Shown here in pieces: positions 1 through 64,000 of a stretch of 64,000 bases of DNA. The notes under the pieces were generated by a model. It ran no database searches and was not told where the DNA came from. It was given only the letters and a program-made list of their open reading frames with translations. The position numbers and the translations under genes were made by a program. Every line of letters begins with the position of its first letter. Within the stretch, counting starts at the first letter, position 1. The DNA is from Terriglobia bacterium (GTDB taxonomy: Bacteria > Acidobacteriota > Vicinamibacteria > Vicinamibacterales > CAVVIG01), in the NCBI GenBank assembly GCA_020073005.1, contig JAIQFX010000016.1, positions 1 to 64,000 of the forward strand, read 5' to 3'.

Positions 1-1
1 G

Positions 2-58
2 CGGAGCTGGCGCACCAAGGTCCAGACCGACTTGCGTACGGAGGACGGCACGAAGTAA
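2..58 (+). CDS. C-terminal tail of an unidentified upstream gene (partial)
   Basis: One frame is open from the window edge to a TAA at 56-58 and encodes about 18 residues ending in DLRTEDGTK. It is too short to assign. Directly repeated TGTCGGTTTT boxes lie 30 bases downstream, so it could be the tail of an insertion-sequence transposase. That link is inference. Confidence 0.3.
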   Translation, partial: RSWRTKVQTDLRTEDGTK

Positions 59-86
59 AACCTCACCAGTCTCGGCCGTCGCTGAA

Positions 87-572
87 ATGTCGGTTTTGCG
101 GTGTCCACGAATTGTCGGTTTTCACCTGTCCGCCGAGGGCGCCGGGCAGAGCCTTCCCACGGGTGGGGTACCGTGCGACGTCACCGTGCCAAACGGCATC
201 GTCGCGGGTTCAGACAAGATCATGGAAGGGAGTTACGGAAACGCGCAGCTGTCGCTTGGGCCGTTTGGCTTATGGCCGAATGGAACCGTGGTGTTCAAGC
301 GACCAGGGCCTGGCTTCTGGCTCCCGGATGGCTCGCTCTCAATGAAGTTCGGATGGACACGTGGCGTTCAAGGCCGTCTTACAGTCGATGGTCGTCGTTT
401 AGACGCGGCGGCGCCAGCGTTACGGGCGGATGTGCCTAATGGTAACGGAGATACTGGCTTTCAGCCTACGGCACTCATTTTTCCCACACCTGGATGCTGG
501 GAAGTCTCGGGGCACGTGGGCGATGCACGACTGACATTCGTAACCAGAGTCGTCAGGATTGAGAATCCCTGA
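87..572 (+). CDS. Hypothetical protein, probably lost its signal peptide to an IS end
   Basis: This is a 161-residue reading frame. From about residue 29 it reads like the mature part of a small secreted protein, with segments such as VTVPNG, GPFGLWPNGT, MKFGWTRGV and FPTPGCWEVSGHVGDA. I recognise this pattern from exported hypothetical proteins, but the function is unknown. The first 28 residues are not a signal peptide. They are encoded by the segment carrying the repeated TGTCGGTTTT boxes. The simplest reading is that an insertion replaced the original 5' end, leaving a cytoplasmic or unexpressed remnant. The true start is uncertain. Confidence 0.5.
   Translation: MSVLRCPRIVGFHLSAEGAGQSLPTGGVPCDVTVPNGIVAGSDKIMEGSYGNAQLSLGPFGLWPNGTVVFKRPGPGFWLPDGSLSMKFGWTRGVQGRLTVDGRRLDAAAPALRADVPNGNGDTGFQPTALIFPTPGCWEVSGHVGDARLTFVTRVVRIENP
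88..122. repeat. Two direct copies of TGTCGGTTTT, possible IS end
   Basis: The decamer TGTCGGTTTT occurs at 88-97 and again at 113-122, 25 bases apart. Multiple short direct repeats just inside an element end are typical of IS21-like and related insertion sequences. No transposase is visible because the window begins at position 1, so the IS assignment is an inference. Confidence 0.35.
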
Positions 573-575
573 GGA

Positions 576-1106
576 TCAGCCCGTGCTATCCCGCACGGCA
601 GCGACGAGCACAAGCGCGTAGCTGATGATGCAAGTCGTGAACAAGCCAACGGCAACGGCAAGCACAGTTCCGGCACAGCCGGACGCCGGAATGGAATCCG
701 TCAGGCTGAGGAGGAAGACGGAGTACAGCAGCGTGACTCCGGTAAGGGCGCTTGAGACCCACAAGAGTCGCACCAGCTTTTTCTTGAACGCGAGTGACTT
801 TCCCAGCTCGCGTCTGAGCGTTGCGAGGTAAGGCTTTCGATTTTCCACCGCCAGAATCGCTGCCTCGCTGCCATCGTAGACTTCTTGGAACTTGCTTTCT
901 CGACGCAGTCGGACCAGTGCCGCCGCTCTTGCGACCGGTCGAGCGGAGTCTGCGATCTGAGTGGCCGTGAACTGCAGCTTAAATACGACGAATGCAGCCA
1001 TCAAAGCGAACGCTCCCGACAGCGTCTGCGCGATGGTGCTGAGGGTGTAGTAGAGCGTATTTGCTGTGCCCGCCCTTATCGCCGCAATGGCACCCTGAAG
1101 CATCAC
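576..1106 (-). CDS. Three-helix membrane protein, partner of the HEPN-like gene
   Basis: This 176-residue protein has one hydrophobic segment near residues 20-45, a charged helical middle (about 50-112, rich in R, K and E), and two more membrane segments near 113-136 and 144-170. I do not recognise a named family. Its ATG overlaps the stop of the upstream TIGR02391 gene by 4 bases (1103-1106), so the two are almost certainly translated together. A small multi-helix membrane protein paired with a putative RNase on a mobile element resembles the layout of abortive-infection modules. The role is inferred only from this pairing. Confidence 0.65.
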   Translation of the reverse strand: MMLQGAIAAIRAGTANTLYYTLSTIAQTLSGAFALMAAFVVFKLQFTATQIADSARPVARAAALVRLRRESKFQEVYDGSEAAILAVENRKPYLATLRRELGKSLAFKKKLVRLLWVSSALTGVTLLYSVFLLSLTDSIPASGCAGTVLAVAVGLFTTCIISYALVLVAAVRDSTG

Positions 1107-1864
1107 GGCCTACGTCGGTCGACGATTCGGAGGAGCTGACTTGCAAGCATGATCACCTCGGCCGCCTCGTGCGGTTCTGTCGGAACGTAGCGATGGCCGG
1201 TAGAGTTCCTGTAGACGCCGAACGCTCCAGCGAAAAGATGCGCCATCGCGTGTTGCTCACCAGCAGGTAGTTCCGTGTCAGCGAGGGGTCCAGCCTCGCG
1301 ACCATTCTCTGCCGGCGCGAATGCGGCTCGCATCAGTTTGTCACCGACCAGGTTTTGCGAGAATCCTCCAGCCGATCTAACCGCAACCTCAATTTCTCGA
1401 AAAGCTTGAAATATTGCCGTGTCGTACTCACCGCGCAGGAACGCCGGCGAAACCTTTGCCGCGATTAATGGATGAAGCTGATCTTTCGGTAGCAGGCGCG
1501 CGTTGCGATAAGCGCCGCCTTCCTCCATCGACAGTCCTTCGCCGTATCTGGAAACAGAGAACCAGGGAGCGGGCTGGCCAGCATCACGAATCAGAACCCC
1601 TTCTCTCTCAAGCCAGCTCCACGCCTCTCCCAATGCTTTGTTCACGGCAGGCTGCCGGTCCCCGTATTCCGGTTGCTGCCTTCCCCGTGGGCTCAGGCCG
1701 TTAAAGAAATTCTGCTGGCTGATCAGGCCATGCTGGTAGACCTCGTTCCCAGGCTGGTCTCTGTAGCTTTTCAGGTGCGTGAGTAAAACAATAGCGAGTT
1801 CGCCGACTTCCAGCGCGAGGAGGTCGCCAGCGTTGGGAACGATAGAGGAGAGCGAGCGGTACAC
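1103..1864 (-). CDS. TIGR02391 (Ymh) family protein with HEPN-type Rx4H motif
   Basis: This is a 253-residue protein starting at GTG. Residues 1-120 look like a winged-helix region (AWSWLEREGVLIRD). From LHPLIAAKVSPAF (about 130) to the C terminus it matches the TIGR02391 family, which is common on plasmids and islands. Residues R219-N220 and H224 (YRNSTGH) form an Rx4H motif with a polar residue after the Arg, as in catalytically active HEPN RNases. A TATCAT box six bases before the GTG suggests a leaderless transcript. RNA cleavage is inferred from the motif. The family call is firm, the function is not established. Confidence 0.75.
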   Translation of the reverse strand: MYRSLSSIVPNAGDLLALEVGELAIVLLTHLKSYRDQPGNEVYQHGLISQQNFFNGLSPRGRQQPEYGDRQPAVNKALGEAWSWLEREGVLIRDAGQPAPWFSVSRYGEGLSMEEGGAYRNARLLPKDQLHPLIAAKVSPAFLRGEYDTAIFQAFREIEVAVRSAGGFSQNLVGDKLMRAAFAPAENGREAGPLADTELPAGEQHAMAHLFAGAFGVYRNSTGHRYVPTEPHEAAEVIMLASQLLRIVDRRRP

Positions 1865-2011
1865 AAATTCATGATAAGGGCAGCTCGGTTTCAGCGCAAA
1901 ACGGTGCGGGTTCGTGGTCCATGGTCAGACCCGTCCGCTGTGTTCACCTGACTGCAGACGGAATCGGTTTAGTTTGCCCAGTTGCTGCCCAGGGTGCTCA
2001 AGGCACGATCG

Positions 2012-2494
2012 TTATTGGCGATCCTTACGTTCACCGTTTCGTCGGGTATCCCATTTCATCAGGGTGTCGAACTGCCGGCGCTCGGTGGGCGTCATCGTCA
2101 GAGCCCGATGCTCGATGAACTCAGCGAAGTCCATCCGAGAGCGGAGCGCCGCCAGCTCATTTTGATAGGGTTGAGTCCACCAGGCGTAGCCAGCGCCCGC
2201 CGCTGCGGCCGACGCTAGGGCGAAGACGAGGGCCAACGCCCAGCGGCGCCACACACCCGGCCAGAACCGACGCATCTCCAGCTCCCGCCACCTGCGCGCT
2301 TCGTCCATCGTGCGCTGCGCCTGGTCGAGCCAGCTCTGCTCCCGCTGGAGAACCGCGTGCAGCTCATCGTTGCGCACCAGCGCATCTGCCTGTCCGCACA
2401 GTTGGTGGAGGAGTAGAGAGACTTCCGTCAGACGGGCATAGACGCCGTCAGCGGCCTCTCGTTGCGCGCGAAACGTGTCGAGGGCATTCGACAT
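2012..2494 (-). CDS. MobB-like mobilization protein with one membrane helix
   Basis: This 160-residue protein has a helical, coiled-coil-like N-terminal half (about 1-85), one membrane helix near residues 92-110 preceded by Trp and Arg residues (GVWRRWALAL), and a short charged C terminus. It starts two bases after the relaxase stop, and its GGGAGG ribosome-binding site lies inside the end of the relaxase gene. In IncQ plasmid R1162 a membrane-associated MobB, encoded with MobA, supports relaxase activity and transfer. A similar role is inferred from position and topology; I see no clear sequence similarity to MobB. Confidence 0.6.
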   Translation of the reverse strand: MSNALDTFRAQREAADGVYARLTEVSLLLHQLCGQADALVRNDELHAVLQREQSWLDQAQRTMDEARRWRELEMRRFWPGVWRRWALALVFALASAAAAGAGYAWWTQPYQNELAALRSRMDFAEFIEHRALTMTPTERRQFDTLMKWDTRRNGERKDRQ

Positions 2495-2496
2495 GG

Positions 2497-3441
2497 CTAC
2501 CTCCCTGGATATGAGTCCTCGTCCCGGCCAGGCCCGTCGCGATCCCGGTCGCGTCGAGGTTCTAGTTCTTCGTCGTCATGTCCCATAGCGCCCCTAGCGC
2601 CGCTTCGGCCGCTGTCCTCCAGCCGCTCGAGGTCGCGGTCGATGGCTTGGATCAGGTCCTGACGGTCGACTCGGGCCACCGCCTCTTCGAGCCGGTCGTG
2701 GTCAATTCCTCTGGCGACCATATGAGCCGCCGCGGGTCCATAGTGGCGGCCGGGATCGCGGTCGACTCCCTGCCGTTCGTAACTGCGATGGTCGACGCGT
2801 TCTTCGCGCCCGTGCGCCTTGAGCATTTGGTTCGTCAAGTCCGCCCAGCGCTCGCGCGCGTGCTCCATCCAATCGCGGCCGTGAAACGTGCGGCTCTTCG
2901 CCGCACCGCCCCGTTCCGGATGTGCAGAACTCGCCCGGCGAAACCACTGCGTGCGTTCGCGATCGATGCCGTCGTTCTGCCTCTCGGAGATCATCAGGTG
3001 CGCGTGCGGGTTGTGTTCAGAGCCGGTTGAATCCAGACCCTCGTGAATCGCCAGCGTGTAAGGCAGTTGTTCTTGGTCGGTGAGCTCGTGGGCAAACGAT
3101 CGCGCCAGCTCGATCTGATCGTCAGCGTTCAGATCTCGCGGCAGGGCGAAATCTGCGCTGACATAGAGGCGTCCGTTCGCGCGTTCATAGAGGTCGGCGC
3201 TATCCCAATAGAGGCGCGGCTCGTCTTCAGCCCAGGAAGGCATGTGATCCGACTCCACGTAGATCGCAGCGTCGCGCTCGGGATCGTCGTACTCATCGCT
3301 GCGCGTGATGTAGTCGTGCGCGGCGCTCGCGCACGATCCGCTCGCCCGCGAGCCCGACCGAAACGATAGGTGGTAGCAACCGCCACTGCTGCGCGCGTGG
3401 CCGCCGCCAGGCACGTCGTGATTTCGTTCGAAGCGCTCCAT
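2497..3441 (-). CDS. mobA: MobA/MobL-type relaxase (MOBQ)
   Basis: This DNA relaxase of 314 residues should nick oriT and attach covalently to the cut strand. Landmarks match IncQ MobA: an N-terminal YHLSFRSGSR; Tyr44 in AHDYITR, at the position of catalytic Tyr25 of R1162 MobA; ESDHMPSW and LYW downstream; and the metal-binding HNPHAHLM with H143, H146 and H148. It is little more than the relaxase domain, lacking the primase half of IncQ MobA. I chose the ATG at 3441 because the longer frame upstream only reads through the oriT palindrome. A MobB-like gene follows and a TraD-like gene diverges. Confidence 0.88.
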   Translation of the reverse strand: MERFERNHDVPGGGHARSSGGCYHLSFRSGSRASGSCASAAHDYITRSDEYDDPERDAAIYVESDHMPSWAEDEPRLYWDSADLYERANGRLYVSADFALPRDLNADDQIELARSFAHELTDQEQLPYTLAIHEGLDSTGSEHNPHAHLMISERQNDGIDRERTQWFRRASSAHPERGGAAKSRTFHGRDWMEHARERWADLTNQMLKAHGREERVDHRSYERQGVDRDPGRHYGPAAAHMVARGIDHDRLEEAVARVDRQDLIQAIDRDLERLEDSGRSGARGAMGHDDEELEPRRDRDRDGPGRDEDSYPGR

Positions 3442-3455
3442 CGTGGGAACCTCAG

Positions 3456-3512
3456 GTCGGCCAAAGGCGCACGCGCGTTTCGAAGAAACGCCAAAGTGCG
3501 CCTTTGGCCGAC
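3456..3512. other. oriT: Candidate IncQ-type origin of transfer (oriT)
   Basis: A perfect 17-base inverted repeat (3456-3472 and 3496-3512) encloses a second inverted repeat, GCGTTTC (3475-3481) and GAAACGC (3485-3491). The inner hairpin is followed four bases later by AAGTGCGCC. This is the arrangement of IncQ oriT sequences, where a short hairpin precedes AAGTGCG and the nick falls after the G. The predicted nick is between 3500 and 3501 on the strand shown. The site lies between the divergent relaxase and TraD-like genes, as expected. The outer repeat also places a GTGCGCC copy on the other strand. Confidence 0.75.
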
Positions 3513-3634
3513 TTCCGTCGTCCTGCAGGCTCCGTGCCCGCGCGCGGCGGCTTGTCCATTTCGCACGTGTTCGATGCGGCATGCTCGGTTCTGGCACTCC
3601 GGCTGCAACTGCGCCGGCATCTGGGAGGTGTCAC

Positions 3635-4024
3635 ATGCCGCAGTCCGAAAGAATTCAAGCTCGTCTTCAGTCGCTCGACGAACGGCTCGCCCGGTTACGT
3701 ATGAAGAAGGAGCGGCTCATCGCGCGGGTCAGTCACGCGGAACGCAAGCGGGATACCCGACGGAAGATTGTGATTGGCGGGGCCGTGCTCGCAGCCATCG
3801 AGCATGAGGGAGTGCCGATCTTGCGATCGAACACCGAGCTCCTCCGATGGCTCGACGCGCAGCTCACGCGCCCACACGATCGCGATGTGTTCGAGTTGGC
3901 GCCCGAGGGCATGCCAGCGGCCAGATCCGGTTCGGCCCCTAGCAGCCAATCGGCCCGCAGCGGAGCGGCGGTCAAGGATGCCGACCATCGGGAGGCACCG
4001 CGAAGCGGCGCGCAGCGTCCTTGA
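3635..4024 (+). CDS. TraD-like small mobilization protein
   Basis: This 129-residue protein has a charged coiled-coil N terminus (about 1-40, LDERLARLRMKKERLIARV) followed by RKRDTRRKIVIGGAVLAAI, which resembles the KRRTRRLIELGGL-type motif of the small TraD/MobC-like accessory proteins found beside MobA/MobL relaxases. The C terminus is low complexity. The ATG at 3635 is chosen because GGGAGGTG lies just upstream (3623-3630). It is divergent from the relaxase across oriT and probably acts in the relaxosome. Assignment rests on the motif and the context. Confidence 0.65.
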   Translation: MPQSERIQARLQSLDERLARLRMKKERLIARVSHAERKRDTRRKIVIGGAVLAAIEHEGVPILRSNTELLRWLDAQLTRPHDRDVFELAPEGMPAARSGSAPSSQSARSGAAVKDADHREAPRSGAQRP

Positions 4025-4558
4025 CGGCCGCGTGAGCGGAGGGCATCAATGTGTCGGGCCGAAGGTCCCGCGATGATCCGCACCCGTGCAAAATGCACGA
4101 CCCATTGCAAAATGCACGCATCGGTCACCGGATAACGGACGCGGCCGACCATGACGAACCGTAACGTTTTTGCGCGGTCGCGTCAGGAACGTGATTACGC
4201 GGATTCGCCAGAATCACCTGAAACCTCCTGAAGCGCCTGAATGGGACAACGCGTCCGAAACGCCTGCATCAACCGTGTCGGGTTCCGCGACAGAGGCGTG
4301 AAACCGAAGGCCACACGTCGCCATCGATGCATCACTGCAGACCACTCCAGCACCCGCCACACCGGTTGAACGCAGTCCACGCCAGTTCACCACACGGCAC
4401 GCCACACCACCACACGCCATCTCACGCCACCTCGTTGCATCGACGCCTATCACTGGCAATTGCGCCGTCAGTTCATCGTCGTCAATGCAGCACGCGTCTT
4501 GCTGATGTTCAGGCATCGGCGAACCGCGATTTGTTGAATGCGGTTCAAGGTAGTGAGT
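4025..4558. other. Gene-free stretch between mobilization and integration modules
   Basis: No convincing coding sequence is visible here. The stretch holds the paired GTGCAAAATGCAC-type palindromes (4086-4117) and a C/A-rich segment near 4330-4450 with repeated CACGCCAC-like words. The last hundred bases should contain the promoter of the excisionase-integrase operon, but I cannot point to clear hexamers. It could also hold regulatory or attachment-related sites. Confidence 0.4.
4086..4117. repeat. Two tandem palindromic boxes (GTGCAAAATGCAC)
   Basis: GTGCAAAATGCAC at 4086-4098 is a perfect 13-base palindrome. TTGCAAAATGCAC at 4105-4117 is a near-identical copy starting 19 bases later, about two helical turns. 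Such phased palindromes are typical of operators or replication iterons on plasmids and integrative elements. No Rep gene is visible, so an operator for mobilization or integration genes is the more cautious reading. Confidence 0.5.
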
Positions 4559-4780
4559 ATGAAGATCAGCCCAGCAGTTTCGGCAACTCGCGGTCCTCTC
4601 CTCTCCGTCGACGAAGCGGCGGAGTACCTCGGCGTTCGGCCGGGCACGCTACGCAACTGGCTCAGTACGCGGCGGCTCACGTATGTTAAAGTTGGGCGAC
4701 TCACTCGCCTGTCGTCCGACACGCTGAATCGATTCATCGCGGAAAACACCGTCGCCTCGATCCAAGAAGTCGAGCCATGA
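4559..4780 (+). CDS. Excisionase-like helix-turn-helix protein
   Basis: This 73-residue protein is a single MerR/excisionase-type helix-turn-helix domain: LLSVDEAAEYLGVRPGTLRN, a wing YVKVGRLTRLSSDTLNRFI. Such proteins act as recombination directionality factors or as repressors of the integrase operon. I prefer the ATG at 4559 because AAGG lies upstream at suitable spacing; an ATG at 4538 would add seven residues. Its stop overlaps the integrase start by four bases, so the two genes are coupled. Confidence 0.75.
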   Translation: MKISPAVSATRGPLLSVDEAAEYLGVRPGTLRNWLSTRRLTYVKVGRLTRLSSDTLNRFIAENTVASIQEVEP

Positions 4781-5940
4781 AGCTGTACAAACGCTGCGAT
4801 TGCGACGCAGACGCACGCTGCGATCACCACTACTGGTACCGCTTCACGCTGCACCGCCGGGAACATCGCGGCTCGACCCACACCGCGAATCGCGATCTCG
4901 CCAATCGGATCGCCATCAAGCGTCAGGGCCAGACGCTCGAGACGCACGAGAAGCTGCGCAAGCTCAAGACCGTCAAGCTCTCGGAACACGCAACCGCGTA
5001 CGCCGAATGGGCCGAGAAGACGAACCGCAGCTCGTTGCTGAAAGATCGTCGCGTCCTGAAAGGCTTCCAGGCGACGGTCGGCGATCGGCCGCTGGACGAG
5101 ATCACGGCGTTCCACGTCGAGCGCTGGAAGACGCTCCGCGCCAAAGAGGTCAGCCAGTCCAGCGTCAACCGCGAGCTCAACGTGATTCGCGGCTGCTTCT
5201 CACGCGCGGTCGAATGGGGTCGGCTCCTCATCTCGCCGATGAAGGCCGTCAAGCCCTACCGCGTCGACAACGTGCGCATGCGCGTGCTGTCGCCCGAAGA
5301 GATCCAGCATGTGCTCGAATCCTGTCGGCCGGCGCTGCAATTGATCGCCAGGACGACCCTGGAAAGCCTCCCGCGCCTCTCTGAGGTGCTCAATCTTCGG
5401 GTGGAGGACCTCGGGCCGGACTACGCAACGATCATCCAGACCAAGAGCGGCAAGAGTCGGCGGGTGCCGCTGACGTCAGAGCTGAAGGCCGAGCTCCTCA
5501 AGCAGGCGCACAAGAGCGGCTACATCTTCGGCCAGGGCAAGGACGGCAAGCCGCCGCAGCAGGCGGCGGTCAGTGTGGCGTTCGGACGTCTGATGCGCGA
5601 CATAGGCCTGGAAGGCGTCACGCATCACGTGTTGCGGCACACGGGCGCCTCGGCGATGGTGGCGGCGGGGATCTCCTTGCGCGTAGTGCAGGATATCGGC
5701 GGCTGGTCCACGTTGCGCATGCTCGAACGCTATGCGCATCCGAGCGGCGCGGAGATGTCGCGCGCGGTACGCGTGCTCACCGCGTACACGACCGGCACAA
5801 ATATCGGCACAGCGACGAAAAACGAGAACGGCGATCCGAAGACCGCCGACGCCGCAAGTGTTGTGAAGAGTGGAGTTACGAAGTGGCGTCCCCAACGGGA
5901 TTCGAACCCGTGTTTTAGCCTTGAAAGGGCCACGTCCTAG
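4777..5940 (+). CDS. int: Tyrosine recombinase (phage-type integrase)
   Basis: This 387-residue site-specific recombinase has an N-terminal arm region with CDCDADARCDHH, a SAM-like core-binding domain (about 70-165) and a catalytic domain (about 170-325). The catalytic set is visible: R200 in LPRLSEVL, H284 and R287 in HHVLRH, W310 in IGGW and Tyr319 in LERYAHP. The final 19 codons are read from the antisense strand of the tRNA-Glu gene, so the gene ends inside its own attachment site. It follows the excisionase gene with a four-base overlap and should drive integration at tRNA-Glu. Confidence 0.92.
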   Translation: MKLYKRCDCDADARCDHHYWYRFTLHRREHRGSTHTANRDLANRIAIKRQGQTLETHEKLRKLKTVKLSEHATAYAEWAEKTNRSSLLKDRRVLKGFQATVGDRPLDEITAFHVERWKTLRAKEVSQSSVNRELNVIRGCFSRAVEWGRLLISPMKAVKPYRVDNVRMRVLSPEEIQHVLESCRPALQLIARTTLESLPRLSEVLNLRVEDLGPDYATIIQTKSGKSRRVPLTSELKAELLKQAHKSGYIFGQGKDGKPPQQAAVSVAFGRLMRDIGLEGVTHHVLRHTGASAMVAAGISLRVVQDIGGWSTLRMLERYAHPSGAEMSRAVRVLTAYTTGTNIGTATKNENGDPKTADAASVVKSGVTKWRPQRDSNPCFSLERATS

Positions 5941-5959
5941 GCCTCTGGACGATGGGGAC
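5884..5959 (-). tRNA. tRNA-Glu (UUC anticodon), integration site
   Basis: A full cloverleaf can be folded: acceptor GTCCCCA with TGGGGAC, D arm from GTCC to GGAC, anticodon stem TGGCC/GGCTA with loop CTTTCAA (anticodon TTC at 5925-5923), T arm GGGTTCGAATCCC, and an encoded CCA at 5886-5884. The integrase gene runs into its 3' half, so the mobile element sits on the 3' side of the tRNA, the usual pattern for tyrosine recombinases. The matching second copy of the tRNA 3' end should lie left of the window; I see none inside it. Confidence 0.95.
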
Positions 5960-5983
5960 GTGCGGTAGGAACTTGAAATCGTA

Positions 5984-7231
5984 TCACACCGGCGCGGGTA
6001 GATCGCGCGTCCGCAGCAGCGCGTAGCCGGACCACGTCAACACGGTAATCACATTCGCCCAGATCGGATCCGCGAACAGCAGCGACGGCGCCACGTGCGT
6101 GTGCAGCACTCGATCGAACGGCGTCGCGACCGACGGCATCCCGCCGAACACGAACAGCACGACAAACGCGCCGCCGAACGCCGTCGCGCGCCGCCGATCG
6201 CCGTCCTCGCCGAGCGTCGCGATGATCGCCGTCCACACTGGCAGCATGAAGACGAACGTGTGCGGATGCGTGTGGAACGTCGCGAGCGGCATCAGCGCGA
6301 AAAACAATCCGTACGCCAGCGCGAGCCGCGTCGTCTCGAGCAGCGCATGCCGGCCCTGCAGTACGAGGAACGCGACGAACGCGCACCAAAGATAGACGAT
6401 CGCGGTCACGACATTCGTGATGGTCTGCACGGTCGCGAGCCGCGGATCGGTGTCCGTCATGCCCATCGCGCGTGCGACGGCGGTGTTCAACCCGACAATC
6501 TGATAGTTCGACGGAATCGGGATGATGTGCGTCGCCTGCCGCAGCGATCCGCCCGCGGTGCTCTGGCTCGGAATCAGAAGACCGAGCATCGTCTCGGCCG
6601 GCGACATGCGCTGACCGACGCCGACGGCCGCGGCGATGACAACGATCGCGACGAAGGTGACGGCGATGGCCCTGCGCGACGCGCGCAGCAGCAGCACCGG
6701 CGCGAAGATGACCGGAATGACTTTCGTCAGCGTCGCGAGCGCGGCGGACAGCCACGCTGCCGTCTCTCTGGCCCGCGAGGCCGCGTACCACGCGATCGTC
6801 AGGAAGAGCAGCTCCAGGATTTCCGGATTCGCCGCGACCGAGAACGCGTAGAACAGCCAGCGGTAGCAGCACCACGCGGTGAACGCGACGAACGCCGTCG
6901 TCCGGGTCGCGCGCACGGCGCGCAACGAAAACACGAACGCGAGCACGACGGCCGGAATGTCCGCCAGCGCGAAGAAATACACGGTGAACACGCGCGGCCA
7001 GGCGTTCACGAGCCAGCGCTCGATGACGAACAGCGGGCCGTACATGATGCCGCGGCCGTCCCACCAGTCGGCCTCCCACATCGCGCCGTGGAAATCTCCG
7101 CGGAACCCGCGCGGCCATTCGTAGACGAAGCCCTCGAGAATGGTCAGCCGCAGACCCCACGCCGCGAGGAGCGCGAGGACGAGGAAGAGGCCCAGACGCG
7201 GAAGCGGGCGGGACGCGGACGCTGAACGCAC
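5984..7231 (-). CDS. Glycosyltransferase 87-like (DUF2029) integral membrane protein
   Basis: This protein of about 415 residues has some ten predicted membrane helices. The first long loop carries GFRGDFHGAMWEADWW, with the acidic residue expected for GT-C enzymes that use polyprenyl-phosphate sugars. Such proteins usually add mannose or similar sugars to lipid or cell-envelope glycans on the outer face of the membrane. I place the start at the GTG at 7231, because upstream codons in the same frame are the antisense of a hydrolase remnant. Acceptor and donor cannot be told from sequence. Confidence 0.65.
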   Translation of the reverse strand: MRSASASRPLPRLGLFLVLALLAAWGLRLTILEGFVYEWPRGFRGDFHGAMWEADWWDGRGIMYGPLFVIERWLVNAWPRVFTVYFFALADIPAVVLAFVFSLRAVRATRTTAFVAFTAWCCYRWLFYAFSVAANPEILELLFLTIAWYAASRARETAAWLSAALATLTKVIPVIFAPVLLLRASRRAIAVTFVAIVVIAAAVGVGQRMSPAETMLGLLIPSQSTAGGSLRQATHIIPIPSNYQIVGLNTAVARAMGMTDTDPRLATVQTITNVVTAIVYLWCAFVAFLVLQGRHALLETTRLALAYGLFFALMPLATFHTHPHTFVFMLPVWTAIIATLGEDGDRRRATAFGGAFVVLFVFGGMPSVATPFDRVLHTHVAPSLLFADPIWANVITVLTWSGYALLRTRDLPAPV

Positions 7232-7273
7232 GACGCTCAAAGTATCACGAGGCGCGTGAGATACTCTCGTTCG

Positions 7274-7907
7274 ATGAAGTCCGGCCTCATGATCGTGGGC
7301 GCCGTCCATGCCGCGGCCGTCACGGCGGGCGTCGGTCCGCCTCAAGGCGGACTCCACGCCATCGTCGCGCAGCGCGGCACGGCGGACGCGATCGATGCCG
7401 GCTTCCGCGCCTTCTGGAACGCCGGCAGCCCGAAGGACGCCGCGAAGGCCGCCGATCGGCTGGTGCGCGACGGCGTGGACGTCGACGCCGCGTGGCAGCG
7501 CCTGAAGCAGGGCCGGACCTACGGCCGCGCTGCCGCTCATCGGCAGTCTTCGCGTCCTGGCGAACCCCGAGGTTCGCGCCGACGGCGAGTTGTTCGCCGG
7601 CAAGCTCGCCAACCGTCCGTTCTTCATCGTCAACGCGGCGAACGATCCCCTGTATCCCGCGATTGTGATCGAGCCGTACGTGGAGATGATGAAGCGCGGC
7701 GGCGTCCCGCTCGTGTTCCATCCGCAGCCGGCCGGCGGTCACGACACGAGCTGGTGGCCGAGCGAGCGCGGCGCGTACGAACAGTTCGTCCACGAGCATC
7801 CGCGCGACCCGTCCTCCGAGCGGCTGTCGTGGGAAACCGAGCGCACGGATCGCGCGAACCGGATCCACTGGCTCGTTATCGACAAGCTCGGCGCGGCGCC
7901 GAGCTGA
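7274..7907 (+). pseudogene. Remnant of a large secreted alpha/beta-hydrolase (S9-like)
   Basis: Two pieces of one protein are visible in different frames. The first (ATG at 7274 to about 7530) has a signal-like N terminus and AKAADRLVRDGVDVDAAWQ-LKQGRTY. The second (about 7525-7907) reads PLPLIGSLRVLANPEV, then NRPFFIVNAANDPLYP and QPAGGHDTSWWPSE, which contain the Asp- and His-bearing regions of an alpha/beta-hydrolase. The catalytic-Ser (nucleophile elbow) part is missing, consistent with an internal deletion and a frameshift. I recognise the intact protein as a family of exported esterase/peptidase-like enzymes, but it cannot be functional here. Confidence 0.65.
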
Positions 7908-7972
7908 AAGTGCGGGTCCCGTAATCCGGACGGCGGGACACGGTGTCTAATTCCTCGTGACGGAGGATGGCG

Positions 7973-8821
7973 ATGACAGGCACGCTCGTCCTGGCCCTTT
8001 TCGCCCTGGCAGCTGTCGGCCAGCGGCCGGCCGCGCCGGCGCCGGCACCCTGCGCGTTCCTGGAGACCGCGGACCAGGAAGCCTGCCTCGGCGCACAGGA
8101 GAGGGCCGCGGGTGAGGCCGCGCCCAAAGAGAGCCGCGAGCGTCCGCAGCATTTCGAGCGGGCCGTCGAGCATCACCGGAAGGTCGTGACGCTGACCTCC
8201 GACGGCGAGCCGAAGCGGAAAGCCCTGGCCGCACTGTTCGATCTGTTCGACAGCAAGCACTTGAACGATGTGCCGCGGGCCGAGCTCGTCGTCCGCGAGC
8301 TGATGACGCTCGCGCCGAACGACCTCCAGCCGCTCTACCGGCTATCGGCGCTGCAGGAGGAGAACGCGCAGATCGACGCGGCCGAAGGCACGCTGCTCGA
8401 CGCGCGCCGCCAGCAGCCTGACGTCGCCGAGCCGTACAAAATGCTGGCGCAGTTCTACGTGCGGCGTGTGACGGCGCTGACGACGAAGGCGAGGCCTGTT
8501 GATCCGTCTCGTCAAGCCGGGACGCCTGACGACAAAGGGATCTACCAGGTGGGCGGCGCCGTCGATCCGCCGCATCGCGTCGATCGGCCGGTCTACCCGA
8601 CGGACGCGATGGCGGCCGGCGTGCAGGGCGTCGTCCAGGCGGAGATCGTCATCGACGAAACCGGCGCCGTCTCGGACGCGCGCGTCGTGCGTTCGGTGCC
8701 GATGCTGGACGATGCCGCGCTGAAGGCCGTCCGGCAGTGGCACTTCGATCCGTCGATCGTCAACGGCAAAGCCGTGCCGGTGCGCATGACCGTGTCGGTC
8801 AACTTCACGACGCAGCAGTAA
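7973..8821 (+). CDS. TPR protein with TonB C-terminal domain
   Basis: This protein of about 282 residues has a signal peptide, a TPR-like helical middle (about 60-160) and a TonB C-terminal domain (about 195-280) with RPVYPTDAMAAGVQGVV, ETGAVSDARVVRSVPMLDDAA and WHFDPSIVNGKAV. TonB-like proteins pass inner-membrane energy to outer-membrane receptors, two of which occur in this window, but this protein lacks the usual N-terminal anchor and Pro-rich spacer and may instead be a periplasmic scaffold. The ATG at 7973 is preferred over 7967 because GGAGG is properly spaced from it. Confidence 0.75.
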   Translation: MTGTLVLALFALAAVGQRPAAPAPAPCAFLETADQEACLGAQERAAGEAAPKESRERPQHFERAVEHHRKVVTLTSDGEPKRKALAALFDLFDSKHLNDVPRAELVVRELMTLAPNDLQPLYRLSALQEENAQIDAAEGTLLDARRQQPDVAEPYKMLAQFYVRRVTALTTKARPVDPSRQAGTPDDKGIYQVGGAVDPPHRVDRPVYPTDAMAAGVQGVVQAEIVIDETGAVSDARVVRSVPMLDDAALKAVRQWHFDPSIVNGKAVPVRMTVSVNFTTQQ

Positions 8822-8854
8822 CAGTCGCTCGCCTGAAAGGCTCGCGCTACAGCT

Positions 8855-9769
8855 CTACTTCTGCGGTGCGGCCTGCAGTAATTCCTTAATCCCGCCGAGC
8901 GACGACATGATCCCGCTGGCCTCGAACGGCAGGAACACGAGCTTGTTCGCGTTGTTCGAGATCTGCCCGAGCGCCTCGAGGTACTTCTGCGCGATGAGGT
9001 ACTGCGCCGGACTGCCGGCCGCGCCGAGCGCCTGCGCGACGAGCTGAATCGCCTGCGCTTCGGCCTGCGCGACGCGCAGCCGCGCCTGCGCCTGGCCCTC
9101 CGCCGCGAGAATCGCGGCTTCCTTCGCGCCTTCCGCGTTGACGATCGCCGCCTGTTTCTGACCTTCCGCGCGCAGAATCGCCGACGACTTCTCGCCCTCG
9201 GCCGTGGTGACGACCGCGCGGCGCGTCCGCTCCGCGGTCATCTGCTTTTCCATCGTCAGCCGGATCTCTTCGGGCGGCGTGATGTTCTTCAGCTCGATGC
9301 GCATCACCTTCACGCCCCACTGCTGCGTCGCGCTGTCGAGCGCCGCGCGCAGCTGCGAGTTCGTCGTGTCGCGCGACGAGAGCGTGTGGTCGAGATCGAG
9401 CTGGCCGATGACGTTGCGGAGCGCCGAGAGCGTCAGCTGCTCGAGGCCCCACGGCAGGTTCTGCACCTCGTAGGTCGCGCGCACGGGATCGGCGATCAGG
9501 TAGTAGATGACCGCGTCCACTTCCATGGTCACGTTGTCGCGCGTGATCACCGGCTGCGGCTCGATCTTCGTGATCTGCTCGCGCAGATCGATCGTCGCGC
9601 GGACGGAGTCCAGGAACGGCACGATCGTGTTGAGGCCGGCTTCCGCCGTGCGGTGATACTTGCCGAGCCGCTCGATGAGCTTCACCTGCTTTTGCGGAAC
9701 GATCTTGATCGTCCGCAGCAGGACGATCAGCACGACGAGGGCGACGCCGAAGAAGACGATCGCGTTCAT
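8855..9769 (-). CDS. SPFH/Band 7 membrane protein (stomatin/QmcA-like)
   Basis: This 304-residue protein has an N-terminal membrane helix (about 3-19), an SPFH domain (LIERLGKYHRTAEAGLN to about 190) and a long Ala/Glu-rich coiled coil (GEKSSAILRAEGQKQAAIVN). It forms oligomeric membrane scaffolds thought to organise proteases or lipid domains. It directly follows the nfeD-like gene with a four-base overlap, the conserved NfeD-SPFH pairing. The ATG at 9769 gives the normal length for the family. Confidence 0.88.
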   Translation of the reverse strand: MNAIVFFGVALVVLIVLLRTIKIVPQKQVKLIERLGKYHRTAEAGLNTIVPFLDSVRATIDLREQITKIEPQPVITRDNVTMEVDAVIYYLIADPVRATYEVQNLPWGLEQLTLSALRNVIGQLDLDHTLSSRDTTNSQLRAALDSATQQWGVKVMRIELKNITPPEEIRLTMEKQMTAERTRRAVVTTAEGEKSSAILRAEGQKQAAIVNAEGAKEAAILAAEGQAQARLRVAQAEAQAIQLVAQALGAAGSPAQYLIAQKYLEALGQISNNANKLVFLPFEASGIMSSLGGIKELLQAAPQK

Positions 9770-10230
9770 GCGCGTGTGACCTCCAGCACGATGCCGTCGG
9801 CGCCGACGACACGGATGTTGCTGCCCGCCGCGATGGGCTCGGCGCTGCGCGCCGCCCAGTCTTCGCCGCCGACGTTGACGCGCCCGGCGCCCGTCGCGGG
9901 TTCGATATCGTGCGTGACGACGCCGGCGCGGCCGATCACCTGATCGGTGCGCGACGGCACGCCCCGTCCGGCCAGCCGCGCGACGAGACCCGATCGCAGC
10001 GTCACGAGCGACACCGTCAGCACGACGATGAACGTGACGAGCTGCGCGGCGGGACCGAAGCCGAGATACGCGACCGCCGCCGCGGCGATCGCGCCGGCGC
10101 TGACGAACGCCGATCCGAAGTGCGGAATCGTCACTTCGAGGATCGCCGCGACGAACGCCACGGCGAGCCACGTCAGCGCGGACATTTCCGACGCCCAGCG
10201 TGAGAAAAACTCCCAGAGCATCCAGATCAT
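9766..10230 (-). CDS. NfeD-like membrane protein
   Basis: This protein has three or four membrane helices in its first 90 residues and a C-terminal OB-fold (about 100-154) with VIGRAGVVTHDI and GRVNVGGEDWAARS, diagnostic of the NfeD C-terminal domain. It is the short form lacking the serine-protease domain and pairs with the SPFH gene downstream (ATGA overlap). The start is uncertain: ATG codons at 10230, 10221 and 10185 are all in frame, and the shortest form begins right at the first helix. Confidence 0.82.
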   Translation of the reverse strand: MIWMLWEFFSRWASEMSALTWLAVAFVAAILEVTIPHFGSAFVSAGAIAAAAVAYLGFGPAAQLVTFIVVLTVSLVTLRSGLVARLAGRGVPSRTDQVIGRAGVVTHDIEPATGAGRVNVGGEDWAARSAEPIAAGSNIRVVGADGIVLEVTRA

Positions 10231-10724
10231 AGAGAGAAGCGGAACAGGGCGCGTCCGCCCGGCCGGCCCGGCCACGGCATGCCCGCGATCATCAGCAGCG
10301 TCGCGAGGCCGGCGCAGACGATCAGGCGCGTGCGTTTCGCCGGCGCCGTCTTCGCCTTGCGCGCGAGCACGCGGCCCACGTGCGCGAGAATGACGGCGCC
10401 CATCATCGCCGAGATGTGCTCGACGGCGTAGAAGCGCAGCGCCGGATCCTTCATCGAGGCGCCGAAGTGATTGAGGATCTCCTGCATGTTCGGGCTCAGG
10501 ACGAGGTAGAGCACGAGGCCGAGCAGCAGCTGCAGGTCCAGGGTCATCATCATCACCAGACCCCAGCGGTCGGCCACCGAGTTTTCGGGGACGGGTCTCC
10601 CCGCACCGCTGCTGGGAGACCCGTCCCCGACCGCGCCCCGCAGCGCGGCGAGGGTCGTGCCCACGCCCGCGACGAGCGCAACCCAGCGGATCCAGGAATG
10701 GAGGAGGAGGACGGCGCTGTACAT
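10227..10724 (-). CDS. Four-helix membrane protein carrying an in-frame palindrome
   Basis: This 165-residue integral membrane protein has four helices (about 5-28, 52-76, 95-117, 130-147). Conserved-looking residues are LLHSWIRW in the first helix and AVEHISAMMGAVILAHVGR in the third. I recognise it only as a conserved hypothetical. The loop between helices 1 and 2 (GDGSPSSGAGRPVPENS) is encoded by a perfect 15-base inverted repeat at 10586-10629, so that stretch looks inserted rather than ancestral. It lies just upstream of the nfeD-like gene, overlapping its start by four bases. Confidence 0.65.
   Translation of the reverse strand: MYSAVLLLHSWIRWVALVAGVGTTLAALRGAVGDGSPSSGAGRPVPENSVADRWGLVMMMTLDLQLLLGLVLYLVLSPNMQEILNHFGASMKDPALRFYAVEHISAMMGAVILAHVGRVLARKAKTAPAKRTRLIVCAGLATLLMIAGMPWPGRPGGRALFRFSL
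10586..10629. repeat. Intragenic palindrome, GGGGACGGG family
   Basis: CGGGGACGGGTCTCC at 10586-10600 and its exact reverse complement at 10615-10629 flank a 14-base loop. The core GGGGACGGG is shared with the palindromes at 13855 and 14021. Here it lies inside a membrane-protein gene and is translated in frame. Confidence 0.8.
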
Positions 10725-10853
10725 GACGGTGACACTAGCACGGCCGGGCGAAAACGGTAAAAAACTGACAACTCCGGCCGGTCGCGGACGAAATCTGGTA
10801 TGTAACCTGGTGCAACGACGCTGGTCTAAGGTTCGAGAAGGAGAGACGCGGAG

Positions 10854-12308
10854 ATGGCCGACAGCGCGCAACTGATCGCACACCTGCTTCGACGGGCCGG
10901 ATTTGGCGTCGGCCCCGACGAGCAGGCCGCCTTCGGCGGGCTCTCGTACGCGCAGGCCGTGGATCGTCTGGTGAACTACGACGCGATCCCCGACGCCGTC
11001 GACACGCACATCGGCCAGGCTGGCTACCTGGGCACGACGTCGAACGGTCCCTTCTCGCCGAACACGGTGGAGACCGACGCGCAGCAGCGATGGCTGTTCC
11101 GCATGGTCCACTCGCAGCGTCCCCTCCAGGAGAAGATGACGCTCTTCTGGCACAACTACTTCGCGACCGGCTTCGACAAGATCGCCGGCGTCGTCACGGC
11201 GACGCACGCGACGCGGCTGATGGCGGGCAAGGCGTCGGAGGATCCGGTTGGACAGCGCGGGCAGATCGAGATGTTCCGCGCCAACGCGCTCGGCAGCCTG
11301 CGAGATCTCCTCATCCAGGTGACGATCGATCCGGCGATGCTCATCTGGCTCGATGGCGACACGAACACCAAGGCGCAGCCGCAGGAGAATTTCGGCCGCG
11401 AGCTGATGGAGCTCTTCTCGCGCGGCGTCGGCTACTACACCGAGAGCGACGTCTACGCCGCGGCGCGCGTGTTCACCGGCGTCAACCTGCAGACCAACGG
11501 CGACGTGCGGACCCCGACTGTATCGTTCGGCTGGATCTATCGCGCCAATCAGCACGACACGGCGTCGAAGACGTTCAGCTTCCCGATCTATCCCGACGGC
11601 GGCAAGACGATTCCCGCGCGATCCGCGTCGGTCGGCACGCAGGACGCCATCGATCTGATTGACGCGCTCGCGTATCACCCCGAGACCGCTCGGCGCGTCG
11701 CGCGCAAGCTGTACGACTTCTTCGTCAGCGAGACCATCACGCCGGCCCAGGCGGACATCGACGCGCTCGCCAACATCTATCTGCAGAACGGCACGCAGAT
11801 CAAGCCCGTGCTGCAGGCGATCTTCATGGCGCCGCAGTTTCAGGATCAGGCGATGCACTTCACGCGCTACGCGTGGCCCGTGGAATTCGTCGTCCGCGCG
11901 CTCAAGGAAGTGGGCTGGACCGGGTACTCGGCGGCCAGCGCGCTCGGCCCGCTCTCGAGCATGGGGCAGCAACTGCTCGAGCCGCCGAACGTCGCGGGCT
12001 GGGTGCTCGGCCAGAGTTGGTTCTCGACCGGCGCGATGCTGACGCGGATGAACTGGGCGTCGAACCTGGCCGCGAATCAGCAGTTCCGGATCGCGGCGGC
12101 GGCGGCGGGCGCGAAGAGCAGTCCGACGGCGCTCGTCGATTTCCTGACGTCACGCCTGACGACGGATCTCGATCCGGCCGTCCGGGCGGATCTGATCACC
12201 TACGCGAGCGCGGGCGGAGTGTGGACGGGATCGGACACGCAGCTGCGCGCGAAGGGCGCGGGGATTGTTCACCTGATTCTCGGATCCGCGGCGTATCAGT
12301 TTGTATAG
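10854..12308 (+). CDS. DUF1800 family protein
   Basis: This 484-residue protein is of the DUF1800 family, nearly always encoded beside a DUF1501 protein, as here. It begins AQLIAHLLRRAGFGVGPDE and contains FWHNYFATGFDKI, ENFGRELMELFSRGVGYYTE-DV and EPPNVAGWVLGQSWF, all family landmarks. The biochemical role is unknown; the pair is often linked to secreted or surface functions. A GGAG ribosome-binding site precedes the ATG. No signal peptide is evident, unlike the partner. Confidence 0.88.
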   Translation: MADSAQLIAHLLRRAGFGVGPDEQAAFGGLSYAQAVDRLVNYDAIPDAVDTHIGQAGYLGTTSNGPFSPNTVETDAQQRWLFRMVHSQRPLQEKMTLFWHNYFATGFDKIAGVVTATHATRLMAGKASEDPVGQRGQIEMFRANALGSLRDLLIQVTIDPAMLIWLDGDTNTKAQPQENFGRELMELFSRGVGYYTESDVYAAARVFTGVNLQTNGDVRTPTVSFGWIYRANQHDTASKTFSFPIYPDGGKTIPARSASVGTQDAIDLIDALAYHPETARRVARKLYDFFVSETITPAQADIDALANIYLQNGTQIKPVLQAIFMAPQFQDQAMHFTRYAWPVEFVVRALKEVGWTGYSAASALGPLSSMGQQLLEPPNVAGWVLGQSWFSTGAMLTRMNWASNLAANQQFRIAAAAAGAKSSPTALVDFLTSRLTTDLDPAVRADLITYASAGGVWTGSDTQLRAKGAGIVHLILGSAAYQFV

Positions 12309-12382
12309 GTGGCTGGTGACTGGTGACTGGTGCCTGGTGTTTGTTCTTCCAGCCACCAGCCCCTAGCCACCAGCCACCTGGA
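12309..12382. repeat. Heptad array, GGTGACT family, inverted arms
   Basis: The left arm repeats GGTGACT-like words (GGCTGGTGACTGGTGACTGG) and the right arm has CCAGCCACCAG twice, so the segment can fold into a long imperfect hairpin. It fills the gap between the DUF1800 and DUF1501 genes. A very similar element lies at 47247-47323; the two share TTCCAGCCACCAG and CTAGCCACCAGCCAC exactly. Confidence 0.8.
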
Positions 12383-12390
12383 GATCATTG

Positions 12391-13656
12391 ATGTCTCTGA
12401 CAAGACGGACATTCATCAAGAACGGCGTGGCGGCATTCACCGTCACCCTGGCGGTCCCGCGCTTCGTGTCGGACCTCGCGCACGCGCAGGGCCCCGTCAG
12501 CCGGAACTTGATCGTTCTCGATCTCTCAGGCGGCAACGACGGCTTGAGCCTGCTCGTGCCCTACTTGGATCCGTTCTACTACAGCCGGCGGCCGACGCTC
12601 GGCATTCCAGCGGGCACGGTGCTGCCGATCGGGAGCGACACGAGCGGCAAAGCGCTCGGCCTGCATCCGAAGCTGACCGGCCTCCAGGGCATCTTCAACG
12701 ACGGACGGCTGGCGTTCCTCCAGCGCGTCGGCTACGCGAACTCGAGCCGCTCGCATTTCTTCGGCACCGACATCTGGTCGACGGCGAATCCGGGGAACTC
12801 GACCGGCAGCGGCTGGGTGGGGCGCTACCTGTCGACGATCGCGCCGCCGCTCGATCCGCTGGTCGCGTGGAACACGACGGGCGACACGCCGCACATGCTG
12901 CAGTCGTCGTCTGTGGCCGTCGCGTCGATTCCGAGCGTGAGCGCGTACGCGTTTCAGAGTCCGACCGGCGGCGCTGAATCCGCGCTCGAGCGCACCGCCG
13001 CGACGAGCATCGCGTCGCACATTCCGGTCGACAAGCCGCAGGTCGCCTTCGTCAGCACGACGGTGCAGTCGGCGCTCGCCACATTGGACCGCGTCGCGTC
13101 CGTCGGGCAGTACGCGCCGAGCGTGACGTACCCGAACAACGGTTTCGGCCAGGCGCTCCGTGCGGTCGCCGGCGCGATGGCGAAGGGGACCGGCACGAAA
13201 GTGTTCTGGGTCCAGACGGGCGGATTCGACACGCACGCGTCGCAGGACACGATTGCCGACAATGGCGCCTACGTGAAGCTGATGGTGACGCTCAACGACG
13301 GCCTGACCGCGCTCTACAACGATCTGAAGAACCAGGGCCTGCTGAGCAACACGCTGCTGCTGTCGTTCTCGGAGTTCGGCCGGCGGATCACGGAGAACGG
13401 CAGCCGCGGCACCGATCACGGCGCGGCGAGCGTGATGTTCGCGATGGGCGGCGGCGTGCGCGGCGGGCTCTATGGCACGTCAGCCGACCTGAGTCCGGAT
13501 CCGAAGAATCCGACGCTGGAGAACGCGGCGGGCGACGTGACGTTCGAGACGGACTTCCGGTCGGCGTACGCGAAGGTGCTGGACAACTGGCTGGGCGCGG
13601 ATTCAGTCGCCGTGCTGGGAGGGAACTTCAGGAAGAGCGGGATAGAGTTTGTCTGA
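12391..13656 (+). CDS. DUF1501 family protein, Tat-exported
   Basis: This protein of about 421 residues belongs to DUF1501, a relative of the alkaline phosphatase/sulfatase superfamily. The N terminus has SLTRRTFIKNGVAAF, a twin-arginine signal. Family landmarks are LIVLDLSGGNDGLSLLVPY, VQTGGFDTHASQ, LLLSFSEFGRRITENGSRGTDHG and GGGVRGGLYG. The Asp/His pattern suggests a metal-dependent hydrolase, but the substrate is unknown. The ATG at 12391 has a GGAG site seven bases upstream. It forms an operon with DUF1800, separated only by a repeat element. Confidence 0.88.
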   Translation: MSLTRRTFIKNGVAAFTVTLAVPRFVSDLAHAQGPVSRNLIVLDLSGGNDGLSLLVPYLDPFYYSRRPTLGIPAGTVLPIGSDTSGKALGLHPKLTGLQGIFNDGRLAFLQRVGYANSSRSHFFGTDIWSTANPGNSTGSGWVGRYLSTIAPPLDPLVAWNTTGDTPHMLQSSSVAVASIPSVSAYAFQSPTGGAESALERTAATSIASHIPVDKPQVAFVSTTVQSALATLDRVASVGQYAPSVTYPNNGFGQALRAVAGAMAKGTGTKVFWVQTGGFDTHASQDTIADNGAYVKLMVTLNDGLTALYNDLKNQGLLSNTLLLSFSEFGRRITENGSRGTDHGAASVMFAMGGGVRGGLYGTSADLSPDPKNPTLENAAGDVTFETDFRSAYAKVLDNWLGADSVAVLGGNFRKSGIEFV

Positions 13657-13737
13657 GAATTCAGAATTCAGAATTCAGAATGAAGAACGAGGGACCTCCA
13701 ATTCTTAGTTCCTAATTCTTGATTCTTAATTCCGACA
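13657..13737. repeat. Heptad array, ATTCAGA family, inverted arms
   Basis: The left part is GAATTCAGAATTCAGAATTC and the right part AATTCTTAGTTCCTAATTCT, so an A/T-rich imperfect inverted repeat is formed with a unit of about seven bases. It separates two convergent genes and could act as a bidirectional terminator. The last codons and the stop of the gene at 13712-14392 are inside it. Confidence 0.75.
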
Positions 13738-14392
13738 ACGCCTTTCTCGCCGCGAGCAACTCGTCGTGCGCGCGCTCCCAGGCCTGTCGGGCGCTTCGCT
13801 CTGACGCTTCCGCGCGCGCGAGATCCGCTTCCGCTGACTTGATCTCCGCTTCGGAAGGGGACGGGAGTCGGAGGGATTGTTGCCGACTCCCGTCCCCTTT
13901 CTCCTTTGGCGTGATCCCCGCCAGCGCTTCGAGCCCCGCCGGCTGCAGCTCCGCGGTGAGACGTCCGTGCGGCTCGGGCGGCGTCGGCGTCAGCGACAGC
14001 GCTTCGAAAACGCGTGTCAGAAGGGGACGGGAGTCGGAGGGATTCTTGCCGACTCCCGTCCCCTTCATCAGCTGCTCCGCTTCGCGCACCGCGTCCGCAA
14101 TCGCGCGCCGATGCGCGTCACTGGCCGCGCGTACATCCGCCGCGCGGCCTTCGAGCGCGCCGATCTGCGCCTTCCGCAGTTTCTCGCCGCTCTCGAGCAC
14201 ACGATCGTAAACGGGGCGGGCGCGCCAGTACACCTGGTTGACGGCCCATGGCACGACGGTCGGCTTGACGAGTTGCTTGACGAGCGCCGCATCGGCGCCG
14301 GTCAGCGATTTCGCGAGCGTGTTGCGGGCGGCCGTGAATTCGTCGAGCGCCAGTTGATACAGGCGATCGATCTTCGCTTCCAGCGCAGACAC
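13712..14392 (-). CDS. Conserved hypothetical helical protein with two inserted palindromes
   Basis: This protein of about 226 residues is mostly helical. The N-terminal part has a conserved-looking LVKQLVKPTVVPWAVNQVYWRARP, and the C terminus is a coiled coil (EADLARAEASERSARQAWERAH). I know it only as a hypothetical family. Two nearly identical 45-base palindromes (13855-13899 and 14021-14065) are translated in different frames, giving KGDGSRQQSLRLPSPS and KGTGVGKNPSDSRPLL. The C-terminal LRIKN comes from a heptad repeat. The GTG at 14392, just after the upstream gene's stop, is the likely start. Confidence 0.6.
   Translation of the reverse strand: MSALEAKIDRLYQLALDEFTAARNTLAKSLTGADAALVKQLVKPTVVPWAVNQVYWRARPVYDRVLESGEKLRKAQIGALEGRAADVRAASDAHRRAIADAVREAEQLMKGTGVGKNPSDSRPLLTRVFEALSLTPTPPEPHGRLTAELQPAGLEALAGITPKEKGDGSRQQSLRLPSPSEAEIKSAEADLARAEASERSARQAWERAHDELLAARKALSELRIKN
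13855..13899. repeat. Intragenic palindrome, copy A
   Basis: A 17-base arm starting AAGGGGACGGGAG (13855-13871) and its perfect complement (13883-13899) flank an 11-base loop, AGGGATTGTTG. It is translated in frame in the hypothetical gene. It differs from the copy at 14021 by a single loop base. Confidence 0.85.
14021..14065. repeat. Intragenic palindrome, copy B
   Basis: The same 17-base arm (14021-14037) and its complement (14049-14065) flank the loop AGGGATTCTTG. It lies 166 bases from copy A in the same orientation, but the host gene reads it in another frame. Confidence 0.85.
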
Positions 14393-14397
14393 CGGTC

Positions 14398-14811
14398 TTA
14401 CGGGTGGGAGACCGTCATCGTGTAGGTCGTGGCCGTGGAGAGGCCGCCGACGTCGTACGCGAGCACGCAGTAGTGTCCTGAAAAGATCTGGCCGGCCAGC
14501 GCCTGCACGTTCAGCGACACGAACGTGTTGCGCTGATAGAGCTGCGTGCTCTGGCAATTGCCGCTGCTCCCATCCTGGTACACGTCGACGCCGATCACGA
14601 CGCTGCTGTTGGGACCGAGCGCCGTGACCTTCACGGTGTACTCGCCGGTCGACGGCACGTTGAACGCCTTCAGCCCGCCGTTGCCGCCGGGCTGGATCGT
14701 GCCGCTGAACGTATCGGTGACGTTATTCGACGGGCTGGTGATGCCGCCGCACGCGAACATGATCGCGCACGCAACAGCGAGGGCGGCGGCCGGAATGAAT
14801 CGCGAGCGCAT
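14398..14811 (-). CDS. Small lipoprotein
   Basis: This 137-residue exported protein has a signal peptide ending in a lipobox (IMFACGG, Cys21), so it should be lipid-anchored. The mature part is beta-rich (DTFSGTIQPGGNGGLKAFNV, GEYTVKVTALGPNSSVVIGV) and resembles the small pre-peptidase C-terminal-like domains that fold as jelly rolls. Function is unknown. It ends six bases before the next gene on the same strand, so the two are probably cotranscribed. Confidence 0.65.
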   Translation of the reverse strand: MRSRFIPAAALAVACAIMFACGGITSPSNNVTDTFSGTIQPGGNGGLKAFNVPSTGEYTVKVTALGPNSSVVIGVDVYQDGSSGNCQSTQLYQRNTFVSLNVQALAGQIFSGHYCVLAYDVGGLSTATTYTMTVSHP

Positions 14812-14813
14812 GA

Positions 14814-14866
14814 GCTCCCTTTCTCCTTCTGCCTTCTACCTTCTACCTTCCAACTTTCCCGTCGAT
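14814..14866. repeat. Heptad array, CTTCTGC family
   Basis: CTTCTGC, CTTCTAC and CTTCCAA units follow each other between the lipoprotein start and the end of the DUF2252 gene. The last codons of DUF2252 overlap the array. Related arrays occur at 40849 and 59243. Confidence 0.7.
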
Positions 14867-15916
14867 TCTCGCACAAACCCGCCATTCCTTTTCCACCAGC
14901 TGCGCCATCGCGTGCGCGGCCTCCTCCAGCCATCGGCCGCGCCGCCGGCGCAGATCGGCCGCGATCGGGGCGCGGCTGCCCAGGTGGACGTTGCCGGTTT
15001 CCAGGCCCATCGCCCGCAGCAGCCGCCATTCGTCGCGCTCGCGCGACAGGTCCGTCAGATCGATGCGTGAGCAATGCGGCGACAGGCGGCGCACGATCCA
15101 GCCGCCGCGGACGGCGAAGAACGGATCGGGATCGCGCACGGCGTGCTGCAGAATCGCGGCGCACAGGTTCGGCACGCGCGCGCGGCCCGTGGCCCAGGCC
15201 ATGGCTGACGGCACGAGCGCTTTGGCTTCGCGCGCGATGCGCGCGCCGTGGAACGCGGCCAGCGCGACGAAGCGCGGGCGGCCCAGGCTGCCGACGCCGG
15301 CCGGCCTCGACACCACGCGGACGGCGAGGCTGCGGTCGGGCAGCGCGGCGCGCAGCGCGCCCATGGGAATCGCGCCGCGGGCCGTCGGCAGCGCGTCGAG
15401 GTGATCCCAGAACTTCTCCGGATCGCGCAGCTCGCCGAGCGCGAGCGCGCGCAGCCACGCGTGGCGCTCTTCGAGGACGAACGGACGTCCGCCGAGCTCC
15501 AGCGCGCGACGGTAGCCTTCGAGGATGGCGTCGCACGCTTCGCGCGGCGACAGCGCCAGACGCCGCGCCCGGATCGCGAGCAGCGCGCTGGTGGCCAGAC
15601 GCGTGAGATCGTTCGTGTACGGCAGGCGCCAGGCTTCGTCGACGTCGTTGATGCCCCACACGAGCCGGCCTTCCGCGTCGCGCCAGGTGCCGAAGTTCTC
15701 GACGTGCAGGTCGCCCACGGCGAGCACGCGCGGCGCGCCGGCGAGCTCGGGGCACGCTTCGGACCACTGCTGCGCCCACCGATAGAACGTGCCGCGCAGA
15801 AAGAGGAGCGCGCTTCCGGCCATGCGCTCGTGCTTCAGCCGCAGGTCCGCGGCCACGACGCGCGTGTGGCGGGCGAGCCAGGCTTCGTACGACCGCGTGG
15901 CCTCGCGGATGTCCAT
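14843..15916 (-). CDS. DUF2252 family protein (kinase-like fold)
   Basis: This 357-residue protein is of DUF2252, a family distantly related to protein-kinase-like phosphotransferases. Landmarks are MAGSALLFLRGTFYRWAQQW near residue 30, AVGDLHVENFGTWRDAEGR near 67, and INDVDEAWRLPYTNDLTRLA. The GDLH-EN-G and DVDEA motifs correspond to the catalytic and metal-binding loops of aminoglycoside-kinase-like folds. Substrate unknown. The ATG at 15916 begins DIREATRSYEAW, as usual for the family; the frame extends further upstream only as antisense of the neighbouring gene. Confidence 0.8.
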   Translation of the reverse strand: MDIREATRSYEAWLARHTRVVAADLRLKHERMAGSALLFLRGTFYRWAQQWSEACPELAGAPRVLAVGDLHVENFGTWRDAEGRLVWGINDVDEAWRLPYTNDLTRLATSALLAIRARRLALSPREACDAILEGYRRALELGGRPFVLEERHAWLRALALGELRDPEKFWDHLDALPTARGAIPMGALRAALPDRSLAVRVVSRPAGVGSLGRPRFVALAAFHGARIAREAKALVPSAMAWATGRARVPNLCAAILQHAVRDPDPFFAVRGGWIVRRLSPHCSRIDLTDLSRERDEWRLLRAMGLETGNVHLGSRAPIAADLRRRRGRWLEEAAHAMAQLVEKEWRVCARIDGKVGR

Positions 15917-15936
15917 CGAGTCGCAGTATAGCCTTG

Positions 15937-15942
15937 TATAAT
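15937..15942 (+). promoter_or_regulatory. Perfect -10 box (TATAAT) 8 bases before an ATG
   Basis: TATAAT is followed by eight bases and then the ATG of the metallo-beta-lactamase-like gene, so transcription should start at or next to the start codon. No Shine-Dalgarno sequence lies between. I see no strong -35 hexamer. Confidence 0.6.
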
Positions 15943-15950
15943 CGACGCCC

Positions 15951-16802
15951 ATGAAACGGGCGATGGCCGGTGCGTGTCTGGCGATCGTGCTCGCAGGCCG
16001 CGTCATCGCGCAGTCGGATCCGACCTGGCGCCAGCCGTTCGATCCGATCCGCATCGTCGGCAACGTCTATTACGTCGGCACGCGCGGACTCTCGTCGTTT
16101 CTGATCGTCACACCCGCCGGCGGCATCCTGATCGACAGCGGGGAAGCGGAGTCGGTGCCGTTCATCCGCGCCAACATCGATCGCCTCGGCTTCCGGATGA
16201 GCGAGATCAGGCTCCTGCTCGCCGGGCACGCGCACTTCGATCACATCGGCGGCCACGCCGAGATGCAGCGTCTGACGGGCGCGCGGACCGTCGCGATGGA
16301 GGCGGATCGCCAGGCGATGGAAACCGGCGTCGATCGGTCCGCGCTGGGCGCGCAGGGTTGGGCCCCGATCAGAATCGATCGCGTCGTGAAAGACGGCGAC
16401 GCGGTGTCGCTCGGCGGGACGACGCTGACGGCGCACCTGACGCCGGGCCACACGCAGGGCTGCACGACGTGGACGACGGACGTCATGCAGGACGGCCGGC
16501 GGTACCACGTGGCGTTGGTCTGCAGCGTCACGGTCAACGAAGGCGTGCATCTCGTCGGCAACGCGCGCGTCCCGGCGATCGCCGAGCACTACGCGCGGGC
16601 GTTTCGCGTGCTGCACGACCTGAGACCGGACGTGTTCGTCGCGGAACACGGGGCCGTGTTCGGTCTCGAGGCGAAAGCGGAGAAGGCGCGGGATCTCGAG
16701 AAGGGCCAGCCGAATCCGTTCGTCGATCCGCAGGGCTATCAGAAGTTCGTCACGCGATCGGAAGAGACGTACCTGACGCAGCTTCGGGCGGAGAAGAAAT
16801 GA
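15951..16802 (+). CDS. Subclass B3-like metallo-beta-lactamase fold hydrolase, exported
   Basis: This 283-residue protein has a signal peptide (cleavage near AQSDPTW). The full zinc ligand set of subclass B3 enzymes is present: H93, H95 and H167 for the first zinc (GHAHFDHIGG, TPGHTQG), and D97, H98 and H233 for the second (AEHGAVFG). The N-terminal FDPIRIVGNVYYVGTRGLSSF is also typical of B3 enzymes. Length fits. B3-type sequences are frequent in environmental bacteria, and many have weak or other activity, so beta-lactam hydrolysis is possible but unproven. The transcript appears leaderless. Confidence 0.8.
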   Translation: MKRAMAGACLAIVLAGRVIAQSDPTWRQPFDPIRIVGNVYYVGTRGLSSFLIVTPAGGILIDSGEAESVPFIRANIDRLGFRMSEIRLLLAGHAHFDHIGGHAEMQRLTGARTVAMEADRQAMETGVDRSALGAQGWAPIRIDRVVKDGDAVSLGGTTLTAHLTPGHTQGCTTWTTDVMQDGRRYHVALVCSVTVNEGVHLVGNARVPAIAEHYARAFRVLHDLRPDVFVAEHGAVFGLEAKAEKARDLEKGQPNPFVDPQGYQKFVTRSEETYLTQLRAEKK

Positions 16803-16860
16803 TGGTGCTGGGTGGCGGGTGCGGGGTGCCTGGTGCCGTGCGGGGTGCTGGGTGCTGAGT
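16803..16860. repeat. Heptad array, GGTGCTG family
   Basis: Units such as GGTGCTG, GGTGCGG, GGTGCCT and GGTGCTG repeat with period seven between the metallo-beta-lactamase-like gene and the next gene. The array encodes the extreme N terminus of the downstream frame if an early GTG is used. The same family recurs at 23804 and 52896. Confidence 0.75.
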
Positions 16861-17502
16861 GCGCGGCGGCTTCAACGTACGGCGATCGGCGTCGCGATCG
16901 TGCTGGCGTTCGCCGCCGCGTTCGCGCTGACGCCGCCGCGCGGGCCGCGGTCGATGCGGCAGTTCAATCCCTCGCGACTCGCGGATCTCGAAGTGCGCAT
17001 GTGGCAGGCCTATTACGCCAAGGAGCGCGTGCGCCTGTTCTCGCTGCTCGTGACGATGCTCCACGAGCAGTATCACTATTCGTGGGCCGTGGCGACGACC
17101 GAAGGCTTTCATCTCGCGCGGGCGGCGGCGACGTTCGGCGATCTGAAGGGCGGCTACGACATCGTGCTGCCGGACCTCGAAGCCGCGTACGCGACGGCGC
17201 GATCGTGGACCGGCGCCGGCTTCGATCCGCGGGTGGTCGCGAAAGCCGAGCTCGCGTGGTGGGTCGCGAGGCGCATCCCGGGCCAGAACAGCGCCGAGCA
17301 GGTCGGCGCGCTGATCGCGGACGAATACGCCGCGCTCTACGAGACGTCCCGCACGCGCATGGAGACGCCGGCGTTTCTTCGCGCCCAGGCGGCCGCGCTG
17401 CGCGATGCGGAGGCCGGCACGCCGGACTGGACTCGCATCGGCGTCCTGCTGCGGGCGTCGTATCGCGAGCTGCTGTCGGCGCTGGCCAGCGAAAACGTGT
17501 AG
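16852..17502 (+). CDS. Hypothetical membrane-anchored helical protein
   Basis: This protein of about 216 residues has an N-terminal hydrophobic anchor (TAIGVAIVLAFAAAFAL) and a helical periplasmic part with LADLEVRMWQAYYAKERVRLF, TTEGFHLARAAATF and AELAWWVARRIPGQ. It resembles a conserved hypothetical family without known function. The start lies in a GGTGCTG repeat array, and several GTG codons (16819, 16852) are in frame, so the N terminus is uncertain. Confidence 0.6.
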   Translation: MLSARRLQRTAIGVAIVLAFAAAFALTPPRGPRSMRQFNPSRLADLEVRMWQAYYAKERVRLFSLLVTMLHEQYHYSWAVATTEGFHLARAAATFGDLKGGYDIVLPDLEAAYATARSWTGAGFDPRVVAKAELAWWVARRIPGQNSAEQVGALIADEYAALYETSRTRMETPAFLRAQAAALRDAEAGTPDWTRIGVLLRASYRELLSALASENV

Positions 17503-17530
17503 GTAGTTCGTCTGCTAGAGTAGTCGGCTT

Positions 17531-18775
17531 ATGTCTACCGCGGCCGCCGCCGTTCCCGCGCCACCGCTGTCGTTCCGCGACGTCCTGCGCATCGACGTCA
17601 TGCGCCGCGTGTGGTACGCGCAGATGGTCAGCCTGTTCGGCGATTTCCTCGCGCTCTTCGCCGTCATCGCCGTCGTCTCGTTCCGCATGCGCGGCACGCC
17701 GACGCAGCTGACCGGACTCCAGATCGCCTACATGCTCCCGATCGTGTTCGTCGGGCCGATCGCCGGCGTGTTCGTCGACCGCTGGCCGCTGAAGCCGACG
17801 CTCGTCTCGAGCGATCTCATCCGCGCCGTCCTGGCCGTCCTGCTGATTCCGTCGACGGCCATCTGGCAGGTGTACTTCGTGCTCGCCGCGCTCAGCTGCG
17901 TGTCGGCGTTCTTCGGTCCGGCGCAGACCGTCACGATCCGCACCTACGTCCCGGTGGCGGGCCTCATGTCGGCGAACGCGCTGATGCAGGTCGCGTTCAT
18001 GGGCAGCCGGATCATCGGTCCGGCGACGGCCGGCGCCATCGTCGCGACGTTCACGCCGAAAGTGTGCTACCTCCTCGACGTCGCCAGCTTCATGTTTTCC
18101 GCGGCGATGATCGGCACGGTCGTGATCCGGCGATCGGCGGCGATACCGGCGCAACAGGGATCGTCCGGCAATCGCATCCACGCCATCTGGAAGGACATGG
18201 CCGCGGGCATGAACTTCATCCTGCACCACGCGGCGATTCTGTTCTTCGTCCTCGCGATGGCGGCGGGCTTGTTCACGATCGGCTGCTTCGGACCGTTGAT
18301 CTCGATCTACGTGCGCGACACGCTGCACGCCAGCGCGGGGCTGTTCGGGTTCGTGAGCGGCAACGTCGGCGTCGGCATGCTGGTCGGGACGCAGATCGTC
18401 CGCGCGCTCGCGCGCCGGTTCTCGGACACGGGGCTCGTCCTGTCGGGGCTGCTCGGGATCGGCGCCGGCGTGCTGCTCCTCGGCGCGGCGCCGTACATCG
18501 CGGCGGCGCTCGCCTCGACGTTCATCATCGGCTTCGCGTTCGCGGCGATTCTCGTGCCGGCGCAGACGCTCATTCAGCGCGAGACGCCGCACGACATGCT
18601 CGGACGCGTCGGCAGCACGAACGCGTCGGTGATCTTCCTGGGACAGATTCTCGGACTCGTGCTGTCGGGCGTGCTCGCCGAAGCGCTCGGCGTGCGGATG
18701 GTGTTCTTCCTGTGCGCCGGACTGTCGGTCGCGCTCGCGGCCGGCGGCCGCGTGTTCCTCCGCGCGAAAGCGTAG
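17531..18775 (+). CDS. MFS transporter (MFS_3/EntS-like)
   Basis: This 414-residue transporter has twelve predicted membrane helices. Landmarks are WYAQMVSLFGDFLALFAVIAVV at the first helix, IAGVFVDRWPLKPTLVSSDLIRA in the loop between helices 2 and 3 (the MFS signature) and RETPHDMLGRVGSTNAS in the second half. Related proteins export siderophores, drugs or macrolides; the substrate cannot be told. A TAGAGT box nine bases before the ATG suggests a leaderless start. Confidence 0.85.
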   Translation: MSTAAAAVPAPPLSFRDVLRIDVMRRVWYAQMVSLFGDFLALFAVIAVVSFRMRGTPTQLTGLQIAYMLPIVFVGPIAGVFVDRWPLKPTLVSSDLIRAVLAVLLIPSTAIWQVYFVLAALSCVSAFFGPAQTVTIRTYVPVAGLMSANALMQVAFMGSRIIGPATAGAIVATFTPKVCYLLDVASFMFSAAMIGTVVIRRSAAIPAQQGSSGNRIHAIWKDMAAGMNFILHHAAILFFVLAMAAGLFTIGCFGPLISIYVRDTLHASAGLFGFVSGNVGVGMLVGTQIVRALARRFSDTGLVLSGLLGIGAGVLLLGAAPYIAAALASTFIIGFAFAAILVPAQTLIQRETPHDMLGRVGSTNASVIFLGQILGLVLSGVLAEALGVRMVFFLCAGLSVALAAGGRVFLRAKA

Positions 18776-18807
18776 GCGAGTCGTAGCGCGAGCCTCCCAG
18801 GCGCGCG

Positions 18808-19377
18808 TTAACTCGCGACCGTGAGCAGCAGCCGATCGCGCACGAAGCGATCGAGCGTTGTCCAGTCCGTCAGCTCGTAATCCCGCGACGTGTCGGTCGG
18901 CGCGCCGTTGGCGCGCGCGATCCGCTTCATGACAAAGCGAATGATGAAGTTGTAGCGGCTGTACGTCAGGGCGCCGGCGACCGGCAGGACGTGGTGGGAG
19001 CGCCAGCCCGTCTCCTTGACGAACGTCTCGATCAGCCCCGCGACGTCCGCCGCCGCTTTCTGGCGCCGCTCCGGCGGCGCGGCCGGATCCTCGGCTCCCG
19101 CTTCCGAGAGACTGACCGACAGGAACATCGCCGACAGGCGTTCGAGCTCGGGACGATTCTGCTTCACGAACGTGATCATCTCCGGCTCGTGGCGGCCGAG
19201 GTGGACGGACGCCGCGACGCAGGCGGCGTGGTACGACGCCCAGTCAACCGGACGACCCATATCCTTGACGTCGAACACGTCCACTTGGACGTTGCTGGTC
19301 TGCAGTTCATGAGCGATGTGTTCGGCGATCCTCGCGGTCTGGCCTTCGCGAGTCGCGTAGAAGACGGCGATGCGCAT
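18808..19377 (-). CDS. hemG: HemG-type protoporphyrinogen IX dehydrogenase (flavodoxin fold)
   Basis: This 189-residue protein begins MRIAVFYATREGQTARIAEHIA, an FMN-binding flavodoxin phosphate loop, and ends with RFVMKRIARANGAPTDTSRDYELTDW, characteristic of HemG. HemG oxidises protoporphyrinogen IX to protoporphyrin IX and passes electrons to quinone. GGGAGG precedes the ATG. A different, FAD-dependent enzyme for the same step is encoded at 21536-22930, so one of the two may have another role. Confidence 0.85.
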   Translation of the reverse strand: MRIAVFYATREGQTARIAEHIAHELQTSNVQVDVFDVKDMGRPVDWASYHAACVAASVHLGRHEPEMITFVKQNRPELERLSAMFLSVSLSEAGAEDPAAPPERRQKAAADVAGLIETFVKETGWRSHHVLPVAGALTYSRYNFIIRFVMKRIARANGAPTDTSRDYELTDWTTLDRFVRDRLLLTVAS

Positions 19378-19498
19378 GCCGAAACCTCCCGCGGGAGACA
19401 GAGCATCCGCCGTGCCGCACGCGGCGGCGATGAAATCCGGGCCGCCGGCTCCGCGCTGCCGAGTTTTCGGAGCAACATCGCCAGCCCGGTCCGGTAAG

Positions 19499-19972
19499 AT
19501 GTCGGCCACACGAGGAGGCTCGCAAGACGCCGACGCTCACTGCGACCGGCCGCGGGAAGCGCCGCATCCTGCGCGGCTCCTACGATCTGCTCGAGAGCAT
19601 CAACGTGCATCTGCACTGTCCCGCCGGCAGTGTGTTCTCGCTGTCGTTCACGCGCTACAGGCCGGACGGCCACAAGCAACAACGACCGACGATGGGCGAT
19701 TCGAAACGAATCTCGCCGAGTTCAACGGCCTGGCCGGCGGGGCGGTCGGCGAATACGCGTACACGCGCGATCGTCCGGTGCGCCCCGTCACGATTCACGC
19801 GACCCACGACAAGGCGCACACGCTCGGCGGCTACTTCCGCTACACCGCCGACGGGACGCTGATCTCAGAAACCCGCAGCGTCGGAATCAGAATCTACAAG
19901 GCGGGGCACTGGGGCAGCGGCGGCGGGCTCGGTCAGGTGACGCACCACGATCGTTCGAATTCGAAGGCGTAG
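19499..19972 (+). pseudogene. Frameshifted hypothetical gene
   Basis: Two coding-like segments are offset by one frame. The first (about 19530-19677) reads GKRRILRGSYDLLESINVHL and SVFSLSFTRYRPDG. The second (about 19677-19972) reads DGRFETNLAEFNGLAGGAV, THDKAHTLGGYFRYTADGT and IYKAGHWGSGGGLGQVTHH. They would join as one small protein after a single-base shift near 19677. No start codon is found in the first frame. I do not recognise the family. Confidence 0.4.
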
Positions 19973-20032
19973 AGGAGAGCCGCTATCCAATTACCCGAGT
20001 ACTCGATTACTAAATTGATCGCGAGCGAAGGT

Positions 20033-20104
20033 TGGGCCCCCCGGGGATCGAACCCGGGACACCGTGATTAAAAGTCACGTGCTCTACCACTGAGCTAGGG
20101 GCCC
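20033..20104 (-). tRNA. tRNA-Lys (UUU anticodon)
   Basis: The cloverleaf is complete: acceptor GGGCCCC with GGGGCCC, D arm GCTCAGTGGTAGAGC, anticodon loop CTTTTAA with anticodon TTT, T arm CCGGGTTCGATCCCCGG. The discriminator base is A and CCA is not encoded. No sign of an inserted element next to it. Confidence 0.95.
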
Positions 20105-20205
20105 GTCAGGCGGGATCGCCGCGACGAAAAAACGCAACATTGTACTATGCGGCATGCAACCGGCAGGGGACCGGGGGCGTCTTTCACGTATACTGAGAAT
20201 CGCTT

Positions 20206-20598
20206 ATGACCAAGGACACCGCGCGACTGGTGCTCGTCGTCGAAGACGACGTCTCGGTCCGCCGGCCGCTGGTGAAGTTTCTCGAGATGCACGGCTTCGC
20301 CGTGGTCACCGCTGAAACGGCCGACGAAGGCCTCGACGCGCTGCGCAAGAATCGTCTCGTCGCCGCCGTCGTCGATCTTCGGCTGCGCCGCGGATCGGGC
20401 CGCGACGTCGTGGTCGCTACGCCCGCCGACGTGCCCGTCATCATCTTCTCCGGCGTGCCGTCGGAATCGGCGGAGCTCGAGCGGCTGCGTCCGCGGACGC
20501 GGCTCATCGAAAAGCCGTACTCGCTGGTGCTGCTGGTCGAAACGCTCGAAGAGATGCTGTCTGAGTCCGGCGGCGGCTCACAAAATCTTCATCCCTAA
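20206..20598 (+). CDS. Single-domain response regulator (REC)
   Basis: This 130-residue protein is a receiver domain only: acidic pocket VVEDDVS (about 11-17), phosphoacceptor Asp in VVDLRLRRGSG, hydroxyl residue in IIFSG and Lys in LIEKPYS. With no output domain it probably relays phosphate or acts by protein contact. No histidine kinase is adjacent. A TATACT box lies eleven bases before the ATG. Its 3' end overlaps the end of the convergent arginase gene by 21 bases. Confidence 0.85.
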   Translation: MTKDTARLVLVVEDDVSVRRPLVKFLEMHGFAVVTAETADEGLDALRKNRLVAAVVDLRLRRGSGRDVVVATPADVPVIIFSGVPSESAELERLRPRTRLIEKPYSLVLLVETLEEMLSESGGGSQNLHP

Positions 20599-21489
20599 CG
20601 CCGAAAGCGCCAGCTCCGTGCCGAGCTGCGCGGTCGCATTGCGGACGTCGAGCGTCGGGTTCACCTCGACGAGATCCAGCGACGTCAGCAGCCCCGAGTC
20701 CGCGACAATCTCCATCACCATGTGCGCTTCGCGGTAGTCGAGCCCGCCCTTGACCGGCGTGCCGACGCCGGGCGCAATCACCGGATCGCACACGTCCATG
20801 TCCCACGACACGTGAATGCCGGCGGTTCCATTGCCCGCGAGATTCACGGCCTGCTCGACGATTGACGCGATGCCCTGGCGATCGATGTCCTTCATCGTGA
20901 AGACGTGGACGTGCGAGTCGCGGACCGCGATCTTCTCGCGCTCGTCGAGATTGCGCACGCCGATGATCACCGTGTGCGCGGGCAGGACCTTGGGCGAGAA
21001 CGTGCCGATCTTCGCGAGCTCGGCCGGCTCCTGGCCGAGCAGCGCCGCGAGCGGCATCCCGTGCACGTTGCCGGAGAGCGAGGTCGCCGGCGTATTCATG
21101 TCGCCGTGCGCGTCGACCCAGAGCAGGCCGATCGGCAGTCCCTTCGATTGCTTCGCCCATTCAGCCGCCGCGGCCGCCGATCCCGCCGCGACGCTGTGAT
21201 CGCCGCCGAGGACGATCGGCATCGCGCCTTCCTCGAGCGACTCGAGCGCGGTCTGATAGACCTTCGTGCACACCTTCGCGATGTCGCGGATGTACTTCTT
21301 GTGCTCGTCGCGCAATTCCTGCGTCTCGGGAATCGGCGCGGGCAGATCGCCCTTGTCGGCGATCGCGTAGCCGAGCGACGCGAGCTGCTCGCCGAGGCCG
21401 GCGATGCGGAACGCCGACGGCCCCATGTCGACGCCGCGCCGGTTGCCGCCCAGGTCGAGCGGCACGCCGATGATGTGAAGAGACTTCAT
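20578..21489 (-). CDS. rocF: Arginase
   Basis: This 303-residue ureohydrolase should split L-arginine into ornithine and urea with two Mn ions. Metal ligands are visible in GGDHSVAAG, DAHGDMNTP and SWDMDVCDP, and the N terminus MKSLHIIGVPLDLGGNRRGVDMGPSAFR is typical of arginases rather than agmatinases. The ATG at 21489 fits the family. The upstream region is a repeat array, with no clear ribosome-binding site. Confidence 0.9.
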   Translation of the reverse strand: MKSLHIIGVPLDLGGNRRGVDMGPSAFRIAGLGEQLASLGYAIADKGDLPAPIPETQELRDEHKKYIRDIAKVCTKVYQTALESLEEGAMPIVLGGDHSVAAGSAAAAAEWAKQSKGLPIGLLWVDAHGDMNTPATSLSGNVHGMPLAALLGQEPAELAKIGTFSPKVLPAHTVIIGVRNLDEREKIAVRDSHVHVFTMKDIDRQGIASIVEQAVNLAGNGTAGIHVSWDMDVCDPVIAPGVGTPVKGGLDYREAHMVMEIVADSGLLTSLDLVEVNPTLDVRNATAQLGTELALSALGMKIL

Positions 21490-21572
21490 AAACGTGAAAC
21501 TGAAAAGAGAAAACTGAAAACTGAAGAGCCTGAACCTAGAACCCTGAACTCTGCACCCTGAACTCCGAACCC
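21490..21572. repeat. Heptad array, AACTGAA/CCCTGAA family
   Basis: The first part consists of AAACTGA units and the second of CCCTGAA, CTCTGCA, CCCTGAA, CTCCGAA units, all seven bases. It separates arginase from hemY, and the last 11 codons and the stop of hemY (GSEFRVQSSGF) lie in it. Confidence 0.75.
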
Positions 21573-22930
21573 AGAAACGCGTCGACCGACGTCGCCGTGG
21601 CGCGGGCATCAGCGACGCAATCCGGAATGCCGGTGCCGCGGAAGCCGCTGCCGGTGAGGAACAGGCCGGGATGCTTCGTCAGCGCGCGCTCGATCGCGGC
21701 GACGCGCGCGACGTGACCGACTTCGTGCTGCGCGTTCGCGCGCTCCCAGCGGTAGATGCGGCTGAAGCGCGGCTCGCCGCGGATGCCGAGCAGCGGACGC
21801 AGCGCGGCCAGCGACAGCGACACGAGCTCCTTATCTGATTTCTGGAACGCCTCGGGATCGCGCGCGCCGCCGACGAACGTGCGCACGAGCACGTGTCCCT
21901 CCGGCGCGCGATTCGGCCACTTCGACGACAGCCAGGATCCCGCGAGGATGCCCGTCCGCTCGACGCGCGGCACGACGAAGCCGGATCCGCTGAGCGAGTG
22001 CTGCACGGCCTCGCGCGTGAACGCGAGCGCGACCGTCGCGGCCGACGCGTACGGAACCCCCGCCGCGAGCCGCGCGATCTCCGCGTCGCGATCGCGCAGC
22101 AGCGCGCTCGTCGCGAAGGCCGGCGTCGCGAGGACGACGGCGCGCGCGTCGATCGTCTCGCCGGCAGACGTGCGCACCTGGAACGGTCCGCGTCCAGTGA
22201 TCGCTTCGACGTTCGTGCCCGTGCGGAGGTGGTCCGCGCCGAGCGCCTTGACGAGCGCGCGCACCATCTCGCTCAAGCCGCCTGGAAGCGACTTGAACGC
22301 GCCGTCGACCGACGGGGGACCCGCGGGCCGGCGGCTGAACGCGCGCAGCAGGCTGCCGTGCTTGCGCTCCGCGTCGACGAAGCGGGGGAACAGCGCCTGC
22401 ACGGACAACCGATCGACGTCGCCGGCGTGGATGCCGGCGAGCAGCGGTTCGGCCAGATACGTGACCGCTTCGCGCCCGAAGCGGCGGCCCATGAAGGAGC
22501 CGATCGACTCGTCGCTGTCGTCACGCCGCGGCGCGACGAACATCTCGGCGCCCATCCGGATCTTCCCCGGCCAGCTGAACAGCCGCGTGCGCGCGAACGG
22601 GCCGAAGCGCGTGGGAATGCCCAACACCGACGCCGCGGGCAGCGGATGCAGGCGGCCGGCGCGCTGAATGTAGGCGAGCCTTGGCAGTTTCGTCGTGACG
22701 AGACGATCGCCGAGCCCGAGCTCCTTGCAGAGCTCGATGCCGTCGGGCTTCTGGATGAGGAGCGCGTCCGGCCCGCCGTCGATCGTGAAACCGTCGATCT
22801 CCTCGCTGAGAATCACGCCGCCGGGGCGCGCGCCGCGCTCGAGCACGACAAACGATCGGTCGCGCCGCGAGAGCTCGTACGCCGTCGCGAGACCGGCGAT
22901 GCCGCCGCCCACGACGACGGCGTCGATCAT
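21536..22930 (-). CDS. hemY: Protoporphyrinogen oxidase, FAD type
   Basis: This 464-residue protein has an N-terminal FAD-binding motif AVVVGGGIAGLATAYELSRR, then LERGARPGG and DGGPDALLIQKP, and a C-terminal GLFLTGSGFRGTGIPDCVADA, as in HemY/HemG (PPO) enzymes. It oxidises protoporphyrinogen or coproporphyrinogen in haem synthesis. Its ATG overlaps the hemH stop by four bases, so hemE-hemH-hemY form a pathway cluster. The C-terminal residues GSEFRVQSSGF come from a repeat array. Confidence 0.9.
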   Translation of the reverse strand: MIDAVVVGGGIAGLATAYELSRRDRSFVVLERGARPGGVILSEEIDGFTIDGGPDALLIQKPDGIELCKELGLGDRLVTTKLPRLAYIQRAGRLHPLPAASVLGIPTRFGPFARTRLFSWPGKIRMGAEMFVAPRRDDSDESIGSFMGRRFGREAVTYLAEPLLAGIHAGDVDRLSVQALFPRFVDAERKHGSLLRAFSRRPAGPPSVDGAFKSLPGGLSEMVRALVKALGADHLRTGTNVEAITGRGPFQVRTSAGETIDARAVVLATPAFATSALLRDRDAEIARLAAGVPYASAATVALAFTREAVQHSLSGSGFVVPRVERTGILAGSWLSSKWPNRAPEGHVLVRTFVGGARDPEAFQKSDKELVSLSLAALRPLLGIRGEPRFSRIYRWERANAQHEVGHVARVAAIERALTKHPGLFLTGSGFRGTGIPDCVADARATATSVDAFLGSEFRVQSSGF

Positions 22931-23802
22931 GACTGGCTCCGGACGAGGCTTTCCAGGAGCGCGATGAACGTCGGGGACGTGTTCAGCGATTCGGTGCGCC
23001 GCAGCGTCGTCGCGTACTCGCGCGCGACCTGCGCGGCCTGGATGTCGATGTCGAAGAGGATCTCGGTGTGGTCGCACACGAAGCCGATCGGCACGATCAG
23101 AAACTTCCGGAAGCCCTCGCCCGATTTATCGTCGATGAGCCGGCCGAGATCGGGGCCGATCCACGGCTCCGGCGTCCGTCCGGCGCTCTGGTACGCCTGT
23201 GCGTAGCGCGTGACGCCGGCGCGCTTGGCCACGCCGCGCGCCGTCTCGGCGACTTCGTCGGCGTAGCGATCGCCGGCGTCGATGACGCGTTGCGGCAGCG
23301 CGTGGGCGGTGAACGCGACGAGCTCGTCGGATTTCGGCTGCGCCGCGCGCACTTTCTCGGCGAACGCGTCCAGCAGCAGCGGATGCGCGTGGAAGGAGTG
23401 CACGGCCTCGAAGCTCACGCCGGAGGGCAGCGCCGCCATGGCCGCTTCAGTGTACTTCTGCACGCTGAGCGTCGAGAACTGCGGCGCCATCGGAATGCCG
23501 ATGACGCGCGTGACGCCGGCGGCGGCCAGCTCGGCGAGCGCGTCCTTGATGAACGGCGTCCAGTTGCGCATGCCGACCGCGACCGGAGTGCCCGGGCCGA
23601 GCCGCGCGCGCAGCGCCGCGGCCTGCGCCTGCGTGATGTCGGTCAGCGGCGAGCGTCCGCCGATCGCGGCGTAGTTGTGCCGCATCTCGGCGATCAGCTC
23701 GTCGGACGCCGGCCGTCCGCCCCGAACCAGCCGCAGGTACTCCGGCATCTCGTCGAGAGACGCAGGAGTGCCGTGGGCCATGAGGAGGACGCCGGTGGTC
23801 AT
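22927..23802 (-). CDS. hemH: Ferrochelatase
   Basis: This 291-residue protein begins MTTGVLLMAHGTPASLDEMPEYL and contains HSFHAHPLLLDAF, AFTAHALPQRVIDAGDRY with the catalytic His, GRTPEPWIGPDL and PIGFVCDHTEILFDIDI, all ferrochelatase landmarks. It inserts iron into the porphyrin; in cluster with hemY it may work on coproporphyrin. The sequence is slightly short (most are 310-350). The ATG at 23802 is used because upstream codons are a repeat array. Confidence 0.9.
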   Translation of the reverse strand: MTTGVLLMAHGTPASLDEMPEYLRLVRGGRPASDELIAEMRHNYAAIGGRSPLTDITQAQAAALRARLGPGTPVAVGMRNWTPFIKDALAELAAAGVTRVIGIPMAPQFSTLSVQKYTEAAMAALPSGVSFEAVHSFHAHPLLLDAFAEKVRAAQPKSDELVAFTAHALPQRVIDAGDRYADEVAETARGVAKRAGVTRYAQAYQSAGRTPEPWIGPDLGRLIDDKSGEGFRKFLIVPIGFVCDHTEILFDIDIQAAQVAREYATTLRRTESLNTSPTFIALLESLVRSQS

Positions 23803-23803
23803 G

Positions 23804-23971
23804 GGTGCTGGGTGCGGGGTGCCGAAGTGCGTGGTGCCGTGCCTGGTGCAGGGTGCAAGGTGCTGTGCCTCGGGCCGGAGTGCCGCGGACCGTGCGTGCA
23901 GCCCACCCCACACCCGGCATCCGGCACCCTGCACGGCACCCGGCACCCCGCACTCAGCACCCCGCACCCGA
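23804..23971. repeat. Long heptad array, GGTGCTG family, inverted arms
   Basis: The left arm has GGTGCTGGGTGCGGGGTGCC and the right arm CACCCGGCACCCCGCACTCA-type words, separated by a less regular middle (about 23870-23915). The whole 168 bases between hemE and hemH can fold into a long imperfect hairpin. Despite the array, the two haem genes remain in the same direction. Confidence 0.8.
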
Positions 23972-25012
23972 TCATTGCGTTCTCGTCTTCTCGTGTACGT
24001 ATCTCGCCAGCGCCTGCACGTGCTCGAGCGACGTCATCGGGAGAATGCCGTGGCCCAGATTGAAGATGTGCCCCGGACGTCCGCCCGCGCGCGCGAGGAT
24101 GTCGTCGGTCGCGGCGAAGACGCGATCGAGCGGGCCGAGCAGCAGCGTCGGATCCAGATTGCCCTGGATCGCGCGGTCCGCGCCGATCCGGGTCCACGCT
24201 TCGTCGAGCGGCGTGCGCCAGTCGGCGCCGATGACGTCGCCGCCGGCCTCGCGCAGCTCGCGGAGGATGCTGCCGGTGCCCACGCCGAAATGAATCGTCG
24301 GCACGCCGAGCGGCGCGATCTGTTCGAAGATGCGCCGCGTGTGCGGCAGGATGAACTCGCGGTAGTCGGCCGCGTTGAGCGCGCCGACCCAGGAGTCGAA
24401 CACTTGCACGACGTCGACGCCGGCTTCGATCTGCGCCGTGAGATAGTCGCCGATGACGCCCGCGAGCGTGTCGCAGAAGCGATGCCATGCGGCGGGCGAG
24501 CCGTACATCAACGCCTTCGTGTGCGCGAACGAGCTCGAGTGGCCGCCCTCGATGGCGTACGACGCCAGCGTGAACGGCGCGCCGGCGAAGCCGATGAGCG
24601 GGACGCGGCCGCCCAGCTCGTGCTTGATCATCTGGATCGCTTCGAGGACGTAGGACAGCGACTGCCGCGGTTCGAACGGACGCACGCGCGCCAGGTCGGC
24701 TTCGGTGCGCAGCGGCTGTTCGATCGCCGGACCTTCGCCATGTACGAAATCGAACTTGATGCCGAGCGGTTCGAGCGGCAGAAGTAGGTCGGAAAACAGA
24801 ATCGCGGCGTCCACCTCGATCCGGCGGACCGGCTGCAGCGTGACTTCGGTCGCCAGATCAGGCGTCCGGCACAGATCGAGCAGGGAATAGCGCTCGCGCA
24901 AGCTGCGGTACTCGCTCATGTACCGTCCCGCCTGCCGCATGAACCAGACTGGCGTGGCGTCGACCGGCTGCCTTCTGCAGGCCTTGAGAAATCGGCTGCC
25001 CGGATCCGTCAG
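23972..25012 (-). CDS. hemE: Uroporphyrinogen decarboxylase, probable CTG start
   Basis: The enzyme removes four carboxyl groups from uroporphyrinogen III. The first ATG (24940) lies inside the conserved PVWFMRQAGRYM and would drop the N terminus. Extending the frame upstream adds RFLKACRRQPVDATPVWF, which is exactly the usual HemE start. The only candidate start there is CTG at 25012, preceded by AAGGTG and overlapping the upstream TGA as CTGA. With it the protein has 346 residues, normal for HemE. Further landmarks are GFAGAPFTLASYAIEGG and FNLGHGILP. Confidence 0.85.
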   Translation of the reverse strand: MTDPGSRFLKACRRQPVDATPVWFMRQAGRYMSEYRSLRERYSLLDLCRTPDLATEVTLQPVRRIEVDAAILFSDLLLPLEPLGIKFDFVHGEGPAIEQPLRTEADLARVRPFEPRQSLSYVLEAIQMIKHELGGRVPLIGFAGAPFTLASYAIEGGHSSSFAHTKALMYGSPAAWHRFCDTLAGVIGDYLTAQIEAGVDVVQVFDSWVGALNAADYREFILPHTRRIFEQIAPLGVPTIHFGVGTGSILRELREAGGDVIGADWRTPLDEAWTRIGADRAIQGNLDPTLLLGPLDRVFAATDDILARAGGRPGHIFNLGHGILPMTSLEHVQALARYVHEKTRTQ

Positions 25013-25434
25013 TGGGTCACCTTGAGGAGGTTGCGGGCCAGACCCACTAAGTCCTCGAGCCAGAGCGGCTTGAAGCGCAACTCGGCGCCGAGTTCGCGCA
25101 GTTCGGTCGAAACCGAGTCGTCGAGGAAGTAATCGCCGGTCACGATGGCGACCGGAACGGACCGCTGGTCGTCGTGGGCCCGGAGGCGGCGCAGGAATCC
25201 CAGGCCATCGAGCAGGGGCATGCGCAGATCCAGGATGATTGCGTCCGGGTGGTTCTGTTCGGCTTCGCGCAGCCCGGTCTCGGCGTTGACGGCCGTGCGG
25301 ACCTGGTAGCCCTCGAGACGCAACATGCGCGCAAACGTATGCGTGACCCCCTCGTCGTCATCGACGATCAGGATCTTCGCCGCCGCGTCGTCCGCTGTCA
25401 GGCTTCGCACGTCTGGCAGTATTTTACCTGACAT
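25009..25434 (-). CDS. Single-domain response regulator (REC)
   Basis: This 141-residue protein is a receiver domain with ILIVDDDEGVTHTF (acidic pocket), Asp in AIILDLRMPLLDG and Lys in LRFKPLWLED. It has no output domain. Its stop overlaps the proposed CTG start of hemE, so the two genes appear translationally coupled, an unusual pairing of signalling with haem synthesis. No kinase is adjacent. Confidence 0.85.
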   Translation of the reverse strand: MSGKILPDVRSLTADDAAAKILIVDDDEGVTHTFARMLRLEGYQVRTAVNAETGLREAEQNHPDAIILDLRMPLLDGLGFLRRLRAHDDQRSVPVAIVTGDYFLDDSVSTELRELGAELRFKPLWLEDLVGLARNLLKVTH

Positions 25435-25492
25435 TCCTATGTTAGACTTCCGCGTTTGATGTCCTGATTATCCAACCGTTTGGAGGCGCTCG

Positions 25493-26068
25493 GTGAGCCC
25501 GATTCTGGTGCGGCCGGTCCGTGAGCAGCTGGAACACGACCGCATTATCCGGTTGTTACAAAACAAGTTTCGCCGAAAGTACGAAGCCGGCATCAACCCC
25601 GGTGCGGAGCAGAACTCGCCCCTGAGTTCCGGCACGGCGACCCTGTTTCCCGACCTCGTGCTCATGTCCCTGGACCGCGGCCATCGGCCCCAGGTGGTGG
25701 TCGAGGTCGAAACGGGCGAATCGGTCAATCACCTGGAAGCCCTGGCCCAGTGGGCGCACTTCTCAAAATTGCGCCCGGCGTTCCACTTGTACGTGCCGGC
25801 GGGCATGGTCGAGGTCGCGCGGCGGCTGTGCGAGGACAACCAGATCCACGTGGGCGAGATCTGGAGCTACCAGATGCTGGGGGACCAGCCCCGCTTCGCG
25901 CTCGTTCACCGCAGCCGCGAATCATCCGGGGCCGCGCGTGTCCGCGCCGCCAAGCCGGCCGCCGCGCCGAAGAAGGCCGCCAGCCGCGCCGCGAAACCTG
26001 CGCGCCGCGGCAAGCCGGCGCGCGCGGCGAAGCCGAAGAAGCCCGCTCGCGCCGCGAAGCACAAGTAA
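25493..26068 (+). CDS. PD-(D/E)XK-like protein with histone H1-like tail
   Basis: This 191-residue protein starts at GTG after a GGAGG site. Residues 50-75 read FPDLVLMSL and PQVVVEVETGESV, the spacing of acidic residues in PD-(D/E)XK nuclease folds, although no clear trailing Lys is seen (EVET rather than ExK). From about residue 140 to the end it is an Ala/Lys/Pro/Arg tail (KPAAAPKKAASRAAKPARRG) like bacterial histone H1 homologues, which binds nucleic acid non-specifically. It lies next to another basic-tail gene. Function unknown; DNA binding is likely. Confidence 0.6.
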   Translation: MSPILVRPVREQLEHDRIIRLLQNKFRRKYEAGINPGAEQNSPLSSGTATLFPDLVLMSLDRGHRPQVVVEVETGESVNHLEALAQWAHFSKLRPAFHLYVPAGMVEVARRLCEDNQIHVGEIWSYQMLGDQPRFALVHRSRESSGAARVRAAKPAAAPKKAASRAAKPARRGKPARAAKPKKPARAAKHK

Positions 26069-26073
26069 GTCGC

Positions 26074-26739
26074 GTGGCGTTCCTCAGGTTCTCGCGCGAC
26101 AAACGAGGGTACGAACACTTCGCGCTCGTCCAACCCACGACCAACCGGCGCGGGACGACGCGGCAGCGCGTGCTCTACTTGTATCGCACGCCGCCCGACA
26201 TCAAGGTCGGGCGCGAGCCGTTCGACGAAGCGGTCCGCCGCGCGCTCGAGACGCAGTACCCCGACATCAGCTTCGACTGGCGGAAGATCCTCGAGACGCC
26301 GATTCCCTCGGCGGATGCCGAGCGCTGGCGCGAGCGGCGTCGCGCGGAGCGCGCCGCGCGGCAGGCGGCGTCAGCGGAGACCGCCGCTGAAGAAGCGGAA
26401 GCGAGCGCGCCTGCCGTTCCCGAAGATCTCGATCTGCCGACGCTGCCGCAAGAGCCGGCGGGTGGGGAAACCCTCGCGGGCCGCGAGGCCGCGGGCCAGG
26501 CCGTCCCGACTTCGGCAGGTCCAGGGGCGCCGGCACCGGCTGGCGACGCGGCACGGAGACGGCGGCGGCGCCGGCGCGGCCGCCGCGGACGTCCCGAAGG
26601 CGCCGTCGCAACATCCGCGACAACGCCGTCCGGGCCAGCGTCCGAAGCCGGCGGCGCCACTCCCGATCCTGGTCACGTCGCTGAAGCTGAAGAGCCGCAC
26701 GAGCCCGAGTCGACGGATACCGAATCCGCAGGAGAGTAA
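26074..26739 (+). CDS. Hypothetical protein with arginine-rich and acidic tail
   Basis: This protein of about 221 residues starts at a GTG. The first 95 residues form a compact domain (FLRFSRDKRGYEHFALVQPT, RVLYLYRTPPDIKVGREPFD, YPDISFDWRKIL). After that it is disordered, with an Ala/Glu segment, a block of eight arginines (RRRRRRRRGRRGRP) and an acidic end. The globular part is known to me only as an acidobacterial hypothetical. It follows the PD-(D/E)XK-like gene after five bases, so the two basic-tail proteins are probably cotranscribed and may act on the same nucleic acid. Confidence 0.6.
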   Translation: MAFLRFSRDKRGYEHFALVQPTTNRRGTTRQRVLYLYRTPPDIKVGREPFDEAVRRALETQYPDISFDWRKILETPIPSADAERWRERRRAERAARQAASAETAAEEAEASAPAVPEDLDLPTLPQEPAGGETLAGREAAGQAVPTSAGPGAPAPAGDAARRRRRRRRGRRGRPEGAVATSATTPSGPASEAGGATPDPGHVAEAEEPHEPESTDTESAGE

Positions 26740-26778
26740 GTCATCGCGTCACACTCGCGGCGATCCGCGTCGACGGCC

Positions 26779-27432
26779 TTGGCACTTCTGGCCGCCGGGC
26801 TCGTGTTGTGGTGGGGCGGCCGCACGATCGCGCCGCAGCTCTTGACCGCCGTGGCGCACGTTCGCGAGCTCGGCGCGATCGCGCCGCTCGGATTCATCGC
26901 GGTGTACGTCGTGGCCGTTGTCGTCCTCGTGCCTGCCGCCGTGCTCACCATCGCGGGCGCGGCGGTGTTCGGCCTCACGCGCGGTGCGTTGTACGGCTTC
27001 TGCGGCGCCGTGCTCGGATCGACCGCGGCGTTTCTGCTCGGCCGTCACGGCGCGCGGCGGTTCATCGCGCGCCACGCGGCAGCCATCCCGCGCGTGGTGG
27101 CCGTCGATCGCGCGGTCAGCGCGCAAGGGCGGCGCATCGTGTTTCTGCTGCGTCTCTCGCCGATTGTGCCGTTCAATTTTCTGAATTACGCCCTGAGCCT
27201 GACCGCGCTGTCGCTGGGCGATTTCCTGCTGGCATCGTTCGGGATGATTCCGGGCACGGTTATGTACGCTTATTACGGCAAAGTGACCGCGGAAGCCGTC
27301 GCCCTGGCCGGACAGGCTCAAGTGGCCCGGGATGCGTCCTACTATGCGCTGCTGCTGTTCGGTCTTGGCGCGACGGCGGTGGCGACAATCCTCGTGACCC
27401 GGGCGGCCCGGCGGGCGCTCGGCGATGTATAA
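26779..27432 (+). CDS. TVP38/TMEM64 (VTT) family membrane protein
   Basis: This protein of about 217 residues has the VTT domain of the DedA superfamily: GLTRGALYGFCGAVLGSTAAF, then LLRLSPIVPFNFLNYALSL and a re-entrant helix pair. Members are linked to lipid scrambling or undecaprenyl-phosphate transport. The TTG at 26779 is the first standard start, but an in-frame ATC at 26743, seven bases after AGGAGAG, would give a more natural N terminus (xASHSRRSASTALALLAAG). The start therefore stays uncertain. Confidence 0.78.
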   Translation: MALLAAGLVLWWGGRTIAPQLLTAVAHVRELGAIAPLGFIAVYVVAVVVLVPAAVLTIAGAAVFGLTRGALYGFCGAVLGSTAAFLLGRHGARRFIARHAAAIPRVVAVDRAVSAQGRRIVFLLRLSPIVPFNFLNYALSLTALSLGDFLLASFGMIPGTVMYAYYGKVTAEAVALAGQAQVARDASYYALLLFGLGATAVATILVTRAARRALGDV

Positions 27433-27433
27433 T
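27428..27433 (+). promoter_or_regulatory. Perfect -10 box (TATAAT) 8 bases before an ATG
   Basis: TATAAT overlaps the stop codon of the VTT gene and ends eight bases before the ATG at 27442, the same spacing as at 15937-15942. This predicts a leaderless mRNA for the VWFA-domain protein. No ribosome-binding site is seen. Confidence 0.6.
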
Positions 27434-27441
27434 TTGGCGAT

Positions 27442-28782
27442 ATGAAACTGAAAGCAAACGGTTTCTGGTCCACGGCACTCCTTGTGGCCCTGGCGGCGAG
27501 CCTGTCGGCGCAGGCGCCGGCGCCCGCCACGCAAGCGCCTCCCGCCGCGTCCGGCGAGCAGGAGAAACCGACCTTCAAAATCCAGGTCGACCTTGTCACG
27601 CAGGACATCGTCGTCAAGGACGACAAAGGCAATTTCATTCCCGACCTGAAGAAGGAAGACTTCGAGATCTACGAAGACGGCCTGAAGCAGGATATTTCGT
27701 CGATGACCGTCGTCACGGGCGGTCGCGTCACCAACGTCCTCGCGCCGCCGCCTCCGCCGCCGCCCGAGGGGATCATCCTGCCGCCGACGCGGCCGAAGAA
27801 CGACGTCTCGGGCCGCATCTTCGTGTTCTTCGTCGACGATCTCCACCTGCAGTTCCACAACACGGGGCGCGTGCGCGATCTGTTCAAGCGGATCTCGAAG
27901 GAGCTCGTCCACGAGGGCGACATGTTCGGGATCGTGTCGAGCGGGCCGTCGTCGATCGCCGTCGACATGACGTACGACAAGTCGCGCCTCGACGAAGCGA
28001 TCAAGAAGATCGCGGGCAGCGAGCTGAAGCCGACCGACATCATCAACGGGCCGTCCGGCGCCGAAGGCCCGAGCGAAGTCCGGTATCGCGCGCACGTCGC
28101 GTTCTCGACGATCAACGATCTGCTGACGAATCTCGAGCAGGTGCACAACCGCCGCAAGGCGCTGATCTACGTCAGCGACGGCTACGACTTCAATCCGTTC
28201 CAGGACGCGCGCCTCGGCCTCATGGATCCGAACTCGCCGTTCGCGCAGAACGAATTCGCGCGGACGCAGAATCAGATTCAGGCGCAGCAGAACTCGGACA
28301 GCGGCGGCTCCGCCGCTCCGGGAACCGACCCGTTCACACAGCAGCAGAAGCAGAGCGAGACGTTCGCCGACGCGGATCTCGCGCGCGAGCTCGGCGAGGT
28401 GACGCGCCAGGCCAACCGCGCGAACGTGACGATGTACACGATCGATCCGCGCGGGCTGGTGGGGATGGGCGACATCGACGAGCAGGTCGATCCGCAGCAG
28501 TGGAACGAGTACATCCGCAAGTCGCAGGACAGCCTGCGCGTCATCGCCGAAGAGACCGGCGGCGTCGCCGTCGTCAACCAGAACGACTTCAGCAAGGCGC
28601 TGAAGCGCATCGACGCCGAGACGAGCGACTACTACGTGCTGGGGTTCTACTCGAAGAATCCGGACGCGACGAAGCGGCGCCGGCAGATCGAAGTGAAGGT
28701 CGCCCGCAAGGGCGCGCAGATCTGGTCGCGCAAGGAGTACGTGCTCAAAGCCCCGCCAGTCGCTTCGTCGCAGCGGAAGTAA
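27442..28782 (+). CDS. Acidobacterial VWFA-related exported protein (TIGR03436)
   Basis: This 446-residue protein has a signal peptide (to about residue 25) and then FKIQVDLVTQDIVVKDDKGN and LKKEDFEIYEDGLKQDISSM, the hallmark opening of the acidobacterial VWFA family. The VWA-like domain runs from about 130 (RIFVFFVDDLHLQFHN) to 400 and has the MIDAS-like DDLH region, ending with TSDYYVLGFYSKNPD. The family is widespread and multicopy in Acidobacteriota; its function is unknown. Its 3' end overlaps the convergent methyltransferase gene by 38 bases. Confidence 0.9.
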   Translation: MKLKANGFWSTALLVALAASLSAQAPAPATQAPPAASGEQEKPTFKIQVDLVTQDIVVKDDKGNFIPDLKKEDFEIYEDGLKQDISSMTVVTGGRVTNVLAPPPPPPPEGIILPPTRPKNDVSGRIFVFFVDDLHLQFHNTGRVRDLFKRISKELVHEGDMFGIVSSGPSSIAVDMTYDKSRLDEAIKKIAGSELKPTDIINGPSGAEGPSEVRYRAHVAFSTINDLLTNLEQVHNRRKALIYVSDGYDFNPFQDARLGLMDPNSPFAQNEFARTQNQIQAQQNSDSGGSAAPGTDPFTQQQKQSETFADADLARELGEVTRQANRANVTMYTIDPRGLVGMGDIDEQVDPQQWNEYIRKSQDSLRVIAEETGGVAVVNQNDFSKALKRIDAETSDYYVLGFYSKNPDATKRRRQIEVKVARKGAQIWSRKEYVLKAPPVASSQRK

Positions 28783-29722
28783 GCTCAGCCTTTCGCATCC
28801 GCGCGGCCCGCGCCGGCAGCGTCGCCGGAGTGGCGGTCGCGCCCGCCGTGCCGGCCGCCCGCGCCGCGTACGCGTCGCGCGTGCGCGTCACGGCTTCCGC
28901 CAGATAGGTCTCGTCCAGATCCGCGCCGATGAAGTTCACGCCCAGGCGCGCGCACGCCACCGCCGTGCTGCCCAGCCCCGTGAACGGATCCATCGCGACG
29001 TCGATGCGCTTCAGCCCGTGCAGCCGCAGACACTGTTCGGGGAGCCGCGACGGAAACGTCGCCGGGTGCGGCCGATCGCGATCGCGCCGCTGGATCGTCT
29101 CGTACGGAATGAACCACGTGTTGCCGCGGCACCGCACGCCTTCGCCCGCGCCGCGCCAGCGGCTGATGTTCGACTCGTCCTGGTAGGGAACACCCAGCGC
29201 AAGGCGATCCAGACCCGTCGAGCCCTGCGGCGTGAAGTGGAAGATGAACTCGTGGCAGTCGTTCAGAAACCGCTCGCTGTTGATCGGCTTGTAGTGACCG
29301 ACCGCCAGATCGCGCGTCAGGCCCGCCGCCGCGCCGGCCGACGACCGCTCGATCGCAATCGACTTGATCCAATGAATGATGTTCTGCAGCCGGAGATGCT
29401 CGCGCGCCGCCTGCGCCACGTCCATCGCCGTCCAGGGATCGGTCGGCTTGGCGCCGACGTTCAGGAACAGCGAGCCGTCGGGACGAAGGACGCGCGCCGC
29501 GGCGGCAATCCACGTCCCGCTCCACGCGAGATATTCCGCGCGGGACAGGGTGTCGCTGTAGCTGTTGTACTGGATGCCGAGGTTATACGGCGGGGACGTG
29601 ACGATGACGTCGACGCTCTGCGCGGGGAGCTGCTTGAACAGATCGAGACAGTCCGTCAGGTAAAAGTTGCACTGCTGGCTGCCGGCCGTAACGATCTTGT
29701 AGGGCTTGAGGAGCACTGACAC
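28745..29722 (-). CDS. Orphan DNA methyltransferase (N4-cytosine/N6-adenine, beta type)
   Basis: This 325-residue protein has catalytic motif IV as TSPPYNLG (about residues 43-50) before the SAM-binding motif DPFTGLGSTAVA (about 245), the order of beta-class amino-methyltransferases; S-P-P-Y is most frequent in N4-cytosine enzymes. The C-terminal 50 residues are Ala/Arg-rich. No restriction enzyme or specificity subunit is adjacent, so it is an orphan candidate for epigenetic regulation. The start codon is a GTG at 29722, with a second GTG two codons later. Confidence 0.85.
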   Translation of the reverse strand: MSVLLKPYKIVTAGSQQCNFYLTDCLDLFKQLPAQSVDVIVTSPPYNLGIQYNSYSDTLSRAEYLAWSGTWIAAAARVLRPDGSLFLNVGAKPTDPWTAMDVAQAAREHLRLQNIIHWIKSIAIERSSAGAAAGLTRDLAVGHYKPINSERFLNDCHEFIFHFTPQGSTGLDRLALGVPYQDESNISRWRGAGEGVRCRGNTWFIPYETIQRRDRDRPHPATFPSRLPEQCLRLHGLKRIDVAMDPFTGLGSTAVACARLGVNFIGADLDETYLAEAVTRTRDAYAARAAGTAGATATPATLPARAARMRKAELTSAATKRLAGL

Positions 29723-29812
29723 GCCTGTGTTTCGGCACAGACCGTCGTCAGCCTTAGAGTGAGGTGGGGCGCGCCGGCTACAGGGGCTGTGGCCGACGAG
29801 TCACAGCGACGG

Positions 29813-30025
29813 TCAGGAGGCCTTACGGGTCAGCGCGACCGGTGCGGCGACCGCGAGGCGCTCGATCGCGACTGTATGATTCCGCCGGTGGCCGTGGCTG
29901 CCGCACGTCTGGCCTTTTTCCTCGACATACGTCACTTCCCGGCTCGTCGCGACCTCGCGATAGCGGCCGAGCACGCATCCACACGCCAGCGTCGTGAACC
30001 CGAGGAGCCGAACCAAACTCATCAT
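29813..30025 (-). CDS. Small lipoprotein, hypothetical
   Basis: This 70-residue protein has a signal peptide with lipobox TLACGC and a short mature region, EVTYVEEKGQTCGSHGHRRN, containing one Cys and several His residues. A GGGAGG site lies upstream of a tandem ATG pair at 30025 and 30022. Its codon use matches neighbours and it stands alone between divergent or convergent genes. Homology not recognised. Confidence 0.5.
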   Translation of the reverse strand: MMSLVRLLGFTTLACGCVLGRYREVATSREVTYVEEKGQTCGSHGHRRNHTVAIERLAVAAPVALTRKAS

Positions 30026-30147
30026 GCCCTCCCTCTCCTTCCTCGGACTGAGCAAGCGTCATGCCGACCGGTCGGGCTGTCCGCGTCGGGACCTATTACA
30101 CATATCGGCACTTCATCAGGGGAGGCGCACCCCCTGGGAACGCCGGG

Positions 30148-33100
30148 TCAGCGGGTGCCGGCGATGACGGCGCGCGCGTGGGATAACCCGGATCGGGCGG
30201 GCGCAGACGAGGGGTCGATCGCGAGCGCGCTGGCGAAATAGTCCGCCGCGGCCGTGGCGTGCGCGGACCGCAGGCTGAAGGTGCCGGCGTTCACGTAGCC
30301 GGACGGATCTCGTGGGTTCAGGCGGATGTACGCATCGAACGCGGACTGGGCGCACTCGCGGCGGCCCAGCGTGGCGCAGGCGGCGCCCAGCAGTCCGCGC
30401 GCGCGCGCGTGATCCGGCGCGGCGTCCACCACTTGTCGGGCCGCCGCCACCGCGTCCTCGTGGCGTCCCTTGAGAAACAACGCGACCGCGCGGTAGTAGC
30501 GCGGATCGATCCGCTCGGGGAACCGGCCGGCCATCGCGTCAGCCAGCTGAGACAGACGGTCGCCGTCGCCGGCATCCGCCAGCACTGAGGCCAGCTGCTC
30601 GCCGGGCCGCGGATCATCGGGCGCCAGCGGCAACGCGTCCGACGCCGCCTGCAGCGCGCCCTGCGTATCGCCGCCGACGGCGAGGATCCGCGAGAGTTCG
30701 ATTCGCACGGGTGCGTTGCGCGGATCTCGCGCCGCGAGGGCGCGAAGCCATTCGCGCTCGTCGTTCAGATGTCCGGAGCCGCCTGCCGCGTCGGATAAAC
30801 CGGAGAGCGCGGCGACGTTCCGGCTGTCGATGGCAGTCGCTTGACGGAACGCGTCGTACGCCGGCGCGAACGCCTGCGCCTTCAACTCCATCATGCCGCG
30901 CGACGCCCACGCGACCGCGTCCGCGCGTTCGAAGGCCTCGCGCACGGCGGGCACGCGCTCGGGATTGAGCGCGCGGATGGCGACGACGTTCTCGTCCTTC
31001 GCCCGTCCGTAGATCCCGCGCGGCGCGGAGTACTCGAGGACCGTGCGATCGTCGGTCTGGATGAGCGCATCGCCGGCGTACCGCGCGATCTCGGCGGGCC
31101 CGCCGGCATAGAGCGACAGTAACGCGAACGGCGCCGTGCCTTCGGTCACGCCGACCGGCGCGAGCAGCGCGGCCGCTCTACCTTGGCGGGCGCCGGCGTC
31201 GACGGCCGCGAGCCGCGGTGCGATCGCGTCGGCGTTGGCGCCGATCAGCAGCAGGTCGCCGTCGCCGACGAGCCACAACGTCGCCTGCGGGAAAACGGAC
31301 GTGAACGTCCGGACGATCGAGCGCAGATCCGCGGGGCTGATGTCATAGGTATGCGCCCACTGGCAGAGCAGCCCGCCGGGTTTCAGTTTCGATCGCGCCG
31401 CCTCGAAGAATTCGCGCGTGAAGAGCGACGCCACGCCGGCCATCCACGGGTTCGAGGGTTCCGACACGATGACGTCGTAGCGGCGCGGCGTGAGCAGCAG
31501 GTGCGAGCGCCCGTCGCCGACGATCAGCCGCACGCCGGGCTGCGCGAGGACGCGGCCGTTCTCGGCGTCGAAATGATGCGACGCCTCGACGACCTCCGGC
31601 GAGATCTCGACGACGTCCGCGTGGCGCACCGTGCCGGGCGCGAGCGCGGCGTCGGCGGTGACGCCGCTGCCAAGGCCGATGATGCACACCTCCTCGGCGT
31701 GGCCGTGAATGATGACCGGCAGCAGTCCGAGCAGCCGCTGCGTCAGCATGTCGCCGGCGTTCGACGCGTCGACCTTGCCGTCGATCGCGAGCGATCGCGT
31801 GCCGGTCAGCAGCCGCACGCTGACGGTGCCGGCGGCGCCCTCCTTGTAGTACTCGAGCGTGCCGGCGCGGAGCACGGCGTCGAGATCCGCCGAGCCGAGG
31901 TAGGCGGCGTACTTGTAGGCGCCGCTCGCGAGCAGCGCGCGGTCCCAGGGCGGCGTCAGCGTGATGCCGGCCGCTGCGGCGATCGCGGCGGCGATCGGCA
32001 GGCCGATCGTCCTCAGCTGCGCGCGCGCTTCATGCGATTGCCGGAGCGCGGCCGCGAGGCACGCGGCGCCGCCGATCGCGGCGACGAGCGCGGCGTCGCG
32101 AATCGTCGCGCGCAGGCCCAGTCGCGGAATCAGCACGAAGCCCGCGACGAGCGCGCCGGCGATCGCGCCGATCGTGTTGGCCGTGTAGACGCGCGCCGTG
32201 TCCCGCACGATGGTGGCCGCGTCGCCGGCGACGGCGAGGGCCAGCGGGAAGGCGGCGCCGAGCGCGACGGTCATCGGCAGCAGGAGCAGGGCGACGCCGA
32301 TCGCCTGCGCGAAGACGACGCCGCTGAAATCCGCGGAGGGATCCGCGACCTGCGCCGCGACGGTGAGCGGCATCCGCGTCGCGCCGTACCATGCCGCGGC
32401 ATTCGCGGCCACGGCGCCGCCAATCAGGACGAGGGCGAGCCACACCGCCGGCCTGCCGACGCGGCGGGCGAGCCGTGCGCCGGCGGCGGACCCCAGCGCC
32501 AGGCCCGCGATGAACGCCGCGGCCATCGTCGCGAACGCGTAGGTCGTCGGACCGATGACCATCGCCAGCAGTCGCGTCCAGGCGACTTCGTACACGAGCG
32601 CGGCGAAGCCGGAGACCGCCGTCGCCGCGAGCGCGACCGCGGGCATCGGAGACGAAGAGGAACGCAGAGACCGCTGAGACCGCAGAGAGAGATCCTGTTT
32701 CTTTTTTGTTTTTCTCTCTGCGCGTTCTGCGGGTTCTGCGTTGATCGTCGTCGTCGTCGTCGCGCCCGACGCGATCCAGAGCGCGCCGGCCGCAGCGCCG
32801 AGATTCAGAGCGATGCCGATCCACGTGGTGCCGCGGAGGCCGAGCGCCGGGATCAGCCAGAAGCCGGCGGCGAGCGCGCCGGCGGCCGCGCCGGCGGTGT
32901 TCATCGCGTACAGCCGCCCCGCGTCAGCAGCGCTGCTGGCGTACCAACGTGTCGCGATGGGATAGGTCGCGCCCATCGCGATCGCCGGCAGCCCGACGAG
33001 GCCGAGGCAGAGGGCGAGGCGGATCACGCCAAAGCGCAGCGGCGCGCCGCCGTCGGCGTACGCCCACGCCAGCGCCGGCACGGCCGCGCGGAGCGCGAAG

Positions 33101-33372
33101 GGCAGGAGCAGCGCGACGACGGCGACGGCGATCTCGAGCGTCGCGTATGTTCTGAGCGGCCAGCCGCTCCCGCGATCGGATGTCGCCAGCGCGCCGATCG
33201 CCCACGCGCCGATCGCGAGGCCGCCCATGAACGCGGCGAGCACGGTGCTGGCGGCGGCGACCGTGTGGCCGAGCTGCAGCGTCAGCAGTCGCGTCCACGT
33301 GACCTCGTACACGAGTGCGGCCGCGCCCGACGCCGTGTAGAGAAGGAGGAAGAGCCGCCGCGTTGAGGCCAT
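30148..33372 (-). CDS. Fused multi-helix/spermidine synthase-like protein with TPR tail
   Basis: This 1074-residue protein has two homologous six-helix membrane halves, each starting GF-AALVYEV-WTRLL (near residues 13 and 265). Then comes a Rossmann domain of the polyamine synthase type (about 530-750), with EEVCIIGLGSGVTADAALA, ADVVEISPEVVEA and DVIVSEPSNPWMAG, and finally TPR repeats (about 830-1070). Such fused MFS/synthase proteins are common in Acidobacteriota; true aminopropyl transfer is uncertain. The linker between membrane halves (about residues 215-242) is encoded by a repeat array inserted in frame (32661-32742). Confidence 0.85.
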   Translation of the reverse strand: MASTRRLFLLLYTASGAAALVYEVTWTRLLTLQLGHTVAAASTVLAAFMGGLAIGAWAIGALATSDRGSGWPLRTYATLEIAVAVVALLLPFALRAAVPALAWAYADGGAPLRFGVIRLALCLGLVGLPAIAMGATYPIATRWYASSAADAGRLYAMNTAGAAAGALAAGFWLIPALGLRGTTWIGIALNLGAAAGALWIASGATTTTTINAEPAERAERKTKKKQDLSLRSQRSLRSSSSPMPAVALAATAVSGFAALVYEVAWTRLLAMVIGPTTYAFATMAAAFIAGLALGSAAGARLARRVGRPAVWLALVLIGGAVAANAAAWYGATRMPLTVAAQVADPSADFSGVVFAQAIGVALLLLPMTVALGAAFPLALAVAGDAATIVRDTARVYTANTIGAIAGALVAGFVLIPRLGLRATIRDAALVAAIGGAACLAAALRQSHEARAQLRTIGLPIAAAIAAAAGITLTPPWDRALLASGAYKYAAYLGSADLDAVLRAGTLEYYKEGAAGTVSVRLLTGTRSLAIDGKVDASNAGDMLTQRLLGLLPVIIHGHAEEVCIIGLGSGVTADAALAPGTVRHADVVEISPEVVEASHHFDAENGRVLAQPGVRLIVGDGRSHLLLTPRRYDVIVSEPSNPWMAGVASLFTREFFEAARSKLKPGGLLCQWAHTYDISPADLRSIVRTFTSVFPQATLWLVGDGDLLLIGANADAIAPRLAAVDAGARQGRAAALLAPVGVTEGTAPFALLSLYAGGPAEIARYAGDALIQTDDRTVLEYSAPRGIYGRAKDENVVAIRALNPERVPAVREAFERADAVAWASRGMMELKAQAFAPAYDAFRQATAIDSRNVAALSGLSDAAGGSGHLNDEREWLRALAARDPRNAPVRIELSRILAVGGDTQGALQAASDALPLAPDDPRPGEQLASVLADAGDGDRLSQLADAMAGRFPERIDPRYYRAVALFLKGRHEDAVAAARQVVDAAPDHARARGLLGAACATLGRRECAQSAFDAYIRLNPRDPSGYVNAGTFSLRSAHATAAADYFASALAIDPSSAPARSGLSHARAVIAGTR
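32661..32742. repeat. Repeat array inserted in frame in coding sequence
   Basis: The left arm AACGCAGAGACCGCTGAGAC and the right arm ending TTCTGCGGGTTCTGCGTT form an inverted repeat whose outer eight bases match perfectly. The centre is A/T-rich (TTTCTTTTTTG). It codes for AEPAERAERKTKKKQDLSLR-like residues in a loop of the fused protein. The sequence resembles that at 38850-38890. Confidence 0.8.
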
Positions 33373-33391
33373 GCTGCGCCGCGAGTGTACC

Positions 33392-33430
33392 AAAAAAAAG
33401 ACCGGCGCCCAGGTTCCCCGGACGCCGGTC
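33392..33430 (-). terminator. Stem-loop with T-run on the minus strand
   Basis: GACCGGCG (33400-33407) pairs with CGCCGGTC (33423-33430), and eight A residues (33392-33399) give a U-run on the minus-strand transcript. It lies 74 bases past the stop of the TonB-dependent receptor gene, which it probably terminates, and just before the fused synthase gene. Confidence 0.85.
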
Positions 33431-33437
33431 TCGACGA

Positions 33438-33507
33438 GCGACTAACGACTACTGACTAACGACTACTGACTAACGACTACTGACTAACGACTACCCACCA
33501 CTGACTA
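33438..33507. repeat. Heptad array, TAACGAC/TACTGAC units
   Basis: Alternating TAACGAC and TACTGAC units, a 14-base double heptad, are repeated about four times. The receptor gene's stop codon (33505-33507) is the last part of the array. It lies between the stop and the terminator hairpin. Confidence 0.85.
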
Positions 33508-36477
33508 GAAATCAAACTTGAATCCAATCTTCAGCACGCGCGGCGCGACGATTTCCTGCACGCGGCCGAAGTACGACGTGCCGAGCTGGTTGTTGGCGAA
33601 GTCGGTCGTGCTCGCGAAGCCGCGCGTCACCGTCCCGAAGCTGCTCTGGCCCGCGCTCGAATTGATGAGGTTGTGCAGCTCGGCGACGAACGACACCCGA
33701 TGGCCGGGGGTCAGACGGAAGCTCTTGTCCGCCCGCAGCGACAGCAGGTTCAGGAAGTCCGCGCGGTATGCGCCAAGCGGATCGACGCGCAGGCTCGCCG
33801 TGCCCTGCGACAGCCCGACGCTCAGCGTGCGGTCGCGCGGCAGGCCGCTGAGCGCCTGGTAGTTCGCGCCCACGGTGATGCCCAGCGGCGCCTGGTAGCT
33901 GCCGAGCAGCTTGAAGGCGTGCGTCTGGTCGCTGGCGCCCATGCCCTGGCCGATGAAGGGCAGGAGGTTGTTCGGATTCGTGTAGTCGAGCACCTGATCG
34001 CCGTCGAGCCGCGACCACACGTACGACCCCTGCATCTGCCACCGGTTCGACATGCGCTTGTTGAGGGACAGCTCGATCGCCTTGTAGCGCTGCGTGCAGC
34101 TGACGCTCACGTTGTTGCCGCAGTTGGTGTGGAAGAACGTGTCCTTGCCGAGGAAGCCCGGCGCGACCTGATAGAACGTGAGCGAGTGATCGTCGCTCGT
34201 GCCGGTGATGTTGTCCGGCCCGAAGTCGGGCACCGTCTTGTTCAGCAGGTACGCGGCCGAGGCGGTCGTATTGCACGGCAGGCCGTAGCAGTCCTGGTTG
34301 ATCGTCTGGTCGTTGAACCAGCGCTGGATCCAGTCGACGTTGAACGAAATGTTGTTCGCGACTTCGCGCTGGAACGCGAACATGATCTCGTCGTCTTTCG
34401 GATCCTTCAGGTTGGGATCGATGGCGTTCGACTTCGGCACGAACTGGCTCTTCACGGCGCCGAGCACCGGCTGGCCGGCCGCGTTGAAGGCGCCGTTCCA
34501 CGCGTAGGTCGCCACGCCGCCCGTGTTGATGCTGTTCCCGTTGATGCTCGAGTACTCGCTCGTGTACATCACTTCGTAGTACCGGCTGTAGCTCGCCTTC
34601 ACCACGTTCTTGCCGTCTTCCGTGAGCTTGATGACGACGCCGGTGCGCGGCGCCAGCGTGTTCCAGCTGAACGGCGGCTTGACCTCGGGGAACGACTGAT
34701 TGCAGTTCGCGCAGGCGGCGCCCCACTCCGCGCCGCCGTTGCTCTGCGCCGGAATCAGGCCGTCGTAATACGACCAGCGCAGGCCGAGATTGAGCGTCAC
34801 CCGCCCGTAGCTCGCGCGGTCCTGCACGAAGGCGGCGAAGTTCCGCATCTTCGTCTGCTGCGTGAGCGGCGTGTTGTACAGGAAGACTTCGACCGGCGTG
34901 CAGCCGGTGCGGACCGTGGCGTTGCACGTCCCGGCCGGACCGGTGTAGCGGAGCCGGACGTCGTTGAAGACCTCGAAGCCGTCCGTGCCGGTCGGCGTCC
35001 ACCAGTTTTCGAAACCGGTCTTCAGCTGATGGCTCGCGCCGAGCCAGCCGTCGATGTACCGCGTCAGGCCGATGTTGGTCTGATGGCGATACGCGTCGCG
35101 CAGGCGCTGGCCGGTCGGCTCCGGCCCGTCGATGTAGACGCTCGTGCCGATGTTGAACGTCGACGGATGCTGCTGGTTCGCCGGCAGCGCGTTGAATTCA
35201 TCCGAGAACGTGCTCGGCCAGTGCATGTGGAAGTAGGTCGACGACACTTCCAGGAACGTGTTCTGGCCCATCACCGACGTCCAGTTGCCGTTGATGAGGT
35301 TCTTCGGCGATTCCTGGTGCAGCGTGTTGATCGGGTTCGGCTGCGCCACGCCCGCGTTGCGGTTGGGCTGGAACTTCCGGTTGTAGGTCCAGAACATCGA
35401 CAGCGTGTTGCTCTTGTTGATCTGGTACTTGCCGCTGGTCGTGTAGTTGCGCAGGTTGGAGTTGAACGGGTTCGTCAGCGTGCCGTCGGCCGCGATCGTG
35501 GTGTAGCCCGCGGTCGCTTCGACGGTGGAGTAGTTGCGGAACGACCCGAACCACCACAGCTTGTCCTTGACGAACGGGCCGCCGGCGTCGGCGTTGAAGT
35601 CCTGCAGCTTCTGGAGCGTCGGATCGGTGACGCCCTGCGCCTTGAGCTCGGGCGTAATGTTGGAGCCGGTGAAACCGCTCCAGTAGCCCTTGCCGGTGAC
35701 GCTGTAGGTCGCGTCGCCCTTCAGGTTGTTGCCGCCGGATTTCGGGATGACGTTGATGTTGGCGCCGCCGCCGCCGCCGACCTCCGCGCCCATGGCCGCC
35801 GTGTCGACCGAGATTTCCTCGGTCGAGCCGAAGTCCATGTAGTACATCGACCCGTAGTTCTGCGGCGTGTCCGCGGTGACGCCGTAGTAGTTCAGGTTGT
35901 AGTTGCCCGCGCCGTGCGCGACCATGCCGGTCGACGTCGCCGCGTTCAACCCGCCCGGATCCTGACGGCCCATCGTCATGCCCGGCAGCACCGTCGTCGA
36001 TCCGAAGATCGTCCGCGACGTCGGCACCGCGGTCAGGATCTCCTGCGACAGACGCGCGCCGACTTTCGTGTTCTCGACGTCCACGGTCGGCGACGCGCCG
36101 CTCACCGTGACGGTTTCCTGCAGGGACGCGAGCTTCATCGCAGCGTCGACGGTGACCGTCTGGCGCACGGGGACGACGATCCCTTCGCGAATGAGCGGCG
36201 AGAAGCCGGCCAGCTCGAATTTCAAGGTGTAGGTCCCGGTGTTGACGCCCGGGAAGCGATAGAGCCCGCGCTCGTTCGTCAGGGCCGTCTGCGAGCCCAT
36301 GATCGCCGGGCCCGACAGCGTGACGGTGACGCCGGGCAGCACGCCGCCCTGGGCGTCGACGACTTTGCCGTCCAGTTCGCCGAAGACCTGGCCGGTTTGC
36401 GCCGCGGCCGGTGCGAGACCGAACGCAAGCAGAAGCGCTGAAGCAGCGAGAGCCCGAAGGACCGCGCGTTTCACCAT
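33505..36477 (-). CDS. TonB-dependent receptor, Oar-like, with carboxypeptidase-regulatory domain
   Basis: This 990-residue outer-membrane protein has a signal peptide ending AAAQTG, a CarboxypepD-regulatory domain (about 30-115: VDAQGGVLPGVTVTLSGPA), a plug region with ANINVIPKSGGNNLKGDATY and a large beta barrel ending in KIGFKFDF with a terminal aromatic. Such receptors of Acidobacteriota are thought to import large or polymeric substrates. GGAGG precedes the ATG at 36477. It is transcribed singly and ends in a rho-independent terminator. The substrate is not known. Confidence 0.9.
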   Translation of the reverse strand: MVKRAVLRALAASALLLAFGLAPAAAQTGQVFGELDGKVVDAQGGVLPGVTVTLSGPAIMGSQTALTNERGLYRFPGVNTGTYTLKFELAGFSPLIREGIVVPVRQTVTVDAAMKLASLQETVTVSGASPTVDVENTKVGARLSQEILTAVPTSRTIFGSTTVLPGMTMGRQDPGGLNAATSTGMVAHGAGNYNLNYYGVTADTPQNYGSMYYMDFGSTEEISVDTAAMGAEVGGGGGANINVIPKSGGNNLKGDATYSVTGKGYWSGFTGSNITPELKAQGVTDPTLQKLQDFNADAGGPFVKDKLWWFGSFRNYSTVEATAGYTTIAADGTLTNPFNSNLRNYTTSGKYQINKSNTLSMFWTYNRKFQPNRNAGVAQPNPINTLHQESPKNLINGNWTSVMGQNTFLEVSSTYFHMHWPSTFSDEFNALPANQQHPSTFNIGTSVYIDGPEPTGQRLRDAYRHQTNIGLTRYIDGWLGASHQLKTGFENWWTPTGTDGFEVFNDVRLRYTGPAGTCNATVRTGCTPVEVFLYNTPLTQQTKMRNFAAFVQDRASYGRVTLNLGLRWSYYDGLIPAQSNGGAEWGAACANCNQSFPEVKPPFSWNTLAPRTGVVIKLTEDGKNVVKASYSRYYEVMYTSEYSSINGNSINTGGVATYAWNGAFNAAGQPVLGAVKSQFVPKSNAIDPNLKDPKDDEIMFAFQREVANNISFNVDWIQRWFNDQTINQDCYGLPCNTTASAAYLLNKTVPDFGPDNITGTSDDHSLTFYQVAPGFLGKDTFFHTNCGNNVSVSCTQRYKAIELSLNKRMSNRWQMQGSYVWSRLDGDQVLDYTNPNNLLPFIGQGMGASDQTHAFKLLGSYQAPLGITVGANYQALSGLPRDRTLSVGLSQGTASLRVDPLGAYRADFLNLLSLRADKSFRLTPGHRVSFVAELHNLINSSAGQSSFGTVTRGFASTTDFANNQLGTSYFGRVQEIVAPRVLKIGFKFDF

Positions 36478-36530
36478 GGACCTCCTCCAAACAAAGGACA
36501 AGTGGATGTTCGTGGGCGAACGATACACGC

Positions 36531-36554
36531 TTTTGTCACAGGGTGACGACAAAA
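36531..36554. promoter_or_regulatory. Inverted repeat between divergent genes, possible operator
   Basis: TTTTGTC (36531-36537) and GACAAAA (36548-36554) are separated by ten bases, in the intergenic region shared by the receptor and the sulfatase-like gene. A GACAAAACTTGTC palindrome overlaps on the right side. It could bind a dimeric regulator; this is only structural evidence. Confidence 0.35.
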
Positions 36555-36640
36555 CTTGTCCGGTTCCTTACGGCTCATGTAAGCGCGATACGGACGTTTG
36601 GATTGCGTTGACCGTAAACGGGTTGCGCTACCATGCGGAC

Positions 36641-38770
36641 GTGACGCGCCAGCGCAGGCGGTGGCCTCCCGGTGCGCTGGCGATCCTGTGCGCGGGCCTG
36701 GCCGTCGCATCCTGCCAGCGCCGTGCGGTCGCCGACCTCCATCCGATCGCCGGCCAGAACGTCTTCCTGATCACGATCGACACGCTCCGCGCCGACGCGC
36801 TGAGCTGTTACGGCGGCGCCGCGGCGACGCCGGCCCTCGATCGCCTCGCCGGCGAGGGCGTGCGCTTCGAATTCGCGCACGCGCACAGCGTGCTGACGCT
36901 GCCGTCGCACGCGAGCATTCTCACGGGCCAGTACCCGTTCCAGCACGGCGTGCGTGACAACAGCGGCTACCGCGTCGCGCCCGAGGCGCGCACGGTCGCG
37001 ACGCTGCTGAAGGAGCGCGGATACCGGACCGCGGCGTTCGTGGCGGCGTTTCCGTTGCACTCGCGGTTCGGCTTGAACCACGGATTCGACGTCTACGACG
37101 ACCGCTTCGGCGATACGCGCGCGCCGACCGAGTTCGCGATGCCCGAGCGCTCCGCGGCGGACATGGTGCCGCTCGCGCGCGGCTGGCTCGCCGAACGCGT
37201 GAAGGCGCCGGCCGGCGAGCGCTGGTTCGTCTGGCTGCACCTCTTCGATCCGCACGCGCCGTACCGGCCGCCGGCGCCGTTCGACGCGCGCTACGCGGGA
37301 CGCCCGTACTACGGCGAGGTCGCCGCCGCCGACGCCGCGCTGGCGCCGCTGCTCGACGATCTCCGCGCGTCGCCGCGTCCGACGCTCGTGATCGTCACCG
37401 GCGATCACGGCGAGGGTCTCGGCGAGCACGGAGAGCAATCGCACGGGCTGTTCGCGTACGAGTCCACGCTGCGCGTGCCGCTGATCCTCGCGCAATTGGG
37501 ATCGTCGTCCGGCGCGCGAGCGGGTGGGGAAGTATCACCGGTCGCGGCGCGGCACGTGGATATTCTGCCGACGATTCTGGACGCCGTCGGTCAGGCGCCG
37601 CCGCCGGATTTGCCGGGACGCACGCTGCTCCCGGCGGCCGAGCGCGTCAGCGGGTCCTCGCCGCGCCCGTCGTATTTCGAGGCGATGAGCGCGATGCTCA
37701 ATCGCGGGTGGGCGCCGCTCACCGGCGTCCTGATCGATCGCGACAAGTACATCGAGTTGCCGCTGCCCGAGCGGTACGACCTGAAGACGGATCCTGCCGA
37801 GCACGAGAATCTGTTCGGACGATCGGCCGAGCGTGATCGCACGCTCGCGGCGGCCCTCGGCGCATTCGCGACTACGCCGCCTGGAACCCGGCGCGCCGAA
37901 GCGGCCGACGCCGCGGCGCGATTGCGCGCGCTCGGCTACGTTTCAGGCAACGCCCCCGCGAAGGCGCGCTACACCGAAGCGGACGATCCCAAGACGCTCG
38001 TCGCGCTCGAGCAGGCGATGCACGATGCCGTCGACGCGTTCGGCGCGGGACGATTCGAGGACGCGGCGCAACTGTACCAGCGGGTCATCGCGAGCCGATC
38101 GGACATGGCGATTGCGTACCGGCATCTGGCGTTCATCGAGGCGCAGCGAGGCCGTCTGAACGTGGCGATCGACGTGTTGCAGCGGGCGCTGCGCGCCGGC
38201 GTGAGCGACGCGTCGGCCGCGGCGCAGTTAGGCGGCTACCTTGCGGATGCCGGTCAGACCGCTCAGGCGATTCGGCTGCTCGAGCCGATCGCCGCGAATG
38301 CTGACGCCGACGTCGACACGCTGAACCTGCTCGGGATTACGTACGCGCGCGCGGGCCGGCGTCCGGACGCAGGCCGGATGTTCGAGCGCGTGCTCGCGCT
38401 GAACCCGCAGAGCAGCGTGCCGCTCGAAAATCTTGGAATGCTGGCGCTCGACGCCGGCGACCTCGCGCTGGCGCGGCGGCACTTCGAGCGCGCGGTGCAG
38501 GCCGATCCGCGATCGTCGCGCGCGCATGCGGACCTCGGGGTCGTCGCGTCGAGGAGCGGCGATGCCGCCGCCGCAATCGAGGAATGGAAGCGCGCCGTGC
38601 AGCTGGATCGCACGAACTTCGACGCGCTCTACAATCTGGGCGTTACGCTCGCGCAGCGCGGCCAGCCGGACGCGCAGTCCTATCTCGAGCAATTCGCGCG
38701 CACGGCGCCGCCATCGTTTTACGCCAATGACCTCCGTGAGGTGGCCCGGATTCTCGGGACCCTCCGCTGA
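36641..38770 (+). CDS. Sulfatase-fold hydrolase fused to TPR repeats
   Basis: This protein of about 709 residues has a lipoprotein-like signal (LAVASC). The first 330 residues are of the alkaline-phosphatase/sulfatase fold: NVFLITIDTLRADALSCYG, HSVLTLPSHASILTGQYP, VIVTGDHGEGLGEHGEQSHG with metal-binding residues. The sulfatase signature C/S-x-P-x-R is replaced by T-L-P-S-H, so formylglycine cannot form and Thr may be the nucleophile, as in phosphodiesterase-type members. TPR repeats fill the second half. The GTG at 36641 has a TACCAT box six bases upstream and appears leaderless. Confidence 0.8.
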   Translation: MTRQRRRWPPGALAILCAGLAVASCQRRAVADLHPIAGQNVFLITIDTLRADALSCYGGAAATPALDRLAGEGVRFEFAHAHSVLTLPSHASILTGQYPFQHGVRDNSGYRVAPEARTVATLLKERGYRTAAFVAAFPLHSRFGLNHGFDVYDDRFGDTRAPTEFAMPERSAADMVPLARGWLAERVKAPAGERWFVWLHLFDPHAPYRPPAPFDARYAGRPYYGEVAAADAALAPLLDDLRASPRPTLVIVTGDHGEGLGEHGEQSHGLFAYESTLRVPLILAQLGSSSGARAGGEVSPVAARHVDILPTILDAVGQAPPPDLPGRTLLPAAERVSGSSPRPSYFEAMSAMLNRGWAPLTGVLIDRDKYIELPLPERYDLKTDPAEHENLFGRSAERDRTLAAALGAFATTPPGTRRAEAADAAARLRALGYVSGNAPAKARYTEADDPKTLVALEQAMHDAVDAFGAGRFEDAAQLYQRVIASRSDMAIAYRHLAFIEAQRGRLNVAIDVLQRALRAGVSDASAAAQLGGYLADAGQTAQAIRLLEPIAANADADVDTLNLLGITYARAGRRPDAGRMFERVLALNPQSSVPLENLGMLALDAGDLALARRHFERAVQADPRSSRAHADLGVVASRSGDAAAAIEEWKRAVQLDRTNFDALYNLGVTLAQRGQPDAQSYLEQFARTAPPSFYANDLREVARILGTLR

Positions 38771-38793
38771 GCCCGACGGTCCAACGCCAATGC

Positions 38794-39017
38794 AACCACG
38801 GAGGACACTGAGGACACGGACGGAAGTAGCCACGGAGACACGGAGAAGAAATGAGGTTGAACGCAGAGCTCGCTGAGATCGCAGAGCGCGCGTGATCAGG
38901 ATTCGGCGGGCGCCGCGAAGCGGCGTCACAGGCGTCACGTCTGAAGGCGGCCTGCTGCGCAGGCCGACCCGCCGAATCTTCTGGCGCGCCCTCCGTTCCT
39001 CCGCGTCCTCCGTGGTT
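38794..39017. repeat. Composite palindromic element between genes
   Basis: The stretch 38771-39083 has no gene. It holds a 224-base element bounded by perfect 13-base inverted repeats (AACCACGGAGGAC, 38794-38806 and 39005-39017). Inside is a second inverted repeat (GATTCGGCGGG, 38900-38910, with complement 38968-38978) that closes two hairpins, CGCCGC-GAA-GCGGCG (38911-38925) and GGCCTGC-TGC-GCAGGCC (38949-38965). The outer arms are made of ACACGGAG-like and GCAGAG-like units. A TTC run (about 39020-39040) and TTCGTG units follow. Confidence 0.75.
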
Positions 39018-39083
39018 CATCTTCTTCTTCTTCTTCTTCGCGCGTCTTCGTGATTTCGTGTCTTCGTGGCCACCGTTCGGGCC

Positions 39084-39605
39084 TTAGCCACTCTTTATCT
39101 GGTGAAAGCGCGCGAGATCGATGGCGCGTTGCCGTCCCGCCACGATGCGCGCGACGACGAGGCGCAGGGCGAACAGCGCGTGGGCGCCGCCGACGAAGAC
39201 GAGTTCCACCGGAACCGGCCGGGCGATCGCCATCGGCGCGGCATTGAAGATCGTGGCGAGCAGGAACAGCACGACGAACAGCGGATCGGACGCGGCGGCG
39301 CCGGCGGGGCGGCCAAACGTCATCGCTGCGTGCTCCCAGCCCGAATCGGCGGTCTCATGAAAGACCTGAAGATAGCGGCCGATCCGTTCCACGCCGACGT
39401 GCAACGAGAAGACGGCCTCGAATGCCGCGGCCAGCACGAGCAGGGGTAGGAGAGTGGCCACTGGCGCCGACGTGACCGCAGCGGTCCCGACGGCAAGTCC
39501 GGCCCAGGCGGCGATGCCGGCGACGAAAATGCAAACGCGTGCAGTTCCGCGCTGCCGGATGGTGGCGCGGAGCGCGCGGTATTCCTCGTCGTCACGCGCA
39601 GTCAT
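39084..39605 (-). CDS. Hypothetical membrane protein
   Basis: This 173-residue protein has membrane segments near 24-43 and 45-65 and further ones near 105-120 and 128-150. Between them lies SLHVGVERIGRYLQVFHE. I recognise it as a conserved hypothetical of Acidobacteriota at best. Start ATG at 39605. It runs convergent to the sulfatase-like gene, separated by the composite palindromic element. Confidence 0.65.
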   Translation of the reverse strand: MTARDDEEYRALRATIRQRGTARVCIFVAGIAAWAGLAVGTAAVTSAPVATLLPLLVLAAAFEAVFSLHVGVERIGRYLQVFHETADSGWEHAAMTFGRPAGAAASDPLFVVLFLLATIFNAAPMAIARPVPVELVFVGGAHALFALRLVVARIVAGRQRAIDLARFHQIKSG

Positions 39606-39669
39606 AGGCCCTCATCCAGCGCCCCGGACCTGCCGATAGTACAAGGAGACTATGGGCGCCCTAATCCCC

Positions 39670-39697
39670 TTGCAGTCTATGAATTGTCTGGTACAAT
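39670..39697 (+). promoter_or_regulatory. Sigma-70-like promoter of the carboxypeptidase gene
   Basis: TTGCAG (39670-39675) and TACAAT (39692-39697) are separated by 16 bases, a good housekeeping promoter. The GTG start at 39708 is only ten bases beyond the -10 box, so the mRNA would have little or no leader. Confidence 0.65.
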
Positions 39698-39707
39698 GCC
39701 GGCTCAC

Positions 39708-40838
39708 GTGAAGCAGAAAACACTCTTTTGGATCAACGCGTCGGCTTGTGCCGGCCTCCTCGTCCTCGCCGGCGCTTCCGCGTCGGCCCAGACGAAGTCT
39801 CCGGGGTCCCCGGCCAGTTCCTCGAAGCCCGCCGCAAAAGCCAAGTCCACAACCGCGAAGACGGCCGCGCCCGCGAAGGCGCCCGCGGCGAAGGCGCCGG
39901 TCGCGAAAGCGACGTCGCGCCCGCCTGCGTACTCAGCCGCGCGCGCCGAGACGCGCAAAGCGAAACTGGCTCGCGCGCGCGCCGTGTCGACGGCCCGCGA
40001 AATGGCGGACACGATCCTGCCGCGCTACAAAGTGGACGCGAGCGGCGATCTGGTGCCCGACGTGCGGGCCGCGGCCGCCATCATCTATAACCCGGACACC
40101 AACGAGGTGCTCTGGGAAGCGAACTCGCAGAGCCAGCGCTCGATCGCGAGCATCACGAAGGTGATGACCGCGACGGTCTTCCTCGAGAACAACCCGGACC
40201 CGTCACAGCCGGCGATCGTCACGCGAGGTGACGTGTTCCAGGCGTCGACCACGCATCTGCGCGCGAACGACAAGGTGACGACCGACGATCTGCTGCACCT
40301 GCTGCTCATCGCGTCGGACAACGCGGCGGCCCGGGCGCTCGCGCGGATCTCGCCGTACGGGTCGGAAGGCTTCGTGCGCCGGATGAACGAGAAGGCCGCG
40401 GAGCTTGGTCTCGAGAGCACCAGCTACGCCGATCCCTCGGGCCTGCTCAGCGACAACGTGTCGTCGGCGTACGACATGGCGCGGCTCATCACGCACGCGT
40501 CGGCGGACGAGCGCATCTCGTCGGTGATGCGAACGCCCGAGTACACGGTGCGCACCGCCAATCGTCGCGTGATTACGTTCCACAGCACGAACCATCTCCT
40601 CGGACGTCCAGACGTCGACGTCCGCGCCGGCAAGACGGGATTCATCTCCAAGGCGGGCTATTGTCTGGCGACGCTGTTGCGTCTGCCGGAAGGGGGCCAG
40701 CAGGTGGCCGTCGTCGTGCTCGGCGCGCGCTCGAACGCGGGCCGCTTCATGGAGACGCAGAACCTCTTCGCGTGGCTGACGACGAAGGCGCCGACGATCT
40801 TTGGCCCGAAGCCGCCGCTGCCGCAGCCGCAGGAGTAG
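39708..40838 (+). CDS. D-alanyl-D-alanine carboxypeptidase (S11)
   Basis: This peptidoglycan DD-carboxypeptidase of 376 residues has a signal peptide, an Ala/Lys/Pro-rich linker (about 30-75) and the S11 penicillin-binding domain. All three catalytic motifs are present: S-x-x-K in SIASITKVMT, SDN in IASDNAAARAL and KTG in AGKTGFIS. It trims the terminal D-Ala of stem peptides in the periplasm. The GTG at 39708 is favoured by the promoter position; an ATG at 39696 overlaps the -10 box. Confidence 0.88.
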   Translation: MKQKTLFWINASACAGLLVLAGASASAQTKSPGSPASSSKPAAKAKSTTAKTAAPAKAPAAKAPVAKATSRPPAYSAARAETRKAKLARARAVSTAREMADTILPRYKVDASGDLVPDVRAAAAIIYNPDTNEVLWEANSQSQRSIASITKVMTATVFLENNPDPSQPAIVTRGDVFQASTTHLRANDKVTTDDLLHLLLIASDNAAARALARISPYGSEGFVRRMNEKAAELGLESTSYADPSGLLSDNVSSAYDMARLITHASADERISSVMRTPEYTVRTANRRVITFHSTNHLLGRPDVDVRAGKTGFISKAGYCLATLLRLPEGGQQVAVVVLGARSNAGRFMETQNLFAWLTTKAPTIFGPKPPLPQPQE

Positions 40839-40848
40839 CTGTCGGCTC

Positions 40849-40902
40849 TCAGCTTTCTACTTCTGCCTTCTGCCTTCTGCCTTCTGCCTTCTAACTTCTC
40901 AC
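40849..40902. repeat. Heptad array, CTTCTGC family
   Basis: About five CTTCTGC units with variants (CTTCTAA, CTTCTCA) separate the convergent carboxypeptidase and FdhE-like genes; the stop of the latter lies in the array. Same family as 14814-14866 and 59243-59277. Confidence 0.8.
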
Positions 40903-41753
40903 TTGTAGCCCCTCTGCATCGCCGCCGCGTCCAGCGGCAGCGTGGCAATCGAGTCCACGGCGACCATCACGGGCCGCGTCGCGTTGCGGGCGTCGTAGGC
41001 CTTGAGGTACCGGTGACACGCATCGCAGCCGTAGACGCGGTAGCGGCCGTCGCGTGTCGCGAAGGACGTGATCTGCGCGCGGTCGCTGTTCCCGCAGAAC
41101 GGGCAGTCCAGCGGCGGGAAGGTCCACTGCGCGACGCAGCGGCCGCAGATCAGGCGGCGGTCGGCGCTCGGCGTGATGACGGCGAAATCGGGTTCCCACC
41201 CGCAGAACGGACACAGTCCCCGGTTCCACGCGGCCAGGTCGATCTGCTGCGACAACGATTCCGTCGAGCGGGCAAGAAACGGCCGGAGCGCGAGCACCAG
41301 GACGTGATCGAGGCCGGCCGGCGCTTCAGCCGGCGGCGGCGCGCTCTCGGCGAGTCCCGACGTGCGGTCGTACCATTGCGCGACGATCGGCTCGAGCGCG
41401 TTGCCTTCGCGTCCAAGCGCGACGATCTGATCGTAGTCGGCGCGCTCGAGCGCCTCGAAGCGCAGGAGAATGTCCGCGGTTTGCCGGAGCGCCAGACGGA
41501 AATCCGTCCACTCGATCGGCAGATCGCGGAAACGCACGATGGGCCGGCCGGCCTGATGCTGCGCGCGCAGCCATTCGGGGTCGACCTGGATCCACGGCAG
41601 CGGCACGCGCGACTGCACGCGGCGCTGCATGTCGACGAGCGCGATCTGCATGTCGATCGCCGGCGCGAGCTCGGGCTGGGCGACGCGCAACGCCTTAAGC
41701 TCCACGATGTCGGGAGGTTCGGCGCGCGTCGGACGAATGGGACGCTCGGTCAC
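40899..41753 (-). CDS. fdhE: FdhE-like formate dehydrogenase accessory protein
   Basis: This protein of about 284 residues carries the rubredoxin-like zinc/iron sites of FdhE: LCPFCGWEPDFAV, LICGRCVAQWTF, LDCPFCGNSD and YGCDACHRYLKAYD (four CxxC motifs). FdhE assists maturation of periplasmic formate dehydrogenase. No dehydrogenase gene lies in this window. A TAGAAT box seven bases before the GTG at 41753 supports that start; a longer in-frame start at 41795 (TTG) is possible. Confidence 0.85.
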   Translation of the reverse strand: MTERPIRPTRAEPPDIVELKALRVAQPELAPAIDMQIALVDMQRRVQSRVPLPWIQVDPEWLRAQHQAGRPIVRFRDLPIEWTDFRLALRQTADILLRFEALERADYDQIVALGREGNALEPIVAQWYDRTSGLAESAPPPAEAPAGLDHVLVLALRPFLARSTESLSQQIDLAAWNRGLCPFCGWEPDFAVITPSADRRLICGRCVAQWTFPPLDCPFCGNSDRAQITSFATRDGRYRVYGCDACHRYLKAYDARNATRPVMVAVDSIATLPLDAAAMQRGYK

Positions 41754-41843
41754 CGGTTCGATTCTACCGGACGCACGAGCCCCCACATGTGCCAAAATGA
41801 TTGGCCTTGCGTTTGTGAGGCGCGAATTGAGTCAGGAGTCTGA

Positions 41844-43352
41844 ATGAAGGTGCATCTCATCAATCCCAGCGCGTTGTCGTTCGGCGTTGGGGTCATCACG
41901 CCCAGATGGTTGTTCGTGCTTGCGGCGGCGACGCCCGCGTCCTACGGCGACCCGTTCATCACCGACGAAACGCTGGATCCGTGGGATCCGAGCACGGTGT
42001 CCGCGGGTGACGTGGTGGGCATAGGAATCCATACGGGGAACGCGCAGGAGGGGTACGCCATCGGCCAGAAAGTGCGCGCGCGTGGCGCGTACGTGATCTT
42101 CGGCGGCATTCACGCCACGCTGTACCCGGAAGAAGCGTTGAAGCTCGGCGCCGCGCATTCCGTCGTCAAAGGCGACGGCGACGTCGTCTGGGCGACGGTG
42201 CTCGCGGACTGCGCGCGGCAGGCGCCGCAGCAGGTCTACGACGGCGGCAAGGTGGAAGGCGGCGAGTTCAAGCCGGCCCGCTGGTCGCTCATGCCGCGCA
42301 ACAAGTACATGTGGGCGTCGGTGCAGACCGTGCGCGGCTGCCCGAAGCACTGCTCGTTCTGTTCGGTGTGGAAGACGGACGGGCAGCGCCCGCGGCAGCG
42401 GACGGTGGACGCCGTCGTGGACGAAATCGTCGAGCTGCGCCGCATGGGCTTCCGGTTCATCGCGCTGGCCGACGACAACTTCTATCCCGTCACGCTCGAC
42501 GATCTCGCGAAGGCGTCGCGGCGTCAGGACAAGTCCCGGTACGAGGAGCTCAAGGCCATGCGCGCCGAGCGCTTCGAGCTGATGGACCGGCTCGCCGAGC
42601 TGCCCGACGACATGGTGATGTTCACGCAGATCACGATGGAAGCCGCCGAGGACCCGCAGTTTCTCGAGGCGATGAAGCGCGCGCGCATCAAGGGCGCGCT
42701 GGTCGGCGTCGAGGCGGTCACCGCCGAAGGCCTGAAGGACGTCTACAAGGACTTCAATCTCAGCGGCGAGCAGCTCGTCGATCGGCTGCGCGCCTTCAAG
42801 CATCACGGCGTGCACATCCTGGCGTCGTTCATCTTCGGTCTGCCGAGCGATCGTCCCGACACGTTCAACGCGACGGCGCAGCTCGCCGAGCGGTCCGGCG
42901 TCACGTTCGCGCAGTTCCTGATGCTGACGCCGTTCCCCGGGACCGTCGATTTCGCGGCCTGGGAGAAGAACATGGCGTCGGATCCGACGCGCATCGAGGG
43001 CATTCCGCTGACCCGGCACTGGCTCATCCCGCACGGCAAGCAGCCGAAGGTCTACGTCCCGCATCCGCTGATGTCGCCCGATGACATCCGGGCCGGCACG
43101 CAGGGCGCGTGGGATCGCTTCTACAACTGGCGGAACATCTGGGCGCGGTCCAACTGCGTGAAGTCGCTGAAGGCGCGGCTCGCGTTCATGTTGATCTCGA
43201 AGCTGTACCGCCAGATGTACGCGAACACCGGGATTGCGACCGACAGCGCGCGCGTCAATCGCTCCGCGACCTGGGCGCGCGTGATCGCCAAGCCCTGCCA
43301 GCGTCTCTTCGCGGCGCCGCCGATGCCCGAACTGCAGGTGCCCGGCACCTAA
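41844..43352 (+). CDS. B12-binding radical SAM protein
   Basis: This 502-residue protein has a cobalamin-binding-like Rossmann domain (about 20-125, VGIGIHTGNAQEGYAIGQKV, VIFGGIHATLYPEEAL) and a radical SAM core with the [4Fe-4S] motif CPKHCSFC (about residue 165) and ALADDNFYP. Relatives are methyltransferases or other complex enzymes of secondary metabolism and lipid modification; the reaction is unknown. It appears to be monocistronic, followed after 18 bases by glgA. Confidence 0.85.
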   Translation: MKVHLINPSALSFGVGVITPRWLFVLAAATPASYGDPFITDETLDPWDPSTVSAGDVVGIGIHTGNAQEGYAIGQKVRARGAYVIFGGIHATLYPEEALKLGAAHSVVKGDGDVVWATVLADCARQAPQQVYDGGKVEGGEFKPARWSLMPRNKYMWASVQTVRGCPKHCSFCSVWKTDGQRPRQRTVDAVVDEIVELRRMGFRFIALADDNFYPVTLDDLAKASRRQDKSRYEELKAMRAERFELMDRLAELPDDMVMFTQITMEAAEDPQFLEAMKRARIKGALVGVEAVTAEGLKDVYKDFNLSGEQLVDRLRAFKHHGVHILASFIFGLPSDRPDTFNATAQLAERSGVTFAQFLMLTPFPGTVDFAAWEKNMASDPTRIEGIPLTRHWLIPHGKQPKVYVPHPLMSPDDIRAGTQGAWDRFYNWRNIWARSNCVKSLKARLAFMLISKLYRQMYANTGIATDSARVNRSATWARVIAKPCQRLFAAPPMPELQVPGT

Positions 43353-43370
43353 CCCGGCGCCTGTTTCGTC

Positions 43371-44873
43371 ATGCCGAAGCCACGCGGCCGATCGGCGGGG
43401 CGCCGCCGCTCCGTCCTGATCATCGGATCGGAGGCGCAGCCGTTTGCGAAAACCGGCGGCCTCGCCGACGTGCTCGGCGCGTTGCCGCCGGCGCTGGCGC
43501 GACTGGGCTGGGACGCGACGCTCGTCCTTCCGAAGTATCGCGGCGTTTCGTCAGGCACGCGGACCGACACGTTCCCGCTCACGGTCGGAGCGTGGACCCG
43601 GGACGTGGGCTTCTTCGAGGCGCCGCTCGACGACGGCGCGCGCGCACTCCTCGTCGACTGTCCCGAGCTCTACGAGCGGGACGCGCCCTACGGACACGGC
43701 AACATCGACTACCCCGACAACCCGCGGCGGTTCGCGGTCCTCGTGCGCGCGGCGCTCGAGCACGCGGCCCGGCATGGCGCGCCGTCGGTCGTGCACGCGC
43801 ACGACTGGCAGGCCGGGCTCGCGCCGGTGTACCTGCGATCGCTGTACGCCGCGCATCCCGTGCTCGCCGGAACGCCGAGCGTGTTCACGATTCACAACAT
43901 CGCGTATCAGGGCCTGTGCGAGGCCGACTGGCTGCCGCGGCTGGATCTCGGCTGGGATCAGCTCGCGATCGATCGTCTCGAGTACTGGGGCCGCGTCAGC
44001 CTGCTCAAGGGCGGCATCAACGACGCGGACATGGTCACGACCGTCAGCCGCCGGTACGCCGAAGAGATTCAGACGCCGGAGTTCGGCTTCGGCTTCGACG
44101 GCATCATTCAGCGGCGTCGCGCGGATCTCGCCGGCATCCTCAACGGGATCGACGTGCAGGAGTGGGATCCGGAGCACGATCATTTTCTCCCCGCGCCGTT
44201 TTCCGCGGCTGATCTGTCCGGCAAGGCGGCCGCGAAGGCCGCCGTGCTGGCGCGCTACGGCCTGCCGACCGGCGCGGCGACGCTGGCGCGTCCGCTCGTC
44301 GGCATGGTGTCGCGGATGGTCGATCAAAAGGGCTTCGACCTGATCGCCGCGGTCGCTGACAACCTGCCGCGCCTGGACGCGACGTTCGTCGTGCTGGGTG
44401 AAGGCGAGGATCGGTATCAGCGTCTGTGGAGAACGCTGGCGGCCGCGCATCCCGATCGGATCGGCGCGCGCATCGGCTTCGACGAGTCGCTCGCGCACCT
44501 CATCGAAGGCGGCGCCGACATGTTCCTGATGCCGTCCCGGTTCGAACCGTGCGGCCTCAATCAGATGTACAGCCAGCGGTACGGGACGGTCCCCGTCGTC
44601 CGCGCGGTCGGCGGGCTGGCGGACACGGTCCGCGACGCGGCGTCGTCAAAGGCGGTCAAGGGCCGCCGCGCGACAGGCGTGGTGTTCGACGCGTACACCC
44701 CGGAGGCGCTGCTCGGCGCGCTCGCGCGCGCGCTCGATCTGTTCGGGCAGCCCCGGAAATGGCGCGCGATGCAGCGGGCCGGCATGCAGGAGGATTTTTC
44801 CTGGCACCGTTCGGCACAGGAGTACGTCAAAATATACGATCGAGCGATCAAGAAGAGGCTGAAGGGGGCGTAG
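43371..44873 (+). CDS. glgA: Glycogen synthase
   Basis: This 500-residue GT5 enzyme elongates alpha-1,4-glucan from ADP- or UDP-glucose. The N-terminal nucleotide-sugar motif [13 protein letters not shown] is present, with [27 protein letters not shown] and, in the C-terminal domain, [12 protein letters not shown] and [36 protein letters not shown] short basic N-terminal extension ([13 protein letters not shown]) precedes the fold. It lies upstream of trxA in the same direction. Confidence 0.92.
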
Positions 44874-44905
44874 AAGCCCAGGACCAGGGGACACCAGGAG
44901 AAGCG

Positions 44906-45235
44906 ATGGCCACCGAAAACGTGCAGACGTTTACCGACGGGAATTTCGACGACAGCGTGCTGAAATCGGGCGGACCCGTGCTCGTGGATTTCTGGGCGGA
45001 GTGGTGCGGCCCGTGCAAGCGGCTGGGGCCGACCGTCGACGCGCTCGCCACCGAGTACGCAGGCAAGGTCACCGTCGGCAAGCTGAACGTGGACGAGAAT
45101 CCCAACGTGTCGTTCAAGTTTCAGATCCGCGGCATCCCGACGCTGCTGCTCTTCAAGGGCGGCCAGGTCGTGGAGTCGGTCGTCGGGCTCGCGGGCAAGG
45201 ACGATCTCAAGAAAGTGCTCGACAAGCACATCTAA
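44906..45235 (+). CDS. trxA: Thioredoxin
   Basis: This 109-residue protein has the active site WCGPC in [18 protein letters not shown], the cis-Pro in [11 protein letters not shown] and normal length. It reduces protein disulfides and is kept reduced by the thioredoxin reductase encoded next. AGGAG precedes the ATG. The stop of trxA and start of trxB overlap as TAATG, so the two redox partners are translated together. Confidence 0.96.
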
Positions 45236-46182
45236 TGGCAACCACACGAAATGTGGTCATCATCGGGTCGGGCCCGGCCGGCCTGACCGCCGCTCTCTAC
45301 TCCGCGCGCGCCAACCTGCAGCCGCTGGTGATCGAAGGCACCGAAGCGGGCGGTCAGCTGATGCTGACGACCATGGTCGAGAACTTTCCCGGTCATCGCG
45401 ACGGCGTCATGGGCCCGGATCTGATGGCCCAGATGCGCGCGCAGGCCGAGAAGTTCGGCGCGGAAATCATCCAGGGCAACGTCGCGAGCGTCGATCTGTC
45501 GCGCCGGCCGTTCACGATCAAGACATCCGACACCGAGTACCGCGCGCAGACGCTCATCATCGCGACGGGCGCCTCGGCGCGGCTGCTCGGTCTGCCGTCG
45601 GAACGCACGCTGATGGGCCACGGCGTGTCGACGTGCGCGACGTGCGACGGCTACTTCTTCCGCGGACAGGAAATTGCCGTCGTCGGCGGCGGCGATTCGG
45701 CGATGGAAGAAGCCGTGTTCCTCACGCGCTTCGCGTCGAAGGTGACGGTTGTCCACCGGCGCGACGCGCTGCGCGCGTCGAAGATTATGCAGGACAAAGC
45801 GCGCGCGAATCCGAAGATCGCGTGGCGGCTCGATTCCGAAGTCGAAGAGATCAAGGACACGGGGAAGGGTGAAGTCACCTCGATGGTGCTGCGCCACAAC
45901 AAGTCGGGCGCGCGCACCGAGGTCCCGGTGACGGGCGTGTTCGTGGCCATCGGCCACACGCCGAACACGTCACTCTTCCGCAGACAGATGGATCTCGATC
46001 AGAACGGCTACATCATCACGCACGACGGCGCGAAGACGAGCGTGTCCGGCGTGTTCGCGTGCGGCGACGTCCAGGATCACATCTACAGGCAGGCCATCAC
46101 GGCGGCGGGATCGGGATGCATGGCCGCGCTCGACGCCGAGCATTTCCTCGAGAACGTTCCCGAACACCTCGCGTCGGCTTAA
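45235..46182 (+). CDS. trxB: Thioredoxin reductase
   Basis: This 315-residue flavoprotein has an FAD motif VVIIGSGPAGLTAALYSARA, the redox-active CATC in STCATCDGYFFRGQ, an NADPH motif VVGGGDSAMEEA and the C-terminal FACGDVQD. It transfers electrons from NADPH to thioredoxin. Start overlaps the trxA stop. Its 3' end overlaps the convergent mnmA by four bases. Confidence 0.96.
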   Translation: MATTRNVVIIGSGPAGLTAALYSARANLQPLVIEGTEAGGQLMLTTMVENFPGHRDGVMGPDLMAQMRAQAEKFGAEIIQGNVASVDLSRRPFTIKTSDTEYRAQTLIIATGASARLLGLPSERTLMGHGVSTCATCDGYFFRGQEIAVVGGGDSAMEEAVFLTRFASKVTVVHRRDALRASKIMQDKARANPKIAWRLDSEVEEIKDTGKGEVTSMVLRHNKSGARTEVPVTGVFVAIGHTPNTSLFRRQMDLDQNGYIITHDGAKTSVSGVFACGDVQDHIYRQAITAAGSGCMAALDAEHFLENVPEHLASA

Positions 46183-47246
46183 TCGATCCAGCCGCCGCCC
46201 ACGACGACGTCGCCGTCGTAGAAGACGACCGCCTGGCCGGGCGTGATCGCGATCTGCGGCGTCTCGAAGACGACCTCCGCGCGCGCGCCGTCCAGCGACC
46301 GCACGATCGCGAGCGCGGGACGATGGCGGTGACGAATCTGCGCGGTGACGGTCCGCGGCGCGACGGGCTCGTCCAGAATCCAATTCACGCCTGACGCCGT
46401 CAGCGTCGTCTGCTCGAGCGACGTCTTCGGGCCGACGACGACCTGCTGATCGGCGGGCCGCAGCTCCAGCACGTACATCGGCGCCGGCGTCGACAGTCCC
46501 AGGCCCTTGCGCTGGCCGACCGTGAAGCGATGGATGCCGCCGTGGCTGCCGAGCACGCGGCCCTGCTCGTCGACGATGGCGCCCTCGCGCGCGGCCGCCG
46601 GAACGCGCGCGGTCACGAACGCGGCGTAATCGTGATCCGGGATGAAGCAGATTTCCTGGCTGTCGGGCTTGTCGGCGACGGGCAGCCGGCGGCGGCGCGC
46701 GTACTCGCGGACCTCGTCTTTCGGCCGATCGCCGACGGGAAAGACCGCGCGCGCGAGTTGATCCTGCGTCAGCGAGAACAGAAAGTACGACTGGTCCTTC
46801 TCCGGATCGACGCCGCGCTTGAGCAGAAAGCGTCCGCTCGCCGCGTCGCGCTCGACGCGCGCGTAGTGGCCCGTCGCCACCGCGTCGGCGCCGAAGCCGC
46901 GCGCGCGCTCGACGAGCGTGGCGAACTTGAGGTCGCTGTTGCAGTGCGCGCAGGGGAGCGGCGTCCGGCCGGCGGCGTACTCCTGCACGAAGTTCGAGAC
47001 GACCTGCTCGTCGAACTGCCGCTCGAAATTCAGGACGTAGTGGGGGATGTCGATCGCCGCGGCGACCCGCCGCGCGTCGTGCAGATCGTCGATCGAGCAG
47101 CAGCTGCCGAACGACGCGCGTCCCTCGGCGCCCGACGCGTCATAGAGCTGCATCGACAGACCGATGACGTCATGACCCTGCTCGGCGAGCAGCGCCGCGG
47201 CGACCGATGAATCGACGCCGCCGGACATGGCTACGACAATTCGCAT
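46179..47246 (-). CDS. mnmA: tRNA-specific 2-thiouridylase
   Basis: This 355-residue enzyme makes 2-thiouridine at wobble position 34 of tRNA-Glu, -Gln and -Lys. It has the PP-loop VAMSGGVDSSVAAAL, the catalytic Cys in PLPCAHCNSDLKF and the second Cys in SQEICFIPDHDY. It takes sulfur ultimately from IscS, encoded just upstream in the same direction. Both tRNA-Glu(UUC) and tRNA-Lys(UUU), its substrates, are encoded in this window. Confidence 0.95.
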   Translation of the reverse strand: MRIVVAMSGGVDSSVAAALLAEQGHDVIGLSMQLYDASGAEGRASFGSCCSIDDLHDARRVAAAIDIPHYVLNFERQFDEQVVSNFVQEYAAGRTPLPCAHCNSDLKFATLVERARGFGADAVATGHYARVERDAASGRFLLKRGVDPEKDQSYFLFSLTQDQLARAVFPVGDRPKDEVREYARRRRLPVADKPDSQEICFIPDHDYAAFVTARVPAAAREGAIVDEQGRVLGSHGGIHRFTVGQRKGLGLSTPAPMYVLELRPADQQVVVGPKTSLEQTTLTASGVNWILDEPVAPRTVTAQIRHRHRPALAIVRSLDGARAEVVFETPQIAITPGQAVVFYDGDVVVGGGWID

Positions 47247-47323
47247 AGGTGACCGGTGACTGGTGACTGGTGTCTAGTGACTGGGATTTCCAGCCACCAG
47301 GCACTAGCCACCAGCCACGACTG
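47247..47323. repeat. Heptad array, GGTGACT family, inverted arms
   Basis: The left arm GGTGACCGGTGACTGGTGAC and the right arm CCAGCCACCAGGCACTAGCC form an imperfect hairpin. This is a dispersed copy of the element at 12309-12382 and fills the gap between iscS and mnmA, including the last codons of iscS. Confidence 0.8.
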
Positions 47324-48476
47324 GCTTTCTCGTGAGTCCTCGCAGTTTTTCCACCAGCCGCGGCATGAGCTCGATCACGCGGTCGACTTCTTCCTGGTTC
47401 GAGAACATCCCCAGACTGAATCGCAGCGAGTTCTGCGTGCGGTGCGGCGGGAGGCCCATCGCGCGCAGCACGTGCGACGGTTCGAGCGTGCCCGACGAGC
47501 ACGCCGAGCCGGTCGACACCGCTACGCCTTCGAGGTCCAGCGCGATCAGCAGGCTCTCGGCCTCGATGTGGTCGAAGCTGATGTTCGTCGTGTTGGGCAC
47601 GCGCGACTCGCGCGCGCCGTTCACCGCCGTGCCGGGCACCGCGCGAAGGATCCCGGCCTCGAGCCGATCCCGCAGCGCCGCCACGCGGAGCGCTTCGCTC
47701 GACATTTTCTGCGCGGCGAGCGTCGCGGCGACGCCGAGTCCCGCCAGCGCGGGGACGTTCTCCGTGCCCGCGCGGCGATTGCGCTCGTGCTTGCCGCCCG
47801 TCATCACCGGCTGCATTCGCGTGCCGCGCTTGATCCACAACGCGCCCGCGCCCTTGGGTCCGTTGAACTTGTGCGCCGAGACCGACAGCAGGTCGACGCC
47901 CAGCGCGCGCACGTCGACGGGAATCTTGCCCGCCGACTGCACGGCGTCGGTGTGCATCAGCGCGCCGTGCGCGTGCGCGATCGCCGCCAGTTCGGCGACG
48001 GGTTGAATCGTGCCGATCTCGTTGTTCGCGTGCATCACCGAGACGAGCGCCGTGTCGTCGGTGATCGCTTCGCGCAGCCGATCCGGAGCCACGACGCCGG
48101 TCTCGTCCAACCGCAGCAGCGTGGTGCGCCATCCGCGGCGGGCGAGAGCCTTGAGCGTATTCAGGACGGCCTCGTGTTCGATCGCGCTCGCGATCAAATG
48201 CCGGCGTCCGGCCGGTTCGAGCGCCTCGGCCGCGCCGCGGATCGCGAAGTTGTCGGCTTCCGTGCCGCCGCTCGTGAACACGACCTCGGACGGATCCGCG
48301 CCGAGCAGCGCCGCGAGCGCCGATCGCGCGGCGTCGACGACGGTCTTGGCCTGTTGGCCGAACGCGTGGACGCTCGACGCGTTGCCGAACACATCGCGCG
48401 TGACGCGGACGACCTCGTCGACTACGGCCGGGGCGACCGGCGTGGTGGCGTTGTAGTCAAAATAGATACGCGTCAT
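47304..48476 (-). CDS. iscS: Cysteine desulfurase
   Basis: This 390-residue PLP enzyme frees sulfur from cysteine. Landmarks are FDYNATTPV, FTSGGTEADNFAI, HTDAVQSAGKIP, the PLP lysine in SVSAHKFNGPKG and the active Cys loop VSTGSACSSGTLEPS. The NifS/IscS type fits supply of sulfur to MnmA downstream and to Fe-S cluster assembly. The C terminus KPVVAGG reads into a repeat array. Confidence 0.93.
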   Translation of the reverse strand: MTRIYFDYNATTPVAPAVVDEVVRVTRDVFGNASSVHAFGQQAKTVVDAARSALAALLGADPSEVVFTSGGTEADNFAIRGAAEALEPAGRRHLIASAIEHEAVLNTLKALARRGWRTTLLRLDETGVVAPDRLREAITDDTALVSVMHANNEIGTIQPVAELAAIAHAHGALMHTDAVQSAGKIPVDVRALGVDLLSVSAHKFNGPKGAGALWIKRGTRMQPVMTGGKHERNRRAGTENVPALAGLGVAATLAAQKMSSEALRVAALRDRLEAGILRAVPGTAVNGARESRVPNTTNISFDHIEAESLLIALDLEGVAVSTGSACSSGTLEPSHVLRAMGLPPHRTQNSLRFSLGMFSNQEEVDRVIELMPRLVEKLRGLTRKPVVAGG

Positions 48477-48623
48477 GGAGACCCGATTGTACCACTCCCG
48501 CTAATCATTGATAATAAAGGGCTAGACAAGGTTTTGGGCGTTCCCATATACTCGCGGGAAGTTCGACCGATAACCACGACGACAGAGCCGAGACGCCTGG
48601 AAAGAGGATGGGCGGAGGATCAC

Positions 48624-49187
48624 ATGTGGAAACGCGATGAAGCGGTGCGACCGGTCAGTGGACAACCGACGGCGCCGCCGCCGTCCGCGCCGATCCAGGC
48701 GGGGACTCCTGGTTCACGCTCAGAAACGAGCCAGCATATGGAGAAGGATATCGTGAATATCGGCAAGTCAGTCGTGATCAAGGGCGAGCTGAACGGCAGC
48801 GAGGATCTCACCATTGAAGGTCACGTCGAGGGCACCATTCAGCTCAAGGAACACGTGCTGACGATCGGTCCCAACGGGCGCATCAAGGCGCAGGTGTTCG
48901 CGAAGGCCGTCATCGTGCTCGGTGAAGTGATGGGCAACGTGACGGCGAGCGACAAGGTCGACATCCGCGACAACGGGTCGGTGGACGGCGACATCGTCGC
49001 GCCGCGCGTGGCGATCGCCGAAGGCGCCCACTTCCGCGGCAGCGTGGACATGCAGCGCAAGGGCATCGCTCCGCAACCGCAGGCCGCCAAGCCGGTCCAG
49101 GCGCCGGCGCCGGCCGTCGCGCCGCAACCCCAGGCGCAGCAGGCGCCGGTTCAGGCGCCGGGCGCGCCGCAGCGCGTCGGCGCGTAA
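48624..49187 (+). CDS. Bactofilin (polymer-forming cytoskeletal protein)
   Basis: This 187-residue protein has a disordered N terminus, a beta-helix core (about 45-145: VVIKGELNGSEDLTIEGHVE, TIGPNGRIKAQVFAKAVIVL, VSVDGDIVAPRVAI-like repeats) and a Pro/Ala/Gln-rich tail. Bactofilins polymerise without nucleotide and position cell-wall or morphogenesis proteins. A GGAGG site precedes the ATG. The next gene, a methyltransferase-like protein, starts seven bases after its stop. Confidence 0.88.
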   Translation: MWKRDEAVRPVSGQPTAPPPSAPIQAGTPGSRSETSQHMEKDIVNIGKSVVIKGELNGSEDLTIEGHVEGTIQLKEHVLTIGPNGRIKAQVFAKAVIVLGEVMGNVTASDKVDIRDNGSVDGDIVAPRVAIAEGAHFRGSVDMQRKGIAPQPQAAKPVQAPAPAVAPQPQAQQAPVQAPGAPQRVGA

Positions 49188-49193
49188 CAGGCG

Positions 49194-49838
49194 TTGGGTC
49201 TCCTCGATCGCATCGCGCCGCGCCGCAGCGAGTCCGACGTCTATCCGGGATCGTCGGTCGCGGTCGACGATGCGGTGTTCGCCACCAAGGCGCTCCGCAA
49301 GTTCCTGACGTGTCTCACGTCGCGGGAATCACCGGTCCTGCTCGATCTGGGACCGGTGGTTGGCACCAACGTCAGCTTCTTCGGAGAACAGCTCGGCTGC
49401 AAGATCTTCGTCGAGGACGTCTTCGCCGACTTGAACCGTCACGTGCGCGAGGGCCGGCTCGAGGCGCTCCCGGAGTTCCTGCGCAAACGCTTTCCACAGC
49501 CGGGCGGATCGGTCGACGGGATTCTGTGCTGGGATCTGATTGACTATCTCAATCGTCCGGCCGCGCAGGAGCTCGCGAACGAGCTGTCGCGCGTCCTGCG
49601 GCCCGACGGCGCGCTGCTGGGCTTCTTCGGCACCGCGCAGCCGCGCGACATGCACTACACGAAGTTCGTCATCGTCGACGACGTCAACCTCAAGCACCGG
49701 CCGTATCCGGCGGCGCAGGGCCGGCAGGCGATTCTGCTCAATCGCGACATCATCAAGTTGTTTCCGAGCCTGCGCGTCTCCGATTCGTTCCTCCTGCAGA
49801 ACAACCTGCGCGAGATTCTGTTTCGCAAGCCTGCGTAA
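49194..49838 (+). CDS. Class I methyltransferase-like protein
   Basis: This 214-residue protein starts at TTG and has an N-terminal leader (LLDRIAPRRSESDVYPGS). A SAM-binding Rossmann domain follows: VLLDLGPVVGTNVSFFGE, IFVEDVFADLNRHV and GILCWDLIDYL, then ELSRVLRPDGALLGFF, as in small-molecule methyltransferases. The DLG-x-x-x-G motif I is somewhat unusual. The substrate is unknown, and close coupling to the bactofilin gene suggests an envelope-related role. Confidence 0.7.
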   Translation: MGLLDRIAPRRSESDVYPGSSVAVDDAVFATKALRKFLTCLTSRESPVLLDLGPVVGTNVSFFGEQLGCKIFVEDVFADLNRHVREGRLEALPEFLRKRFPQPGGSVDGILCWDLIDYLNRPAAQELANELSRVLRPDGALLGFFGTAQPRDMHYTKFVIVDDVNLKHRPYPAAQGRQAILLNRDIIKLFPSLRVSDSFLLQNNLREILFRKPA

Positions 49839-49850
49839 TAAGCTAGAGGC

Positions 49851-50651
49851 ATGGCCCGGCCGGTCATCGCCCTGCTCACCGACTTCGGCACTCGCGATCA
49901 CTACGTCGGCGCGCTGAAGGGCGTTGCGCTCGGGATCTGTCCCGACGTCACGCTCGTGGATATCTCGCATGAGGTGCCCGCGCACGACGTGCTCGCGGGC
50001 GCGCTCGAGCTGGCCGCCGTCTATCGCTACTTTCCCGCGGGGACCATCTTCCTCGTCGTCGTCGATCCCGGCGTCGGGTCCGCGCGGCACGGCATCGCCG
50101 CCGAGGCCGGCGACTTCACGTTCGTCGCGCCGGACAACGGCGTGCTCACCGCCGTCCTCGACGAGCATCCGCGCCGGCGCGTCGTCGAGTTGAGCGAGCG
50201 CCGCTACGCGCGGCCGACGGTGAGCCGCACGTTCGAGGGACGCGATCGATTCGCGCCGGCGGCGGCCTGGCTGGCGAAGGGCATCGAGCTGACCGCGCTC
50301 GGCCGGCCGGCCGGGGACATTCAGCGCCTGACGATCCCTCAGCCGCAGGTGCAGGCCGGCCGGATCGACGGGGAAGTCGTGCGCGTGGATCGCTTTGGAA
50401 ATCTCATCACGAACATCGATCGGAAGACGTTCGACAAGCTGGCCGGCGCGCCGGGCGTTCCCATCGACGTCCACGTCGGCGGGCGCCAGGTGTCCAAGGT
50501 CGTGTCGACGTACGCGGACGTCGCGCCCGGCGAAGTCTGCGCGCTTTTCGGCAGCACGGATCATCTCGAGATTGCGGCCAACGGAACGAGCGCGGCCGCC
50601 GCGCTCGCGCTGGCGCGCGGCGCGCCCGTGCACGTCGCCCGCCGCGCATGA
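49851..50651 (+). CDS. SAM hydroxide adenosyltransferase (DUF62)
   Basis: This 266-residue protein matches the DUF62 family (SAM hydrolase/fluorinase relatives): ALLTDFGTRDHYVGALKGV, DISHEVPAHDVLAGALEL, VVVDPGVGSARHGIA, FVAPDNGVLT and, in the C-terminal domain, RVDRFGNLITNI. Housekeeping members hydrolyse S-adenosylmethionine to adenosine and methionine using a conserved Asp-Arg-His set. Physiological role is unclear. It lies 15 bases before an acyl-CoA dehydrogenase gene. Confidence 0.88.
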   Translation: MARPVIALLTDFGTRDHYVGALKGVALGICPDVTLVDISHEVPAHDVLAGALELAAVYRYFPAGTIFLVVVDPGVGSARHGIAAEAGDFTFVAPDNGVLTAVLDEHPRRRVVELSERRYARPTVSRTFEGRDRFAPAAAWLAKGIELTALGRPAGDIQRLTIPQPQVQAGRIDGEVVRVDRFGNLITNIDRKTFDKLAGAPGVPIDVHVGGRQVSKVVSTYADVAPGEVCALFGSTDHLEIAANGTSAAAALALARGAPVHVARRA

Positions 50652-50666
50652 TACGATGCGCGATTC

Positions 50667-51893
50667 ATGATTGACTTCAGCCTCTCGGAAGAACACCGAT
50701 TGCTCGAGCAGACCGTACGCGACTGGGCCGCGCGCGAAGTCGCGCCCTTCATCAGAGACAACGATCGGCAGCATCGCTTCGATCGCGACCGCATCCTTGG
50801 CGGCATGGCGAAGCTCGGGCTGCTCGGGATCTCCGTGCCGCAGGAGTACGGAGGCGCGGGGATGGATTACCTGTGCCTCGGGCTGGCGAGCGAGGAGCTC
50901 GAGTACGTCGACACGTCGCTGCGCGTGATCATGTCCGTGCACGCGGGTCTGAATTGTCTGTCCCTGCTGACGTGGGGCACCGAGGATCAGAAGCAGCGGT
51001 ACCTCGTGCCGCAGGCGCAGGGCAAGAAGATCGCCGGGTACGGATTGACCGAGCCCGGCGCCGGCAGCGACGCGCGCGCGATCCAGACGACGGCGATCAA
51101 GAAAGGCGATCGCTACGTCCTGAACGGCGAGAAGAGCTGGATCTCGCTCGCCGACGTCGCCGACCACTTCATGGTCATCGCGTGGACCGACCTGGAGAAG
51201 AAACGGCAGCGCGATCCGTCCGGACTCAGCGCGTTCATCGTCGAGCGCACGTTCACAGGCTTTTCGAGCGGCCCGATGAAGGAGAAGTGGGGCATCCTCG
51301 CGGGCAACACGGGCTTCTTCAAGATGGACGACGTCGAGGTGCCCGACGCGAACGTGCTCGGGCGCGTCGGCGAAGGATTCAAGATCGCGATGTTCGCGCT
51401 CGATCAGGGCCGCTACACGGTCGCCGCCGGCGCGACGGGCCTGATTCGCGCGTGCCGCGACGCGAGCGTCGCGTACGCGAAGGAGCGCAAGACCTTCGGC
51501 GTCGAGATCGGACAGCATCAGCTGGTGAAGGAAATGATCGCGCAGATGGAGTCCGACTATCAGTCGGCGCGCCTGCTGTGGCTGCGATCGGGCTGGCTGA
51601 AGAACCACGGCATGCGCAACACGCGCGAGACGGGGCTCGCCAAATGGTTTGCGACCGTGGCGTCGGAGCGCGCGGCCGGCGACGCCGTGCAGATCCACGG
51701 AGCCAACGGGTACTCGGACGAGTATCCGGTCGGCCGCTTCTTCCGCAACTGCAAGGGCGCGGTCATCTACGAAGGCACGCGCGAGATCCACAAGATCATG
51801 CAGGCCGACTACCTGCTCGGGTATCGCTCGGACAGGCCGACACGGTGCGAGCTTCCGCCTTACCGGGCGGAAGAAGTCGGAAGGCAGAAGTAG
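50667..51893 (+). CDS. Acyl-CoA dehydrogenase
   Basis: This 408-residue flavoprotein has the three ACAD regions: [18 protein letters not shown] at the N terminus, [16 protein letters not shown] and [19 protein letters not shown] in the middle, and the C-terminal [19 protein letters not shown] with the catalytic Glu. Probably acts on short- to medium-chain acyl-CoA and passes electrons to ETF. A TACGAT box lies nine bases before the ATG. Its tail (VGRQK) ends one base before glpX starts. Confidence 0.9.
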
Positions 51894-51894
51894 G

Positions 51895-52893
51895 ATGGAT
51901 TCAGACCTCTCTCTGGAGTTTCTCCGCGTCGTCGAGCAGGCCGCCATTGCGTGCGCCCGCACCATGGGCCAGGGCGACCGCCATCACTCGGATCAAGTGG
52001 CCGTCGAGGCGATGCGCGCCGTCATGGACACGGTGGCGATCGACGGCACGATCGTGATTGGCGAAGGCGAGCGCGACGAAGCGCCGATGCTCTACATCGG
52101 CGAAAAAGTCGGCATGGTCCACGCCACACACATCACGGGGCCGCGGCCCATCCGCTTCGATGAGGTCGACATCGCCGTCGATCCGCTCGAGGGCACGAAT
52201 CTGTGCGCCACGGGCGCGGCCAACGCGATCGCGGTGCTCGCGGCCTCGAACAAGGGCGGTCTCTTGCACGCCCCCGATCTCTACATGGAAAAGCTGGTCG
52301 TCGGGCCCAGCTCGAAGAATCACGTCAGCCTCGACGCGCCGGTGCACGAGAACCTGAAGGCGATTGCGAAGTGTCTCGACCGCAGCGTCGAGGACCTCGT
52401 CGTGATCGTGCTCGACCGGCCGCGGCACGAAAAGCTGATCGCGGACATCCGCGCGACCGGCGCGCGCATCCGCCTGATCGGCGACGGCGACCTCTCCGCC
52501 GGCATTTCCGCGGCGGTCGTCGGGACCGGCGTCCACGCCGTGATGGGCACGGGCGGGGCGCCGGAGGGCGTGCTGACCGCGGCGGCGATGCGCTGCCTCA
52601 ACGGCGAGATCTTCGCGCGCCTCGTGATCAGCAAGCCGGAGCACGAAGCGCGGTGCCGCGCCATGGGGATCACGGACTTGAAGCGCGTGTACCGATCGGC
52701 GGATCTCGCGCCCGGCGATCAGATCATCTTCGCCGCGACCGGCGTCACCGACGGCGCGCTGATGCGCGGCGTCCGCTTCTTCGGCGACGGCACGCGCACG
52801 AGCTCCGTCATCATGCAGAACGATCCGCACCTGATCCGCTTTGTCGACAGCATTCACGTCAACGAGTCGAAGGACGTCAAGATTCAATTCTGA
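51895..52893 (+). CDS. glpX: Fructose-1,6-bisphosphatase, class II
   Basis: This 332-residue enzyme belongs to the GlpX family: [34 protein letters not shown] and the later [11 protein letters not shown] and [14 protein letters not shown]. It hydrolyses fructose-1,6-bisphosphate in gluconeogenesis, with Mg or Mn. The ATG at 51895 lies right after the acyl-CoA dehydrogenase stop. Together with glgA it suggests glycogen or hexose build-up. Confidence 0.93.
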
Positions 52894-52895
52894 CG

Positions 52896-53092
52896 ATGGT
52901 GCCGGGTGCTGCATGCCTGGTGCCGTGCGGGGTGCGGGGTGCAGACACCGGGCACTTCGCTCTGAGCCCGCGCACTCTGCACCCGGCACGGCACCCAGCA
53001 CCTCGCACCCCAGCACCCAGCACCCAGCACCTTCTGTGAGCACCAAGCACCTTGCACCCAGCACCGCACCCGGCACCCCGGCACCAGGCACC
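52896..53092. repeat. Long heptad array, GGTGCTG family, inverted arms
   Basis: The left arm has GGTGCCGGGTGCTGCATGCC and the right arm CACCCAGCACCCAGCACCTT and similar heptads (period seven); the middle (about 52945-52975) is less regular. It is the third member of the family also found at 16803 and 23804. The start region of the next transporter gene is inside the right arm. Confidence 0.85.
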
Positions 53093-54286
53093 CTCTGGCG
53101 CCGCAACGTTTACGCCGTGACCGCGGCGTCGTTTCTCGGCTACACCGGCTTCACGCTCGTGATGCCGTTTCTTCCGCTTTTCATCGGCCAGCTCGGCGTC
53201 ACCGACGTCGGCCATGTGGCGATGTGGACCGGCGTGAGTCTCGGCGTGACGCCGGGACTGACCGCGATCCTCGCGCCGGCCTGGGGCCGGCTCGGCGATC
53301 GCTACGGGCGCAAGATCATGGTCGAGCGATCGCTCATCAGCTTCGTCGTGCTCATGGCGGCGATGGCGTTCGTGACGCGTCCGTGGCACGTGCTCGCGCT
53401 GCGCGCGGTGCAGGGACTGTTCGCGGGATACGGATCGCTGTCGGTGGCGATGGCGGCGGAATCGGCGCCGCGCGATCGCATGCCGCAGGCGATCGGACTC
53501 GTGCAGACGGCGCAGCGTCTCGGGCCGGGTGTGGGCCCGGTGATCGGCGGCGCGCTCGCGGGTCTGGTCGGTCTGCGCCGCGCGTTCATCGGCACCGCGC
53601 TCTTCTACGCCGTGGGGCTGATCGTCGTGTTCTGGTTCTACGACGAGCACGCGATTGACGCGCACGGCCCGGCACGCGAATCGGCCGACGGCGGGCGGGT
53701 GACGTTCAAGAACGTGCTGACGTTTCAGAACTTCGTGCTGATGATGGCGGTGATCTTCGGCTTGCAGTTCGTCGATCGGAGCTTCGGTCCGGTGCTGCCG
53801 CTCTACGTGGAACAGATCGGCGTGGCCCACGGCAACGTCGCCGTGCTGTCCGGCGTGCTGTTCTCGATCATGGCCGCCACCGGCGCGCTCGGCCACCATT
53901 TCTGCGGCCGCCTGCTGAAGCGGTATCCGGCGCGCGTCGTCATCGCCGGAGGCGCCGCGGCGGCGGCGCTCGGATCCGGTCTGCTGGGCGTGGGCAGCTT
54001 CCTGGTGTTGATCGCCGCGTCGGTGATTCTCGGCATCGGGATTGGCGCGGCGATGACGGCCTCGTACAGCGCCGCGGGCGGCGTGATTCCCTCGGGCGCG
54101 CACGGCGCGGGCTTCGGCGTGCTGACGAGCGCGTCGCTCGCCGGGATGGCGAGCAGTCCGTTCATCGCCGGCTTTCTCGGCGGCGCGTCGATTCGGGTCG
54201 TGTTCTTCGTCGACCTCGGGATCATGGCGGTGCTGGCGGCGCTGGTCTACAGGACGATGGAGTCCGCCGAACTTCTGCAGAGATAA
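53036..54286 (+). CDS. MFS transporter with repeat-derived N terminus
   Basis: This transporter of about 416 residues has twelve membrane helices; the MFS motif GRLGDRYGRKIMVERSL lies between helices 2 and 3 and a TetA-like GLVQTAQRLGPGVGPVIGGA in helix 5. It resembles multidrug or tetracycline/H+ antiporters. The GTG at 53036 is the last good start before the membrane domain; the first 20 residues (STKHLAPSTAPGTPAPGT) are translated repeat array. The stop overlaps the next ATG (TAATG). Confidence 0.85.
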   Translation: MSTKHLAPSTAPGTPAPGTLWRRNVYAVTAASFLGYTGFTLVMPFLPLFIGQLGVTDVGHVAMWTGVSLGVTPGLTAILAPAWGRLGDRYGRKIMVERSLISFVVLMAAMAFVTRPWHVLALRAVQGLFAGYGSLSVAMAAESAPRDRMPQAIGLVQTAQRLGPGVGPVIGGALAGLVGLRRAFIGTALFYAVGLIVVFWFYDEHAIDAHGPARESADGGRVTFKNVLTFQNFVLMMAVIFGLQFVDRSFGPVLPLYVEQIGVAHGNVAVLSGVLFSIMAATGALGHHFCGRLLKRYPARVVIAGGAAAAALGSGLLGVGSFLVLIAASVILGIGIGAAMTASYSAAGGVIPSGAHGAGFGVLTSASLAGMASSPFIAGFLGGASIRVVFFVDLGIMAVLAALVYRTMESAELLQR

Positions 54287-54939
54287 TGATCACTGCCATG
54301 CGCCGAGTGTTCGTCGATCCGGATGCGCCGCAGCGCGACGCGATTCAGGAAGCCGCGACGTGGATCCGCCGCGGCGGCGTGATCGCGATCCCGACCGACA
54401 CGCTCTACGGGCTCGCGGCCGATCCGTTTCGCGCGGACGCGGTCGCGCGCGTGTACGCGGTCAAGGGCCGCGACGCCGATCGCGCGCTGCCGCTCATCGC
54501 CGCGGACACCGCGCAAGTGATCGCGCACCTCGGTCCGTTGCCTCCGCTGGCCGCATCGCTCGCCGCGCGGTTCTGGCCCGGACCGTTGACGCTGCTCGTC
54601 TCCGCCACGTCGGGGCTCGCGCCCGACGTGACAGGCGGTACTGGCGCGGTCGGCGTCCGCGTGCCGGCGTTCGCGGTGGCGCGCGCGGTATGCGCCGCCT
54701 GCGGCCATCCGGTGACGGCGACCAGCGCGAACCGCAGCGGAGAGCCGGCGACCGCCGATCCCAACGTCGTCGAGCGGACGCTCGGCGCCCACATCGATTA
54801 TCTCCTCGATGCGGGCGTGACTCCGGGCGGCGCGCCGTCGACAATTGTGGACGTCACCGCCGCCGAGCCTCGACTGGTGCGAGCCGGCGCCATCGCATGG
54901 GATGACGTGATCGCATGTCTCAACACCGGACGCCGGTAG
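54286..54939 (+). CDS. tsaC: Threonylcarbamoyl-AMP synthase
   Basis: This 217-residue YrdC/Sua5-type protein makes threonylcarbamoyl-AMP for the t6A37 modification of ANN-decoding tRNAs. Landmarks are GGVIAIPTDTLYGLAADPF, KGRDADRALPLIAAD, WPGPLTLLVSA and PVTATSANRSGEPA. It lacks the C-terminal Sua5 domain. Start overlaps the transporter stop; the end overlaps hflX by 25 bases. Confidence 0.92.
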   Translation: MITAMRRVFVDPDAPQRDAIQEAATWIRRGGVIAIPTDTLYGLAADPFRADAVARVYAVKGRDADRALPLIAADTAQVIAHLGPLPPLAASLAARFWPGPLTLLVSATSGLAPDVTGGTGAVGVRVPAFAVARAVCAACGHPVTATSANRSGEPATADPNVVERTLGAHIDYLLDAGVTPGGAPSTIVDVTAAEPRLVRAGAIAWDDVIACLNTGRR

Positions 54940-56192
54940 CGCGGCTCGAGCGGGCCGCGCTCGTCGGCCTGATGGCCGGGCGCGTGCGACGGCTCGAGGC
55001 CGAGCGCTCGCTCGACGAGCTGGCCGGCCTCGCGTCCGCCGCGGGCGCCGAGGTCGTGCTGCGCGTGCTGCAGGAGCGGCCCAAGCCCGATCCGTCGACG
55101 TTCCTTGGCGCCGGCAAGATCCAGACGCTCGCCGCCTCCTGCGCCGAGCTGCGCGTCGACGTCGTCATCTTCGACAACGAGCTCACGCCCGCGCAGCTCC
55201 GCCAGATCGAAGCCGCGGTCGGCTGCAAGATCATCGATCGCACGCAGCTCATCCTCGACATCTTCGCCAGGCGCGCGCGCACGCGCGAAGGCAAGCTGCA
55301 GGTGGAGCTCGCGCAGCTGAAGTACCTGTTGCCGCGGCTCGTCGGCGCCGGCACGGCGCTCTCGCGGCTGGGCGGCGGCATCGGCACGCGCGGACCGGGC
55401 GAGACGAAACTGGAAACGGATCGCCGGCGGATCCGGACGAAGATTCACGCGATCTCCGAGGACATCGAGCAGGTGCGCCGCCGGCGCGGGCAGCTGCGCG
55501 AGCGCCGCCACAAGGCGTCGGTGCCGACGGTCGCGCTGGTCGGCTACACGAACGCCGGCAAGACGACGCTCTTCAACGTGCTGACGCGGTCGACCGCTGA
55601 GGTGTCGAACGCCCTGTTCGTGACGCTCGACCCGCTCGTGCGTCAGGTCAGACTGCCGGACAACCGCGAGCTGCTCGTCTCCGACACGGTCGGTTTCATC
55701 GATCGCCTCCCGCACGCGCTCGTGGCCGCGTTCCGCGCGACGCTCGAGGAGACCGCGGACGCGGATCTCGTGCTCCACGTCATCGACGCGTCGGCCAGCG
55801 ACCGCGATCGGCGGATGACCGCCGTGCGCGAGGTGCTGGACGAAGTGGGCGCGACCGAGGTCCCGCTGATCGAGGTCTACAACAAGTGCGACGCGCTGAC
55901 GGCCGAAGAGCGGCGGCGGCTCCAGGAGCAGGAGCCGGACGCGCTGTACATCTCGGCGTTGACCGGGCAGGGCGTCGACGAGCTGGTGGAGACCATCGCC
56001 TCGCGCCTCGAGCTGGACGTGCGCCGCGTCACGCTCACCTTCGATCCCGACGCCGCGGAGGATCGCGAGCGCATCGCGCGCCTCTACCGGCACGCGCGCG
56101 TCGTCGAGCATGAGGTCCGCGACGGCCGCGTGTCCATCGTCGCGGACGTGCCGCGCCGTCTGCTCGATCGCCTGGGCGGCCCGCCCCGGTGA
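54915..56192 (+). CDS. hflX: Ribosome-associated GTPase HflX
   Basis: This 425-residue protein has the HflX N-terminal domain (GAGKIQTLAASCAELRVDVV, then RLGGGIGTRGPGETKLETDR), a coiled-coil linker and a GTPase domain with P-loop ALVGYTNAGKTTLFNVLT, G3 VSDTVGFID and G4 VYNKCDA. HflX splits stalled ribosomes under stress. Length is standard. It continues the tsaC operon. Confidence 0.95.
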   Translation: MSQHRTPVARLERAALVGLMAGRVRRLEAERSLDELAGLASAAGAEVVLRVLQERPKPDPSTFLGAGKIQTLAASCAELRVDVVIFDNELTPAQLRQIEAAVGCKIIDRTQLILDIFARRARTREGKLQVELAQLKYLLPRLVGAGTALSRLGGGIGTRGPGETKLETDRRRIRTKIHAISEDIEQVRRRRGQLRERRHKASVPTVALVGYTNAGKTTLFNVLTRSTAEVSNALFVTLDPLVRQVRLPDNRELLVSDTVGFIDRLPHALVAAFRATLEETADADLVLHVIDASASDRDRRMTAVREVLDEVGATEVPLIEVYNKCDALTAEERRRLQEQEPDALYISALTGQGVDELVETIASRLELDVRRVTLTFDPDAAEDRERIARLYRHARVVEHEVRDGRVSIVADVPRRLLDRLGGPPR

Positions 56193-56209
56193 GGAGTAGA
56201 CTTTTGGCG

Positions 56210-57568
56210 ATGCGCAGGCTTGCGGGATCGACCCTCTGTCTCGCCGCCGTTCTGCTGGTGAGCGCGTGCGCGCCGACGATCGTGCCCGCGCCGGTCGTCA
56301 CCACGGCGAAATTTCCTGAATTCATCGAGCCGACCGTGCCGCCATCGTTCGCCGACACACGAGCGGCCATGGGATTCGACCGCGCCTGGCGCTTTCTGCA
56401 GTCCGGCGATCTCGAGACCGCCCAGCGTGAGCTCGCCGATGCGCTGACCGCGGCGCCCGCGTTCTATCCGGCTGACATCGCGCTCGGCGACGTGGCGCTG
56501 GCGCGGAAGGACGCGAAGGCGGCGCTGCCGCACTTCGATCGGGCGCTCGAGCGGCATCAGGGCGACGCGGCGGCCCTCGTCGGCAAGGGGCAGGCGCTGC
56601 TGGCGCTCGATCGCGATACCGATGCGCTCGCGGCGTTCGAAGCGGCGGTCGCTGCCGATCCGTCGCTCGCCGACATCAAGCGTCGTGTGGACGTTCTGAA
56701 ATTTCAGGTGCTCGAGCAAGGGCTCTCGCGCGCCCGCGCCGCCGCCGGCGCGGGCCGGCTGGACGAAGCGATCGCCGCGTATGCCAGGGCGATCGCGAGC
56801 TCGCCCGACAGTCCGTTCCTGTACCGCGAGCTGGCGGGCGTCGAGCGAAAGAAGGGCAACGTCGACGGCGCGCTCGCGGACTTCCGCAAAGCCGCGACGC
56901 TGGACCCGACCGACGCGTCGTCGATCGTCCAGATGGGAGAGATCCTCGAAGAGCAGGGCGACTTTGCCGGTGCCGCCAGGGCGTACGCGGACGCGCTCGC
57001 GATCGAGCCGAGTCCCGACGTCGGGCGACGGCTCGATGCCGTGCGCGCACGAACCGATCTCGCGCGTCTGCCGGCCGAATACCAGGCTATCGAGCGCAGC
57101 CCGCAGCTGACGCGGGCCGAACTGGCGGCGCTCATCGGCGTCCGGCTCGGAGCGCTGCTGCAGGGCGGCGCTCGCGCCGACGCCGCGCTGATTACCGACA
57201 TTCGAGGCCACTGGGCCGCGTCGTGGATTACATCCGTCGCGAGCGCGGGCGTGCTGGAGCCGTTCTCCAATCACGCGTTTCAGCCGCGCTCGGCCGTGCA
57301 GCGCGCCGATCTGGCGCAGGCCGCCGCGCGGCTGCTCGCGCGCGTCGCGGCGCGCAGCCCTGGACAGAGTCGCGCGTGGGAGGCGGCGCGATCGAAGTTC
57401 GCCGACATGCCCACGAGCCATCTCGCGTACGCGGCGGCATCGCTGGCGGTGGCGGCCGGCGTGATGCGCACCGTCGGCGAGAACTCGTTTCAGCCCTCGC
57501 GACCGGTCACCGGCGCCGAAGCCATCGATGCGATCAACCGGATCGCGGCGCTGGCTGGACTCCGATGA
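56210..57568 (+). CDS. Lipoprotein with TPR and S-layer homology domains
   Basis: This protein of about 452 residues has a lipobox (LLVSACAP), TPR repeats (about 55-290: DLETAQRELADALTAAPAFYP, DAKAALPHFDRALERH, GNVDGALADFRKAATLDPTD) and C-terminal SLH-like motifs (LITDIRGHWAASWITSVASAG, FADMPTSHLAYAAASLAVAAG). SLH domains bind cell-wall polymers. I use the ATG at 56210; a TAGACT box lies seven bases upstream. Likely an envelope scaffold. It is coupled to pgsA by a one-codon overlap (ATGA). Confidence 0.8.
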   Translation: MRRLAGSTLCLAAVLLVSACAPTIVPAPVVTTAKFPEFIEPTVPPSFADTRAAMGFDRAWRFLQSGDLETAQRELADALTAAPAFYPADIALGDVALARKDAKAALPHFDRALERHQGDAAALVGKGQALLALDRDTDALAAFEAAVAADPSLADIKRRVDVLKFQVLEQGLSRARAAAGAGRLDEAIAAYARAIASSPDSPFLYRELAGVERKKGNVDGALADFRKAATLDPTDASSIVQMGEILEEQGDFAGAARAYADALAIEPSPDVGRRLDAVRARTDLARLPAEYQAIERSPQLTRAELAALIGVRLGALLQGGARADAALITDIRGHWAASWITSVASAGVLEPFSNHAFQPRSAVQRADLAQAAARLLARVAARSPGQSRAWEAARSKFADMPTSHLAYAAASLAVAAGVMRTVGENSFQPSRPVTGAEAIDAINRIAALAGLR

Positions 57569-58125
57569 ACGCCTTCACCATCGCGAATCAGCTGACGTTG
57601 CTGCGGATGCTGCTGATTCCGGCATTCGTGATTCTCGTCGTGTACGGGCAGCTGGGATGGGCGCTCGTCGTGTTCGTCGCGGCGGGGATCACCGACGCGC
57701 TGGACGGCCTTATCGCGCGGTGGTCCGGCCAGAAGACGACCCTGGGCGCGTGGCTCGATCCCATGGCCGACAAGCTGCTGCTCCTGGCGACGTTCGTCGT
57801 CTTGACGCTGCCGAATCTGGATCTCGCCAACCACATGCCGGTCTGGCTCACCGTGCTTGTCATCAGTCGCGACGTGGGTATCGTGCTGACGGTCGCGATC
57901 GTGAACCTCGCGATCGGCCGGCGCACGTTCCATCCCTCGGTGTTCGGGAAGATCGCGACGGGGACGTACATCCTGACCGCCGTGGCCGCCATCTTCTTCA
58001 ACTATCTCCGCGTCCACTCAATCGTGGTCGACCTGTTCGTCTACGCGTCGCTGATCATCACGCTCGTCTCCGGCTTCCACTACATCTGGCACGCGGCGCG
58101 AATCGTGGAAACGCCTTCGGCGTGA
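57565..58125 (+). CDS. pgsA: CDP-alcohol phosphatidyltransferase (PgsA-like)
   Basis: This 186-residue membrane enzyme has the motif D-G-x2-A-R-x8-G-x3-D-x3-D in ALDGLIARWSGQKTTLGAWL then DPMADK, and begins NAFTIANQLTLLRMLLIPAF like PgsA proteins. It most likely makes phosphatidylglycerol-phosphate from CDP-diacylglycerol and glycerol-3-phosphate. Five or six helices. The start overlaps the stop of the upstream TPR/SLH lipoprotein gene. Confidence 0.88.
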   Translation: MNAFTIANQLTLLRMLLIPAFVILVVYGQLGWALVVFVAAGITDALDGLIARWSGQKTTLGAWLDPMADKLLLLATFVVLTLPNLDLANHMPVWLTVLVISRDVGIVLTVAIVNLAIGRRTFHPSVFGKIATGTYILTAVAAIFFNYLRVHSIVVDLFVYASLIITLVSGFHYIWHAARIVETPSA

Positions 58126-58156
58126 GGGAGGGCGGGAGGGGCGGGAAGGGTAGATC

Positions 58157-59242
58157 ATGATCAAGAAGAGCGCCGCCTGGTTGGCGATCACACTTTCCGT
58201 GGCGTCCGGCTTGAGCCGGACCGTCGCTGCGCAAGCGCCGCCCAAGCAAGCCGTCGTCGAGACGAGCGTCGGAACGTTCGTGATCGATCTCGCGCCGGAA
58301 CTCGCGCCGAACCAGACCGCGTATTTCATGAAGCTGGCCGCGGACGGCGCGTACGACGGGACGACGTTCCATCGTGCAGTCAAATATGGAATGGTCCAGG
58401 GCGGCGATCCGCTGACGAAAGATCCGTCGAAGCGGGCGCTCTACGGGAGCGGCGGGCTGAACGTCGTCAAGGCGGAGGCGCGCGCGCCGAAGATGACGCG
58501 CGGATCCGTCGCCGCCGTCCTCGTGCCGGGCAAACCTGACAGCGCAGGCGCGCAGTTCTTCATCGTCCTCGCCGATCAGCCGGCGCTCGACAATCAGTAC
58601 ACGGTCTTCGGACACGTCGCCGACGGGATCGAAGTGCTGCAGAAGATTTCCGAAGTGCCCGTCGACGAGAAAGGCGTGGCGACGGAGCGCATCGACATCC
58701 GCCACGTCGCGATTCGCGACACGCCGGCCGAGCCGTTCGTCAACGAGACCGCGCAGGAGCTCGGCGCCTATCGCGCGGTGCTCGACACGAGCGCCGGCCC
58801 GATCACCGTCGAGTTCTTCATCGACAAGGCGCCGGCGACCGTCCGTCAGTTCATGCGGATGGCCGCGGCCGGCGTCTACAACGACATGGCGTTTCACCGC
58901 GTGGCGCCGGGATTCGTCATCCAGACGGGCGCGCTCTCGAGCCGGACGGCGCCGCTGACGGCGAAGCAGCAGGCGCTGGTCCACAATCTGGCGCCGGAGT
59001 TCAACGACACGAAGCACGTGAAGGGGATCGTCTCGATGGCGCGCGGCGAGGCGGCCGACAGCGCGCAGACGTCGTTCTTCATCTGCGCGGGCGCGTCGGC
59101 GGCGCTCGACGGTCAGTACACGGCGTTCGGCCGTGTGGTGGACGGAATGTCGGCGGTGGACGCGATCGAAGCGACGCCGCGGGACGGCGAAACGCCGCGG
59201 ACCAGGATCGAGTTGAAGACCGTGTCGATCCTCAAGAAGTGA
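58157..59242 (+). CDS. Exported peptidyl-prolyl isomerase with two cyclophilin domains
   Basis: This 361-residue protein has a signal peptide (cleaved near AAQAPP) and two tandem cyclophilin domains (about 30-200 and 207-360). Each has the family core: TTFHRAVKYGMVQGGD and SAGAQFFIVLADQPALDNQY in the first, MAFHRVAPGFVIQTG and AQTSFFICAGASAALDGQYT in the second. It should speed proline isomerisation in the periplasm. The catalytic Arg (FHR) is present in both. Confidence 0.9.
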   Translation: MIKKSAAWLAITLSVASGLSRTVAAQAPPKQAVVETSVGTFVIDLAPELAPNQTAYFMKLAADGAYDGTTFHRAVKYGMVQGGDPLTKDPSKRALYGSGGLNVVKAEARAPKMTRGSVAAVLVPGKPDSAGAQFFIVLADQPALDNQYTVFGHVADGIEVLQKISEVPVDEKGVATERIDIRHVAIRDTPAEPFVNETAQELGAYRAVLDTSAGPITVEFFIDKAPATVRQFMRMAAAGVYNDMAFHRVAPGFVIQTGALSSRTAPLTAKQQALVHNLAPEFNDTKHVKGIVSMARGEAADSAQTSFFICAGASAALDGQYTAFGRVVDGMSAVDAIEATPRDGETPRTRIELKTVSILKK

Positions 59243-59277
59243 GAGCTTCTGCCTTCTGCCTTCTAACTTCCAACTTT
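59243..59277. repeat. Short heptad array, CTTCTGC family
   Basis: Three units (CTTCTGC, CTTCTGC, CTTCTAA, CTTCCAA) lie between the stop of the cyclophilin gene and the end of the small convergent gene, whose last codons overlap it. Confidence 0.65.
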
Positions 59278-59499
59278 CATCAGGCTGACCTTCACTGGCA
59301 CGCCCACCACGTATTCGAGCTGAATCCGATCGCCGGGCTGGAGATGGTTCGTGTCGACCGCCTCCGGTCCGACGCGCGCCATGTGCGTCTGGCCGTCCGG
59401 ATCGTCGACGTCGGTAAAGAACACGTCCCAGGACACCTGGCCGTGAATGCTCACCGGCTGCACTCGTTTCAAAATTCCGTCCCGCGTCCCCTTCAGCAT
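59263..59499 (-). CDS. Small hypothetical protein
   Basis: This 78-residue protein has a compact basic N terminus and a beta-rich core (SWDVFFTDVDDPDGQTHMARV, LQPGDRIQLEYVVGVPVKV), possibly a cold-shock-like or OB fold, but I do not recognise the family. A GAGG site precedes the ATG. It lies downstream of dinB on the same strand. Confidence 0.6.
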   Translation of the reverse strand: MLKGTRDGILKRVQPVSIHGQVSWDVFFTDVDDPDGQTHMARVGPEAVDTNHLQPGDRIQLEYVVGVPVKVSLMKVGS

Positions 59500-59519
59500 C
59501 GTCGCCTCGAACTCCTATC

Positions 59520-60626
59520 TTACTCTCCGTGTCCTTCGTGTTCTCCGTGGTTGTCTTTTTCGTCGTCGAACGGCAGTCTTTCCGGATCGACCAGGTCCGC
59601 CTCGTTGCAGAAATTGTGGACGCTCACGCCCAATAAACGGACCGGACGCCGGCTCGCGTCGGTTTTCTCGAGCAGCTGTACGGCCCGGGCCGTCAATTCT
59701 GCTTCATCGCGTGTCGGCGCCGCCGTGTGGCTCCGCGTAATCGTAGCGAAATCGTCGTAGCGGACCTTGATCGTCACCGTACGCGCAAGGACCTGTCGCC
59801 GCGTCAGCCAGCCGATCGCGTGGCCGGCTATCTCGGCAATCTCGGCACGGATCGTCTCGAGATCGGTGAGATCTTCGGGGTACGTGTTCTCCGAGCCTGA
59901 GGACTTGGCCTCGCGATTCGGCACCACCGGCCGCTCGTCGATCCCGTTGGCGAGTTGCTGCAGCCATTCGGCGAGGCTGCCGACCGTGTCGCGCAGCAGC
60001 TGCGGATCTGCGGCGCGGACGTCGACGAGCCGATCGATGCCGCGCGCGCGCAGCTTCTTCGCCGTCACCGGCCCCACGCCCCACAGCGCGTCCACCGGCA
60101 GTTGCTGAAGGAACGGCTCGACACGCTCCGGGCTGATTACGGTCAGTCCGTCGGGCTTCTTCCATCCTGACGCGATTTTCGCGAGAAACTTGTTGGGCGC
60201 GACGCCCGCCGATGCGGTCAGGCCCGTGTCCGCCCGAATCCGCTCCTTCAGGCGCTTCGCCACCGTCGTGCCCAGCGGCTCGCCCCACGCGTTCTCCGTG
60301 ACGTCGAGGTAGGCCTCGTCGAGCGACAGCGGCTCGACGAGCGGCGTGACCTCGCGGAAGATCGAGAACACCGCGTTGGACGCGGCCTTGTAGCGTGCAA
60401 AGTCCGGCCGGACGATGACGAGCGACGGGCAGAGGCGCACGGCCTTGGACATCGGCATCGCCGAGAACACGCCGAACGCGCGCGCTTCGTAGCTGGCGGC
60501 GGCGACGACGCCGCGGCCTTCAGGCCGGCCGCCGACGGCCAGCGGCTTCCCGCGCAGCGCGGGATCGTCGCGCTGCTCGACCGACGCGTAGAACGCGTCC
60601 ATGTCGACGTGAAGAATCCGGCGCAT
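59520..60626 (-). CDS. dinB: DNA polymerase IV
   Basis: This 368-residue Y-family polymerase performs error-prone bypass of lesions. It has the catalytic acidic residues in [17 protein letters not shown] and [13 protein letters not shown] and helix-hairpin-helix motifs in [18 protein letters not shown] short ERLPFDDE near the end could be the clamp-binding peptide. The last residues, [12 protein letters not shown], come from an ACACGGAG-type repeat that abuts the gene, so the end has been extended by the repeat. It is divergent from ettA. Confidence 0.93.
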
Positions 60627-60648
60627 GGAAGTACAATATACGTTTCCT

Positions 60649-62322
<1,674 letters not shown>

Positions 62323-62329
62323 GCGACTC

Positions 62330-62824
62330 GTGGCGTCGACGACAGATACCCGGGAGACCGCGCCGATTCGCGAGGCGACCTCCGCCGACGTGCCGGCGCT
62401 CGTCCCGCTCATCAACGCCGCCTTTGCCGTCGAGTGGGCGTTCGTCAATCGCGAGCGCACGTCGCCAGACGAGATCCGCGGTCTGCTGACGAAAGGGACG
62501 TTTCTCGTCGTCGACGGACCGACGGCCGATGTCCATGCGTGCGTGTACCTCGAGCGGCGGGAGAACCGCGTCTATCTCGGCATGCTGGCCGTGCACCCCT
62601 CGCAGCAGAAGCGCGGCCTCGGCCGGCGCCTGATGCTGGAGGCCGAGCAGCGGTGCCGGACGTGGGGATGCGCGGGCATCGACATCCGGATCGTGAATCG
62701 GCGGACGGAGCTGCCGGCGATCTACCGCCAGATGGGATTCGTCGATCGCGGAACCGAGCCGTTCGAGGATCCGTTGCTGACCAAGCCGTGTCACTTCATG
62801 CTGATGTCGAAGGACCTGGAGTAG
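62330..62824 (+). CDS. GNAT family N-acetyltransferase
   Basis: This 164-residue protein has the GNAT fold: REATSADVPALVPLINAAF at the N terminus and the acetyl-CoA motif MLAVHPSQQKRGLGRRLM (Q/R-x-x-G-x-G/A). The substrate is unknown. It starts at a GTG, seven bases after ettA, and is followed by a DUF2277 gene, so all three probably belong to one operon. Confidence 0.85.
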   Translation: MASTTDTRETAPIREATSADVPALVPLINAAFAVEWAFVNRERTSPDEIRGLLTKGTFLVVDGPTADVHACVYLERRENRVYLGMLAVHPSQQKRGLGRRLMLEAEQRCRTWGCAGIDIRIVNRRTELPAIYRQMGFVDRGTEPFEDPLLTKPCHFMLMSKDLE

Positions 62825-62829
62825 CGACC

Positions 62830-63099
62830 ATGTGCCGCAACATCAAGACGCTCTTCAATTTCGATCCGCCGGCGACCGACGAAGAGATTCGCGCCGCCTC
62901 GCTGCAGTTCGTCCGCAAGCTCAGCGGCTTCACGGCGCCGTCGAAGGCGAACGAGGCCGCGTTCAATCGCGCGATCGACGAAACCGCGGCGGTGGCGCGA
63001 CGGCTGATCGATTCGCTGACGACGACGGCCGCGCCGCGAGATCGGGCGGAGGTCGCCGCCAAAGCACGCGAGCGCGCGGCGATCAGATTCGCGCCGTAA
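62830..63099 (+). CDS. DUF2277 family protein
   Basis: This 89-residue protein starts MCRNIKTLFNFDPPATDEEI and ends ERAAIRFAP, as in the DUF2277 family, which has a conserved N-terminal Cys-Arg-Asn. The family is of unknown function and often sits near ettA or acetyltransferase genes in Actinobacteria and Acidobacteriota. The ATG at 62830 lies five bases after the acetyltransferase stop. Confidence 0.85.
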   Translation: MCRNIKTLFNFDPPATDEEIRAASLQFVRKLSGFTAPSKANEAAFNRAIDETAAVARRLIDSLTTTAAPRDRAEVAAKARERAAIRFAP

Positions 63100-63124
63100 C
63101 CGCGCCCTGAGCTTCGCCGAAGGG

Positions 63125-63787
63125 TTACTTCTTCGTCAGAAGACGGCGCGCGTCGGGCCAGAATTCCTCCCACGCGTTCCCGCCGAGACGGCCGAGCAGG
63201 CCGAGCACGCTGCGCGAGATGGTCTGGCCGGGCGTCGTCGCGCTCGGCGGCAGCCAGGCGTTCTCGATCAGGTTGTTGACGACGTTGCCCGCGTACCGTC
63301 CCCACGCGGGCGCGAGGCGGCCGTCACGGCGTTGCGCGAGGAAGGCTGTCTTGATCGCGTAGCGCGCGCGCGGCCCGATCCCGCGTCGGCCCGACGGGAT
63401 GTACCGCGGCTCTTCTCCCCACAGCGCGCCGAGCCCGGCCTCGATCGTGTTGGAGATCGCGACGTCCGCTTCGCGTTCGGCGTACCGCTTCCCGACGCCG
63501 TTCCACGACCGCTCCCATTCCGACGGCATGTTGAACGCCGTTTGCAGACCGACCGCGAGCGGACCGACGATGAACAGGCTGCGCGGGCCGACCGTGCCGT
63601 CGACGATCCACGTCAGCCGCTGCGCGCCGGTCGCCGGCACGTACGCGCTGGCGCTGAGCGGCGCCGTTGGCGCGGGTTGATCGCCGCTCGCCGCGTCCTC
63701 GGCGGACTGGCCGGCCGCTGGAGTCGAGAGACCGGCGACGAGCGCGACGAGGAATATCGAACGAAATCGCACGGCGACATGACACAC
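63125..63787 (-). CDS. Hypothetical exported protein
   Basis: This protein of about 220 residues has a signal peptide (IFLVALVAGLSTPAAGQSAED) and a conserved-looking mature part with SLFIVGPLAVGLQTAFNMPSE, EWERSWNGVGKRYAEREADV, EEPRYIPSGRRGIGPRARYA and NAWLPPSATTPGQ. It is known to me as an acidobacterial hypothetical family. Start is GTG at 63787 (GATAAT seven bases upstream) or GTG at 63772. Confidence 0.65.
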   Translation of the reverse strand: MCHVAVRFRSIFLVALVAGLSTPAAGQSAEDAASGDQPAPTAPLSASAYVPATGAQRLTWIVDGTVGPRSLFIVGPLAVGLQTAFNMPSEWERSWNGVGKRYAEREADVAISNTIEAGLGALWGEEPRYIPSGRRGIGPRARYAIKTAFLAQRRDGRLAPAWGRYAGNVVNNLIENAWLPPSATTPGQTISRSVLGLLGRLGGNAWEEFWPDARRLLTKK

Positions 63788-63857
63788 GGAGACAATTATC
63801 CGCTATGCTAAGCCCCTCCGAACGAACCCCTTCGACCTTGGGAGCAGTTGGAAGCTG

Positions 63858-64000
63858 ATGAGCCTTCGTGACGACCGGGCGGCGTGGGGGGCCGCGCTGC
63901 TGCTTGTTGCGCTGGTCCCCGCGACGGTCTTCGGCCAGCTTCGTGGCGTCGTCGTCGATCAAACCGGACTGCCGCTGCCAGGCGCCCACGTCGACGTGCG
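63858..64000 (+). CDS. TonB-dependent receptor, N terminus only (partial)
   Basis: The reading frame starts at ATG 63858 and runs off the window. It encodes a signal peptide (WGAALLLVALVPATVFGQ) and the opening of a carboxypeptidase-regulatory domain (LRGVVVDQTGLPLPGAHVDV), the same N-terminal architecture as the receptor at 33505-36477. Its rest is outside the window. Confidence 0.75.
   Translation, partial: MSLRDDRAAWGAALLLVALVPATVFGQLRGVVVDQTGLPLPGAHVDV

Follow-up and report, generated by a model that had tools for sequence, protein, structure and literature searches.

The segment at positions 3456-3512 of the window (the whole 64,000-nt stretch analysed here, from contig JAIQFX010000016.1 of a Terriglobia bacterium) carries an IncQ-type origin of transfer (oriT) core inside a perfect inverted repeat. 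An initial annotation proposed that the repeat could let a relaxase nick either strand, and regarded the arrangement as unusual. We asked whether the site has the properties of an origin with one nick or two, and what the outer repeat may contribute.

Architecture of the oriT site

The site contains the inner hairpin GCGTTTC-GAA-GAAACGC followed by CAAAGTGCGCC, both enclosed by the outer repeat, as the initial annotation had described. The outer arms are 100% complementary over 17 nt, with 23 nt between them (Table 1). After the hairpin come CAAA and then GTGCGCC. The last seven bases of the left arm (3466-3472) are the inverted nick core, placing a second GTGCGCC on the - strand. The GTTTC/GAAAC hairpin arms are common to RSF1010, to family f14 of the same order and to small Enterobacter and Citrobacter plasmids.

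Hairpin, spacer and core matched RSF1010-type oriTs, bearing out the proposed IncQ-type (MOBQ) layout: 6 nt ending in AA separate the GAAAC arm from a G[T/C]GCG core, and a relaxase gene adjoins. The ATG of that gene, at 3441, is 15 bp from the site, in keeping with the location first described. These sequence features make 3456-3512 almost certainly a MOBQ oriT within an integrated mobilizable element. The nick was placed at 3500^3501 (GTGCG^CC) by analogy with the RSF1010 nick position. The conserved right flank is a possible accessory-protein site.

Table 1. Features of the oriT region and its host element (window coordinates).
Feature	Position	Strand	Details
Small coiled-coil/membrane protein gene, pSC101 mobX position	2012-2494	-	81% identical homologue in sister species G034
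MOBQ (MobA/MobL) relaxase, 314 aa	2497-3441	-	PF03389, E 3.3e-32
Left arm of outer inverted repeat	3456-3472		GTCGGCCAAAGGCGCAC; 17 nt
Inner hairpin GCGTTTC-GAA-GAAACGC	3475-3491	+	7 bp; expected relaxase recognition hairpin
Alternative hairpin GCCAAAG-TGCGC-CTTTGGC	3490-3508	+	Nick would fall in loop
Right arm of outer inverted repeat	3496-3512		GTGCGCCTTTGGCCGAC; 17 nt; contains nick core
Nick core GTGCGCC	3496-3502	+	Aligned with RSF1010-type oriT CGGTAAGTGCGCC
Conserved right flank, CTTCCGTCGTCCTGCAGG region	3513-3535		Partly common to G532 (TTCCGTCGTCC)
TraD-like accessory gene, divergent from relaxase	3635-4024	+	PF06412 match below curated cut-off
GC-rich imperfect palindrome, conserved, closing the common mob module	3957-4046		GGTCAAGGATGC...GCGTCCTTGACGGCC
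Excisionase-family DNA-binding protein	4538-4780	+	TIGR01764, E 4.4e-13; HTH_17
Tyrosine integrase	4777-5940	+	PF00589, E 1.3e-22; 3' end overlaps tRNA-Glu
tRNA-Glu	5884-5959	-	Overlapped by integrase 3' end

Neighbouring genes and the host element

The closest solved structure to the relaxase was R1162/RSF1010 MobA (2NS6, E 6.5e-53). Its catalytic Tyr44 and His133, His146 and His148 aligned with MobA, the three histidines being invariant, as in a MobA/MobL relaxase; the MobA counterpart of Tyr44 is Tyr25. A Shine-Dalgarno-like GAGG precedes the gene at 3450-3453. In the window and in sister species G034 the relaxase frame continues without a stop across the oriT, which we judged incidental. 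We rejected a longer relaxase frame that takes in the outer repeat: C47, a second contig of the same genome, has stop codons upstream, and all three loci retain the GAGG that precedes ATG 3441.

By position, the genes follow the order mobX-mobA <- oriT -> traD. The gene in the mobX position is named by place alone: its product showed no significant match to pSC101 MobX or to the product of the Col156 gene in the same position. TraD-like homologues were found beside oriT in C47, in G034, in G532 of the same class and in family f14. The element as a whole reads relaxase, oriT, divergent TraD-like gene, excisionase, integrase, tRNA-Glu, and the reading frames of the relaxase, TraD-like protein, excisionase and integrase are all intact. 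A second attachment site or element boundary was not found in the contig, whose start is window position 1. Because the 314-aa relaxase is without a primase domain and the locus is chromosomal, beside a tRNA-Glu and an integrase, the site is IncQ-like only in its mobilization part and does not belong to an IncQ plasmid. Judged by sequence, Acidobacteriota chromosomes here carry a mobilization module of IncQ/pSC101 type whose oriT is complete.

Two further observations concern the recombination genes. A perfect direct repeat, TGCAAAATGCACG, occurs twice with 19-bp spacing at 4087-4118, between the mob module and the excisionase gene, and possibly represents recombinase or excisionase arm sites. 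Elsewhere in the same genome a large serine recombinase (L210, G000:C149, 5433-7151) has the C-terminus WRPQRDSNPRFGLE; the 45-bp stretch that codes for it is 93% identical to the tRNA-Glu 3' half (window 5883-5927), the end point of the tyrosine integrase.

Other copies and conservation of the site

C47 carries another element. Window positions 2495-4065 aligned with it at 77%; only the mob part of this stretch was common to the two, and the C47 integrase differs from that of the window. The mob module of G034 is joined to an integrase like that of C47 and takes in the mobX-position gene (81%). The mob module thus appears as a unit joined to different integrases. The window contig (C60) and C47 (L005) are also identical over their first 138 bp and diverge after, which is probably an assembly break at sequence common to two related elements.

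All 57 bp of the site were identical between the window and C47, whereas intergenic positions 3536-3634 were only 57% identical; the repeat is therefore more than a chance pairing. All aligned positions of the site were also identical in G034, which has 6 additional nt between left arm and hairpin, and there identity over 3536-3634 fell to 51%. The left arm is thus constrained in the same way as the rest of the site. The right flank was intermediate, 91% identical to C47 and 78% to G034. The palindrome that closes the module has copies at L005 1602-1688 and L179 about 10300-10420, and nowhere else in the genome. The window copy was 91% identical in C47, where the surroundings were 77% identical; the C47 copy folds with z -3.7. 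In sequence it looks attC- or REP-like.

A fourth copy of the site was found in G072, from another family of the order (L177 9217-9694, G072:C340). The search of the order gave no relaxase match adjoining this copy; by eye, the adjoining frame resembles a degraded relaxase start, and G072 is a possible case of element decay. G072 also has a broken relaxase fragment on another contig (L011 4129-4326). Of the 17 pairs in its outer repeat, 13 are still Watson-Crick and 3 are G-T; the changes include one compensatory double change. The compensatory change is suggestive only, since 166 of 500 shuffles equalled this pairing pattern; the clade offers three distinct sequences.

The apparently decaying G072 copy and the missing second boundary would fit a relic, an oriT-like palindrome left in an element that no longer functions. 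We regard this as improbable, because the four reading frames of the window element are intact and two diverged copies carry the repeat unaltered.

Wider searches added little. A scan of the genome contigs gave one broken relaxase fragment. In viral contigs the hairpin pattern found two loci and the loose repeat pattern returned almost pure noise. Phylum covariance-model matches below about 29 bits, G532 excepted (e.g. L038, L050, L051), were rejected on reading as chance.

One head or two

The proposal that a relaxase transfers in both directions by nicking either strand, through the inverted GTGCGCC copies, draws on the perfect outer repeat with its core on both strands and on the left arm being fully kept in C47 and G034. 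An IncQ-type oriT covariance model scored the + strand at 44.6 bits and the - strand at 17.2, a value above background; the gap arises partly by construction, since the model was built on seven hairpin-plus-core sequences with the window among them.

The geometry of the two heads differed. On the + side, 6 nt separate the hairpin arm from the core in nearly all relatives, ending in AA in all of non-Ti type; this spacing was fixed in some search patterns, and the plasmid intergenic, pSC101 and MOBQ4 regions, read free of it, agree. On the - side, spacing was 0, 1, 2, 4, 7 or 10 nt and the AA 5' of the core was absent. The distance from GCGCAC to GTTTC was 4 nt in the window and 10 in G034; in G072, which has a degenerate left core (GCGCGC), it was 7, and other lineages had 0-4 nt. 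The equal geometry of a double-headed oriT was thus not found, and the claim that either strand is nickable did not hold up: nicking of both strands is unlikely, and an origin working from two heads we consider very improbable indeed. On this analysis, the site is very probably an oriT with a single nick, on the + strand.

An inverted nick-core copy across MOBQ oriTs

The inverted second core proved not to be unusual, contrary to the initial annotation: pSC101, MOBQ4, Col156-type and other Acidobacteriota oriTs have an inverted GTGCGC. In 9 of 17 lineages, a sequence exactly complementary to core bases 1-5 lay within 15 nt left of the hairpin. Flank shuffles gave an expectation of 0.64, and a count of 9 was never attained in a million simulations; the lineages were grouped by us, are not fully independent and form a non-exhaustive sample. 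Wherever a relaxase gene adjoins, the inverted copy is on the relaxase side. GCGCAC stands 1-2 nt from the hairpin in Col156-type E. coli and Salmonella plasmids, one Proteus plasmid and one Klebsiella plasmid, and (G)CGCAC 4 nt from it in G532 and family f14.

No inverted copy was found beside the hairpin of RSF1010 or Ti/Sym plasmid oriTs. The copy is therefore not essential to all MOBQ oriTs, because RSF1010 and Ti-type origins work without an adjacent one. The idea that the outer repeat is a Ti-plasmid feature was tested and proved false, there being no inverted core copy left of the Ti hairpin. Compared at the sequence level, inverted copies recur among MOBQ oriTs, and the 17-bp form is the longest among the origins examined.

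Across lineages, these counts give strong statistical weight to a flanking MOBQ oriT element, the inverted nick core towards the relaxase gene. Tentatively, the inverted copy may serve a large class of MOBQ oriTs as a functional half that has had little recognition, pairing with the nick site and gating cleavage or rejoining, with the 17-bp version as its clearest example. The literature covered, which did not extend to key pSC101 and R1162 papers, contained no description of the inverted copy, and it may already be known.

A separate observation concerns tiny plasmids of Enterobacter (1184 bp; L028 334-367) and Citrobacter (1488 bp; L029 181-210). Both carry GTTTCGAAGAAACTACTAAGTGCGC, a complete-looking MOBQ-type mini-oriT; they have no relaxase gene and are annotated as non-mobilizable.

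Folding of the site and role of the outer repeat

The single-stranded 57-nt site gave folding energies of -30.2 kcal/mol (+ strand) and -30.1 kcal/mol (- strand), with z about -8.5 and no shuffle equal. The outer repeat scored above all 1000 left-flank shuffles. In the computed fold, outer plus inner pairing reached -29.3 kcal/mol compared with -6.2 for the inner hairpin alone, and such pairing in single strands would bury the nick. The alternative 7-bp hairpin at 3490-3508, together with a shortened inner hairpin, reached -7.7 kcal/mol; one of its seven pairs is lost in G072. The sole match to an intrinsic terminator was this nick-loop hairpin. Its tail is weak and the match lies within chance (0.4 expected), so we rejected a terminator.

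The stability of the full pairing is consistent with a role in single-stranded DNA. Once transfer has taken place, the left arm could pair with the core and so hide the rejoined nick, or hold the 3' end as transfer terminates in the recipient. On the + strand of G072 one pair has changed in a compensatory way and three have become G-T, and L206, with a GCGCG core, has a matching CGCGC on the left. However, the G072 pattern is one that shuffles readily reproduce, in a clade of three distinct sequences and a copy that may be decaying, and L207 and L200 have a GCGCG core with no partner. We regard this role as possible but doubtful.

Published MOBQ systems suggest a role in double-stranded DNA. 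In RSF1010, MobA and MobC control promoters P1-P3, which overlap oriT (PMC2200642), and the IncQ-type relaxase TraA of pIP501 binds left half repeats and represses its own operon (PMC4981023). Given these precedents, a palindrome flanked by a relaxase gene and an accessory gene that diverge from it would suit a binding and autoregulation site, and the autoregulatory operator raised in the initial annotation gains support as a possibility. In MOBQ4 plasmids the functional oriT lies in a 178-bp region between divergent genes, and transfer drops drastically when this region is split (PMC6856555). Both flanks of the split therefore matter in those plasmids, the split having been tested rather than the left motif itself.

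The same autoregulation at oriT could favour a purely regulatory repeat, an operator or mRNA leader stem-loop for the relaxase gene with no part in DNA processing, and the repeat does lie between divergent genes and end 2 nt before the relaxase GAGG. No sigma-70-like promoter was recognised near the outer repeat. Two features make a purely regulatory repeat unlikely: the right arm holds the nick core itself, and the part of the left arm that is conserved across lineages is the complement of that core, which ties the left arm to nicking or relaxase recognition.

The best overall explanation, and in our judgement a likely one, is a MOBQ oriT with a single + strand nick whose outer palindrome is a relaxosome or autoregulation site. 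The relaxase would recognise the inner hairpin and nick the + strand once, at GTGCG^CC. The 17-bp palindrome would be an exaggerated form of the flanking motif found in many MOBQ oriTs. Its most likely role is in double-stranded DNA, as a symmetric site for relaxosome proteins (the relaxase and/or the TraD-like protein) that would also repress the divergent genes; in single strands it may also cover the nick core by folding, with an effect on re-cleavage or rejoining. Taken alone, the proposed part of the outer repeat in relaxosome binding or autoregulation is evenly balanced.

Comparison with known systems

RSF1010/R1162 (IncQ1) has the same GTTTC...GAAAC hairpin, a AAGTGCGCC core and the same spacing, and its MobA, the best structural relative (2NS6), is about 48% identical to the window relaxase. 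It differs in having no inverted core beside the hairpin (GCGCAC lies 25 nt away, on the relaxase side), in a relaxase fused to a primase, and in MobC, which is not TraD-like by annotation. In the Ti/Sym plasmids (TraA, MOBQ) a TGCGCC nick region likewise follows a hairpin, with traA and traC-traD-traG diverging on either side; their core is TTGCGCC, and the left-hand copy is missing.

The Col156-type MOBQ plasmids of E. coli and Salmonella read GCAGGAGCGCAC-hairpin-AAGTGCGC, with an inverted copy as here. Their outer repeat is shorter and imperfect compared with that of the window; in E. coli it is interrupted (GCAGGA-GCGCAC / GTGCGC-TTCCTGC). The MOBQ4 plasmids pIGWZ12 and ColE9-J read GGGCGCAC-hairpin-ATAAGTGCGC, and their oriT lies between divergent relaxase and accessory genes, as here (PMC6856555), whereas the hairpin stem is ACAATC/GATTGT, the outer pairing 6 bp and the relaxase larger.

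The gene order mobX-mobA <- oriT -> traD is that of pSC101 and of other MOBQ plasmids, and the pSC101 relaxase is 40% identical to that of the window over 222 residues. The pSC101 oriT has a hairpin with an inverted GGGCGCAC immediately to its left and a TCTAA-GTGCGCCC core, reading GGGCGCAC-hairpin-TCTAAGTGCGCCC. It differs in an outer repeat of 8 bp, compared with 17 here, and in being part of a plasmid, not an integrated element. The role of the inverted copy is directly testable in existing pSC101 and MOBQ4 mobilization assays.
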